From the NCBI GenBank assembly GCA_025057115.1, contig JANWWZ010000023.1:1-35145 (forward strand): 35,145 nucleotides of DNA, written 5' to 3'. The notes beneath the pieces are model-generated. The model saw nothing but the letters and a program-made list of their open reading frames with translations. It ran no database searches and was not told the DNA's origin. How positions within the stretch are numbered: position 1 is the stretch's first letter; every line of letters starts with the position of its first letter. Position numbers and translations under genes: made by a program. Origin of the DNA: Bernardetiaceae bacterium (GTDB lineage Bacteria; Bacteroidota; Bacteroidia; Cytophagales; Thermoflexibacteraceae). This document shows, one piece after another, positions 1 through 35,145 of the stretch.

Positions 1-24
1 CATAATGCCGTTGTTGGTGTTTTT

Positions 25-48
25 GTTGCGCGTGAAGACACGCGCAAC
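25..48 (-). repeat. Perfect palindrome, CG-type arms, inverted orientation
   Basis: Ten-base arms GTTGCGCGTG and CACGCGCAAC pair perfectly around loop AAGA. Read on the minus strand the loop is TCTT, as in the other units, so this copy is inverted. It lies inside the 41-base block repeated at 121-161. Confidence 0.85.
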
Positions 49-88
49 GGCGGGAAAAATGCTGTTGTTCGCGTCTTTAAAAACCGCC

Positions 89-112
89 GTTGTTCGTGTC
101 TCCACGAACAAC
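89..112 (+). repeat. Perfect palindrome, TT-type arms
   Basis: Ten-base arms GTTGTTCGTG and CACGAACAAC pair perfectly around loop TCTC. Compared with the CG-type unit both arms differ at the same two positions in a compensating way. Confidence 0.85.
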
Positions 113-134
113 CTTTGCCATTGTTGGTGTTTTT

Positions 135-158
135 GTTGCGCGTGAAGACACGCGCAAC
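135..158 (-). repeat. Perfect palindrome, CG-type arms, second inverted copy
   Basis: Identical to the unit at 25-48, including loop AAGA. It is part of the second copy of the exact 41-base block. Confidence 0.85.
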
Positions 159-176
159 GGCAAGAAAAAAACCGCT

Positions 177-200
177 GTTGTTTGTGTCTTCACGAACAAC
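177..200 (+). repeat. Palindrome, TT-type arms with one wobble
   Basis: Left arm GTTGTTTGTG faces CACGAACAAC around loop TCTT. The single departure from the consensus is a T opposite G, which still pairs as a wobble in RNA. Confidence 0.8.
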
Positions 201-207
201 GCTTGCC

Positions 208-231
208 GTTGTTGGTGTCCCCACGAACAAC
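208..231 (+). repeat. Palindrome, TT-type arms with one mismatch
   Basis: Left arm GTTGTTGGTG faces CACGAACAAC around loop TCCC. One G opposite G breaks the stem. The same GTTGTTGGTG left arm occurs without a right arm at 10-19 and, one base changed, at 120-129. Confidence 0.75.
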
Positions 232-244
232 CATAATTGACCCT

Positions 245-284
245 AAAAAGCAGCCTTTCTAAGTCAACTTTACGGCTGCTCTTT
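245..284. terminator. Possible weak bidirectional terminator hairpin
   Basis: AAAAAGCAGCC (245-255) can pair with GGCTGCTCTTT (274-284) with one mismatch and an 18-base loop. The T-run is only three bases, so termination is uncertain. It lies between the palindromic repeats and the pyrG promoter and could close a gene left of the window. Confidence 0.3.
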
Positions 285-291
285 GGACTAA

Positions 292-2007
<1,716 letters not shown>

Positions 2008-2020
2008 TCCTTGACGCGTC

Positions 2021-3829
2021 ATGGATAGAAATTCCACCATTGGCATCATCATCATCTCAGCGATGCTGTTGATTTACTTGGTTTTTTTTGCCTCTGGTCC
2101 TCAGCCGCCTCAATCCACCACTACTGGTGACAGCCTTCCGCCTGCCAGAGCGCAAAACTCTAGTTTACAACCTGTTTCTCCACCTACCTCTACCTTATCC
2201 GATTCGGCATTAAAAGCCAAGTACGGCATTTTTGCTCCCTTGCTCAAAGGACAAGCCACCGATTGGGTCCTCGAGAACAAAGACCTCCGCCTTACCTTGA
2301 CTACCAAAGGAGGGAGAGTAAAAGAAGCCCTGCTTAAAAACTACGTCACCTATCAAAAAACGCCTCTGGTGTTGATAGACCAACACAGCAGCACTACTCA
2401 ACTGCTGATAGCTACTTCAGTAGGGGAAATCAATTTGCACCAGCTCCACTACACTGCAAAACAACTCAGTAGCAATCAAATTACTTTCCGCGCCCAATTG
2501 GATAGCATTCACTACGTAGAACAGCGCTACTACTTGCCAGCAGAAGGATTCGTAGTGCAATGGCGAGCAGAAGTACACCTGCCAGAGAACCTACTCACGG
2601 ACTCCCTGGCTTACTTTTTCTGGACTGACCGACTCAAGCAACAAGAAAAGGACATTGAGCAAGTGCGCCTCACTGCAACGGTGAATTACTACCAAATCAA
2701 CAGTGGTATGGAACAGCTTTCCGAGACAGCCTCTGAAGCACAGGAAGCCCGTGCCACCGAACCCGTCCAGTGGGTAGCACTCAAGCAGAAGTTTTTCAAT
2801 GCGGCAATTATTACCAGCGGTTCTTTCCCCGAAGTCATTGTGCGCAGCCGTCCGCCTGCCCAGCCAGCAAAGGAAGTCAAGGAACTTTCCATGCAAGTAG
2901 GCATTCCACTGGGGGATTTAAAGGAAGAGGCAAAAAACATTCGCTTTTTCTACGGACCTAATCATTTCCGCATTGCAGAGCAGGTGGCTCCCGGCTTTGA
3001 AGACAACGTTTATTTGGGCTGGGCTATCTTCAGCACGGTGAACCGCTATATCATCATGCCGCTTTTTGAAGTGCTGGAAAGAGTATCCAACAACTACGGT
3101 GTGGTGATTTTGCTGCTGGTGCTGATTGTTAAAACGGCGCTGTTTCCGCTGGTATATCGCTCATACCAGTCAATGGCAAAAATGCGCGTGCTCAAGCCCG
3201 AACTAGACCAGCTTAAAGCCCAGTGTGGCGATGACTTGCAGCGCTTCCAGCAAGAGCAAATGAAACTCTACACTCAATTTGGCGTCAATCCCCTCAGTGG
3301 TTGCATTCCCGTCCTGTTACAGTTGCCCGTGTTGTTGGCTATGTTCAATTTCTTCCCCAATGCTATTCAACTGAGGCAAAAAGAGTTCCTCTGGGCTGAT
3401 GACCTTTCTTCCTATGATTCCATTTTAGACCTGCCCTTCCACATTCCTTTTTACGGCGATCATGTCAGCCTTTTCACCTTGCTTATGACTCTCTCCACCA
3501 TCGCCTATACTTACTACAACAACCAGCTTTCTACTAACATGGACCCCAGCATGAAGATCATGTCCTACGTAATGCCCATTATTTTCGTTTTTGTGCTCAA
3601 TTCCTTCTCTGCGGGTCTGACTTACTACTACTTCGTTTCTAACCTCATTACCATTGGTCAGCAGTGGGCTATTCGCAAGTTTTTCATAGATGAAGCTAAA
3701 ATAAGGGCAAAGTTGGAGGAGAATCGCAAAAAGTTTACTGACCCCAACCGCAAAAAAACGGGTTTCCAAAAGCGTTTAGAGGAAGCGCTCAAAGCCCAAG
3801 AAGAAGCCAAAAAGAACAAGAAGAAGTAA
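2021..3829 (+). CDS. yidC: Membrane protein insertase YidC
   Basis: Inserts and folds inner-membrane proteins, alone or with SecYEG. The 602-residue layout is that of Gram-negative YidC: an N-terminal membrane segment (about residues 5-26), a large periplasmic beta domain, then the conserved Oxa1-like insertase core (about 345-575). The core includes the FPLVYRSYQSMAKM stretch after the first core helix and the NPLSGCIPVLLQLPVLLAMF segment. The tail is rich in lysine, ending KKNKKK, which fits ribosome contact. It lies 13 bases after pyrG and 3 bases before gldC, so the three genes are probably one transcript. Confidence 0.97.
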   Translation: MDRNSTIGIIIISAMLLIYLVFFASGPQPPQSTTTGDSLPPARAQNSSLQPVSPPTSTLSDSALKAKYGIFAPLLKGQATDWVLENKDLRLTLTTKGGRVKEALLKNYVTYQKTPLVLIDQHSSTTQLLIATSVGEINLHQLHYTAKQLSSNQITFRAQLDSIHYVEQRYYLPAEGFVVQWRAEVHLPENLLTDSLAYFFWTDRLKQQEKDIEQVRLTATVNYYQINSGMEQLSETASEAQEARATEPVQWVALKQKFFNAAIITSGSFPEVIVRSRPPAQPAKEVKELSMQVGIPLGDLKEEAKNIRFFYGPNHFRIAEQVAPGFEDNVYLGWAIFSTVNRYIIMPLFEVLERVSNNYGVVILLLVLIVKTALFPLVYRSYQSMAKMRVLKPELDQLKAQCGDDLQRFQQEQMKLYTQFGVNPLSGCIPVLLQLPVLLAMFNFFPNAIQLRQKEFLWADDLSSYDSILDLPFHIPFYGDHVSLFTLLMTLSTIAYTYYNNQLSTNMDPSMKIMSYVMPIIFVFVLNSFSAGLTYYYFVSNLITIGQQWAIRKFFIDEAKIRAKLEENRKKFTDPNRKKTGFQKRLEEALKAQEEAKKNKKK

Positions 3830-3832
3830 TCG

Positions 3833-4165
3833 ATGAGACAAGCCGAAATACGCCTGTTGGTTGAACTGGACCAAGATAATATTCCAGAAAAAATTTTTTG
3901 GTCTGCTAGCGATAGCCCTACAGGAGGCATCGAAGAGGCCAAAGCCGTACACCTTTCCATTTGGGATCACCGCCGCAAAGAAACCATGCGCATCGACCTT
4001 TGGACTAAAGATCTACCCGTGGATGAAATGAAACAATCCGTAGTAGATACCATCATGAGCATGGCAGCTACTATCCGTCTGGCCACTGACGATCAGCTCA
4101 TGGCTCAGTATATGGAAGAACTGGGCAACAAGTTACTAATGCACATTAACCACATGCACAAGTAA
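3833..4165 (+). CDS. gldC: Gliding motility protein GldC
   Basis: A 110-residue cytoplasmic-looking protein without signal peptide. It matches my recollection of GldC of Flavobacterium johnsoniae in length and in the motifs VELD, IPEKIFWSA, EEAKAVHLSIWD and RIDLWTKDLPVDEMK. GldC is an accessory gliding protein: its loss reduces but does not abolish motility in Flavobacterium, and its biochemical role is not clear. It starts 3 bases after yidC, so it is presumably co-transcribed with it. In Flavobacterium gldC sits next to gldB, which is not visible here. The protein is common in Bacteroidota, including non-gliding ones, so motility cannot be concluded from it alone. Confidence 0.88.
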   Translation: MRQAEIRLLVELDQDNIPEKIFWSASDSPTGGIEEAKAVHLSIWDHRRKETMRIDLWTKDLPVDEMKQSVVDTIMSMAATIRLATDDQLMAQYMEELGNKLLMHINHMHK

Positions 4166-4200
4166 GCCGGGCGAGGGGCTCTCGATAATTTGCCAAGTGT

Positions 4201-4231
4201 TTTGCAATTCAAAAGCGAGTTTGTAGATTTG
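4201..4231 (+). promoter_or_regulatory. ppk1 promoter, Bacteroidota type
   Basis: TTTG at 4201-4204, a 19-base spacer and TAGATTTG at 4224-4231 give a full match to the Bacteroidota -33/-7 promoter. It lies in the 142-base gap after gldC. Predicted start is a few bases after 4231, giving a leader of about 70 bases before ppk1. Confidence 0.65.
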
Positions 4232-4242
4232 ATTACCTTGCC

Positions 4243-4274
4243 TGAACTGAGTGAATCACCCGAAACGCAGTTCA
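4243..4274 (+). promoter_or_regulatory. Inverted repeat in the ppk1 leader
   Basis: TGAACTG (4243-4249) and CAGTTCA (4268-4274) are perfect inverted copies around an 18-base loop. They would form a hairpin at the very 5' end of the predicted ppk1 mRNA. It could protect the transcript or bind a protein; chance occurrence is possible with only seven pairs. Confidence 0.35.
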
Positions 4275-4307
4275 CATGTATTTTCCACAAGTGCAAACCG
4301 TGTTGTT

Positions 4308-6443
4308 ATGACGAGCCCCGAACAACCAACCGCTGCCTCTTTACCGGCAGGTGTGCTGCTACCTGTAAAGAAAGAAGATGAACTACTTCAGCCTACTGCC
4401 TATAGCTTCAATGACCGCGATGTAAGCTGGCTAGCCTTCAACTACCGCGTATTGCAAGAAGCCAAAGACAAGCGCTTACCCTTGTACGAAAGAATTAAAT
4501 TTTTGGCAATTTACTCTTCCAATATGGACGAGTTTTTTAAAATACGCGTGGCTTACTTGCGCGGTCTGGCCATGCTAAAAAAGAAAACCCAAAAACAACT
4601 CTACTTTGACCCTGTGAAAGTACTGCGCCAAGTAAAACGCATCGTGCAAAAACAACGCGCTGAATATTTGCAATTGTTTGAAAGTTTAATGCAGGAGCTT
4701 AAACAGCATCGCATTTTTTTTATTAGCTATGAAGAAGTAACCGTCCACCAATATGAGTTTTTGCGCGAGTATTTTTATAACCACGTCATGCCTCTTATTA
4801 ACCCTATTTACATTCACGAATACATCGGCGTGGTCTTCATCCAAAGCGATACCATTTATCACGCCCTGCGCTTCCCTGACAACGAAGGCGACTACGTGTA
4901 TGCCTTGATAGAAATTCCCACCCATTCCCTGCCGCGCTTTTTACTCATGCCTGAAGTGAATCATTCCTACTACATCATTAGCCTAGACGATATCATTAGG
5001 CTTTTTATTCATCAGCTATTCCCTAAGGTGAGCCCTGACCAAGTCTATTCAGTGAAAATGAACCGCGACGCAGAGCTTTACATCTACGATGAGCATAGCG
5101 GTAATCTAGTAGACAAAATCAAAAAAAGTCTCGCCAAGCGCAACTTAGGCGTGCCTTCGCGTTTTCTTTACGACAACCGCATGCCTGAGGACTTTCTCAA
5201 AACTCTCAAACGCGCTTTAGGGCTCACAGAAGCAGATTTAGTAGCAGGAGGGCGCTACCACAACTTCCGCGACTTGATGAACTTTCCCAATCCTCTTTCT
5301 CCCGCCCTTGAAAATGAACCGCTGCCTCCTTTGCGCATCAAAGAACTGGACGAGGCGCCAAGTATTTTCGAAGCCATTGAAAAACGCGACTGGCTTATCC
5401 ATTTTCCCTATCAAACCTACGACTATCTAAGCCGTTTTTTGTGGGAGGCCGCTGAAAGTCCTTATGTAACTAAAATTCGCATCTCTCTTTACCGAGTAGC
5501 GGTAGGCAATTCCAAAGTAGTCAGCGCCTTGATTCATGCCGCTAGGATGGGCAAGGAAGTAACGGTTTTCATCGAAGTGAAAGCTCGGTTTGATGAGGAA
5601 AATAACATTAAATGGAGCAATGAACTCATTCGCGCAGGAGCCAAAGTATTCTACAGCATCCCAGGAATAAAGGTCCATTCTAAAACTTGCGTGATCACTT
5701 ATCGACAAAATGGGCTACAGAAACGCTATGCTTATTTTGGCACAGGCAACTTCAACGAAAAAACCGCTCGCGTGTATTGCGACATCGGCCTGTTTACTGC
5801 TGATGCTCAACTTACAGAAGAACTGCTAAGCCATTATGATTTTCTCCGTCGCAAAACGGACCGAATTGAGTCCAAAGAATTGCTCATTGCCCCGCATAAC
5901 ATGCGCCAGAGACTCTACCAACTCATTCAAGAGGAGATAGAAGCGGCAAAAGCGGGGGAGAAAGCCTACATCTTGCTGAAAATGAACAGTATCCAAGACC
6001 GAGAAATCATAGAAAAACTCTACGAAGCCAGCAATGCTGGCGTAAAGATTGATATGATTGTGCGCGGCATCTGCTGCCTCAAACCAGGCATTAAAGGACA
6101 AAGTGAAAATATCCGCATCATCAGCATCGTGGACCGCTTTCTAGAGCATGCCCGCTGCTACTATTTCTATCATCATGGCAAGGAGTTGCTTTACTGCTCC
6201 TCTGCCGATTTTATGACGCGCAACCTCAGCGACCGCGTGGAAGTAGCCTTCCCTATCAAAGACCCTCGCCTCAAGCAAGAAGTGTTAGACATCCTGCATA
6301 TCCAGCTGAGCGATAACCAAAAAAGTCGCATTGTAGATGCCCGATTTAGCAACCGCTATGTAAAAAGTAAAGGCAAACCCATTCGTGCTCAAATGGCAAT
6401 TTACGAATATCTCAAGAATAAATATCCACAAGAAAGCCCATGA
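4308..6443 (+). CDS. ppk1: Polyphosphate kinase 1
   Basis: Reversibly polymerises the gamma-phosphate of ATP into long-chain polyphosphate. The protein has 711 residues. The N-terminal domain starts with NDRDVSWLAFNYRVLQEA. The catalytic half has His457 in KVHSKTC and His614 in FLEHAR. Their spacing of 157 equals that of the catalytic histidines 435 and 592 of the E. coli enzyme, so the active site looks intact. An in-frame GTG at 4251 could extend the protein by 19 residues of low-complexity character; the ATG at 4308 is preferred. The stop overlaps the lipB start by 4 bases (ATGA). No exopolyphosphatase gene is adjacent. Confidence 0.96.
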   Translation: MTSPEQPTAASLPAGVLLPVKKEDELLQPTAYSFNDRDVSWLAFNYRVLQEAKDKRLPLYERIKFLAIYSSNMDEFFKIRVAYLRGLAMLKKKTQKQLYFDPVKVLRQVKRIVQKQRAEYLQLFESLMQELKQHRIFFISYEEVTVHQYEFLREYFYNHVMPLINPIYIHEYIGVVFIQSDTIYHALRFPDNEGDYVYALIEIPTHSLPRFLLMPEVNHSYYIISLDDIIRLFIHQLFPKVSPDQVYSVKMNRDAELYIYDEHSGNLVDKIKKSLAKRNLGVPSRFLYDNRMPEDFLKTLKRALGLTEADLVAGGRYHNFRDLMNFPNPLSPALENEPLPPLRIKELDEAPSIFEAIEKRDWLIHFPYQTYDYLSRFLWEAAESPYVTKIRISLYRVAVGNSKVVSALIHAARMGKEVTVFIEVKARFDEENNIKWSNELIRAGAKVFYSIPGIKVHSKTCVITYRQNGLQKRYAYFGTGNFNEKTARVYCDIGLFTADAQLTEELLSHYDFLRRKTDRIESKELLIAPHNMRQRLYQLIQEEIEAAKAGEKAYILLKMNSIQDREIIEKLYEASNAGVKIDMIVRGICCLKPGIKGQSENIRIISIVDRFLEHARCYYFYHHGKELLYCSSADFMTRNLSDRVEVAFPIKDPRLKQEVLDILHIQLSDNQKSRIVDARFSNRYVKSKGKPIRAQMAIYEYLKNKYPQESP

Positions 6444-7165
6444 CTTACCCTACTCCTAACCGCCAAGTAGTGTACCGCTGGTTAGGGCTTATGCCTTACC
6501 GACAAGCGTGGGACTATCAGGAAGAATTATTTAAGCAAATTGTGTCAAAAAAAATAGCTGCCCGTGCCGAAAAACGCCACATTCCTACGGAAAATTATTT
6601 GCTTTTTTGCCAACATCCTCATGTTTATACTCTGGGAAAAAATGGCAAGCCCACTCATTTGCTCGCCAGCAACGAGCAACTGGCTGCTATCGGCGCCGAA
6701 TTTTTTCACATTGACCGCGGCGGCGATATTACTTATCATGGACCAGGGCAACTTGTTGGCTATCCCATTTTGGATTTGGAAAATTTTTTTACCGATATCC
6801 ATCTTTACCTTCGCTTGATTGAAGAAGCTGTGATTCGCACTTTGGCGGAGTACGGTTTGCAAGCAGGCAGAATAAACCAACTCACAGGAGTATGGCTAGA
6901 CTACCAAGGGCAAATAAACCCTCGTAAAATTTGCGCTATTGGCGTCAGGACTAGCCGCTGGGTAACTATGCATGGCTTTGCTCTCAATGTAAATACGAAT
7001 TTGGACTATTTCCGCTATATCGTGCCTTGCGGCATTAAAGACAAAGCGGTAACCTCCTTGCAAGCTGAGCTCGGTTATGCCGTTCCCTTGCAAGAAGTAG
7101 CGAAAAAAATGCGCCACCACCTTGCCGACCTCTTTCAAATGGAACTGATAGAGCAGCCTGCATAG
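6440..7165 (+). CDS. lipB: Octanoyl-[acyl carrier protein] transferase LipB
   Basis: Transfers octanoate from acyl carrier protein to lipoyl domains of enzymes such as pyruvate dehydrogenase, the first step of endogenous lipoate synthesis. The 241-residue protein has the signature RGGDITYHGPGQLVGYPI, the acyl-enzyme Cys197 in VPCGI and Lys163 in RKICAIG. The Lys-Cys distance of 34 matches K135/C169 of E. coli LipB. The start overlaps the ppk1 stop as ATGA, so the two are translationally coupled and share the ppk1 promoter. No lipA is visible in the window. The next gene is convergent. Confidence 0.96.
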   Translation: MTYPTPNRQVVYRWLGLMPYRQAWDYQEELFKQIVSKKIAARAEKRHIPTENYLLFCQHPHVYTLGKNGKPTHLLASNEQLAAIGAEFFHIDRGGDITYHGPGQLVGYPILDLENFFTDIHLYLRLIEEAVIRTLAEYGLQAGRINQLTGVWLDYQGQINPRKICAIGVRTSRWVTMHGFALNVNTNLDYFRYIVPCGIKDKAVTSLQAELGYAVPLQEVAKKMRHHLADLFQMELIEQPA

Positions 7166-7288
7166 ATATTTGTCAGTTATGGGTAAAGCAGTAGAAATTT
7201 TTAATTTATTCACATTTTTTGCTAACCTCGTTTCAATTCTACGCCAACAAGCCCAAGCCCAATAAATTACCCCAGAGATGCCCTCTGG

Positions 7289-8476
7289 CTACTTCTCTCC
7301 ATCCAAAGCATTGATTGCCAGCCAGCTCATAAGTCCACTTCCAATTGCTAAAGCTGATTCATCAATGTCGAAAGTAGGAGTGTGCACTCCTGATACAATG
7401 CCTTTGGAGACATTGCCCGTCCCTAAGCGATAAAAACACGCTGGGACTTGTTGAGCATAATAAGCAAAATCTTCAGCTGCCATCCATTGGTCTAGCTCTA
7501 CTACGTTTTCAGGACCTAGATATTCTGCAGCAACTTTTTGTAAACGTTGGGTAAAAGGTGGGTCGTTGTACAAGCAAGGGTAACCCTTTCGGATTTCAAT
7601 TTCACACTTTCCTCCCATGGCATTTATCAGTTCGGTGGATAGTTTAACAATCTTTTGATGAGCTTGTTGGCGCCAGTCTTCATCCATAGTTCGGAAAGTG
7701 CCTTGTAGAATTACTTCGTCAGGGATGATGTTGGTAGCTCCTTCAGCGATAAACCGACCAATAGAAAGGACAGTAGGAATGCGTGGCGGTGCTAAGCGAC
7801 TTACTACTTGTTGCAAATGTACCACTAACTGAGCTGCCATGTATACAGGATCCACAAGGCGTTCAGGCATGGCGGCATGTCCTCCTTTTCCCACTACGCG
7901 GATATGCAAATCATCAACACTTGCCATGTACATACCAGCGCGAAACCCTACCTTTCCAACAGGTAACTGAGGCATCACATGTTGCCCAATAATGTACAAA
8001 GGCGCGGGATCTTGTAACACGCCTTCTTGAATCATCATTGTGGCTCCTCCTGGAATGCGCTCCTCACCAGGCTGAAAAATCAGTTTGATAGTTCCTTCCC
8101 AGCCCTGCCGCAGTTGGTAGAGAATGCGAGCCGCTCCTAGCAAGCAAGCCGTATGCGCATCATGACCGCAAGCGTGCATAAGACCTTTGCGGGTTGATTT
8201 ATAAGGCACTTGATTAGCTTGGCAAATGGGCAAGGCGTCGATATCTGCTCGCAGGGCAATGGTTTTTTTCTCTGGATTCATTCCTCGAATTTGTGCCACT
8301 ATGCCAGTGGTTGCCATTGGCTGGGGAGTAATGCCTATCTTTTCCAACTGTTGGGCAATGTAGGCGGCGGTTTCGAACTCTTCGAAGGATAGTTCGGGAT
8401 GAGCATGCAACCAACGCCGATGCGCTACCACTTCTTCTTGTATCGACTCGGCTAACTGTTGAATTCTTTCCAACAT
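7289..8476 (-). CDS. M20 family amidohydrolase (N-acyl-amino-acid or hippurate hydrolase type)
   Basis: A 395-residue metallopeptidase of family M20, subfamily D, which removes acyl groups from amino acids or related amides. The di-metal site is visible: RADIDALP (Asp78/Asp80), HACGHDAH (His101, Cys103, His105), PGEE (Glu138/Glu139), His166 and the late HTPTFDIDE motif. The Cys in HACGHD and the PGEE pair are typical of M20D enzymes. No signal peptide is seen, so it is probably cytoplasmic. The actual substrate cannot be read from the sequence; hippurate, N-acetyl amino acids and indole-acetyl amino acids are all substrates in this group. It is a single gene, convergent with lipB and divergent from the coiled-coil gene. 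Confidence 0.92.
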   Translation of the reverse strand: MLERIQQLAESIQEEVVAHRRWLHAHPELSFEEFETAAYIAQQLEKIGITPQPMATTGIVAQIRGMNPEKKTIALRADIDALPICQANQVPYKSTRKGLMHACGHDAHTACLLGAARILYQLRQGWEGTIKLIFQPGEERIPGGATMMIQEGVLQDPAPLYIIGQHVMPQLPVGKVGFRAGMYMASVDDLHIRVVGKGGHAAMPERLVDPVYMAAQLVVHLQQVVSRLAPPRIPTVLSIGRFIAEGATNIIPDEVILQGTFRTMDEDWRQQAHQKIVKLSTELINAMGGKCEIEIRKGYPCLYNDPPFTQRLQKVAAEYLGPENVVELDQWMAAEDFAYYAQQVPACFYRLGTGNVSKGIVSGVHTPTFDIDESALAIGSGLMSWLAINALDGEK

Positions 8477-8577
8477 ATCACTCTTCTGGTTTCATTTTTG
8501 TTAAGATAGGTGTTAGTATATTAGCGGCGTTTAAACGGTGTATGTTGCCTATGAAGTTTCCTTTAAAGTTATTTCTT

Positions 8578-9090
8578 ATGAACAAAAAACTGAGTGTTGC
8601 ATTACTTCTATCACTTGGAGCGATTGCCTTTTGCCAGGCTCAAAATGAAACTCCTCAAGAGCGAGCAAAGAAAAAAGTAGAACCTATTATCAAGTACATT
8701 GATTCAAAAATTACAGATGCTTCTAAAAAGCTCACCAAAGCTCAGAAAGACAAGATTTTAGAAGCGCGCATTGCTTACGAAGTCAGTTTGGATAGCATTC
8801 CCTTGCTGCGCGACGAACTGCTTAAGGAAGCAGAGGAACTGAAAGCAAAAGCCGCAGAGCTAAACCAAAAAGTAGCCGAAACCGAAGAAGAAGCAGCGAA
8901 AATTAGCCAAGAAAAAGAAGCCCTTAAAGCAAGGCAGGATGCTTTGAAAAGCAAGCAAGAAAATTTGAAAACAATACCAGAAAGATTGAAAACTTCTTTT
9001 GAAGAAACAGTAAAGAAAATACTCAAAGGCGACCAACTCAAAGCGTACAACGAAATGCTAGCAGCACAAAAAACTAAGAGAAATCCATAA
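8578..9090 (+). CDS. Exported coiled-coil protein, function unknown
   Basis: I do not recognise a family. The 170-residue product begins with a clear signal peptide, MNKKLSVALLLSLGAIAF followed by CQAQ, cleaved near residues 20-21. The rest is almost entirely helical and highly charged. A long coiled coil of about 75 residues (AEELKAKAAELNQKV and what follows) is rich in Ala, Glu, Lys and Gln and almost free of aromatic residues. It may be a periplasmic helical protein with loose resemblance to Skp/OmpH chaperones, but the similarity is only of general form. In-frame ATGs at 8542 and 8551 would put extra residues before the signal peptide, so 8578 is preferred. A strong terminator follows directly, so the gene is probably monocistronic. 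Confidence 0.8.
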   Translation: MNKKLSVALLLSLGAIAFCQAQNETPQERAKKKVEPIIKYIDSKITDASKKLTKAQKDKILEARIAYEVSLDSIPLLRDELLKEAEELKAKAAELNQKVAETEEEAAKISQEKEALKARQDALKSKQENLKTIPERLKTSFEETVKKILKGDQLKAYNEMLAAQKTKRNP

Positions 9091-9110
9091 GCAAATGCTT
9101 GTTCCCCTTT

Positions 9111-9142
9111 AGCGGTGGCTTGCAAAAGCTGCCGCTTTTTTT
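9111..9142 (+). terminator. Rho-independent terminator after the coiled-coil gene
   Basis: AGCGGTGGCTT (9111-9121) pairs with AAGCTGCCGCT (9126-9136) through 11 base pairs including two G-U wobbles, around loop GCAA. It is followed by seven T (9136-9142). On the minus strand there is no T-run, so it acts in the + direction only. Confidence 0.9.
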
Positions 9143-9234
9143 GATTTCAACCCTTTGAGCATTTTTAGCAACGTGGCAGTAAATTATGTCAAGTGTAAGA
9201 TAAGCAACACATCAGCAAAAATTTTTCACTTGCC

Positions 9235-10002
9235 TCAATATGCCAAAATGCGCATATGGGTTTTGTCCACAACTTGATCGAGGTTTAACAATAGGTGAAG
9301 GCGTGCCCCTACTAAAGCTGTATTAAGGTTAAGACGGCGGTCAGGAGCGATTAAATTTCCATTGGCATCGTAGCGAGCAAGAGCGATGTAATAACGAGTG
9401 CTTTGTGCCAGAAAAAAACCTATACTGAAATGTTCTTTGAGAAAATAAGCCGCTTCTACCTGCAGCCTCGTTTGGTCTATAGTGCGTTGATAAGTGCTAC
9501 TGCTCGGAAAAATAATGGCTTGGTAGCTTAGCACGGTTCTTAAAAAGTGTTGGTGGCTCTTTAACTTAAAGTTCCGAGCAATGCCAGCTAAAAACTGCAC
9601 GGCATGGGTTTCGTCTTGCTGCTTTGGCTGGCTTTGGAAAGTGTAGCTAACTTGTTTTAAGAACTGCCAGTGCAGAAACTTCCCCGAGTGGTTGAGATTG
9701 ATAGCGTAATGGAGTTGATTGTTAGCATTGTAGGTAAGAGCTAGCCCTGCGAACCATCGGCGCCAGAGGTGTTGCTCATACCCTGCCGTTGCCAAAAATG
9801 CTGGCTGATTGAATGCCTGCTGCATCTGAGCATAAAAAAAGCTACCATCAGGGCGATAGGATTCCGCATTGGCAAGAGCAAGAACAGTGGAAGAAGTCCA
9901 AGAGCGCACCAAAGGCAAGTCGGATTGCGCTCCTCCTCGAAAGGCGATAAAGCTACCCAACCAACTGCAGAAAAATATCCACTGGAGTTTTTTACAGTAC
10001 AT
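9235..10002 (-). CDS. Probable outer-membrane beta-barrel protein, unknown
   Basis: A 255-residue protein with an N-terminal signal peptide (hydrophobic core IFFCSWLGSFIAF, likely cleavage after GGA near residue 25). The remainder is made of alternating hydrophobic strands with many aromatic residues, such as RWFAGLALTYNANNQLHYAINL and HFSIGFFLAQSTRYYIALARY read as short segments. That is typical of Bacteroidota outer-membrane barrels. It lacks the NPAFAG-type start of PorP/SprF proteins, so I do not assign it there. The start overlaps the yicC stop by 11 bases, making it the last gene of a phoD-yicC-barrel operon. Function unknown. Confidence 0.75.
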   Translation of the reverse strand: MYCKKLQWIFFCSWLGSFIAFRGGAQSDLPLVRSWTSSTVLALANAESYRPDGSFFYAQMQQAFNQPAFLATAGYEQHLWRRWFAGLALTYNANNQLHYAINLNHSGKFLHWQFLKQVSYTFQSQPKQQDETHAVQFLAGIARNFKLKSHQHFLRTVLSYQAIIFPSSSTYQRTIDQTRLQVEAAYFLKEHFSIGFFLAQSTRYYIALARYDANGNLIAPDRRLNLNTALVGARLHLLLNLDQVVDKTHMRILAY

Positions 10003-10870
10003 TATTGAGCTGTTCTTTAATTTTTTCTAGCTCTTCCTTCATCAAGACTACTGTTCGTTGCAAGTCTGCATCGTTAGCCTTTGCCCCGATGGTGTTAATC
10101 TCGCGACCTATTTCTTGGGCTATGAAGCTGAGCTTTTTGCCTACTGAACCAGCCTCCTCCATCGTTTCCAAAAAATACTCCAAATGGCTTTTCAGCCGCA
10201 CTTTTTCTTCAGTAATATCTAGTTTTTCAGCGTAGAAAAGCAATTCCTGCTCGAAGCGATTTTCATCTAGGGCATTTTTTTCTATTAGTTCGCTTACTAG
10301 CCGACGCATCCGCTGGCGAATGTAGGCAATGCGATGGGAGTCTCCAAAGTAAATTTCATCTAAAAAGTCTTTTATAATGGAAATGCTATCGTACAACATC
10401 CTTTCCATCGCATCTCCTTCTCGGATGCGAAATTCGTCGCAAAGGTCCACAGCTTGTTCAACGCCTTTCATAACAGCTTCCCATTCTTGTTCTTCAAGGG
10501 GCATGGGAGGAGTTTGTTCCCATGCTTCGGGCATAGAAAGAGCAATTCTGAACAAATCGGAATTGGTACTACCAAGCCATTGGGCAGTTTCTTGCAAATC
10601 GCGATAGTACTGCCTCACCACTGGGCGATTGATTCTAATGCGAGCTTGTGTATCAACTTTCCGAGTGTAGTTGACTACTACATTGATTTTACCGCGCTCC
10701 AGCCGCTGGGCTACGTAATTCCTAATTTCTATTTCTTTTTCCGAAAGAGCTGGAATCATTTTTACTGATAAGTCCAGCGTTTTGGAATTGAGCGACTTTA
10801 CTTCTACGGTGAGGCTATATCGGTCATTGTCAATTTGTACGGCACCGTAACCAGTCATGGATTTAATCAT
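9992..10870 (-). CDS. yicC: YicC/YloC family endoribonuclease
   Basis: A 292-residue cytoplasmic protein of the widespread YicC/YloC family. It starts with the family signature MIKSMTGYG, followed by VEVKSLNSKTLDL, and has the C-terminal DUF1732 segment around EKLDITEEKVRLKSHLEYF and SFIAQEIGREINTIGAKAND. Family members have been shown to act as endoribonucleases, and E. coli YicC affects small-RNA turnover. The length matches the family. Its ATG overlaps the stop of the upstream phosphatase gene by 4 bases (ATGA on the minus strand), and its own stop overlaps the next gene by 11 bases. The link to a phosphatase and an outer-membrane protein is not explained by known YicC roles. Confidence 0.93.
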   Translation of the reverse strand: MIKSMTGYGAVQIDNDRYSLTVEVKSLNSKTLDLSVKMIPALSEKEIEIRNYVAQRLERGKINVVVNYTRKVDTQARIRINRPVVRQYYRDLQETAQWLGSTNSDLFRIALSMPEAWEQTPPMPLEEQEWEAVMKGVEQAVDLCDEFRIREGDAMERMLYDSISIIKDFLDEIYFGDSHRIAYIRQRMRRLVSELIEKNALDENRFEQELLFYAEKLDITEEKVRLKSHLEYFLETMEEAGSVGKKLSFIAQEIGREINTIGAKANDADLQRTVVLMKEELEKIKEQLNNVL

Positions 10871-12213
10871 CTTGCACTGCTGATTTCTTTAGCGGTAATT
10901 TCCTTACTCCAATGTTGTTTGCCAGTATAGTCGAACACTCTAATGGTCATTTTGCGGTCGTTGCGCGGTCCTGTAACTTCAATAGTGGCAAAATTGCGGT
11001 CATTAACCATTGTTCCAGGTACGCGCAAGGTATTAGGTTCATTGACGTTAGTAGCAGGACCAGCAGTAAGCGGCGAAACAGTAAGGTCGTACAGGGGATA
11101 AACGCGATTGTTTTCCTGCAGCATAGTTAGCTCAGTGTGATGGCGATCGCCGCTGAGAAAGAAAACCCCTTTGATGTTTGCCTCCCGAATAGCCTTAAGC
11201 AAACGAGCCCGCTCCTCTGGATAGGTAGAATAATTTTCAAATACTTGGGCAGGGTTCAACACCTGGCAGCCAATAACTACAAATTTAAAAGTGGCTTTGC
11301 TGGCAATGAGAGCATTGATTAACCAATTGAGTTGCGGCTCGCCTAGGAGTTGTCGCGGCAGGATGTGGTTGTCATTGGCAGTGCGGAAATAGCGGTTATC
11401 CAACAAAAAAAATTCTGCATCTGCCCATTGAAACGTGCCACTAATGCCTTTGCCATCAGTTCCTGGACCGTAGTTCGGGTTTGCCCAAAAGAGTTTAAAG
11501 GCTTCTTCGGTGTAATGTTTGAGTGAATAGCTGGCATCGGAATCATTGGGACCATATTCGTGGTCGTCCCAAATGGCATAGTGATGCACTGAGCCTAAAA
11601 GAGGTTGCAGTTCCTTGACGGAACGCGTATGCGTGTAGCGATAGAATATACCCGTTTTGGAGTCAAGATCAGGTTCGCGCAAATAAACGTTATCGCCCAT
11701 CCAAAGCATGAAGTCGGGTTTTTGTTCATAGATACGAGTAAAAATGCTGTAGTGATCTCCGTAGGGTTTTCCAGGACGGTCATTAATTGAATCATTGATG
11801 TAAGAGCAACTGCCAAGAGCAAATTTAAACGGGGGTGGATCGGTGCGATAGTGCCATAAAGTTTGCGTTTGAAACTCCAACGGATAGTCGCGCACTACTC
11901 GCTTGCCATTGATGAACAATTCGTAAGCATACTTTTTGCCATGTTGTACTTGGTCTGCAATCAGCTTTGCGGTATAGGCTTGAGACTTTTTAGTAGTGTA
12001 GCTTTCGGTGCGGTAGCGCTTCTGCGGTGCATCTTTTTCCCAGTATTCAAAATACACTGTAGCAGGGGCAGTAGTTTGCACCCATAAAGCCACTTCGCTC
12101 ATGGCAGAGTAGCCTACCATGGGACCAGCTTTTAACAAGTTGGTACCCTGTCCGTGAGCTATGCTCACTACCAAGAGCTTGCAAGTAACTAAAGTGCGAA
12201 AATATTTTCTCAT
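10867..12213 (-). CDS. PhoD-like alkaline phosphatase / phosphodiesterase
   Basis: A 448-residue exported metallophosphoesterase of the PhoD group, expected to release phosphate from phosphomono- or diesters outside the inner membrane. A signal sequence covers about residues 1-22. It has no twin-arginine motif, unlike Bacillus PhoD, so Sec export is likely. An N-terminal fibronectin-like domain precedes the catalytic part. Metal-binding motifs are GSCSY (134-138, with the ligand Cys136), MGDN (172-175), WDDHEYGPND (215-224) and GDRHHTE (355-361), so the site looks complete. It is the first gene of a three-gene minus-strand operon. The exact substrate is unknown. Confidence 0.92.
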   Translation of the reverse strand: MRKYFRTLVTCKLLVVSIAHGQGTNLLKAGPMVGYSAMSEVALWVQTTAPATVYFEYWEKDAPQKRYRTESYTTKKSQAYTAKLIADQVQHGKKYAYELFINGKRVVRDYPLEFQTQTLWHYRTDPPPFKFALGSCSYINDSINDRPGKPYGDHYSIFTRIYEQKPDFMLWMGDNVYLREPDLDSKTGIFYRYTHTRSVKELQPLLGSVHHYAIWDDHEYGPNDSDASYSLKHYTEEAFKLFWANPNYGPGTDGKGISGTFQWADAEFFLLDNRYFRTANDNHILPRQLLGEPQLNWLINALIASKATFKFVVIGCQVLNPAQVFENYSTYPEERARLLKAIREANIKGVFFLSGDRHHTELTMLQENNRVYPLYDLTVSPLTAGPATNVNEPNTLRVPGTMVNDRNFATIEVTGPRNDRKMTIRVFDYTGKQHWSKEITAKEISSAR

Positions 12214-12301
12214 CTCAGTTGAGTTAAGCTAATAAAAAAGGCGATTTGTTCATGAAACACACTAGCAATTAAGCTAAAGTGAATAATTTTAGCCGCCACA
12301 T

Positions 12302-12988
12302 ATGAATGATGCAAATATAGATTTTTATCGTCGCATAGGAGCGGATAAACTCCGCCAAATTGCTGCCTTACAAGGATTAGAAAGTGCCCCAGAAATTCCG
12401 CTTCTAATGCCTTACTTAGAAAATTCCTCCTTAGTGGTAGAAATCGGAGCGGGGTATGGTAGAATTGTAAAAGCCCTTAGAGATAATGGCTATCAAGGAA
12501 AAATTATTGCTCAAGAGCGCTGTCCTGAGCTCAGCCAAGTGCTTAGAGAAAGTTGCCAAGACAAAGCAGAAATATTTGAGGCGGATATTAAGCGAGAGTT
12601 ATATCCTCGAAAGCCCGATGTATTTTTATGGATGTGGTCAGGTATATTGGAGTTTACCCCTCAAGAACAGCAAGAAGTGCTCATCCAGCTTTACAAACAT
12701 CTCCAACCTAACGGCATTTTGGTAGTGGAAATTCCCCGTGAAATTCGCTATGTAGGCAAGCCTGTAGATGAGCGAAAAATTGTCGTGGAAGCAGATTGGG
12801 GAAGGTTAGAGGCTTATTTGCCTTCAGAAGAGGAACTCATTGACTATGCGCGCAAGGCAGGGTTTGCTCACAAAGAAACCATCCACTACCAAACTACTAC
12901 AGGTCTTAAGCGCAGCATGTACATTTTTGGTAAGTCATTTTGTCCTGAGCAAGAAAAAGGGCATAAAAGTGAAAATGTAGTTGCTTGA
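12302..12988 (+). CDS. Class I SAM-dependent methyltransferase, substrate unknown
   Basis: A 228-residue protein with a Rossmann-type methyltransferase fold. Motif I is VVEIGAGYG (residues 45-53); an acidic residue in IAQERCPE likely binds the ribose, and a motif IV-like stretch follows in KPDVFLWMWSGILEF. The loop YKHLQPNGILVVEIP matches the usual motif VI region. No signal peptide or membrane segment is seen. It stands alone between a divergent phosphatase operon and a convergent glycosyltransferase, so context gives no substrate. I cannot distinguish small-molecule, lipid or protein methylation. The last about 15 residues are charged and probably unstructured. Confidence 0.85.
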   Translation: MNDANIDFYRRIGADKLRQIAALQGLESAPEIPLLMPYLENSSLVVEIGAGYGRIVKALRDNGYQGKIIAQERCPELSQVLRESCQDKAEIFEADIKRELYPRKPDVFLWMWSGILEFTPQEQQEVLIQLYKHLQPNGILVVEIPREIRYVGKPVDERKIVVEADWGRLEAYLPSEEELIDYARKAGFAHKETIHYQTTTGLKRSMYIFGKSFCPEQEKGHKSENVVA

Positions 12989-13038
12989 GGAGGAAGCTTT
13001 CTGGAAAAAACAAGCATGTTGCAAAGTTTTTTGTTATT

Positions 13039-14466
13039 CTAAGGGCTCTGTTTTGTCTCTCTTAGGTGAGGCAACAAGTGGTAGTACAGTGCCCTAACTT
13101 GAGTAGCTGCTTCTTCCCAACTCATTTTGCTTACAGTACGGCGGTTTTCCTCCGCCAGGACTTGAGAAAGGGCTGGATTGTTCAGCAGGGCGAGAATATA
13201 GTGGGCAAAGCGGTCTGTATCCCAGTAGTTGGCTTTCAAAACAAACTGAAGCAACTCCGCAATTCCCGATTGGGCTGAAATAACAGTAGGCACCCCTGCT
13301 AAAGCGGCTTCTAATGCTGAAAGTCCGAAAGGTTCAGAGGCAGAAGGCATAAAGTACACATGAGCCATTTGCATGATGGAAGCCACGCGTTCTGGGCTTA
13401 AAAAACCTGTTAAAATGAAATTGGCTCCCAATCCTTTTTGTGCAATTTGGCTAGCCAACCAGTGATATAAATCGCCTTTGCCGACCACTACAAACAACAC
13501 TTCTGGATCGCGAGCTAGGATTTTTTCCGCTGTTTCTAGCAAGTACTCTGGACCTTTTTGGTAAGTCAGCCTTCCTACAAAAAGGACTATCTTGCGCTTA
13601 GGCAAGGAAGGAATGGCACGAAACTCTACTTGTTGGGTCAGTTCTAAAAGCGCTTCGTCAGGATTGATGGCGTTATACACTACGCGTATTTTACTGGCTT
13701 CTACGTGGGGATAGTACTCTATGATTCGATTTTTGGTATAATGGCTCACGGAAATGATCCAATCTGCTTCCAGCATGCCGAGGTATTCAATGGCATATAT
13801 GGGATTTTCCGCGCTACAAGCTATAGGACCTGAGCGATCTACCTCTAAAGAATGGATGTGAGCCACTAAGGGAATGCGCAAGCGGTGTTTTATAGCCACT
13901 CCTGCTTGCAAGGTGAGCCAGTCGTGCACGTGCACCAGATCAAACGTTTTGCCTTCTACAAGACGCAAGACAGCTTGTACGAAGGCATGTACTTTTTCCA
14001 TTAAGTGGTTTCCTTGTAGCTCTCCCGAACCCAACCAGTACCGAGTAAGTTGAGTTAGGCTAAGAGAGGAAGTCTCCTCCTTTTGGAGGTGCTCTGGTAG
14101 TGTAATAAGTTCAGGCTGCTGATTGGGTTCAGTAACTTCGGCTCTAGGAACGGGAACTGGAACGGGATAAGGTGTCAGTTCCGTGCTCACAAGCATGACT
14201 TCGGCGAAAGCACCGTAAGAGATTGTTTGCAAAGAAGCGCTGGTACGCTCTGCCTGACTGGGATAGTCTTCTTCTGTCAGTTGGTTAACAGCTACTAAAT
14301 GGAAATCAGTAGGTGGAGAAACTTCCGAGGGCATATAAGGAATAATGACTGTTAAATCAACATAGGAGCTAAGAGCTTTCGCCAGCTGGTAAGTGGCTTT
14401 TCCGATTCCGCCCGAAATAGCTGGAAGAAATTCCCAGCCTAGCATGAGTACCCTAGGTCGCGCCAT
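13039..14466 (-). CDS. Family 4 glycosyltransferase (GT-B fold)
   Basis: A 475-residue retaining glycosyltransferase. The N-terminal Rossmann domain starts LMLGWEFLPAISGGIGKATY with the glycine loop that binds the nucleotide sugar, as in glycogen-synthase-like GT4/GT5 enzymes. HVHDW lies at 179-183. The C-terminal domain has FVGRLTYQKG (297-306) and the E-x7-E pair Glu378/Glu386 in SEPFGLSALE. A spacer between about residues 90 and 140 is rich in Pro, Val and Glu (YPVPVPVP) and looks disordered. The WEFLPAISGG start is common in Bacteroidota GT4 proteins annotated as glycogen synthases, but the donor and acceptor cannot be fixed. An in-frame TTG at 14490 is a weaker alternative start. Confidence 0.9.
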   Translation of the reverse strand: MARPRVLMLGWEFLPAISGGIGKATYQLAKALSSYVDLTVIIPYMPSEVSPPTDFHLVAVNQLTEEDYPSQAERTSASLQTISYGAFAEVMLVSTELTPYPVPVPVPRAEVTEPNQQPELITLPEHLQKEETSSLSLTQLTRYWLGSGELQGNHLMEKVHAFVQAVLRLVEGKTFDLVHVHDWLTLQAGVAIKHRLRIPLVAHIHSLEVDRSGPIACSAENPIYAIEYLGMLEADWIISVSHYTKNRIIEYYPHVEASKIRVVYNAINPDEALLELTQQVEFRAIPSLPKRKIVLFVGRLTYQKGPEYLLETAEKILARDPEVLFVVVGKGDLYHWLASQIAQKGLGANFILTGFLSPERVASIMQMAHVYFMPSASEPFGLSALEAALAGVPTVISAQSGIAELLQFVLKANYWDTDRFAHYILALLNNPALSQVLAEENRRTVSKMSWEEAATQVRALYYHLLPHLRETKQSP

Positions 14467-14581
14467 AAATGATATTGAATTTTGCACCAAGCGAAAATAA
14501 AATGGATTGCAAATTATGAAACTGCTTGTGTTTTTATCTGCAGCGCTTGGCAGAAAAAAATAGTGCGCATTGAGAAGAAAA

Positions 14582-17500
14582 TTAATGGCTAGAAAGGCGT
14601 TCCTTCATTTGCCGCTGCCACTTTTCTTGCAGGTGCGGACTAATGCCGATGCTGCTCATCATACCGCTAAGGGCAATGCGTCCCCAGTAGGAAAACAAGG
14701 ATTTATCCGCTTGGTGGGCTATGCTGATATAGCCCGATTTACCTTTATAAAGCTTAATGCGTCGGTTTTTATTGCGAATTAAGGTGTTGGCTACTATGCT
14801 CATCAAAGGGCTACGTCTGATAACAGTTTCGTCTTGTTCATTTACTTTGCGGCTCAAAATAGTAAATTTTAAATGGTCGTAATAAAGCCATATTTTTCCC
14901 TTCGCATAGCGATAGTTGGCATTTACTGCAATGCTGCCGCTGGAAATCTGTCCGCTTTTGATGTGCACTCCTGCAAGGGGCTCGGCAAAATGATTGAATG
15001 CAGTCAGGGGAATGGTGTCAAAAAAAGCCTCTAAACGATGTTGTCCGCTGTCGCTTGTGATATCAAAAAAGGCGTCTAAGTCTATGTTGCCTCTTCCTTC
15101 GGGCTTGCCTTTCAGTTGCAAAACCGTTATGTCATTTTCTTTAGGTTGGCTATTGAGCCCAAACAGTTTGCCTTGCAAATGAGTGAATTCAAGAGCAGCT
15201 ATTTCATGGCGTTGCGTTTTTTCTCGGTAGGATACTTCTCCTTGCAAAAGTTTAACCGTATCTATGCGCAAAGGTAGGCGTATTTGCTTGAGCTTATCTA
15301 GGGGAAAAAGCCTTGTGCCTTGCCATGGCGGCACATTTTTGTCCAGCCATACGTAACACTTGAGCCGATCTATACAGGCAGAGGTAGCAATAATTCCCTT
15401 TCCCGATAGCAAATCATCCCACCGAAGGGAATCGAGCATAACTTGCCTGGCTTGATAGTGATTGTAGCTTCTTCTAAAGGGATGTTGCTTGTAAAATTCT
15501 TCTATGGACAGGGTAGGTTGCAGGTAAACGCTATCGGCATTTAAGCGATTGTTTTTAGGGTCGTGGAACAGTTTATTCACATAAATAAATTCCCGTTGAT
15601 TGGGCAAATGCCAGGTGATTTTTTCTGCCTGTAGTAACACTTCAGGAAGGGCATTTTTTTCAGCAGGTTGGAGGATATGGAGCCGATGCAACTTGCCACA
15701 AAGCCGATTGCCAGCAAGTTGTGCGTTTTCAATAGCAATTTGGAAGGGAAGTGCTGTGCCAGTACCTAAGGTGGATGAAAAAGCATTTTCAGCAAGGTCG
15801 ATAGTGCCTTGACTGAGCTGAAGCCGACTTTGGGCTAGCCAGTGGTTTGGACGCCACCGCCAGAGGGGAAAAGTAAGAGCCGCAGAGTGAAAAATTGCTT
15901 TTGCAGTGGAGGTGCTTAGTTGTAAATTTTTGAAAGTCAGATGCTTATCGTTTTCTTCTTCAAGTTTTGCCCAGTCAAATTTCGCTGTCCAATTGGGTAA
16001 CTCAACTTGTACTGCTTTTGTCCAGAAGGTTTCTACTGCTTCTATTCCAAATTCCTTGTCGCTTATTGTCAACTTGGATACTACCCCCTTGAACTGATGT
16101 ACTTGAAAAGCGCTTTTGGGCAGTTTGAGGCTAATATCTTTGCCGCTAATGGCTAAGCGATGAATGGTGAGGCTATCCCAGTACTGATTTGCCAGACCAG
16201 TAGCTTTCCAGTAGGCTTGGATGTTTTCCATTTGCAACAGGTTAATTTCTAAATGCTTGTGCTTCCAAGCGTTGGGGTTCCAGCCCTGTAAGGCAAAATT
16301 TTCAATTTGAGCTATGGCGGAGTCATCCTCTGCATTGCTCACTAAAAGTTTTCCAATTGCAAGGGTGTCTTTTTGACTATCTGCCAGTAAATCATCGCCA
16401 TTGATCCGAAGTTGGTCATAAGCTAGCTGAATTTGCTTGGTAGTAAATTTAAAAGTAGGAAGAGAGTCCAACCGAAAGACTAACATGCCGCTGGCGTTGC
16501 TAAAAGTAGCAAAATTCCCTTCACTTCCTTCCAAAGCGATTTTTGAACGGTCAAAGGTAATTACGCCTTTCAAAGGAAAGTAAAAAGGGTGTGAGTAAGG
16601 TTTTGCAACTGATAGATGAGCCTGTAAGTGCGCCTCCGCAAGGTGCAAGGTATCGAAGGCAATTAATTCTCGTTCCAACAAGTTTTCAAGATGAAGGCGA
16701 GCAAGGTCAAAAGAGTAGGTTTTGGCGCTTGCCTTGAAATTGTTTCTATCAATTTGTGCAAAAGCCAGGCTGCCTTGAAGCCATGCAAAACCTTTTTTGA
16801 CTCGAAAGCGCACTGGAGTTAGCCCAATGGCGTGTTGAGCATCTTGCCACGTCAATTTTTCAGCAGAGAGTTTGCAAGACAAAGTCGATATAAATGCTTT
16901 GTTGCTAAGCATTCCACTAGAAAAGCAAACATTTTCTGCTTGCAAGTAATATTTACTGAGCTCCAATTGCTTTTGGGGCAAATAGATGGCTGCATTTCCT
17001 TGTTTTATCTGCAAGTGAGCAATTTTAACGCTCTTAGTTCTTTTTTTCGACCATTTGCCTGAAAAAATTTCTTGCCTGCTAAAATCATCGACATAAGCAA
17101 TAGGTCGGATTATGCTGACGTAGTCCAGTTGTGCAGTACTTGTTTGGGTTACTGCTTTCCAATGGCTCACTTGAAGAGTAATGGAATCTGCAAGAAGCAA
17201 ATTTTGCCAAGAGTAGCCTTGCCTTTTTCTGATGGCAATTCCTTTGGCTTGCAAATAAGCAGGTTGAAAATTCACTTGGAGCCATTGGGCTTCTACGCGG
17301 TAGAGACTATCGGTGGTAAAAAAGCACTGTTGGTGCAAAGTAAGTACAGCGTTCTTGATTTTGGGAAAGCTAGCTCTGGCGCCTGTGTCAGCTAAGGCAA
17401 AGGCAAGAAACTCGAGGTTAAAATCTACCTGAGGTAAGATGAGTTTGACTTGATGATTTTCCGAGAAAGTAAAAGCGCCTTCTTGCAAGTGGAAGTTCTG

Positions 17501-18514
17501 AATCGTTACGCTATCGAAAGCCGTTGTTATCATTTTTATAAAGGTGCGCTCAGGGAGCCAATTTTCTTTTTTGCCAGAGCGAGAGATGGCAAGGTGTGGC
17601 TTTGCAATAGACAAGTTGCCAATTTTTAAATGATTGTTGTTATAGGCTTGCAAGAAGTCGATTCCTTGTAAACTTAGCTCAGGCACGCTCATGCGATAAA
17701 GGTCATTACGGGTAGGGGAGCTGCGTCGGGGCCAGAGGTGAAAATTGCGAAAAGTGATAGACGATTTTTGCGTGCTTATTTCCAACTTGTCGAAAGTGAA
17801 ACTATGGAGACTATCAGGAAGGGTAATTTCTTGCCCGTCAATGCTTAGCTCAAAGCCGTCGGCATAAAAGATTTTTTTGCGCTTTCCCGCATAAGCCGAG
17901 TCAATGACTACGTTTTGCAAAGCGAAATTGATGTGCTTAAAATGGTAATCCATCAAGCGGTTGTTATGCCTATAGGCAAAAGCCAGAGAAGCCTGATAGA
18001 GAGCAAAATGCTTAATCTGAAACCTATCCACGTAATTCTTAATGAGCAAATACAAATTGCCTGTTTGTCTGGAAAAGGTAGGCAATTTGCCTTGCTGGTT
18101 TGTAAAGTTTTTGATTTCAATATGGGGTCGGATAAAAGTAAGACCAATGATTTTTAACTCTCTGGTAAAATAAATTTGCCAGAGCCCTTCAGTTTCCAGT
18201 GTAATGGATTTTACTTTTACGTAGTACCAGTTTGAGTTAGAAGGAATGGCAATATTTTTCGGAGCAATGTCCAAATTAGTTAAAGCAAGTTGGTTGTTGA
18301 ATATTTCGAATTGTAAGTCTTCGTATTGCATGGCATACACGCCTTTAGTTTCGCGGCTGAGCAATGCAACCAGCGCTTGACCTAAAAGCTTTTCTGTATA
18401 AGATTGTAGCCACTTTATAAACAAAAAGAAGAGGGAAAAGAATATCAAAGCGGTGGTGAACCACACTTTTTTGCTTTTTTTAAAAAAGCGCATGTAGCTT
18501 ATCAGGCGCATCAT
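14582..18514 (-). CDS. Large AsmA-like membrane-anchored protein
   Basis: A 1310-residue protein with one N-terminal membrane segment (about residues 18-36, VWFTTALIFFSLFFLFIKWL) followed by a very long periplasmic part. That part is full of short alternating hydrophobic strands of the kind KIIGLTFIRPHIEIKNF and LHLENLLERELIAF. This is the pattern of AsmA/TamB/YhdP proteins, whose repeating beta-groove carries phospholipids between the membranes. Near the C-terminus, LDAFFDITSDSG and HFAEPLAGVHIKSGQISSG resemble AsmA-type C-terminal repeats. The assignment is from form, not from a signature motif. Other starts are possible at the second codon or at 18493. It lies 115 bases upstream of the glycosyltransferase on the same strand and divergent from mraZ. 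Confidence 0.75.
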   Translation of the reverse strand: MMRLISYMRFFKKSKKVWFTTALIFFSLFFLFIKWLQSYTEKLLGQALVALLSRETKGVYAMQYEDLQFEIFNNQLALTNLDIAPKNIAIPSNSNWYYVKVKSITLETEGLWQIYFTRELKIIGLTFIRPHIEIKNFTNQQGKLPTFSRQTGNLYLLIKNYVDRFQIKHFALYQASLAFAYRHNNRLMDYHFKHINFALQNVVIDSAYAGKRKKIFYADGFELSIDGQEITLPDSLHSFTFDKLEISTQKSSITFRNFHLWPRRSSPTRNDLYRMSVPELSLQGIDFLQAYNNNHLKIGNLSIAKPHLAISRSGKKENWLPERTFIKMITTAFDSVTIQNFHLQEGAFTFSENHQVKLILPQVDFNLEFLAFALADTGARASFPKIKNAVLTLHQQCFFTTDSLYRVEAQWLQVNFQPAYLQAKGIAIRKRQGYSWQNLLLADSITLQVSHWKAVTQTSTAQLDYVSIIRPIAYVDDFSRQEIFSGKWSKKRTKSVKIAHLQIKQGNAAIYLPQKQLELSKYYLQAENVCFSSGMLSNKAFISTLSCKLSAEKLTWQDAQHAIGLTPVRFRVKKGFAWLQGSLAFAQIDRNNFKASAKTYSFDLARLHLENLLERELIAFDTLHLAEAHLQAHLSVAKPYSHPFYFPLKGVITFDRSKIALEGSEGNFATFSNASGMLVFRLDSLPTFKFTTKQIQLAYDQLRINGDDLLADSQKDTLAIGKLLVSNAEDDSAIAQIENFALQGWNPNAWKHKHLEINLLQMENIQAYWKATGLANQYWDSLTIHRLAISGKDISLKLPKSAFQVHQFKGVVSKLTISDKEFGIEAVETFWTKAVQVELPNWTAKFDWAKLEEENDKHLTFKNLQLSTSTAKAIFHSAALTFPLWRWRPNHWLAQSRLQLSQGTIDLAENAFSSTLGTGTALPFQIAIENAQLAGNRLCGKLHRLHILQPAEKNALPEVLLQAEKITWHLPNQREFIYVNKLFHDPKNNRLNADSVYLQPTLSIEEFYKQHPFRRSYNHYQARQVMLDSLRWDDLLSGKGIIATSACIDRLKCYVWLDKNVPPWQGTRLFPLDKLKQIRLPLRIDTVKLLQGEVSYREKTQRHEIAALEFTHLQGKLFGLNSQPKENDITVLQLKGKPEGRGNIDLDAFFDITSDSGQHRLEAFFDTIPLTAFNHFAEPLAGVHIKSGQISSGSIAVNANYRYAKGKIWLYYDHLKFTILSRKVNEQDETVIRRSPLMSIVANTLIRNKNRRIKLYKGKSGYISIAHQADKSLFSYWGRIALSGMMSSIGISPHLQEKWQRQMKERLSSH

Positions 18515-18699
18515 GGTTGCAAATCAAGCACATATTGCCTTAGTAAGCAAAAACTTTACTGAGAGCCTTCAAGGGGTGCTAGGCTAAAGTTTTACTTTAA
18601 AAAAGTACACATAAAATCTTGATTTGCAGCACTTGTTGTTATCAAAGTCCTTGCTTATTTTTTAAATTACTAGCGTTTTGCTGCAATCCAATCAGAAAA

Positions 18700-18724
18700 G
18701 TGGGAAAAAGTGGGAAATTGTGGT
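18700..18724 (+). promoter_or_regulatory. MraZ operator, three direct repeats
   Basis: GTGGG at 18700-18704 and 18710-18714 and GTGGT at 18720-18724 repeat with an exact 10-base period, one helical turn. This is the known arrangement of MraZ boxes (TGGGN repeats spaced by 5 bases in E. coli). The third, degenerate box runs into the TTG of the -33 element at 18724-18726, so bound MraZ should block RNA polymerase. Confidence 0.8.
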
Positions 18725-18753
18725 TGATTTTTAGAAATGAATGCTTAGCTTTG
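18724..18753 (+). promoter_or_regulatory. dcw cluster promoter, Bacteroidota type
   Basis: TTG at 18724-18726, a 19-base spacer and TAGCTTTG at 18746-18753 form an exact Bacteroidota promoter. Transcription should start near 18757-18760, about 30 bases before mraZ. It is the only clear promoter I found for the 15.7-kb division and cell wall cluster. Confidence 0.75.
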
Positions 18754-18788
18754 TCTTGAGAAGTTAAAGTAACGCTTGAAGTGATTGA

Positions 18789-19244
18789 ATGCCTTTATTT
18801 ACCGGCGAGTATAAATGTAAGTTAGATGCAAAAGGGCGATTGGTCTTGCCAGCAAAACTCAAAGCGAGCTTGCCTGCCGAGGCAGCTCAAAGCGTGATCC
18901 TAATGCGAGGTTTTGAGCCCTGCATCTACTTGTACTCGCTCCCTTATTGGCATGCAATAGCTCAACGGGTAGTTGCTTTAAATGAGTTTGTAGAAGAATA
19001 CCGCAACTTTCAGCGCAATTTCTTTCGAGGGCATTCAGAAGTAGAGCTGGATGCAGCAGGGCGGTTGCTCATTCCACGCATTATGCTCATCCATGCTAAT
19101 ATTGATAAAATTGTAGTAGTGGTAGGAGCAGGTAATCGAGTGGAAATCTGGTCTCCTGAATCTTATGAAAGTACCTTGATATATCAAAGTCAAAAATTTT
19201 CACAAATGGCAGAGCGGATTTTTGGAAAGGAGGGAAGTGCATGA
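18789..19244 (+). CDS. mraZ: Transcriptional regulator MraZ
   Basis: DNA-binding regulator that opens the dcw cluster and in E. coli represses its own promoter. The 151-residue protein has the two tandem SpoVT/AbrB-like half-domains, each with the DxxxGR signature: DAKGRLVLP (Asp13-Arg17) and DAAGRLLIP (Asp88-Arg92). MraZ forms ring-shaped oligomers that read repeated TGGG boxes, and such boxes lie 65-89 bases upstream of this start. The stop overlaps the rsmH start by 4 bases (ATGA), so regulator and methyltransferase are translationally coupled. Confidence 0.97.
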   Translation: MPLFTGEYKCKLDAKGRLVLPAKLKASLPAEAAQSVILMRGFEPCIYLYSLPYWHAIAQRVVALNEFVEEYRNFQRNFFRGHSEVELDAAGRLLIPRIMLIHANIDKIVVVVGAGNRVEIWSPESYESTLIYQSQKFSQMAERIFGKEGSA

Positions 19245-20146
19245 GCTGTTACCATGTTCCAGTCCTTGCGCAGGAGAGTGTAGAAGCATTGGTAACCGAC
19301 CCAAGCGGCATTTACGTGGATTTAACTTTTGGTGGGGGAGGACATAGTCGGGAAATCATCCAAAAACTAAACAAAGGCAAGCTGTTCGCCTTTGACCAGG
19401 ACGAAGATGCATCTAAAGAAGCAGCTAAAATTTCCTACGAGCATTTTACTTTTATCAAAGCCAACTTCCGCTTTGCAAAGCGCTATTTAAAGTTGTATGG
19501 CATTACGGCAGTCGATGGCATTTTAGCAGATTTGGGAGTTTCTTCTCACCAGCTCGATAGACCAGATCGCGGCTTTTCCATTCGCTATAACGCTCCCTTA
19601 GATATGCGCATGAATAGGCAACAACCCCTTACGGCTGCTGATGTGCTGGCAACTTACGATATTGCCGCCCTTAAGCGCATTTTTAAAGAATATGGAGAGG
19701 TGCCCAACGCTGGCAGGCTAGCGGAAACCATTGCAGCAGCAAGAGTGCGACAACCTATTCGCACCGTGATGGATTTGCTGAGCATTCTAGAAAAATTCGC
19801 TCCGCGCTTTAGGGAGTATCGTTACTATGCACAAGTATTCCAAGCCTTGCGCATAGAGGTCAATGATGAATTAACCGCTTTGCAGGAAATGCTCCAGCAA
19901 GCAGCAGAACTCATAAAACCTGGAGGGCGACTGGTAGTGCTTTCCTACCATTCTTTAGAAGATCGACTAGTTAAAAATTTTATCAACAAAGGAAAATTTG
20001 AAGGCGAGGTAGAAAAAGATATGTACGGCAATGCGATTAAACCTTTTCAAGCACTTTATCGCCATGTAATAGAGCCATCCCAAGAGGAAATTATGAACAA
20101 TCACCGTGCTCGCAGTGCAAAAATGCGCGTGGCGGTCAAAGTATAA
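19241..20146 (+). CDS. rsmH: 16S rRNA (cytosine(1402)-N(4))-methyltransferase RsmH
   Basis: Methylates N4 of C1402 in the decoding centre of 16S rRNA; the older name is MraW. The 301-residue protein starts with YHVPVLAQESVEAL, carries the SAM-binding motif VDLTFGGGGHS (residues 26-36), and has the family stretches DGILADLGVSSHQLD, DRGFSIRYNAPLDMRM and LSYHSLEDRLVKNF. It is the second dcw gene, overlapping mraZ by 4 bases and 20 bases before ftsL. Confidence 0.98.
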   Translation: MSCYHVPVLAQESVEALVTDPSGIYVDLTFGGGGHSREIIQKLNKGKLFAFDQDEDASKEAAKISYEHFTFIKANFRFAKRYLKLYGITAVDGILADLGVSSHQLDRPDRGFSIRYNAPLDMRMNRQQPLTAADVLATYDIAALKRIFKEYGEVPNAGRLAETIAAARVRQPIRTVMDLLSILEKFAPRFREYRYYAQVFQALRIEVNDELTALQEMLQQAAELIKPGGRLVVLSYHSLEDRLVKNFINKGKFEGEVEKDMYGNAIKPFQALYRHVIEPSQEEIMNNHRARSAKMRVAVKV

Positions 20147-20166
20147 ACCTAAAATTTGCTTTAAGT

Positions 20167-20493
20167 ATGGCAACAGCAGTAAATAGACCCAAGCAACAAC
20201 AAAACAAAGCAACTGCAAGCTTAAACGTAAAAAAAGTTTTCAGTGGCTGGATGGGTTATTTTACTATGGTAGCAGTCTGTGGGTTGGTCTATATTGCCAA
20301 CCTGCACTACGCTGACCGCAACATACGAACCCTGAACCGACTTCGCAAAGAAGTGGCTGAGTTGCGAGCAGAATACACCATCTTGCGCGCCCAATTCATT
20401 ACCAGCAACAAGCGCGGAGTGATTAAAGCCAAAGTAAGCCAATTAGGATTGGTGGAAAGCAATACTCCTGCTTATGACCTCAAAGCAGAGTAA
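20167..20493 (+). CDS. ftsL: FtsL-like cell division protein
   Basis: A 108-residue bitopic protein with a short basic cytoplasmic N-terminus, one membrane helix (about residues 27-46) and a periplasmic coiled coil (about 50-80, NRLRKEVAELRAEYTILRAQF). Sequence is poorly conserved in this family, so the call rests on size, topology and position between rsmH and ftsI, which is where ftsL lies. FtsL works with FtsB/DivIC and FtsQ to activate FtsW-FtsI at the septum. The final part, KAKVSQLGLVES, matches the usual juxta-coil end of FtsL. Confidence 0.85.
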   Translation: MATAVNRPKQQQNKATASLNVKKVFSGWMGYFTMVAVCGLVYIANLHYADRNIRTLNRLRKEVAELRAEYTILRAQFITSNKRGVIKAKVSQLGLVESNTPAYDLKAE

Positions 20494-20539
20494 ACCTAGA
20501 CAAAATCCAAAATGGGTATAAGGCAAATGTGAAACAAAA

Positions 20540-22636
20540 ATGACCAAGAGTATTCGCACTTCAATCTTGTCGCGTGTGCGCCTTGCTTTTTACGGCATGG
20601 TAGCCGTAGCAATCCTAATTTTAGTGAAAATCTTGATTATTCAAATTGGGCAAGGCGAGCTATGGCTAAAAAAAGCGGCAGAAAGTGCGGTTTCTTTTCA
20701 AACTATCCGAGCTAACCGAGGAAATATTTTAGCAGATGATGGTAGCTTGCTGGCTACTAATCTTCCTTATTACCAGCTGGCTATAGACCCGTATTTACCC
20801 AAAGACTCCATTTTCAATAAGTATGTAGATACCCTTGCGGCTTTGCTAGCCCAACGATTCGGCGAGAAAACCAAAAAGGCTTGGATAGAAGAGCTTAAAA
20901 CGGCTCGCGCTGAAAAAAAGCGCTACAAAATCCTCACCCGCGAACCTTTTGACCATGTAGTAAAAGAAGCAGTGAGCCAGTGGCCGATGGTCCAACTAGG
21001 GCGAAAAGCAGGTATTTTCTTTGAAAAAATAGAACGCCGCTACCGACCCTTTGACAATCTAGCAAGGCGCACTATCGGTTTTGTTCAGCAGGAAAACAAT
21101 AAAATTGTTTCGGGATACGGTCTAGAATTTAGTTTTCAGCACGTGCTAGCAGGCCGCGATGGACAAGCTATCTTCCGAAAAGTAGGCACAGACCAATGGA
21201 AACCCGTTAATGACGGCTCTTACATCCGCCCTGAAGACGGACTAGACATTCAAACTACTCTCAACGTAGATTTGCAAACCCATGCCGAAGAAGCACTGCA
21301 AAAAGCCTTGCGAGCAAGCAATGCAAACTTTGGTTCAGTAATCCTCATGGAGGTTAAAACTGGAGCTATCAAAGCCATGGTAAACCTAAGCAAAGACAAA
21401 AAAGGCGACTACATTGAGGATATTAACTATGCCATTACTGGACTTGCTGAGCCAGGCTCCACTTTTAAAATTGCTACCCTAGCTGCCATCATAGAGGAAG
21501 CTAACATCAGCCTAGAAGATACTGTCCAAACGGGAGATGGCACTTATCGCTTTTTTGAAGATGCCGTGATGACAGATGCCAAAAAAGGAGGTTATGGAAA
21601 AATCACTGTCCGGCAGGCATTTGAAGTGTCTTCTAACATCGGCATTTCTAAGCTAGCTTATAAATACTTTCGCAAAAATCCAGAAAAGTTTATCAATTAC
21701 TTAGAAAAATTCGGACTTACTAAAAAACTCGATTTTCAAATAGCAGGTGAACCTACTCCATTTATTAAACGCCCAAGCGACCCCACCTGGAGCGGTGCTA
21801 CGCTGCCTTGGATGGCTATCGGTTACGAGTTAAAACTTACTCCTCTTCATACTCTTACATTTTGCAACGCCCTTGCCAATGACGGTTATTTAGTCAAACC
21901 CTACCTTGTGGCTTCCATTCTCAATGGCAATAAGGTAGTAAAGGACCTTTCTCCAAAATTCAAAGGCGAACGAATAGTTTCCTCCAGCACCGTTGCCAAA
22001 ATGCGCGAGTTGATGATAGCAGTAGTGGAGAATGGCACGGCGAAAAGCATTCGCACTCCATACTACAAAATTGCTGGCAAAACAGGCACTTCCGAGAAAG
22101 TAGTAAGTGGTACCTACACGGAAAAACACTACACTTCTTTTGTCGGCTATTTTCCAGCTGATAAGCCTATGTACAGTTGCATAGTAGTGGTAGATAGTCC
22201 TGAAAAAGGATACGGCGGCACGATTGCAGCGCCGGTATTCCGTCAAATTGCTGATTTTGCTTATTCTCAGCGAGTAACGCAAGAACTGCTACCCCATGCC
22301 TCTGCTGTAGCTTTGCCGAGTTTGCCCCATTCAGCTTATCAGGAAGAGTTACACCTAATTGCTGAACGGCTAGGCATCAAAAAGCAGAGTCTAACTAACG
22401 AAAAATGGGTGTATACTCGCTTCAGTGGAGATACGCTCAAAATGTTGGGTCATAAAATAGAGGCGGCTGGCATTGTCCCTAATGTAGTGGGCATGACCTT
22501 GCGCGATGCTCTTTACATTCTTGAAAACAAGGGTTTAAAAGTATATTTCATAGGAAAAGGCAAAGTAAAACAACAATCTCTATTGGCAGGAACTCGCTTT
22601 GTCAAAGGGGATAAAATCCTGCTTCGGCTGGGCTAG
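20540..22636 (+). CDS. ftsI: Septal peptidoglycan transpeptidase FtsI (PBP3 type) with PASTA domain
   Basis: Cross-links peptidoglycan at the division septum. The 698-residue protein has one N-terminal membrane helix (about 16-36), a class B PBP dimerisation domain, and the penicillin-binding transpeptidase domain. The catalytic motifs are intact: SxxK as Ser307-Thr-Phe-Lys310, SxN as Ser364-Ser-Asn366 and KTG at 514-516. A C-terminal PASTA domain (about 640-698, VPNVVGMTLRDALYILENKGL) is common in Bacteroidota FtsI but absent in E. coli. Its cognate glycosyltransferase is ftsW, further down the cluster. Confidence 0.97.
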   Translation: MTKSIRTSILSRVRLAFYGMVAVAILILVKILIIQIGQGELWLKKAAESAVSFQTIRANRGNILADDGSLLATNLPYYQLAIDPYLPKDSIFNKYVDTLAALLAQRFGEKTKKAWIEELKTARAEKKRYKILTREPFDHVVKEAVSQWPMVQLGRKAGIFFEKIERRYRPFDNLARRTIGFVQQENNKIVSGYGLEFSFQHVLAGRDGQAIFRKVGTDQWKPVNDGSYIRPEDGLDIQTTLNVDLQTHAEEALQKALRASNANFGSVILMEVKTGAIKAMVNLSKDKKGDYIEDINYAITGLAEPGSTFKIATLAAIIEEANISLEDTVQTGDGTYRFFEDAVMTDAKKGGYGKITVRQAFEVSSNIGISKLAYKYFRKNPEKFINYLEKFGLTKKLDFQIAGEPTPFIKRPSDPTWSGATLPWMAIGYELKLTPLHTLTFCNALANDGYLVKPYLVASILNGNKVVKDLSPKFKGERIVSSSTVAKMRELMIAVVENGTAKSIRTPYYKIAGKTGTSEKVVSGTYTEKHYTSFVGYFPADKPMYSCIVVVDSPEKGYGGTIAAPVFRQIADFAYSQRVTQELLPHASAVALPSLPHSAYQEELHLIAERLGIKKQSLTNEKWVYTRFSGDTLKMLGHKIEAAGIVPNVVGMTLRDALYILENKGLKVYFIGKGKVKQQSLLAGTRFVKGDKILLRLG

Positions 22637-22680
22637 TTTTTGCTAAACATTAATACAAACCGTTAAAACGCTTAAACACT

Positions 22681-23073
22681 ATGAAAAACAAAATCGCTTT
22701 CCTCCTGATTCTATCAGGGCTTTTGGTAAAAGAAGTTTTCGCTGCCGCTCCTTTGGGACCGCTTGCAGCCCAAGTGCAGCAAGTAGAACAAGCTGTACAA
22801 GCTATAGAAGCCGCTCCACCTGCTAGCAAAGAACGCCAACTCTTCAAGAAAGCAGAAGAGAAAATAAAGCAACTAGTACATAAGTGGCAACAAGCAAAAA
22901 AACCTACTGCTGATCTCAAAGGGCTCTTCCAAACTCTAGGAATTATCCTAATTATCGTAGGATTGGTAGGTATCATTTTAGGGGTACTGGGAATTGGCGG
23001 CGGCTATCCTGCTGGCGGTGGTGCCCTCTTCCTCGGACTGGTGCTCTACTTAATTGCAAGATTTGCGCTTTGA
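22681..23073 (+). CDS. Small exported membrane protein in the dcw cluster, unknown
   Basis: I do not recognise this protein. The 130-residue product has a signal peptide (KIAFLLILSGLLV, cleavage near residue 21 after VFA) and a helical, Gln/Ala/Lys-rich segment (about 28-72). Two close hydrophobic segments follow: 82-105 (LGIILIIVGLVGIILGVLGI) and 113-129, separated by the glycine-rich turn GGGYPAGGG. Similar small proteins with a signal peptide and a C-terminal membrane hairpin are common in Bacteroidota, without known function. It sits between ftsI and murE, 44 bases after ftsI, in the same direction. This position is unusual. A strong hairpin follows its stop. Confidence 0.8.
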   Translation: MKNKIAFLLILSGLLVKEVFAAAPLGPLAAQVQQVEQAVQAIEAAPPASKERQLFKKAEEKIKQLVHKWQQAKKPTADLKGLFQTLGIILIIVGLVGIILGVLGIGGGYPAGGGALFLGLVLYLIARFAL

Positions 23074-23078
23074 TAACA

Positions 23079-23108
23079 ACCCCGACAAGAAACTTTCCTT
23101 GTCGGGGT
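23079..23108 (+). other. Strong hairpin without a T-run
   Basis: ACCCCGACAAG (23079-23089) pairs perfectly over 11 base pairs with CTTGTCGGGGT (23098-23108) around an 8-base loop. It begins 6 bases after the small membrane protein's stop. The following bases (GGGCAAAATAC) contain no T-run, so it is not a canonical terminator. It may block 3' exonucleases or mark an RNA processing site, separating mRNA levels of the upper and lower dcw genes. Confidence 0.6.
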
Positions 23109-23130
23109 GGGCAAAATACATATCCAAAGG

Positions 23131-23203
23131 ATGAAAAACACTCAAAACTTTTGTAGCTATCAAAACTTTTGCTGACATATTATCCGCTATTTGTCCCCTT
23201 GGT
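23131..23203 (+). other. Probable original murE start region, out of frame by one base
   Basis: ATG at 23131 is followed by five A (23134-23138) and ends in a stop after 14 codons. If one A is removed, the ATG reads in the murE frame and gives MKTLKTFVAIKTFADIL and onward into the family-like N-terminus without a stop. That would give a 498-residue MurE. As read, the murE frame has a stop at 23132-23134 and no standard start until the GTG at 23204. Either the A-run has a sequencing error, or the gene has a real indel or slippage site. Confidence 0.6.
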
Positions 23204-24628
23204 GTGCGAGGAAATGCTAGTGGCTCTATCGGGAAAATTGCTTTTGACTCGCGGCAGGTAGAGGCGGGAGATGTCTTTGTGGCTATCCGCGGTACCCAAG
23301 CCGATGGACATGACTTCATTCCAATGGCTTTGGAGCGCGGAGCCGCCGTTGTGGTGTGTGAAAAATTGCCTACTCCATTGCCTACAGATGGCTGTTTTGT
23401 GCAAGTGAAAAATAGTGCAGAGGCGCTAGGTCGAATTGCTGCTGCCTACTATGGCTTTCCTTCGCGCAAACTTGCGCTAGTGGGCATCACGGGAACCAAT
23501 GGCAAAACCACTACCGTAACTCTGCTTTATCAACTATTTACTCGCTTAGGTCATAAAGTAGGGCTTATTTCTACTGTAGGCAATTTGATCGGTCAAAAAG
23601 AATTGCCCGCCACCCATACCACTCCTGATGCGGTAACGCTCAATGCCCTGTTAAGGCAAATGGTGGAAGAGGGATGTACGCATGCATTCATGGAGGTGAG
23701 TTCTCACGCCTTAGCCCAATACCGCACTGCAGGGATCAATTTTGCAGGAGCCATTTTTTCCAACATCACTCATGACCATTTAGATTATCACGGTACTTTT
23801 GAAGCCTATATCAAAGCTAAAAAGATGTTCTTTGACGGGCTGAGCCAACAAGCCTTTGCTCTAGTTAACAAAGATGATAGGCGAAGCAGTGTCATGGTGC
23901 AAAATACTGCTGCACGAGTATTTACTTATGCCTTGCACGCTCCTGCTGATTTTAAAGGCAAGGTATTAGCAAATGGCGTGCAAGGGCTGCAACTGGAAGT
24001 GGATGGCACCGCTGTATGGTGTAGGCTCATCGGTCATTTTAATGCGTACAACCTACTGGCAGCTTATGGCACAGCAGTTTTGCTAGGTCAAAAGCCTGAA
24101 GAGATACTTCCTTTGCTGAGTAATTTAGAAGGAGCTCCAGGAAGGTTTGACCGCCTCACTGCTGCCAATGGTACAACAGTGATTGTGGACTATGCTCATA
24201 CGCCAGATGCTCTTAAAAATGTCTTGCAAACCATTCAAATGTTGCGGGGGCAAGAAGGAAAAGCTATTGTTACCGTCGTAGGTTGCGGAGGAAATCGCGA
24301 TGCTGCTAAGCGTCCTGTCATGGCAGCAATTGCCTGCCGTTTAAGCGACCGCGTCATTTTAACCTCCGACAACCCGCGTTTCGAAAGCCCAGAAGCTATT
24401 TTAGCCGACATGCAAAAAGGTATTCCCCCTCACGCTCAAGGGCAAGTAGAAGTAATTCCCGACCGCCGCCATGCTATTGCAACGGCTATCTCTCAAGCTC
24501 AAGCAGGGGATATCATTCTCATTGCTGGTAAAGGACACGAAACCTATCAAGAAATTCAAGGAATAAAATACCCCTTTGACGACAAAAAAATTGCTGCTGA
24601 GTATTTGCTTAACCAGAAATTCAACTGA
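23204..24628 (+). CDS. murE: UDP-N-acetylmuramoyl-tripeptide synthetase MurE
   Basis: Adds the third residue to the cytoplasmic peptidoglycan precursor. The ATP-binding loop GITGTNGKTTT, the substrate stretch THTTPDAVTLN, SNITHDHLDYHG and the late GKGHETYQ motif are all present. The DNPR motif in TSDNPRFES points to meso-diaminopimelate as substrate, as expected for a Gram-negative. From the GTG at 23204 the protein has 474 residues and starts at MRGNASGSIGKIAFDSR. This cuts off roughly the first 24 residues usually found before the FDSR motif. See the separate entry for the ATG at 23131. mraY starts 3 bases after the stop. Confidence 0.93.
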   Translation: MRGNASGSIGKIAFDSRQVEAGDVFVAIRGTQADGHDFIPMALERGAAVVVCEKLPTPLPTDGCFVQVKNSAEALGRIAAAYYGFPSRKLALVGITGTNGKTTTVTLLYQLFTRLGHKVGLISTVGNLIGQKELPATHTTPDAVTLNALLRQMVEEGCTHAFMEVSSHALAQYRTAGINFAGAIFSNITHDHLDYHGTFEAYIKAKKMFFDGLSQQAFALVNKDDRRSSVMVQNTAARVFTYALHAPADFKGKVLANGVQGLQLEVDGTAVWCRLIGHFNAYNLLAAYGTAVLLGQKPEEILPLLSNLEGAPGRFDRLTAANGTTVIVDYAHTPDALKNVLQTIQMLRGQEGKAIVTVVGCGGNRDAAKRPVMAAIACRLSDRVILTSDNPRFESPEAILADMQKGIPPHAQGQVEVIPDRRHAIATAISQAQAGDIILIAGKGHETYQEIQGIKYPFDDKKIAAEYLLNQKFN

Positions 24629-24631
24629 ACG

Positions 24632-25849
24632 GTGCTTTACTATTTATTTAGCTATTTAGACCGAGCTTTTGATCTACCAGGTGCAGGGCTTTTTAAGTAC
24701 ATTTCCTTCCGAGCAGGTATGGCAGGAATTATTTCCCTGCTTATTGGGATGGCCTTCGGCGAAAAAGTGATTTGCTATTTGCGCCGTAAACAAGTGGGCG
24801 AAACCATTCGCGAGCTGGGCTTGCAAGGGCAAAGCGAAAAAAAGGGAACCCCTACTATGGGCGGAATCATCATCATTGCTGCTATTTTGATCCCTGTACT
24901 GCTTTTTGCTCGGCTTACTAATGTGTACATCGTCCTGCTCTTGATTACTACTATTATCGCAGGACTGATTGGGTTTGCAGACGATTACATCAAAGTATTT
25001 CTCAAGAACAAAGAAGGTCTTCGAGGTCGTGTTAAGATTATAGGGCAAGTAACTATAGGTATTGTTGTAGGCACTACTTTGTATTTTAACCAGTACGTAG
25101 TAGTGCGGCAGTACAAAGTCAAAGTCAATACTGAAAACGTAATGCAAGCAATTCGGCAAGGGAAGTTTGCCGATGTAAAAGCCACCACCACTACTATTCC
25201 CTTTGTCAAAGACAATGAACTAAACTATGCCGACTTTTGGCCCCTACCCAACGATAAGTTGTTGTGGGTATTTTACGTAGCGGTAGTAACTTTCATTATC
25301 ACTGCCATCTCCAATGGAGCCAACCTTACTGATGGGCTTGATGGTCTAGCAGCGGGTGTTTCAGCTATTGTTGGTCTTACTTTGGCTATATTGGCTTACT
25401 TATCTGGCAATGTTTTGACTGCTCAATATCTCAATATTATGTATTTGCCCTACACGGGCGAGCTGTCCATTTTCTGCCTTGCCTTTGTAGGAGCCTGTAT
25501 TGGCTTTCTCTGGTACAATTCCTATCCAGCGCAAGTGTTTATGGGCGATACGGGTAGCCTTACGCTAGGAGCCCTAATTGCCGTAATTGCCATCTCCATA
25601 CGCAAGGAGTTGCTCCTTCCAGTAATGTGCGGAGTGTTTTTGGTGGAAAATCTTTCGGTAATGATTCAGGTGGGTTATTTCAAATACACCAAACGCAAGT
25701 ATGGAGAAGGCAAACGGATCTTTTTAATGGCGCCGCTGCATCACCACTATCAAAAAAAAGGACTGCACGAAGTGAAAATCGTAAACCGCTTTTTGATAGT
25801 GCAGGTATTATTAGGATTGTTTACAGTCATTAGCTTGAAAATTAGGTAA
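24632..25849 (+). CDS. mraY: Phospho-N-acetylmuramoyl-pentapeptide-transferase MraY
   Basis: Transfers phospho-MurNAc-pentapeptide to undecaprenyl phosphate, making lipid I at the inner membrane. The 405-residue polytopic protein has the family landmarks [25 protein letters not shown] (the catalytic Asp pair), [30 protein letters not shown] and [13 protein letters not shown]. It is longer than E. coli MraY (360 residues) because of an insert around residues 155-195, as is usual in Bacteroidota. The start is GTG at 24632: no ATG lies near, and [20 protein letters not shown] fits the family start. murD follows 3 bases later. Confidence 0.97.
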
Positions 25850-25852
25850 GCC

Positions 25853-27196
25853 ATGAAAGTAGCCATATTGGGAGCAGGAGAAAGTGGCACGGGAGCAGCC
25901 ATTTTAGCCAAGCAACTCGGCTATCAGGTTAAAGTATCTGACGGTGGAGTAATTGCAGAACCCTATCGGCATCAGTTGCAGCAATATCACATTGACTTTG
26001 AGGAAAAAGGACACACGCTGGAGGAAATCCTTGCCGCCGACCAGATTGTTAAAAGTCCCGGCATTGCAGATACAGTGCCTGTAGTAAAGGCTGCTCTTGC
26101 TAAGGGAATTCCCGTAATTTCGGAGATAGAGTTTGCAGCTCGTTACACGTCTGCTCGTTTCATTGCCATCAGCGGAACTAATGGCAAAACCACTACTACG
26201 TTGCTTACTTATCATCTTTTAAAGTCAGGAGAGCAAAAAGTAGTGCTTGCAGGAAATGTAGGGGAAAGTTTTGCGCGTCAAGTGGCAATAGAGCGCAGGG
26301 AAGGAACATCTGTCGATTGGTATGTATTGGAAATTAGCAGCTTTCAATTAGACAACTGCTATTGGTTTCATCCGCAGATTGCTGTACTGCTCAACATAAC
26401 TCCTGACCACCTTGATCGCTATCAAAACAGCATGGAGTTATACACTGCAGCCAAGTTGAGGCTTTTGCAAAATATGAACTCAAATGATGCCTTTATTTAC
26501 TATGCCCAAGATCCTATACTCTCGGCAGCAGTAGCGCGTTGCCCTGTTGCGGCAAAAGTTTTCCCTATCACGCAAGAGCAGTTTGCTGGCGATTACATCC
26601 AAGTAGCAGGGCATCGCTTTGGACAACTTCCCCTTGTGGGCAAACACAATATGATAAACATGGCTGCTGCTATTCAAGCGGCTTTGCTGGCGGGCGCTAC
26701 TCCGCAGCAAGTGCAGCAGGCACTTCCTAATTTTGTCAATGCCCCTCATCGGTTGCAAAAAGTAGGGGAGTGGAACGGTGTTACTTTCATCAATGATTCC
26801 AAGGCTACTAATGTAGATGCTGCTATGTATGCTCTTGGTGCTTTCCAACGTCCTATAATTTGGATTGCTGGTGGAAAGGACAAAGGCAATGACTACGACC
26901 TGATTCGCCATTTAGTGCAGCAAAAAGTAAAAGCACTGGTGTGCATGGGGAAGGACAATAGCAAACTTTATAACTACTTTTCAGGGATTGTGCCTCAAAT
27001 AGCCGACACTCATAGCATGGAAGAAGCCATAAAGGCAGCATGGGATTTTGCTTGTCCTGGAGATGTGGTGCTACTTTCTCCTGCCTGTGCGAGTTTTGAC
27101 TTGTTTCAAAATTACCAAGATCGGGGAAAGCAGTTTGCAGATATGTGCCAACAGCTAGGTCCAATAAAGCAACGCGAAACAGCAGAGCTAGCCTAA
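25853..27196 (+). CDS. murD: UDP-N-acetylmuramoylalanine-D-glutamate ligase MurD
   Basis: Adds D-glutamate to UDP-MurNAc-L-alanine in the cytoplasm. The 447-residue protein starts with the nucleotide-binding loop MKVAILGAGESGTGAA, has the ATP loop AISGTNGKTTTTLLTYHLL, the stretch LNITPDHLDRY, and NDSKATNVDAA with the IAGGKDKGNDY loop that follows in the C-terminal domain. The length is normal. It lies 3 bases after mraY and 11 bases before the chosen ftsW start. Confidence 0.97.
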   Translation: MKVAILGAGESGTGAAILAKQLGYQVKVSDGGVIAEPYRHQLQQYHIDFEEKGHTLEEILAADQIVKSPGIADTVPVVKAALAKGIPVISEIEFAARYTSARFIAISGTNGKTTTTLLTYHLLKSGEQKVVLAGNVGESFARQVAIERREGTSVDWYVLEISSFQLDNCYWFHPQIAVLLNITPDHLDRYQNSMELYTAAKLRLLQNMNSNDAFIYYAQDPILSAAVARCPVAAKVFPITQEQFAGDYIQVAGHRFGQLPLVGKHNMINMAAAIQAALLAGATPQQVQQALPNFVNAPHRLQKVGEWNGVTFINDSKATNVDAAMYALGAFQRPIIWIAGGKDKGNDYDLIRHLVQQKVKALVCMGKDNSKLYNYFSGIVPQIADTHSMEEAIKAAWDFACPGDVVLLSPACASFDLFQNYQDRGKQFADMCQQLGPIKQRETAELA

Positions 27197-27207
27197 AGAG
27201 GTTTTCT

Positions 27208-28404
27208 ATGGAAAAAACAACTACAAGTGCGGACTCAAAAACTCTCTCTAGCAAGGGCTCTTTTGAGCTAAGAGATATTTTTCAGGGCGATCCCGTGCTC
27301 TGGGCTGTGGTGTTTGCCCTTTCTATGATTGGAATTTTGCTTGTGTACAGTGCTACCGGTACACTAGCTTTCCGCTACATGGAAGGGGATACAGAAACCT
27401 ACTTGCTGCGCCATACCTCCATAGTCCTTGTGGGATTTATTGCTATGTGGTTTTGCAGCCGAATAGACTACCGCGTGTATTCGCGTCTTTCGCGTTTTGC
27501 TTTGCTGCTTTCGGTTCCTTTGTTGCTTTTTACATGGCGCTATGGAGTTACTATCAACGATGCTACGCGCTGGATAACCATTCCCTACTTTAACCGAACT
27601 TTTCAACCGGCTGACCTGGCAAAGTTTGCTCTCATCGTCAATGTAGCGAGTATGCTTGCAAAAAGGCAAAATGCCATACGCGTGGATGCCCAGCGAGCAT
27701 TTACTCCTATTTTGATCTGGTGTGGAATCATATGCGGACTCATCGGGCTGTCTGACCTTTCTGGAGCGGTGTTGCTCTTTGTTACTTGTATGTTACTCAT
27801 GTTTATTGGAAGGGTGCCTTCGCGCTACTTGCTTAATCTTTTAGCAGTAGGGCTTATTGCAGGTTTGTTTGCTGTAGTGGTAGGGCAGCGCGGAGAAACA
27901 GCTAAAAACCGCCTCAAAGCCTTTTTTGACCTAGAGCAAATGCCTTTCCAAGCTGAACAAGCTCATATTGCTATTGCTACCGGAGGTTTTATTGGCAAAG
28001 GTCCAGGTCAAAGCGTTCAACGAGACTATATCCCTCATCCATATTCTGACTTCATTTTTGCTATCTTGATAGAAGAATATGGCTTTGTAGGGGCAGCAGT
28101 GGTAATAGCTCTATACCTGACTTTGCTCTATCGCGGTATGCTGGTAGCGGCTAAAAGCGAGCTGGCTTTCGGCGGACTGCTTTCAGCGGGGCTAAGTTTT
28201 AGCCTTGTAATACAAGCGTTTGTAAACATGGGTGTAGCAGTGGGTATCTTGCCCATCACTGGGTTGCCTTTGCCACTTATTAGCATGGGAGGCACTTCCA
28301 TGCTCTTTACAGGAGTGTCTATTGGTGTGATTATCAGCGTGAGCCGAGGTATACGCACCATCCGACCTTTAGAGGTCCGTCAAGCAAGGTTAAAGCTTAC
28401 CTAA
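27208..28404 (+). CDS. ftsW: Septal peptidoglycan glycosyltransferase FtsW
   Basis: A SEDS-family polymerase that makes septal glycan strands from lipid II together with FtsI. The 398-residue protein has a cytoplasmic N-terminus of about 40 residues and then about ten membrane helices. Family landmarks include QPADLAKFALIV, the periplasmic-loop stretch FQAEQAHIAIATGGFIGKGPGQS, DFIFAILIEEYGFVGA and LPLPLISMGGTSMLF. The frame is also open upstream, to 27145 inside murD, but the ATG at 27208 gives the expected length and avoids a 52-base overlap. murG follows after 13 bases. Confidence 0.97.
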   Translation: MEKTTTSADSKTLSSKGSFELRDIFQGDPVLWAVVFALSMIGILLVYSATGTLAFRYMEGDTETYLLRHTSIVLVGFIAMWFCSRIDYRVYSRLSRFALLLSVPLLLFTWRYGVTINDATRWITIPYFNRTFQPADLAKFALIVNVASMLAKRQNAIRVDAQRAFTPILIWCGIICGLIGLSDLSGAVLLFVTCMLLMFIGRVPSRYLLNLLAVGLIAGLFAVVVGQRGETAKNRLKAFFDLEQMPFQAEQAHIAIATGGFIGKGPGQSVQRDYIPHPYSDFIFAILIEEYGFVGAAVVIALYLTLLYRGMLVAAKSELAFGGLLSAGLSFSLVIQAFVNMGVAVGILPITGLPLPLISMGGTSMLFTGVSIGVIISVSRGIRTIRPLEVRQARLKLT

Positions 28405-28417
28405 AAAATTTAAAGCA

Positions 28418-29536
28418 ATGAGCTTGCAGAGAGTCATTATTAGCGGTGGAGGTACAGGAGGGCATATATATCCTGCCATCGCTATTGCAGAAGCATTGCA
28501 GCGGCACATTCCACAGATAGAAATACTCTTTGTAGGCGCAGAAGGGAAAATGGAGATGGAAAAAGTACCTAAGGCAGGTTATTCTATCGTAGGACTGCCT
28601 ATTCGCGGCTGGCAACGCGGAAAATGGCGAGTTAATGTAACGTCTTTGCCTTGGAGAATAGTAGCAAGTTTGTGGAAGGCTTATCGCATACTAAGGCAAT
28701 TTCGCCCTGATGCAGTGATAGGAACAGGTGGCTATGCCAGCATTGCAATAGGGCAGCTTGCTGCGTGGATGGGCGTGCCGTTGTTTTTGCAAGAACAAAA
28801 TGCTTTCGCTGGCTTTACTAACAGATTGCTGGGAAAGTATGCTCGTAAAATTTGCGTCGCTTATCCTATGATGGAAAAGTTTTTCCCTAAAGATCGCATC
28901 GCATTGACAGGAAACCCTGTAAGGCAAGACCTTCATTGCCTAGATAAACTGCGTCTAGAAGCTGCTAAGTACTTTGGGCTTAATCCAGAAAGCAAAACCA
29001 TCTTTGTTATGGGAGGCAGTCTGGGAGCCAATACTATTAACCAAGCTGTTTTGAAGGCATTGCCTAAGTGGATGGCAGCAGGTTACCAACTCATTTGGCA
29101 GACTGGGAAGGCTTATTACGAATCTTTGCAAGAAACAGTGCCCTCATATCAAGGGCTGTATATGAGTCAGTTTATCTATCAAATCCCTTATGCATATGCG
29201 CTTGCCGATGTAGTAGTATCACGTGGAGGGGCTATTTCTATTTCTGAAATTTGCATAGCAGGCAAGCCTTGCATTTTAGTGCCTTCCCCTAATGTGGCGG
29301 AAGATCACCAAACTCACAATGTTGAAACATTAGCCAGCAGAGGGGCGGCTATCGTAATTAAAGACAACCAAGTAGTAGAACAGCTAGGGGATGTTCTCTT
29401 GGAACTGCTTTCGGACAAAGCTCGGCAAGAGTCTTTAATAAAAGCTATTAAAAACTTTGCTCGCCCTACGGCAGCAGATGAAATTGCCAAATTAATTATC
29501 AACGAGGTTGAAAAATTGCAAGTTCATGCTGGATAA
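28418..29536 (+). CDS. murG: UDP-N-acetylglucosamine-N-acetylmuramyl-(pentapeptide) pyrophosphoryl-undecaprenol GlcNAc transferase MurG
   Basis: Converts lipid I to lipid II on the inner face of the cytoplasmic membrane. The 372-residue GT-B enzyme opens with the lipid/diphosphate loop SGGGTGGHIYPAIAIAEAL (GGTGGH at 11-16). The second glycine loop MGGSLGANTINQAV and the UDP-GlcNAc-binding stretch VVSRGGAISISEICIAGKP with VPSPNVAEDHQTHN are present. The last 11 bases overlap the start of murC, so the two are likely translationally coupled. Confidence 0.97.
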   Translation: MSLQRVIISGGGTGGHIYPAIAIAEALQRHIPQIEILFVGAEGKMEMEKVPKAGYSIVGLPIRGWQRGKWRVNVTSLPWRIVASLWKAYRILRQFRPDAVIGTGGYASIAIGQLAAWMGVPLFLQEQNAFAGFTNRLLGKYARKICVAYPMMEKFFPKDRIALTGNPVRQDLHCLDKLRLEAAKYFGLNPESKTIFVMGGSLGANTINQAVLKALPKWMAAGYQLIWQTGKAYYESLQETVPSYQGLYMSQFIYQIPYAYALADVVVSRGGAISISEICIAGKPCILVPSPNVAEDHQTHNVETLASRGAAIVIKDNQVVEQLGDVLLELLSDKARQESLIKAIKNFARPTAADEIAKLIINEVEKLQVHAG

Positions 29537-30929
29537 TATTCGCTTTGTCTATTTTATTGGTATCGGCGGAATTGGCATGAGCGCTTTAGCGCGCTGGTGC
29601 CGGATTAATGGCTACCAAGTAGCAGGCTATGATCGCACTGCTACTCCCCTGACCGATGCCTTGCAATCCGAAGGCATTCCCATTCACTTTGAAGACAATA
29701 TTCACCTTATCCCTGCTGATTTTCTCGCCTCTCCGAAAAAAACATTAGTAGTTTATACCCCTGCTATCCCTAAAGAACATCAAGAACTTCAATACTTACA
29801 AGCCGCTGGATTCAACTGCCAAAAGCGCGCAGCTGTGTTGGGATGGATAGCCAACCAAATGCGCTGTCTTGCTATAGCAGGTACTCACGGAAAAACCAGC
29901 ACTAGTGCCACCTTAGCCCATCTGTTGCACTACAATCAAGAGGATTGTGCTGCCTTTCTGGGAGGAATCGCACAAAATTATCAAACCAATTTTTTGCCTA
30001 ATCGAGGCACGCCAGCCTGTGCTTGGGCAGTGGTAGAAGCCGATGAATACGACCGGTCATTTTTGCATCTTCTGCCCCGAGCTGCTGTTATTACTTCCAC
30101 TGATGCAGACCATTTGGATATTTATGGTCAAAGTGAACATTTGCTAAAAAGCTATGCTGAATTTGGCAATAAGGTTTGCCAAGGCGGTTGGCTATTTTTA
30201 CATCATTCTACTCAGCTTAGCAAAAATGACTTTGAAGGACGAAACACGTGGCGTTACGCCGTTCACCAGGAAAAAGAAGTGGACGTGTGGGCTGAAAACA
30301 TTCGCCTACAAAAGAATGCCATTTTATTTGACTGGATGGTTCAAGGCAGGGCGTTGTTGAAAGAAGTGATCTTACCCGTTCCAGGATTGCACAGCCTTAG
30401 CAACGCCCTTGCAGCCATTACCATTGCTTGGAAGGTGGTTCAGGTAAGCCCTGAGAAGCTCAAGGAAGCCCTTGCCACTTATAAAGGTGTTAAGAGGCGT
30501 TTTGAAATCGTGCTTGAATCCGACTGGCTAGTTTATGTAGATGACTATGCACATCACCCCACTGAAATAGAAGCGTTCATTGCCGCTATGCGTTTGCGAT
30601 ATCCTCGCCGCCACCTGACGGTGATCTTTCAACCGCATTTGTTTTCCCGCACACGCGATTTTGCAGAAGGTTTTGCCAAAAGTCTTAGCCAAGCCGACCG
30701 ACTCATTTTGCTGCCCATCTATCCAGCTCGCGAAAAACCCATCGATGGAGTTGATTCTGAACTAATTTTTCGCCATGTTAGCCTAAAAGATAAGTACCTT
30801 GTCAGTGAAGTAGAACTGTTACCCCTACTGGAACAACTTCCTATTGACCTACTTGCTACCGTTGGAGCGGGAGATATAGATCGCTTCGTTCCCCAGATAG
30901 CAAATATGTTTACTTGCAAAATTCCATAA
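29526..30929 (+). CDS. murC: UDP-N-acetylmuramate-L-alanine ligase MurC
   Basis: Adds L-alanine to UDP-MurNAc, the first amino acid of the peptidoglycan stem. The 467-residue protein has the N-terminal UDP-binding loop FIGIGGIGMSALA, the ATP loop AIAGTHGKTSTSATL, the EADEYDRSFL motif, TSTDADHLDIYG, and the C-terminal DDYAHHPTEIEA and FQPHLFSRTRDF stretches. ATG at 29526 lies inside the end of murG (11-base overlap). An in-frame TTG at 29508 would add six residues and is less likely. ftsQ follows after 3 bases. Confidence 0.97.
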   Translation: MLDNIRFVYFIGIGGIGMSALARWCRINGYQVAGYDRTATPLTDALQSEGIPIHFEDNIHLIPADFLASPKKTLVVYTPAIPKEHQELQYLQAAGFNCQKRAAVLGWIANQMRCLAIAGTHGKTSTSATLAHLLHYNQEDCAAFLGGIAQNYQTNFLPNRGTPACAWAVVEADEYDRSFLHLLPRAAVITSTDADHLDIYGQSEHLLKSYAEFGNKVCQGGWLFLHHSTQLSKNDFEGRNTWRYAVHQEKEVDVWAENIRLQKNAILFDWMVQGRALLKEVILPVPGLHSLSNALAAITIAWKVVQVSPEKLKEALATYKGVKRRFEIVLESDWLVYVDDYAHHPTEIEAFIAAMRLRYPRRHLTVIFQPHLFSRTRDFAEGFAKSLSQADRLILLPIYPAREKPIDGVDSELIFRHVSLKDKYLVSEVELLPLLEQLPIDLLATVGAGDIDRFVPQIANMFTCKIP

Positions 30930-30932
30930 GCT

Positions 30933-31694
30933 ATGCGCCAGTTTAGACTTAAAAAGCGGGCAAAAATACTACTGGTAACAATAGCCATTTTTGCAGCAGT
31001 AGGCTTTGCAAGCAGGCATTACGTGCGCCTTGCCAATGGAAAAATACTTATTAAGCTCAATTACAGCGGTCAAGAGCAACTTTTTACCGAAGCTGACATA
31101 GAGGCAATTGTCAATGAATTTCGCAAAGAAGATTCTTTAAGCAATCAACCTGGCATTATCAATTTGGTGGCGCTTGAAAACCGCATTAAACAGGTTAGTT
31201 TCATAGAAGATTGCCAAGTATCACGTGATTTAAAAGGCACCATCCTCATCCAAGTAACACAGCGAAAACCCATAGCCCGTGTGATTCGCAATCGCGGTGG
31301 CAGTTATTACATCTCCAATGAAGGCAAAATGATTCCTACCTCCGAGCGGTTTACTGCCCGAACCCTCGTAGTAACAGGAGTAGGCACCGACTCCCTTTCT
31401 CATTTAGATACCCTAGTGCAGCCCTATGGCAAAGCATTTGTGCAGTTGTTGAACTATATTCATAATGATCCCTTCTGGAAGGCTCAGATTGCACAAATAG
31501 ACATTGATCAAGAGATGAATTTGGTCTTATATCCCGTTGTAGGCAACCAAATCATAGAATTCGGCTTGCCGCAAAACATAGAAAGTAAATTTAAACGATT
31601 ATTACTTTTTTACGAAAAAATCGTGCCTGCTAAAGGCTGGACGGCATACCGCCGAGTAAATCTCAACTTTGATAATCAAATTGTTTGCGAATAA
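30933..31694 (+). CDS. ftsQ: Cell division protein FtsQ
   Basis: A 253-residue bitopic divisome protein with a basic cytoplasmic start (MRQFRLKKRAK), one membrane helix (about 11-27) and a periplasmic part. The periplasmic part has a POTRA-like region whose core can be seen at LENRIKQVSFIEDCQVSRDLKGTILIQV, followed by the beta domain with QRKPIARVI and YYISNEGKMIPTS, which are typical FtsQ/DivIB stretches. FtsQ recruits the FtsL/FtsB-type complex. Position between murC and ftsA is the standard one. Confidence 0.92.
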   Translation: MRQFRLKKRAKILLVTIAIFAAVGFASRHYVRLANGKILIKLNYSGQEQLFTEADIEAIVNEFRKEDSLSNQPGIINLVALENRIKQVSFIEDCQVSRDLKGTILIQVTQRKPIARVIRNRGGSYYISNEGKMIPTSERFTARTLVVTGVGTDSLSHLDTLVQPYGKAFVQLLNYIHNDPFWKAQIAQIDIDQEMNLVLYPVVGNQIIEFGLPQNIESKFKRLLLFYEKIVPAKGWTAYRRVNLNFDNQIVCE

Positions 31695-31729
31695 ATAAGC
31701 ACCAATGCACTAAATAAATTTTTACTATT

Positions 31730-33034
31730 ATGAGTGACAAAATTATCGTCGGATTGGATATTGGCACTACCAAAATATGCGCTGTCGTAGGGAGATTGGA
31801 CAATTTCGGCAAGTTGGAAATCATCGGCATGGGTAAGGCGAATTCACAAGGAGTAAAAGAAGGGGTGGTTTCCAACATCAGCAAAACTACCGCAGGCATT
31901 ACTGAAGCTATTGAAGAGGCAGAAAAAACCTCTGGCATTGAAATTCGAGTAGTCAATGTAGGCATTGCTGGCAAGCACATTCGCAGTTACCGCCACCGCG
32001 GTAGCATTACTCGCAGCCGAGGCGATGACGAAATCACTCTCGAAGATGTGCAGCGCCTTACCAATGACATGTACCGCACTGTTACTACTCCAGGCAGCGA
32101 AATTATTCACGTCATGCCTCAACACTATACAGTGGACTATGAAGAAAACATTAAAGATCCAGTAGGCATGGCAGGAGTCAAACTAGAAGGGGATTTTCAT
32201 ATCATCACTGCTCAAACTAATGCTGTCAAAAATATCAAGCGCGCTGTAGAGCGTGCAGGCTTGCAAATAGAGAACATCATATTAGAACCCCTTGCCTCCA
32301 GCCTTTCTGTCCTTAGCGAAGAAGAAAAAGAAGCGGGCATCGCCATTGTAGATATTGGAGGAGGCACCACCGATATTGCTGTTTTTCACGATGGAATTAT
32401 TCGCCACACAGCTGTCATTCCATTTGGAGGAGAAATTATTACCAGTGATATCAAGCAAGGCTGTTCTGTTTTGGAAAGCCAAGCCGAACAGTTAAAAGTA
32501 CTTTTTGGCTCTTCGCTTTCGGCAGCTACTCCCGATAATGTGGTAGTATCTATTCCCGGCTTGCGCGACCGACCCCCTAAGGAAATTTCAGTCAAAAATT
32601 TAGCTCGCATTATAGAGGCTCGCGTGGAGGAAATTATCGAAATGGTTTATACGGAAATCCAGCGTTCAGGGTATGCCAATAAGTTAGCAGGAGGCATTGT
32701 ACTAACTGGCGGGGGGGCTATGTTGCAAGGCATTCGCGAACTATTCTCGTTAAAAACAGGAATGGATACCCGCATTGGCTACCCTAACGAACATTTGGGC
32801 AAAACTAAACACGAAGCAGTAAAAAGTCCAATGTATGCCACTTCAGTGGGCTTGGTACTGGCAGGCTTCATGACCATTGACGAGCGGGAGGATAACTACC
32901 TAAAAAGCCCTAAAATCACCGTTCCAGAGAGTTACGCGCAAGGAGGGCGTTTGTCAGCTTCTGATTTCTTCCGAGATATCTTGCGCAGAACCAAAGAACT
33001 ACTTATCGATGATTTCGACGATGGAAAATACTGA
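31730..33034 (+). CDS. ftsA: Cell division protein FtsA
   Basis: Actin-like ATPase that anchors FtsZ filaments to the inner membrane. The 434-residue protein starts with the phosphate-1 loop GLDIGTTKICAVVG, has IVDIGGGTTDIAVF (phosphate 2), a specific 1C-type insertion domain and IVLTGGGAMLQGI (adenosine motif). Near the C-terminus FFRDILRRTKELLIDDF can form the amphipathic membrane-targeting helix, but it is followed by an acidic end, DDFDDGKY. It lies 35 bases after ftsQ and 22 bases before ftsZ. Confidence 0.97.
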   Translation: MSDKIIVGLDIGTTKICAVVGRLDNFGKLEIIGMGKANSQGVKEGVVSNISKTTAGITEAIEEAEKTSGIEIRVVNVGIAGKHIRSYRHRGSITRSRGDDEITLEDVQRLTNDMYRTVTTPGSEIIHVMPQHYTVDYEENIKDPVGMAGVKLEGDFHIITAQTNAVKNIKRAVERAGLQIENIILEPLASSLSVLSEEEKEAGIAIVDIGGGTTDIAVFHDGIIRHTAVIPFGGEIITSDIKQGCSVLESQAEQLKVLFGSSLSAATPDNVVVSIPGLRDRPPKEISVKNLARIIEARVEEIIEMVYTEIQRSGYANKLAGGIVLTGGGAMLQGIRELFSLKTGMDTRIGYPNEHLGKTKHEAVKSPMYATSVGLVLAGFMTIDEREDNYLKSPKITVPESYAQGGRLSASDFFRDILRRTKELLIDDFDDGKY

Positions 33035-33056
33035 CGGATACTAAAATACTACTACT

Positions 33057-34526
33057 ATGAAGGAACGCAGGTATGAGTTTGATATTCCCACCAATACCGA
33101 TTCTATTATTAAGGTCATTGGGGTAGGAGGCGGCGGCAGCAATGCAGTAAATCACATGTACCGCCAAGGCATTCGCGGCGTGGACTTTTACGTTTGCAAC
33201 ACTGATGTACAAGCATTACAGCTAAGTCCTGTACCCAATAAAATCCAATTGGGTGCTAACTTAACAGGAGGGCTAGGGGCAGGCGCCAATCCTGAAAAAG
33301 GACGCAACGCAGCCATTGAAAGCAAAGACGAAATTCGCAAAATGCTCTCTGGCAACACCAAAATGGTATTTATCACTGCTGGCATGGGAGGAGGAACGGG
33401 CACGGGAGCCGCACCCGTCATTGCTGAAATTGCCAAAGAAATGGGCATCCTTACCGTAGGCATTGTTACGGCTCCTTTTCAGTTTGAAGGCAAACCTAAG
33501 CAAATACGCGCTGAACAAGGCATTGCCGAAATGCGCAAATATTGCGATTCAGTTATTGTAATCCTCAACAACAAATTGCGCGAAATTTACGGCAATACTA
33601 CCATGCGCGAGGCATTCAGTCAAGCAGATAACGTCTTAACAAAGGCTGCTAAGTCCATCGCCGAAATTATTACTGTACCAGGCATTATTAACGTGGACTT
33701 TGAAGATGTGCGCACAGTGATGAAAGACTCAGGAGTAGCCGTAATGGGCTCTGCTACTGCTGAAGGAGAAAATCGCGCTCGCCGTGCTGTAGAGGCAGCT
33801 ATTACCTCGCCCTTGCTCAATGATGCGGATATTTTCGGTGCCAAGTACATTTTGCTTAGCATCATGGTCGGCGACGAAGATACTTTCCAATTTGAAGAGC
33901 TAGAGGAAATTACTCAGTATGTCCAAGAACAAGCTGGCGACAGTGCAGAAGTGATCTTTGGGCAAGCAGTAGATGAATCTCTTGGCAAAGCCATTAGCGT
34001 AACTGTAATTGCTACTGGTTTTCATGAAAACCAGCGCAATGAGCCACAGCGAACTGTATACGACCTTGCCACTAGTAAGCGCATCAAAAATCCCGTACGC
34101 GATTTGAATAGAAAAGTGCCTCTTATCTTTGATAACGAAGCCGACTTTTTTGACCGAGATGAGGAACCGACTTCCCCGCCGCCTTCTTCTAAGCCTGCCG
34201 CTCCTAATAAACCTGAGAAAATTGTTTATAGGCTAGACGGAGAACAAATTCCTCCTCCAGTAACGTTAGAGTCGAATGAAGAAGTGCGCCGCCGTGTTTT
34301 AGAAGAGCAGTACAAAACGCGCTTGCAGCGCATGGAAGGCACTAAGTCTATTCACGAGCTTAGCAATCAAGAACTTCTTGAAAAGAAAGAAATTCCTGCT
34401 TACCTGCGTCGCAACGTCAAGCTAACTGACATGGATTCTTCTCACCATTCAATTTCACGCTTCAATATTACCGATGGCGAAAACTTGCTGGGAAATAATC
34501 GCTTTTTGCACGATAACGTGGATTAA
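33057..34526 (+). CDS. ftsZ: Cell division protein FtsZ
   Basis: Tubulin-like GTPase that forms the division ring. The 489-residue protein has GVGGGGSNAVNHM near the start, the tubulin signature GGGTGTG (residues 111-117), and the T7 synergy stretch around VDFEDVRTVMKDSGVAVMG. After the globular core (to about residue 330) comes a long linker rich in Pro and charged residues (EPTSPPPSSKPAAPNKPEK) and a C-terminal segment with IPAYLRRNVKL and a final NRFLHDNVD. The long tail is usual in Bacteroidota and presumably binds FtsA. It is the last gene of the cluster and a terminator follows. Confidence 0.98.
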   Translation: MKERRYEFDIPTNTDSIIKVIGVGGGGSNAVNHMYRQGIRGVDFYVCNTDVQALQLSPVPNKIQLGANLTGGLGAGANPEKGRNAAIESKDEIRKMLSGNTKMVFITAGMGGGTGTGAAPVIAEIAKEMGILTVGIVTAPFQFEGKPKQIRAEQGIAEMRKYCDSVIVILNNKLREIYGNTTMREAFSQADNVLTKAAKSIAEIITVPGIINVDFEDVRTVMKDSGVAVMGSATAEGENRARRAVEAAITSPLLNDADIFGAKYILLSIMVGDEDTFQFEELEEITQYVQEQAGDSAEVIFGQAVDESLGKAISVTVIATGFHENQRNEPQRTVYDLATSKRIKNPVRDLNRKVPLIFDNEADFFDRDEEPTSPPPSSKPAAPNKPEKIVYRLDGEQIPPPVTLESNEEVRRRVLEEQYKTRLQRMEGTKSIHELSNQELLEKKEIPAYLRRNVKLTDMDSSHHSISRFNITDGENLLGNNRFLHDNVD

Positions 34527-34563
34527 AACAACTGTTCTGGCGTTGTTACCCCTTATTAAAGTT

Positions 34564-34597
34564 AAAAAAAAAGGCTGCCTTTTAGACAGCCTTTTTT
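34564..34597. terminator. Bidirectional terminator after ftsZ
   Basis: Nine A (34564-34572) and GGCTG (34573-34577) face CAGCC (34587-34591) and six T (34592-34597), so the stem is A/T-extended on both strands around a 9-base loop. It can stop ftsZ transcription on the + strand and the convergent type IX substrate gene on the - strand. Confidence 0.85.
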
Positions 34598-34618
34598 GTC
34601 GAAAGTGAGAGCTAGTAC

Positions 34619-35145
34619 TTATTCCACTACCACTTTTGCAGTGAAGGTTTTTTGCCTGCCGATGGCGCTAATTACATAAGCTCCCGCTGCTAACTTGCCT
34701 ACCACTTGCTGGGGGAGAATCTCCAGCTGCGTGGTTCCTTCTTCTATCCGCTGCCGATGCACCTGCCGACCTACTACATCCCACATCACTAACCAACCTT
34801 CTCCTACACCACCCGCTGGCAAGACCACCTTCAAACTATGCCTGCTCTCTTCCCAAGGATTGGGATATACCTCCATCCGCTCACTTCCTGCCTCCAACCG
34901 CTCCCGCTCAAATACCACTACTGCTATCTTGGAATAACTCACACTGCCATCTTTGTCCACTTGCTTGAGCCGATAGTAGTTCTTGCCCAGCCATGGGCGT
35001 TCATCGTAGTGTACGTACTCCAACACCCCGTTGCTGTTGCCATCAACCCCCTTCGAAGCTACTCGACCTATGACGTGGAACCTTTCTCCATCCCGACTCT
35101 TTTCTACTTCAAAATAGTCGTTGTCCCGCTCCCATGCCGTTTTCC
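34619..35145 (-). CDS. Secreted protein with type IX sorting domain, C-terminal part only
   Basis: The minus-strand frame is open from its stop at 34619 to the right edge of the window, giving about 174 residues of the C-terminus of a larger protein. Near the edge it reads AWERDNDYFEVEKSRDGE, and then RPWLGKNYYRLKQVDKDGS, followed by EVYPNPW. These are the usual features before and within a Por secretion-system (type IX) C-terminal sorting domain: YYRLKQVD, then VYPNP, then a short beta domain ending KTFTAKVVVE. Such tails direct export across the outer membrane by the type IX system. The catalytic or binding part lies outside the window, so the function is unknown. Confidence 0.85.
   Translation of the reverse strand, partial: KTAWERDNDYFEVEKSRDGERFHVIGRVASKGVDGNSNGVLEYVHYDERPWLGKNYYRLKQVDKDGSVSYSKIAVVVFERERLEAGSERMEVYPNPWEESRHSLKVVLPAGGVGEGWLVMWDVVGRQVHRQRIEEGTTQLEILPQQVVGKLAAGAYVISAIGRQKTFTAKVVVE

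Follow-up and report, generated by a model that had tools for sequence, protein, structure and literature searches.

The window analysed here, a whole stretch of 35,145 nucleotides from a Bernardetiaceae bacterium, opens with a group of short palindromes, which raises the question of what kind of element they are and how they came to stand there. Contig C15 of a draft genome (G000; 3.0 Mb in 86 contigs, completeness given as 100%) starts with the window, whose position 1 is also the first base of the contig. Scanning the window with GTTGNNNGTGNNNNCACNNNCAAC, with up to two mismatches allowed, gave six matches, namely five hairpins with no mismatch and one match at 1465 with two mismatches. Shuffled windows gave 0.03 matches on average, and none of 100 shuffles got to six. 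The five palindromes with arms of 10 nucleotides and loops of 4 nucleotides that the preliminary description had reported were thus all recovered.

The arms fall into the two classes described before, GTTG-CG-CGTG (hairpins starting at 25 and 135) versus GTTG-TT-NGTG (89, 177 and 208), and the loops read as claimed, TCTC, TCTT or TCCC in the TT class and AAGA in the CG class. Pairing had been said to be kept in every full copy. It was found to be perfect in three of the five hairpins; the hairpin at 177-200 has a T-G and the one at 208-231 a G-G, both at arm position 7. On the strand that carries the TCYY loop, GCC stands directly 5' of every hairpin in the window, except for GCT at 174-176. 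Three further left arms without a right arm, also noted earlier, are present at 10-19, 64-73 and 120-129, and because they are preceded by the 5' tags GCC, GCT and GCC they are left halves of the same unit. The stretch 7-231 of the window is a mosaic built from a single family of repetitive extragenic palindromes (REPs), in which a unit consists of a 5'-[G/C]CC tag, a 10-bp stem with compensated positions and a GTG-TCYY-CAC tip.

Table 1. Features at the start of the window. Fold energies were calculated for single-stranded DNA and run from -6.6 to -13.9 kcal/mol.
Feature	Position	Strand	Details and basis
Left half-unit	7..19	+	Tag GCC 7-9, arm 10-19, no right arm; sequence
REP unit, CG class, hairpin 25-48	22..51	-	Tag GCC 49-51 (- strand); pattern; fold -13.9 kcal/mol
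Left half-unit	61..73	+	GCT 61-63, arm 64-73, no right arm; sequence
REP unit, TT class, hairpin 89-112	86..112	+	Tag GCC 86-88; loop TCTC; fold -10.4 kcal/mol
Left half-unit	117..129	+	Tag GCC 117-119, arm 120-129, no right arm; sequence
REP unit, CG class, hairpin 135-158	135..161	-	Tag GCC 159-161 (- strand); fold of 132-158 -13.9 kcal/mol
REP unit, TT class, hairpin 177-200	174..200	+	Tag GCT 174-176; one T-G; loop TCTT; fold -7.6 kcal/mol
REP unit, TT class, hairpin 208-231	205..231	+	Tag GCC 205-207; one G-G; loop TCCC; fold -6.6 kcal/mol
pyrG, CTP synthase, downstream of the cluster and outside the repeat	358..2007	+	NCBIfam E 2.8e-256

The preliminary description had proposed counting the copies across the genome and mapping them relative to genes. 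With at most one mismatch to GTTGNNNGTGNNNNCACNNNCAAC, 95 copies were found in G000 and none with the reversed control pattern. The stretches of this genome that were examined further were chosen from places seen in the genome and are no counted share of the 95 copies. Thirty clusters with 105 palindromes were looked at (a palindrome counted if it had five or more pairs outside the core, and from the window positions 1-3000 only were used), and they were placed between larger genes. Twenty-one of the 105 palindromes lie inside ORFs of 104-201 aa, which in our judgement arise by chance from repeat sequence. The gene neighbours were convergent at 8, divergent at 7 and co-directional at 10 of the 25 clusters that had both neighbours. 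At least six of the seven outer pairs were kept in 107 of 126 units. Five contigs (C11, C12, C15, C25 and C86) have a start or an end inside the repeat, so that the draft assembly breaks there. At one place in contig C2 (L067, 3399-3855) an array of tandem repeats of about 88 bp was seen, with four copies and 92% matches, each unit being one ATTGTTCGTGTCTTCACGAACAAT hairpin with a companion stretch; it is a composite repeat based on the REP, and its seed was also matched in L066, L068, L069 and L084.

In the 700 bases upstream of pyrG, no palindrome or arm was found in any of six relatives, so the pyrG cluster does not go back to the ancestor of the family. A comparison of gene order at pyrG with G002, of the same genus, was set aside, as L093 matched the window solely in repeats. 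In the stretches of G000 and G002, 85 units had TT/AA (75) or CG/CG (10) arms and none was mixed, in a count whose pattern restricted the left arm to TT or CG and the right arm to AA or CG, with no other right-arm letters admitted; within that pattern the matching of the two arms held in every case, as had been claimed. The CG units had also been called inverted relative to the TT units, and this was borne out by all eight CG copies with a TT neighbour within 150 bp. The other two of the ten CG copies in these genomes had no such neighbour, and one of them has an atypical loop.

In a wider scan of one genome per species, GTTGTTYGTGTCYYCACRAACAAC, the exact core, was found in 75 stretches; it was found in none of the scanned viral contigs. 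The named organisms include Mucilaginibacter, Dyadobacter, Runella, Lacihabitans, Flectobacillus, Bernardetiaceae and others, all of which we take to be Bacteroidota; the placement was made by organism name, and 341R_metabinner_26, called only 'bacterium', was left unplaced. In that genome (L152, L174, L175 and L178) head-to-head pairs lie 45 bp apart with similar inner sequence and are REPIN-like. The palindrome has the same flanks in two MAGs of different names (L127 4419, called Flavobacterium, and L162 128, called Chitinophagales), and either contig may have been put in the wrong bin.

Covariation was assessed on every GTGTCYYCAC, with pairing not required and identical 24-mers merged. Outside G000, position 2 from the tip was Watson-Crick in 64 of 66 distinct units, as compared to a mean of 29.6 and a maximum of 39 after shuffling, and position 4 was paired in 59 of the 66, then always as G-C. 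Within G000 the signal was weak (position 1 paired in 27 of 42 distinct units, with a shuffled maximum of 27), and because these 42 units show little, the claim of covariation rests on the wider family. With 95 copies in the genome and arm changes compensated across genera, the preliminary description was not refuted by its own test, which named a motif confined to this locus or uncompensated arm differences elsewhere. The CC of the tag 5' of the stem was conserved at 97% and 92% in the 147 units with at least six of seven pairs, and the bases 3' of the hairpin were near background apart from a shortage of G. GTAG or GT[AG]G was absent from the foot, where the tag is [G/C]CC. Neighbouring units in other genomes were mostly head-to-head (28, with 11 tail-to-tail and 8 direct, n = 47), and the corresponding numbers were 9, 14 and 55 in G000 (n = 78), 4, 3 and 0 in G002 (n = 7) and 6, 10 and 4 in the flanks of the transposase genes described below (n = 20).

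A candidate enzyme for the repeat was discovered by clustering ORFs close to palindromes across species, and by that route only. Among eight recurrent palindrome neighbours compared with Pfam, six were ordinary and were discarded (a sigma factor, MatE, IF-3, DsbD_2, a Cys/Met enzyme and a sigma-54 regulator). One of the other two had no Pfam match; the other, a protein of 170 aa in four genomes, was also without a Pfam match at E 0.001, and against NF047646, the NCBIfam model of REP-associated tyrosine transposases (RAYTs), it scored 75 bits (cut-off 80; E 5e-21). All 14 members used of the clade to which it belongs matched NF047646, and the motifs NH[LIV]H, WQR and Y-x-H-x-N-P are common to them. 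A PDB search with the clade at E <=1 returned a sole match, E. coli TnpA_REP (4er8, E 1.5e-4).

GTGTC-tipped palindromes lie within 700 bp of the RAYT gene in 12 of the 14 clade members, on both sides in eight; eleven of the 12 carry a TCYY loop of 4 nucleotides, and L244 has a loop of 3. Likewise, 12 of the 13 best-scoring RAYT loci had such palindromes within this distance; L263 is close to a contig end. In a tree of 50 RAYTs, kept from 78 loci after those below 70 bits, shorter than 140 aa or identical in sequence were dropped, the 12 fell in one clade of 14 with support 100/99. The exceptions, L266 and L293, had no such palindrome even with one mismatch, nor imperfect hairpins nearby. Three of the genes (L260, L261 and L262) were first found through the adjoining palindromes and so were picked for the association that they display, which counts against the link; three others (L290-L292) came from a survey without palindrome selection, and all adjoin palindromes. 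This survey covered 157 other genomes of the phylum, of which three had the palindrome and six the RAYT subgroup; the three are all among the six, for which the chance, calculated by hand, is about 3e-5 if the genomes are independent. In the three palindrome genomes the RAYT genes adjoin such palindromes. Also against the link, the three remaining genomes with the RAYT subgroup lack the searched palindrome, as do L266 and L293. Two genes close to the clade in the tree, L267 and L268, adjoin a related palindrome with the loop TTGT, which suggests that hairpin and RAYT protein change together. Taken with L295, these are RAYTs beside GTG...CAC-tipped hairpins with other loops (TTTT/TTGT in L295), possibly sister REP classes. 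The clade is likely the cognate enzyme of the repeat, and a member is present in G007, of the same family as the genome of the window.

The genome of the window itself is different. None of G000, G002, G003 and G009 gave a RAYT or Y1 transposase when searched with PF01797, NF047646 and an alignment (A2). PF01797 is a poor probe for these proteins (best E 0.0011 among the 14 clade members), and since it barely sees the clade its null was not trusted alone; therefore NF047646, A2 and a further alignment, A3, were added. At E <=10, the one match with A3 among these four genomes was in G003, at E 0.18; the other three, G000 included, gave nothing. In the fourth genome of the genus, G001, there was no match to the repeat, one match to PF01797, a weak NF047646 match to an ORF of 235 aa, no match with A2 and two with A3 (E 0.11 and 0.24). 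The RAYT or IS200-like transposase that the preliminary description had suggested looking for was thus not found in G000, and present-day mobility in this genome is unproven. Y1-transposase loci were also considered and rejected: none of 60 such loci carried a full palindrome of this type, and when the set was widened by 20 weaker loci the yield was a different GTGTC hairpin at one of 80 (L221). The REPs of G000 look like orphans after RAYT loss, and a recent loss is possible. According to PMC3686654, loss of the RAYT is one explanation for REPs without one.

We consider it quite probable that the cluster consists of REPs moved in trans by a RAYT of the clade found here, and that the enzyme was lost in this genome and its copies were orphaned. 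A unit would fold as single-stranded DNA, with the [G/C]CC tag at the 5' foot of the 10-bp stem and GTG-TCYY-CAC at the tip, and would be the substrate of the RAYT (TnpA_REP), an HUH/tyrosine single-strand nuclease. By analogy with the TnpA_REP systems that have been studied, the enzyme would cut beside the folded unit and carry it in trans to new intergenic sites. It would recognise tag and loop, leaving the stem letters free to change if both arms change. After loss of the enzyme the copies would stay as orphans, and local duplication and deletion may have reshaped the clusters into direct arrays and half-units. Direct arrays do not simply follow RAYT loss, because G002 is also without a RAYT and has none among its seven pairs. 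The REP/BIME reading of the preliminary description was right, given high-copy intergenic compensated palindromes, a loop that marks orientation, some inverted pairs and a RAYT clade beside like palindromes elsewhere; its MITE alternative was judged unnecessary.

The pairing of the G000 units is better than would be expected of long-dead orphans, and two other readings of the same REP family address it. The RAYT might be present in the living genome and absent only from the draft, since a gene flanked by REPs is prone to end up in an assembly gap. We hold this to be rather doubtful: the five contigs that begin or end in the repeat and the good pairing of most copies are consistent with it, but completeness is given as 100% and the same-genus genomes G002 and G003 yielded no RAYT either, A3 giving nothing in the one and the single match at E 0.18 in the other. 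Less likely still, the REPs may outlive their RAYT in this genus, kept numerous and well paired by a host function or by RAYT-free local copying of tag-arm half-units. A side prediction that goes with this reading is that the CC tag would be the guide and would set cutting at a GG-type dinucleotide and not at CT.

Readings without a RAYT fare worse. A role of the hairpins as RNA, being kept as 3'-end, terminator or stability elements, is improbable. The hairpins are stable by fold and one terminator-like match was found (112-89, - strand), but shuffled sequences gave 1.2 such matches, divergent neighbours were as frequent as convergent ones, and G-T stem mismatches were not in excess over A-C (7 against 4 in the genome of the window, 16 against 12 in others); Rfam at gathering scores matched in none of eight sources. 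Conservation of the palindromes across genera would also suit sites at which a protein recognises double-stranded DNA, for instance a segregation or nucleoid factor. We regard this as very improbable, as the stem varies with compensation while the loop and the one-sided tag are fixed, which fits folded single-stranded DNA better, and as the palindromes are clustered and patchy, with 3 of 157 phylum genomes having them. That clustered repeated palindromes are the remnant of an IS200/IS605-type element, a CRISPR-like array or a phage-borne repeat is hardly to be expected here: the search of G000 for a Y1 transposase and that of viral contigs for the repeat both came up empty, none of 60 Y1 transposase loci had a full palindrome, and the spacing is irregular.

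The family has to be placed among the known systems. PMC6006769 describes a mainly Bacteroidetes TnpA_REP subclass, 2.6, in which the genes have atypical structures on their flanks; these structures lack GT[AG]G and occur repeatedly in the genome. The repeat family of the window resembles it in being from Bacteroidetes, in having RAYTs next to hairpins without GT[AG]G of which further copies exist in the host genome, and in the motifs NH[LIV]H and WQ in all 14 clade members; it differs in that the published motif YIH[QN]NP is found in only four of the 14 and in that the genome of the window is without a RAYT. Judged by that description and by the protein motifs, the family is very probably of the subclass 2.6 kind. 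The kind, as far as this source goes, is already known, as the atypical REPs of Bacteroidetes TnpA_REP genes.

With the GTAG REPs of E. coli, Pseudomonas and Stenotrophomonas, as presented in PMC3733652 and PMC8266576, the family shares a 5' tag at one foot, a stem-loop, some inverted pairs, intergenic clusters and, in relatives, an adjoining RAYT. It is unlike them in its [G/C]CC tag, its fixed TCYY loop and the mostly direct arrays of G000. CGTC-tagged REPs, in PMC3733652, have comparable stems of 8-9 bp and loops of 4-5 nt and count Bacteroidetes among their host phyla. No RAYT flanked by them is given there, whereas the present family does adjoin RAYTs in relatives, and it has no CGTC tag and no CCA-like tail. 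PMC8266576 shows that what TnpA_REP reads in a folded single-stranded REP is the tag together with features of the loop or the stem, and that in one system the position of the cut can be determined by the tag. Searching the literature for the repeat strings gave only papers unrelated by title, which is no proof that the repeat is unpublished.

The analysis yields a definition of the repeat by sequence ([G/C]CC, a compensated 10-bp stem and GTG-TCYY-CAC) together with its likely cognate RAYT clade. The repeat accounts for the contig breaks of the draft at REP sites. GTAG cannot be the basis of recognition in this Bacteroidota REP family, and there is now a set of genomes, some with the RAYT and others lacking it, in which one can ask what keeps REPs alive. 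If the REPs do outlive their RAYT in this genus, a REP population can persist without its transposase.
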